Shown here in pieces: positions 1-5,404 of a stretch of DNA of 5,404 nucleotides. The stretch lies in assembly GCA_003973505.1 (NCBI GenBank), contig QNXT01000138.1:1-5404 (forward strand), written 5' to 3'. The notes below the pieces were generated by a model, which was not told the DNA's origin, did not search any database, and saw only the letters and a list, made by a program, of their open reading frames with translations. The stretch is from Bacteroidota bacterium. Its GTDB lineage: Bacteria; Bacteroidota; Bacteroidia; Bacteroidales; UBA1556. A program made the position numbers and the translations under genes. Numbering within the stretch: position 1 is the stretch's first letter; each line of letters starts with the position of its first letter.

Positions 1-310
1 TATTGAAGAACTGGTTTCCAAGGGATTGGTTGATTATGTAGAGGTAAATATTTTTGTTCCATATCCCGGCTCTTCTGCGGCTTCTGATAAGAGAATACTG
101 AAAATTGATGAAGATACATCAAAATTTTACAGAATGGGTTATCCTGTGTTTGACTTAGAGGGATTTCCAAGGGAAGATATCAGAAAGGCGTTTCTGGAAA
201 TAACAGAAATGCTAAAATCATATGGATATGAGAATGGGAAAATGAAGAAAAGGTGTTGTATGAAATTTATACGAAGTATCTATGAGCGAAAAGCATTTGC
301 ATATTATTAG
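1..310 (+). CDS. Probable radical SAM protein, C-terminal fragment (5' end outside window)
   Basis: The reading frame is open from base 2, so the gene starts before the window; the in-frame TTG at 26 is not the real start. About 102 residues are visible. The stretch VDYVEVNIFVPYPGS (PYPGS encoded at 59-73), followed by a polar segment with a K-x-Y-R-x-G-Y-P-V-F pattern and a helical tail, resembles the region after the radical SAM barrel in B12-binding-type radical SAM proteins, where a 'PYPGT/S' motif is common. The Cys-x3-Cys-x2-Cys cluster that would prove the family would lie upstream and cannot be seen. The last 29 nt overlap the following glycosyltransferase in another frame, which suggests cotranscription and translational coupling. 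The basic, Cys-containing tail (KMKKRCC) looks poorly conserved. The family is inferred from one motif and general resemblance; substrate and reaction are unknown. Confidence 0.55.
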   Translation, partial: IEELVSKGLVDYVEVNIFVPYPGSSAASDKRILKIDEDTSKFYRMGYPVFDLEGFPREDIRKAFLEITEMLKSYGYENGKMKKRCCMKFIRSIYERKAFAYY

Positions 311-1406
311 TTTTGATATACCCTGGCCAGCCGACTATGGTGGGGTGATTGATGTGTATTACCAAATAAAGGCATTGTATAATGCGGGAGTAAAAGTGCA
401 TTTACATGCTTTTGAATATGGTCGTTCGCATGCTGAAGCATTGAATGAAATTTGCGAATCGGTAAACTACTATCCTCGAAAAACGGGTGTCTTATCCAAT
501 TTTTCAATGACGCCATATATTATTCAAAGTCGTAAATCGAATGCTTTGGTGAAAAATCTATTGAAGGATGATTACCCCATACTTTGTCAAGGGATGCATA
601 CATGTGCTGTTTTGAATGATAAGCGATTGGAAAACCGAAAAATAGCCTATCGGGCAGCCAATGTGGAACATTATTATTATCAGGCTCTTTATCATAAAGA
701 GCAGAATGCGAAAAAGATGTACTATTTTATGTTTGAGGCATGGCGTCTAAAAAAATGGGAGCATCATTTACGTCGAGCCGATGTTATTTTTACCATATCG
801 GAAGCTGATGAGGCTTATTATAAAAGGCGTTTTCCTCAACAGAATGTGGTTAATTTATTTGGCTTTTTCGAGGATGAGCAATTCCATATGCAAGAGGGTA
901 GAGGCGATTATGTTTTATATCAAGGAAATCTATCGGTGAATGAAAATATAGTTGCTGTGGAGTATATTCTTGATAATATTGCTGCTGAAATGGATATGCC
1001 ACTGATTGTTGCAGGTAAAAATCCTCCAGAAGAATTGCGAGAGAAAATTGAAAAAATACCCAATGTGAAATTGGTGGAAAATCCAAGTCATAAAGAAATG
1101 CAAAATTTAATACAGCAAGCTCAAGTCAATCTGTTGATTACATTTCAGCCGACAGGTTTGAAATTAAAACTGCTGAACGCGTTATATAATGGAAGGTTTT
1201 GCATTGCAAATAAAGAAATGCTGTATGGGTCAGGATTAGAGCCTCTTGTGGAACTTGCTCAAGAGGAAAGTGAGATTATCTCAAAAATCAAAGCCCTTGA
1301 AAATAGCATTTTTACGCAGGAGAATATCGAGACTCGAAAGCAATTTCTTAGTAAACTCTATTCAACAAAAGATCGCATTGAGTTGATGATTTCAAATCTA
1401 TTTTGA
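282..1406 (+). CDS. GT4-like (GT-B fold) glycosyltransferase
   Basis: This 374-residue protein is probably a cytoplasmic or membrane-associated sugar transferase for a surface glycan; donor and acceptor cannot be read from the sequence. The N-terminus (HIISFDIPWPADYGGVIDVYY, about 6-27) is the first beta-strand and glycine-rich loop typical of GT-B enzymes. YRAANVEH (123-130) and ADVIFTISEAD (166-176) match N-domain landmarks of GT4 proteins. The C-domain starts near YVLYQGNLSVNEN (210-222), followed by the strand VAGKNPP (243-249) and the donor-site helix GLKLKLLNALYNGR (292-305). The usual E-x7-E pair of GT4 enzymes is not present: the aligned positions are T291 and N299. There is no signal peptide or membrane segment. 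The ATG at 282 is chosen because the family fold begins within six residues. It has no clear Shine-Dalgarno, as is usual in Bacteroidota. The start overlaps the upstream gene by 29 nt, and the stop lies 25 bp from that of convergent ftsE. Confidence 0.85.
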   Translation: MSEKHLHIISFDIPWPADYGGVIDVYYQIKALYNAGVKVHLHAFEYGRSHAEALNEICESVNYYPRKTGVLSNFSMTPYIIQSRKSNALVKNLLKDDYPILCQGMHTCAVLNDKRLENRKIAYRAANVEHYYYQALYHKEQNAKKMYYFMFEAWRLKKWEHHLRRADVIFTISEADEAYYKRRFPQQNVVNLFGFFEDEQFHMQEGRGDYVLYQGNLSVNENIVAVEYILDNIAAEMDMPLIVAGKNPPEELREKIEKIPNVKLVENPSHKEMQNLIQQAQVNLLITFQPTGLKLKLLNALYNGRFCIANKEMLYGSGLEPLVELAQEESEIISKIKALENSIFTQENIETRKQFLSKLYSTKDRIELMISNLF

Positions 1407-1431
1407 CCTTTTAAGAATTTTGCTTGGTCGA

Positions 1432-2103
1432 TTATTCCAATGTGGATAAAACATGACCATCTTCAAACTTTACCAAACGGCCGGGAAATTCATCAAAAAG
1501 ATTGTAGTCGTGGGTTGCCATAAGTACAGCACGACCCGTTTCCGATAAACTTTTTAAAAGCTTCATAATACCTTTGGAGGTTTCAGGGTCAAGGTTTCCC
1601 GTTGGCTCATCGGCAAGAATAATCTCAGGATCATTAATAAGTGCTCGAGCAATAGATAGTCGCTGCTGTTCTCCTCCCGAAAGTTGGTGTGGCATCTTAT
1701 GGGCTTTGGTTTCCAAACCTACTTTTGTAAGTACGTCCATCATACGCTCGTCCATTTTCTTCTTGTCCTTCCAATCAGTAGCTTTCATGACAAACAAAAG
1801 ATTGTCGCGAACCGAGCGGTCGAAAAGTAACTGAAAGTCTTGAAATACAATACCCAGCTTTCTGCGTAATTGAGGGATTTGTTTGGTTTTAAGCTTTCGC
1901 AAATCAAAACCAGCAATAGTTGCTTCTCCTTTATTAAGTTTTAGATCGGCGTATAAAACTTTCAAGAGGCTACTCTTTCCACTTCCTGTTACTCCTACAA
2001 AATAAACAAAATCGCCTTTTTTTATGGTCAGATTTACATCGGATAAAACCAATAAATCCTTTTGATAAACATCAATATTTCTTAATTCAATTAAAGTGTC
2101 CAC
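1432..2103 (-). CDS. ftsE: Cell-division ABC transporter ATP-binding protein FtsE
   Basis: This 223-residue ABC ATPase has the usual FtsE length. In other bacteria FtsE pairs with the membrane protein FtsX at the divisome and drives activation of peptidoglycan hydrolases; it acts on the cytoplasmic face of the inner membrane. All ATPase motifs are intact: Walker A GVTGSGKS (37-44), Q-loop Q88 in IVFQDFQLL, signature LSGGE (141-145), Walker B IILADE (161-166), D-loop NLD (170-172) and H-loop H198. The segment [17 protein letters not shown] is characteristic of FtsE rather than of LolD/MacB-type ATPases, although those remain the alternative. The start is GTG at 2101-2103, since no ATG lies at the conserved N-terminus IELRNIDVY. 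It begins 11 bp after the stop of the small upstream gene, so the two are probably one transcript. No ftsX is in the window. The convergent gap to the glycosyltransferase is only 25 bp and has no evident hairpin terminator. Confidence 0.87.
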
Positions 2104-2114
2104 AATACGCTGTT

Positions 2115-2318
2115 TTAGTTTTCAAGATATTTCATTTCGCCAAATTCCATTTCGTCCATACAATCACTTATGGCTTCCAAATACTTTGTCATTTTGTATT
2201 TTGTCAAACCTTGTTTCAATCGGTCGGCACGAAAATAGGCAATTAGGGTATAATTATCATCTCTAATCTGAAGATAATCAGGGATTTTTCCGCTGCCTTT
2301 TATTTTCATTAAATACAT
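2115..2318 (-). CDS. Small conserved Bacteroidota-type protein of unknown function, upstream of ftsE
   Basis: This is a soluble-looking protein of 67 residues when started at the ATG at 2316-2318 (MYLMKIKGSGKIPDYLQIRDD...). The core, IPDYLQIRDDNYTLIAYFRADR, alternates polar and hydrophobic residues like a small beta-sheet. It is followed by a Lys-rich helix and an acidic C-terminus (CMDEMEFGEMKYLEN). I recall similar short proteins beside ftsE in Bacteroidota, but no function that I can name. The frame stays open 28 codons further to an ATG at 2402. That extension is basic and low-complexity, and it would span a promoter-like -7 box at 2343-2350, so the shorter start is preferred; the ATG at 2307-2309 is also possible. 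There is no signal peptide, transmembrane helix or Cys motif. It lies 11 bp ahead of ftsE, which suggests a two-gene operon and possibly a role linked to cell division, by context only. Confidence 0.7.
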   Translation of the reverse strand: MYLMKIKGSGKIPDYLQIRDDNYTLIAYFRADRLKQGLTKYKMTKYLEAISDCMDEMEFGEMKYLEN

Positions 2319-2342
2319 ATTTCTTGTTCTGAATTTGAAATA

Positions 2343-2350
2343 CGAAAGTA
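2343..2350 (-). promoter_or_regulatory. Candidate -7 promoter element for the small gene and ftsE
   Basis: Read on the minus strand this is TACTTTCG, one mismatch from the Bacteroidota -7 consensus TAnnTTTG. Transcription would start near 2336-2338, leaving a leader of roughly 20 nt before the ATG at 2318. No TTTG-like -33 box is seen at the expected spacing, so the call rests on the -7 box and its position. Confidence 0.4.
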
Positions 2351-2514
2351 GGTATTTTATAAATGAGTTAGGTCTAAAAAGGTAGATTTTTGTCAAAATC
2401 AAGACGTAAATATTTTTTTAACCGCACTTAACTGTTTGTTAAAGAGGATTGAAAAAATATTGACAACGCAGAGTTAGGCAATAAAGAAGCTTTTTAGACT
2501 CGACTCATAAAGTG

Positions 2515-2522
2515 TAATGAAA
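2515..2522. repeat. Left copy of 8-bp target-site duplication
   Basis: TAATGAAA directly abuts the left terminal inverted repeat of the MITE-like element and is identical to 2684-2691 on the other side. Confidence 0.7.
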
Positions 2523-2545
2523 GGCTAAGTTCTAATTCTTACCTC

Positions 2546-2595
2546 TTTTTCAATGGTTTTTCGCCCCAACCCTAAAGGTAGAAACCATTGAAAAA
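2546..2595. repeat. Internal hairpin 1 of the MITE-like element
   Basis: TTTTTCAATGGTTT (2546-2559) and AAACCATTGAAAAA (2582-2595) are perfect 14-bp complements around a 22-nt loop containing CCCCAACCCTAAAGG. No U-run follows the stem in either direction in the way a standard terminator would show. It splits the left half of the element from the motif that adjoins the terminal repeat in the right half, so it may be a secondary insertion. Confidence 0.7.
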
Positions 2596-2607
2596 ACAAG
2601 ATTCATT

Positions 2608-2659
2608 TTTTTTACTTTTTGGTTCCCTTTAGGGTAAGGGTAAAACAAAAAGTAAAAAA
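2608..2659. repeat. Internal hairpin 2 of the MITE-like element
   Basis: TTTTTTACTTTTTG (2608-2621) and CAAAAAGTAAAAAA (2646-2659) are perfect 14-bp complements around a 24-nt loop. The loop contains CCCTTTAGGG (2625-2634), which is itself a short inverted repeat. The arm sequence recurs after mtnA at 3887-3900. Confidence 0.7.
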
Positions 2660-2683
2660 TGCTGTGACAATTAGAATTAAGCC

Positions 2684-2691
2684 TAATGAAA
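2684..2691. repeat. Right copy of 8-bp target-site duplication
   Basis: TAATGAAA directly abuts the right terminal inverted repeat and is identical to 2515-2522. The exact abutment on both sides makes chance unlikely even in AT-rich DNA. Confidence 0.7.
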
Positions 2692-2704
2692 TAATTAATT
2701 AGAG

Positions 2705-2716
2705 GGCAAATTTGCC
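2705..2716. promoter_or_regulatory. 12-bp perfect palindrome upstream of mtnA (possible operator)
   Basis: GGCAAATTTGCC is a perfect dyad ending 55 bp before the mtnA start, just outside the MITE-like element. Its size and position would suit a dimeric regulator, but no regulator is identified and it could be chance. Confidence 0.25.
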
Positions 2717-2759
2717 ATTTTTGCTTATATCATTAATAAACAAAAAGCAAGATAATCAT

Positions 2760-2767
2760 TACTTTTG
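2760..2767 (+). promoter_or_regulatory. Candidate -7 promoter element for mtnA, implying a leaderless mRNA
   Basis: TACTTTTG is a perfect match to the Bacteroidota -7 consensus TAnnTTTG and ends only 4 nt before the mtnA ATG at 2772. Transcription would start at or within a base or two of the A of the start codon. A -33 TTTG is not seen at the usual spacing; the nearest upstream copies are more than 30 bp away. Confidence 0.45.
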
Positions 2768-2771
2768 CCTT

Positions 2772-3818
2772 ATGCTAGTAAACGGAAAACAATATCGCAC
2801 CATTTGGCTTTCAGAGAATCAAAAAACGGTTTTCATCATTGATCAACGTAAATTGCCTTTTGAGTTTGAAATAGAAGAAATAAAAACAGTAAAAGAAATG
2901 GCTGTGGCTATAAAAGATATGCATTTGCGTGGTGCGGGTCTTATTGGTGCTGCTGCGGGTTTTGGAATGTATTTGGCTGTATTGGAGTCGGGGGAATTAG
3001 AGAAAGCGGCCAATTTATTAAAGGCAACGCGACCTACGGCAGTTAATCTTGCCTATGCTGTAGATTTAATGCTTGAAAAATTGAAGGATATTTCACCTGA
3101 AAAACGTTTGAACAGAGCATTAGAATTAGCACAAGAGATTGCTAATAATGATGCTGAGCAATGTAAAGCCATTGGTAGGCATGGGGTGCAGTTAATTGAA
3201 TCGATAAGCAAAGCAAAGCAGGGGCAGCGAGTAAATATTCTTACTCATTGTAACGCAGGATGGTTGGCATTTGTTGATTATGGCTCGGCTTTAAGTCCAA
3301 TTTATGAAGCGCATCGGCGTGGTATTGATGTGCATGTGTATGTGGACGAAACGCGGCCACGAAATCAAGGTGCTCGCCTTACAGCTTGGGAGTTGGGGCA
3401 GCAGGGTGTTCCCTATACCTTGATTGCTGACAATGTGGGAGGGCATTTAATGCAGCATGCAAAAGTAGATATGGTTATCGTTGGTGCCGATCGTGTGGCT
3501 GCAAATGGTGATGCGGCAAATAAGATTGGGACTTATCTTAAGGCTTTGGCTGCCAATGATAATGGAGTGCCTTTTTATGTTGCTTTTCCATCAACAACGC
3601 GCGATATGAATATTCGGAATGGTGTGCGTGATATCGAAATAGAAGAGCGTAGCGGTAATGAAGTGATTCGCATTGAGGGGCAATTCCAAAATAAAATTAT
3701 TGAGGTGCAGCTCTGTCCTGAAAATAGTCATGCTGTAAATTATGGTTTTGATGTTACTCCAGCCCGTTTGATTAGTGCTTGGATAACCGATGAAGGTGTT
3801 GAGTGGAATAAGATGTAA
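2772..3818 (+). CDS. mtnA: S-methyl-5-thioribose-1-phosphate isomerase MtnA
   Basis: This 348-residue cytoplasmic aldose-ketose isomerase of the eIF2B-alpha-like family converts methylthioribose-1-phosphate to methylthioribulose-1-phosphate in methionine salvage. Family landmarks appear in order: RTIWL near the N-terminus, RGAGLIGAAAGFG (from R53), THCNAGWLA with catalytic Cys160, VDETRPRNQGARLTAWE (D192-R197), DNVGGHLM (220-227), IVGADRVAANGDAANKIGT with catalytic Asp240 and N250-K251, and IEERSGNEV. The ATG at 2772 is chosen over the TTG at 2712 because RTIWL then sits at the expected place. Cys160 and Asp240 also then fall on the same numbers I recall for the Bacillus subtilis enzyme. The usual RGAP is RGAG here. 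Together with NAGWLA and GGHLMQH this resembles the MtnA subgroup used in MTA or 5-deoxyribose 'shunt' pathways, which I offer as inference only. No other salvage gene is adjacent. Confidence 0.9.
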   Translation: MLVNGKQYRTIWLSENQKTVFIIDQRKLPFEFEIEEIKTVKEMAVAIKDMHLRGAGLIGAAAGFGMYLAVLESGELEKAANLLKATRPTAVNLAYAVDLMLEKLKDISPEKRLNRALELAQEIANNDAEQCKAIGRHGVQLIESISKAKQGQRVNILTHCNAGWLAFVDYGSALSPIYEAHRRGIDVHVYVDETRPRNQGARLTAWELGQQGVPYTLIADNVGGHLMQHAKVDMVIVGADRVAANGDAANKIGTYLKALAANDNGVPFYVAFPSTTRDMNIRNGVRDIEIEERSGNEVIRIEGQFQNKIIEVQLCPENSHAVNYGFDVTPARLISAWITDEGVEWNKM

Positions 3819-3864
3819 ATGCCTAGAGTATTTGCATTAAATAAGTGTTGTTTCAGGTAAATTT

Positions 3865-3913
3865 GGCTGAGTTCTATTCCTAATCATTTTTTACTTTTTG
3901 ATTCCCTTTAAGG
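3865..3913 (+). repeat. Degenerate second copy of the MITE-like end
   Basis: The segment starts GGCTGAGTTCTATTCC and continues into a run identical to one hairpin arm of the upstream element, TTTTTTACTTTTTG (3887-3900). It aligns with the reverse complement of 2646-2683 over about 36-38 bp. The following ATTCCCTTTAAGG (3901-3913) matches 2622-2634 at 11 of 13 positions. No clear partner end or flanking duplication was found, although an AGCC at 4015-4018 would give a unit of similar length (154 bp). It reads as a decayed or partial copy. Confidence 0.5.
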
Positions 3914-4028
3914 CATTACTTCTTATGCACATCTTCTTAAATATTCTTAGTGTGCAATCATGACGTCAACTAGTAAAATCCTATAGTTTATATGTGGAAA
4001 ATTGATTTGCAAATAGCCTAAGAGTTTT

Positions 4029-4126
4029 AAAAAAAATGGGGCTAAAGCCTAAATTTGTATAGAATCATTAGGCGGGGCATTAATGCCCCGCCTAATGAAA
4101 TTACAAGATTTCGTGGGCTTTAGCCC
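4029..4126 (-). terminator. Probable rho-independent terminator of the patatin gene
   Basis: Transcription leftward from the patatin gene meets the GC-rich nested hairpin 35 bp after the stop codon. Directly after its 3' side comes a run of eight U (A-run 4029-4036 on the plus strand). Stem followed by U-run is the canonical arrangement. The same hairpin could slow rightward transcription from mtnA, but no U-run follows in that direction. Confidence 0.6.
4039..4126. repeat. 88-nt nested palindromic repeat (REP/BIME-like) with 34-bp perfect core
   Basis: The core at 4065-4098 is a perfect palindrome with no spacer: the half-site ends CATTAGGCGGGGCATT and is mirrored exactly. Outer arms GGGCTAAAGCC (4039-4049) and GGCTTTAGCCC (4116-4126) are perfect 11-bp complements. 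The sequence between arms and core also pairs partly (AAAT-TTGTA against its complement), so the whole unit can fold as one long hairpin. GGGCTTTAGCCC-type arms recall dispersed palindromic repeats in Bacteroidota genomes, but copy number cannot be judged from one window. Confidence 0.65.
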
Positions 4127-4160
4127 AAATATAAATTTTGAATTACCAAAACCCCTACGA

Positions 4161-5404
4161 TTAATATCCCTTAATATTTATTCTAGCGCCAAATAATACA
4201 TTCAACTGCGTGAAAAAGAATGCCTGACTGGCTTTATCACTTGCATCAGGAGTGGTTCTTACATCAGGCATATTTATATATCCTGCTTTGAATTCTGATT
4301 GAATAAAAAAGTAACGTCCAAAAGAGAGATTTACGCCAACAAGAGCTCCGAGACCAAAACCAGCCAAATGAAATTTATCGTTTGTAGACGGTGATAAATC
4401 AAAAGAATAAATATTCAAATATTGGTGCTCTGCTCCTACTTTTATATTGTATTTTCTATCAAAAGATGTTTGCATATAAAACTGATTACTAAAATCAAAA
4501 CTGTGCAAATCAATAGAAAAAATAGTGTTTCCTCCCGAAATTGCTTGAAAAGGAATGTTTGTGTTAATTGGTCTTAATCTCGATTTAAAACCATAACTCC
4601 AATGAAAACCATTATCTATGAAATAATCAAGTTCATAGCGCATATTATTGCCAATAACCAAGTCTAAAGCAAAGAAATCGTTTTTTCCCAAAGGATTTTT
4701 TACGGTATAATTTAGTAACACGCCTATTTTGGAAAGCTTGTCATAATGCGCTCCTAATTTAATAAATGCTTTATCGGGGTTTTCACGCACATTTATACTC
4801 AAGGTATTTTTATCAGTATAACGGTAGTAAATACTATTGAAGTTTTGTGTTGCCATAAGGTTATCAATACCTTGTTTAAACTTGGTTCTAGAAATTGTAT
4901 CTGGAGTTTTAATTCTTAATTTACCTTGCAAATATTCATCAGAGTAACTTGTTTTTCCTTTAAAAATAAATTTATCAATGCTAATACTATCTTTTATTTT
5001 TGAAATAATTGCTTTATCATTTTCCTTTTTATAATTCGATTTTAGTTTTTTTAATGCTCCCAAATGTTGCAAAGCACTTTTATATCCCAGTTCATAAATT
5101 TTTTTGTATTGTCCAAAATCTGTTACTGTATAATTTGAAATACTATCTGGTTTGATATAAATATCAGTCATTTCAACATTTTTTTTCATATCTGCGTACA
5201 TCCCAAAACTGACTATTTGCATCAATATAGCTGTTGCTGATTGCAACTCTTTTTGCTGTAATAAGGAATCTTGTACATCTACACCAATAATAATATCTGC
5301 TCCCATATTTTTTAGTGTTTGTACGGGGTAATTACTTATTATTCCACCATCAGAAAGCATTTTATCATCTAGCATCACGGGATCTAATAAAGAAGGAAAC
5401 GAAC
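4161..5404 (-). CDS. Patatin-like phospholipase with C-terminal POTRA and BamA-like barrel (N-terminus outside window)
   Basis: The frame is open to the window edge, so the start is missing; the in-frame GTG at 5378 is internal. The visible part opens with the end of a patatin domain: MLSDGGIISNYPVQTLKNMGADIIIGVDV, where the Asp of DGG (5349-5351) is the acid of the Ser-Asp catalytic dyad. The G-x-S-x-G nucleophile lies outside the window. Counting from 5378, a helical linker spans about 85-125, a POTRA-like domain 131-199 (SISIDKFIFKGK ... LSINVREN), and an Omp85/BamA-type beta-barrel about 203-405 with amphipathic strands and a final strand near the C-terminus. This is the layout of type Vd autotransporter-like phospholipases (PlpD, FplA), which place a lipase at the outer membrane or cell surface. 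The substrate is unknown. It is convergent with mtnA, and a hairpin terminator lies 35 bp beyond the stop. Confidence 0.82.
   Translation of the reverse strand, partial: SFPSLLDPVMLDDKMLSDGGIISNYPVQTLKNMGADIIIGVDVQDSLLQQKELQSATAILMQIVSFGMYADMKKNVEMTDIYIKPDSISNYTVTDFGQYKKIYELGYKSALQHLGALKKLKSNYKKENDKAIISKIKDSISIDKFIFKGKTSYSDEYLQGKLRIKTPDTISRTKFKQGIDNLMATQNFNSIYYRYTDKNTLSINVRENPDKAFIKLGAHYDKLSKIGVLLNYTVKNPLGKNDFFALDLVIGNNMRYELDYFIDNGFHWSYGFKSRLRPINTNIPFQAISGGNTIFSIDLHSFDFSNQFYMQTSFDRKYNIKVGAEHQYLNIYSFDLSPSTNDKFHLAGFGLGALVGVNLSFGRYFFIQSEFKAGYINMPDVRTTPDASDKASQAFFFTQLNVLFGARINIKGY

Follow-up and report, generated by a model that had tools for sequence, protein, structure and literature searches.

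What is the inside of a MITE for? A 161-bp unit in the DNA analysed here (the window, a stretch of 5,404 nucleotides taken as a whole) raises this question, as MITEs are normally defined by their ends and their interiors are seen as leftovers, whereas here it is the interior that is common to different elements and the ends that vary. The reading that we develop below, to which we give a probability of roughly 70%, is that the unit is a MITE moved in trans with a hairpin core that is common to elements bearing other ends. The evidence base is computational and consists of draft genomes and selected loci, with genomes denoted by G and loci by L.

An earlier note on this DNA had described terminal inverted repeats (TIRs) matching at 13/15 positions, exact flanking duplications and two inner hairpins with 14-bp perfect arms, all of which are present (Table 1). 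The inverted pair extends to 29 nt at 76%, and both copies of TAATGAAA are exact over 8 bp and abut the TIRs. In the window only one pair of exact 8-bp direct repeats 60-600 bp apart is combined with TIRs of at least 13/15, that of the 161-bp element, and no counterpart occurred in 300 windows simulated with a first-order Markov model, which bears out the claim that duplication and TIRs together exceed chance. At a looser TIR cut of 9/15 there are four pairs in the window and 270 in the 300 simulated windows, and as simulations also yield pairs at this cut it is the combination at 13/15 that counts. The unit is well below the ~500 bp usual for MITEs, has both TIRs and target-site duplications and is without a transposase ORF, the ORF list of the window holding none of at least 60 aa that overlaps it; as RNA it folds with z = -5.9 on the + strand and z = -4.6 on the - strand. 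The lack of an ORF, from which mobilisation in trans had been asserted as a necessity, is thus confirmed, whilst the mobilisation itself is deduced from that lack, and we regard the unit as very probably a MITE moved in trans.

Table 1. Features of the element and its truncated copy, in positions of the window.
Feature	Position	Strand	Basis
Whole element (very probable MITE), 161 bp	2523..2683		Direct reading, ORF list, repeat search, simulation
Left target-site duplication TAATGAAA	2515..2522		Read directly; exact copy at 2684-2691
Right target-site duplication TAATGAAA	2684..2691		Read directly; simulation
Left terminal inverted repeat GGCTAAGTTCTAATT	2523..2537	+	Identical 15-mer at G069 and G326 element ends
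Right terminal inverted repeat GGCTTAATTCTAATT (reverse-complemented)	2669..2683	-	Repeat search
Hairpin 1, perfect 14-bp arms 2546-2559 / 2582-2595	2546..2595	+	Repeat search, RNA fold
Hairpin 2, 17-nt arms 2608-2624 / 2643-2659, 94%, 14 bp perfect	2608..2659	+	Repeat search, RNA fold
Loop motif copy 1 CCCCAACCCTAAAGGT, 1 mismatch to CCCCnnCCCTAAAGGG	2564..2579	+	Motif match with shuffles
Loop motif copy 2 CCCTTACCCTAAAGGG, 1 mismatch to CCCCnnCCCTAAAGGG	2625..2640	-	Motif match with shuffles
Truncated second copy: right TIR, hairpin 2 right arm and part of loop	3862..3909	-	BLAST

The element sits between divergent genes, upstream of an IF-2B ORF at 2772, and the genes of the window encode a glycosyltransferase, an ABC ATPase, the IF-2B-type protein and an Omp85-type protein. 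The IF-2B protein has 57% identity to a Maribellus protein and 62 and 58% to those of two Chloroflexota-type MAGs, and the glycosyltransferase has relatives at 97 and 95% on short contigs and one at 75% that is named Bacteroidales. We take the source to be an uncultured and probably Bacteroidales-like bacterium sampled by metagenomics. The window also holds a half copy of the element that the earlier note missed, in which 40 of 52 aligned columns are identical to the element's right half (BLAST E 2e-5, 1.7-kb subject). Between 4025 and 4140 there is a palindromic intergenic repeat, GGGGCTAAAGCC ... GGCGGGGCATTAATGCCCCGCC ... GGGCTTTAGCCC, which is REP-like and where all Rfam matches are below threshold.

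The 15-mer GGCTAAGTTCTAATT stands at element ends in other genomes: G069 and G326 have it unchanged, and G194 has it with a single difference. G069 contains a complete 346-bp element bounded by this TIR (L147, about 1183-1528), its flanks TTAATTAG and TTAAATAG being 7/8 alike; the interior of this element is very unlike that of the window's and is GC-richer. Six places in G326 share the last 34-36 bp of the query end, with a candidate second end at only one of them. In G194 six copies reach contig ends and in all six an open frame, of which 22 to 45 aa are present, ends in the TIR, as would be expected of a multicopy IS in a draft genome. For the 44-aa ORF end of G194 there is one weak Pfam match below cut-off (MazG_C, E 0.079) and no match in NCBIfam or plasmids, and a complete autonomous element with GGCTAAGTTCTAATT ends was not recovered among the genomes searched. 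The sequence itself, the 346-bp element and the ends shared with G326 and G194 all agree with a MITE that has TIRs and an 8-bp target-site duplication, as had been claimed, and a putative transposase recognising GGCTAAGTTCTAATT ends would move it in trans and make the 8-bp duplications.

The description of the element as apparently uncatalogued agrees with the collections searched: it has no match in plasmids or phages, viral contigs gave no pattern match to it in two scans or to its TIR in one, and the seven Rfam matches to the window up to E 1 are all below gathering score, including the two that fall on the element, at E 0.31 and 0.41. A 16-mer of the arm alone is unspecific, matching at least 120 viral contigs, and loci found by it were left out as evidence. 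Among the matches listed by a pattern search of genomes there are 27 in 25 of 393 genomes, many of which look like AT-rich chance matches, and follow-up was limited to matches in which the TIR or the loop motif could be seen.

The two hairpins had been treated as incidental nested repeats; they are the more notable part of the element and form a pair in which the loops are conserved and the arms variable, and such pairs are present also in elements with other ends. A 16-nt motif is common to the two loops, in opposite orientation, which had been overlooked; each loop is within one base of CCCCnnCCCTAAAGGG, and none of 200 shuffles of the window gave a match. Searched for exactly, the motif has 179 sites, spread over 26 of the 393 genomes in the order of G001; G162 alone accounts for 53 of them, and the motif reversed has 19 sites in 18 genomes. 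Because each of the window's own loops differs by one base, such an exact search would miss them. A longer motif, CCCCnnCCCTAAAGGGAG, has 17 sites in 8 of 395 genomes of a phylum sample (control 1). The general layout of a hairpin is an arm, TTT(G/A), CCCC nn CCCTAAAGGG, (A/T)G and a complementary arm, with the second hairpin in opposite orientation.

Some individual loci stand out. The longer loop motif was seen in a single viral contig (L218), which has GC-rich flanks and short paired arms, and in G761 (L219, L232) paired GC-rich motifs in opposite orientation lie within long outer palindromes, unlike the usual AT-rich setting. Two loci in G349 have loop variants with ~25 extra apical nt, CTACCTGGCTAAAGCAGTTAGACAG at L386 and a related piece at L384.

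The arms, which the motif searches had ignored, were compared at 110 distinct fetched sites from 34 genomes, with up to 10 places per genome listed and sites within 40 nt of an end dropped; left and right flanks taken from different genomes served as the control. When the best of 30 registers is taken, at least 7 of 8 flanking bases are paired at 76 of these sites, against 10.9% in the control, and in a single fixed register this is so at 50 (control 1.8%). The other 34 sites are without well-paired arms and include those of G019, G286, G342, G447, G698, G745 and G761, together with five of the six in G240. When one random site per genome was drawn from 26 genomes, using the extended loop that is present in 64 of the 110 sites, mean pairing was 0.645 as against 0.310 when shuffled, with 0 of 500 draws reversed, and each of the 8 positions showed on average 3.3 to 4.0 types of Watson-Crick pair. 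Paired flanks with several Watson-Crick types per position mean that the arms change together whilst the loop is kept, so that pairing is maintained. Co-change of arms is also possible without selection, via template-switch correction of palindromes.

In many families the arms have, by eye, a GATTTTTCA-like core in common, from which the window's arms differ; this common core weakens the idea, which we considered and set aside, that arms are copied from an arbitrary target at insertion. In 23 of 28 paired elements only 22-27 nt lie between the motifs and the middle arm, again by eye, is complementary to both of the outer arms, whilst in the window and in L145 of G349 the two hairpins are independent of each other. 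RNA folds of six elements had the motifs pairing with each other in five and only the window as two hairpins, which means that the motif may not always be a loop. As a selected stem, motif-motif pairing was rejected, since the two nn spacers agree in 1 of 28 paired elements, where 0.119 is expected across genomes, and such pairing is therefore not the property conserved at nn.

The core is found on ends of several types. In a directed check, 7 of the 11 loci with GAGTCCGGTCTAAAA-type ends (G132, G162, G194) had exact 6-bp duplications (ACTATT, ACACGT, ATCGTT, ATCACT, ATTATT and AAATAT twice), the loci without an exact 6-bp duplication in this check being L252, L273, L292 and L293. A search for TIRs outside the loops gave GTCTCTGCAAGAAAA ends with the core in G338, with duplications TACTTA and TAGTTA, and TGAGTTCGATTTA-type ends (G331, G170), three loci of which have exact duplications of 6 or 7 bp. 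The directed check found a duplication in none of six GTCTCTGCAAGAAAA-type loci, where its start pattern overlapped the duplication, and in none of three TGAGTTCGATTTA-type loci, despite the three listed by the TIR search. No duplication of at least 5 bp was verified for TTCTACTTTGACACA-type ends (G075, G149, G331, G333, G362), GAGGCTGTCTCAAAA-type ends (G238, G248, G338, G149) or ACTGTTTTGAATTTT ends (G170). Many loci have no TIR or a weak one, so not every core has been shown inside a MITE.

It is possible, though we doubt it, that there is nothing here beyond an ordinary MITE, that is, one ancestral element whose ends have drifted, with an interior that is shared simply through descent and is without any function. 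The GATTTTTCA-like arm core of many families speaks for this, as do four of 28 pairs of ends that are 0.67-0.75 alike, likeness here being the best ungapped overlap, a measure without a chance level: TGAGTTC-type (TGAGTTCGATTTA) ends are 0.67-0.73 like three others, among them the window's at 0.69, and GAGGGTGTCC ends are 0.75 like GAGGCT. The remaining 24 pairs, however, are only 0.38-0.62 alike, and these include all 15 pairs among the GAGTCC, GAGGCT, TTCTAC, GTCTCT, ACTGTT and window ends. Duplications of core-bearing elements also differ in length (6 bp in nine loci, 7 bp in two and 8 bp in the window), and a near-fixed loop amid changing ends and arms is the reverse of the drift expected for an idle interior. 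A core shared between ends of different origin is therefore the reading that we consider likely, and our confidence in it has been lowered because one kind of end is so like three others.

The behaviour of the core can be followed between two related genomes, G349 and G785, where G785 matches the G349 locus L198 at 86% and other loci at 62-87% under more permissive scoring. There are 13 motif places in G785, of which three have orthologues among the motif loci of G349; these three belong to two loci. One orthologous hairpin is identical over ~95 nt, including both arms and the loop, amid the 86% background, and in a G785 paralogue of it the arms have changed in a paired manner. For eight of the other ten places the flanks matched G349; the hairpin is absent from G349 at two of these (128 nt versus none and 198 versus 13), is replaced by unlike sequence at one (L382/L385), and at three corresponds to a hairpin-like structure in G349 that differs in its arms, in an inner stem or by a longer loop, these outcomes covering six of the eight and leaving out L372 and L381. 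At one intergenic place, L383 in G349 and L370 in G785, there is a hairpin pair in both genomes, and arms and inner stems differ (CCCCAAGGGG instead of CCCTAAAGGG). The core is thus dynamic, with no single clean unit of insertion seen in these two genomes. An origin of the arms by inverted target duplication is weakened further by the two clean empty sites (insertions of ~128 and ~185 bp), which are without a simple single-arm target, and for singletons the arms may have arisen in this way.

Such mobility might instead belong to the hairpins themselves, as a separate, self-spreading REP-like unit that enters MITEs and intergenic sites and in whose arrays a DUF559 nuclease could be involved, an explanation that we think unlikely. 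Consistent with it, two sites in G785 (L378, L380) match motif loci of G349 along the 36-40 nt hairpin and nowhere else, and motif arrays adjoin DUF559 endonuclease genes in G174, G548, G447 and G240 (L327, L328, L341, L346), some of them with perfect arms (L327, AATGCCTGC/GCAGGCATT). A motif-like site with up to 3 mismatches lies within ~1.5 kb of 6 of 29 DUF559 loci, compared with 1 in 580 shuffles, and in one of these six, L329, the match needs all 3 mismatches; the other 23 loci are without such a site, and as the genomes were chosen for the motif the figure of 6/29 is not an unbiased rate. Furthermore, the two clean empty sites differ from their occupied counterparts by more than a bare hairpin, and at E 1e-5 DUF559 was not detected in 8 of the 21 genomes searched, including the motif-rich G162, G338, G349 and G194. 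As the enzyme that moves the MITEs DUF559 was accordingly dropped as unsupported, and it is kept as a candidate for the arrays.

A third possibility, and one that we consider less likely still, is a role in transcripts, with the hairpins serving the host as terminators or RNA-stability elements and being retained on that account. Placement outside ORFs of 100 aa at 54 of 62 tallied well-paired sites (some elements being counted twice) would suit such a role, as would the orthologous hairpin wholly conserved between G349 and G785. Yet terminator-like sites, a GC-rich stem followed by a T run, number zero in 2300-2900 of the window, and Rfam at E 0.5 gave no match in ten motif loci. Only 7 of the 62 sites are between convergent genes and 12 are between divergent ones, and the window's element is itself placed between divergent genes.

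We return, then, to a MITE with a hairpin core that is found also with other terminal repeats and other duplication lengths. The core would have been passed between transposon ends, and the folded hairpin, as a cruciform or as RNA, would be read through its loop by a factor common to the hosts. Loop recognition is the reason for upkeep of the core that we hold most likely, with plain descent and independent mobility as its rivals, and we advance it tentatively, at rather less than even odds. More speculative, and on balance improbable, is a new class of Bacteroidales hairpin element: a loop-recognised module, TTT(G/A)-CCCCnnCCCTAAAGGG-(A/T)G between any pairing arms, that would either move by itself or be copied by a nuclease of its own, perhaps of the DUF559 type, and that would have been taken up as interior by several unrelated transposon families, so that their MITEs would be exchangeable ends around a common structural core. 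A hairpin type with a near-fixed loop and changing stems inside mini-transposons with different ends is in any case unusual. No description of a conserved-loop core was found among the listed titles and abstract openings on the motif itself, Bacteroidetes MITEs, hairpins and DUF559 repeats, a survey with subscription journals mostly outside its scope. The finding would allow one to ask what purpose the interior of a MITE has, whether cores move from one set of transposon ends to another, and what factor, if there is one, recognises a loop that is fixed while its stem is free to vary.

Among known systems, the replication-origin stem loops of CRESS viruses, which are nicked by HUH Rep proteins, have a conserved loop on a variable stem. 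The window-type hairpins would share that arrangement with them, as a resemblance only. IS-derived bacterial MITEs such as BrickBuilt (PMC4596501) and those of Cardinium (PMC9769881) are, as far as the available parts of these texts go, like the window's element in being short and non-coding, with TIRs and often target duplications. The repeats of BrickBuilt, a MITE of Porphyromonas gingivalis and so also from the Bacteroidetes, are predicted to form long stem loops (PMC4596501), whilst the main text of the Cardinium paper has no word starting with hairpin or loop (PMC9769881). Neither text, in the same parts, presents a hairpin core common to different terminal repeats (PMC4596501, PMC9769881), and the window-type core differs from these MITEs in that its loop is kept and its arms vary. 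The REP palindromes, with GTAG and CGTC tags and RAYT transposases, are small hairpins that often occur as inverted pairs and whose stems and loops vary between families, according to the part of that account available (PMC3733652). By eye, neither tag is present at the feet of the window's hairpins (2546/2595 and 2608/2659). In REP palindromes as there described (PMC3733652) the GTAG or CGTC tag is at one end, whereas here the conserved part is the loop and, unlike them, the hairpin pair lies inside a TIR element with a duplication.
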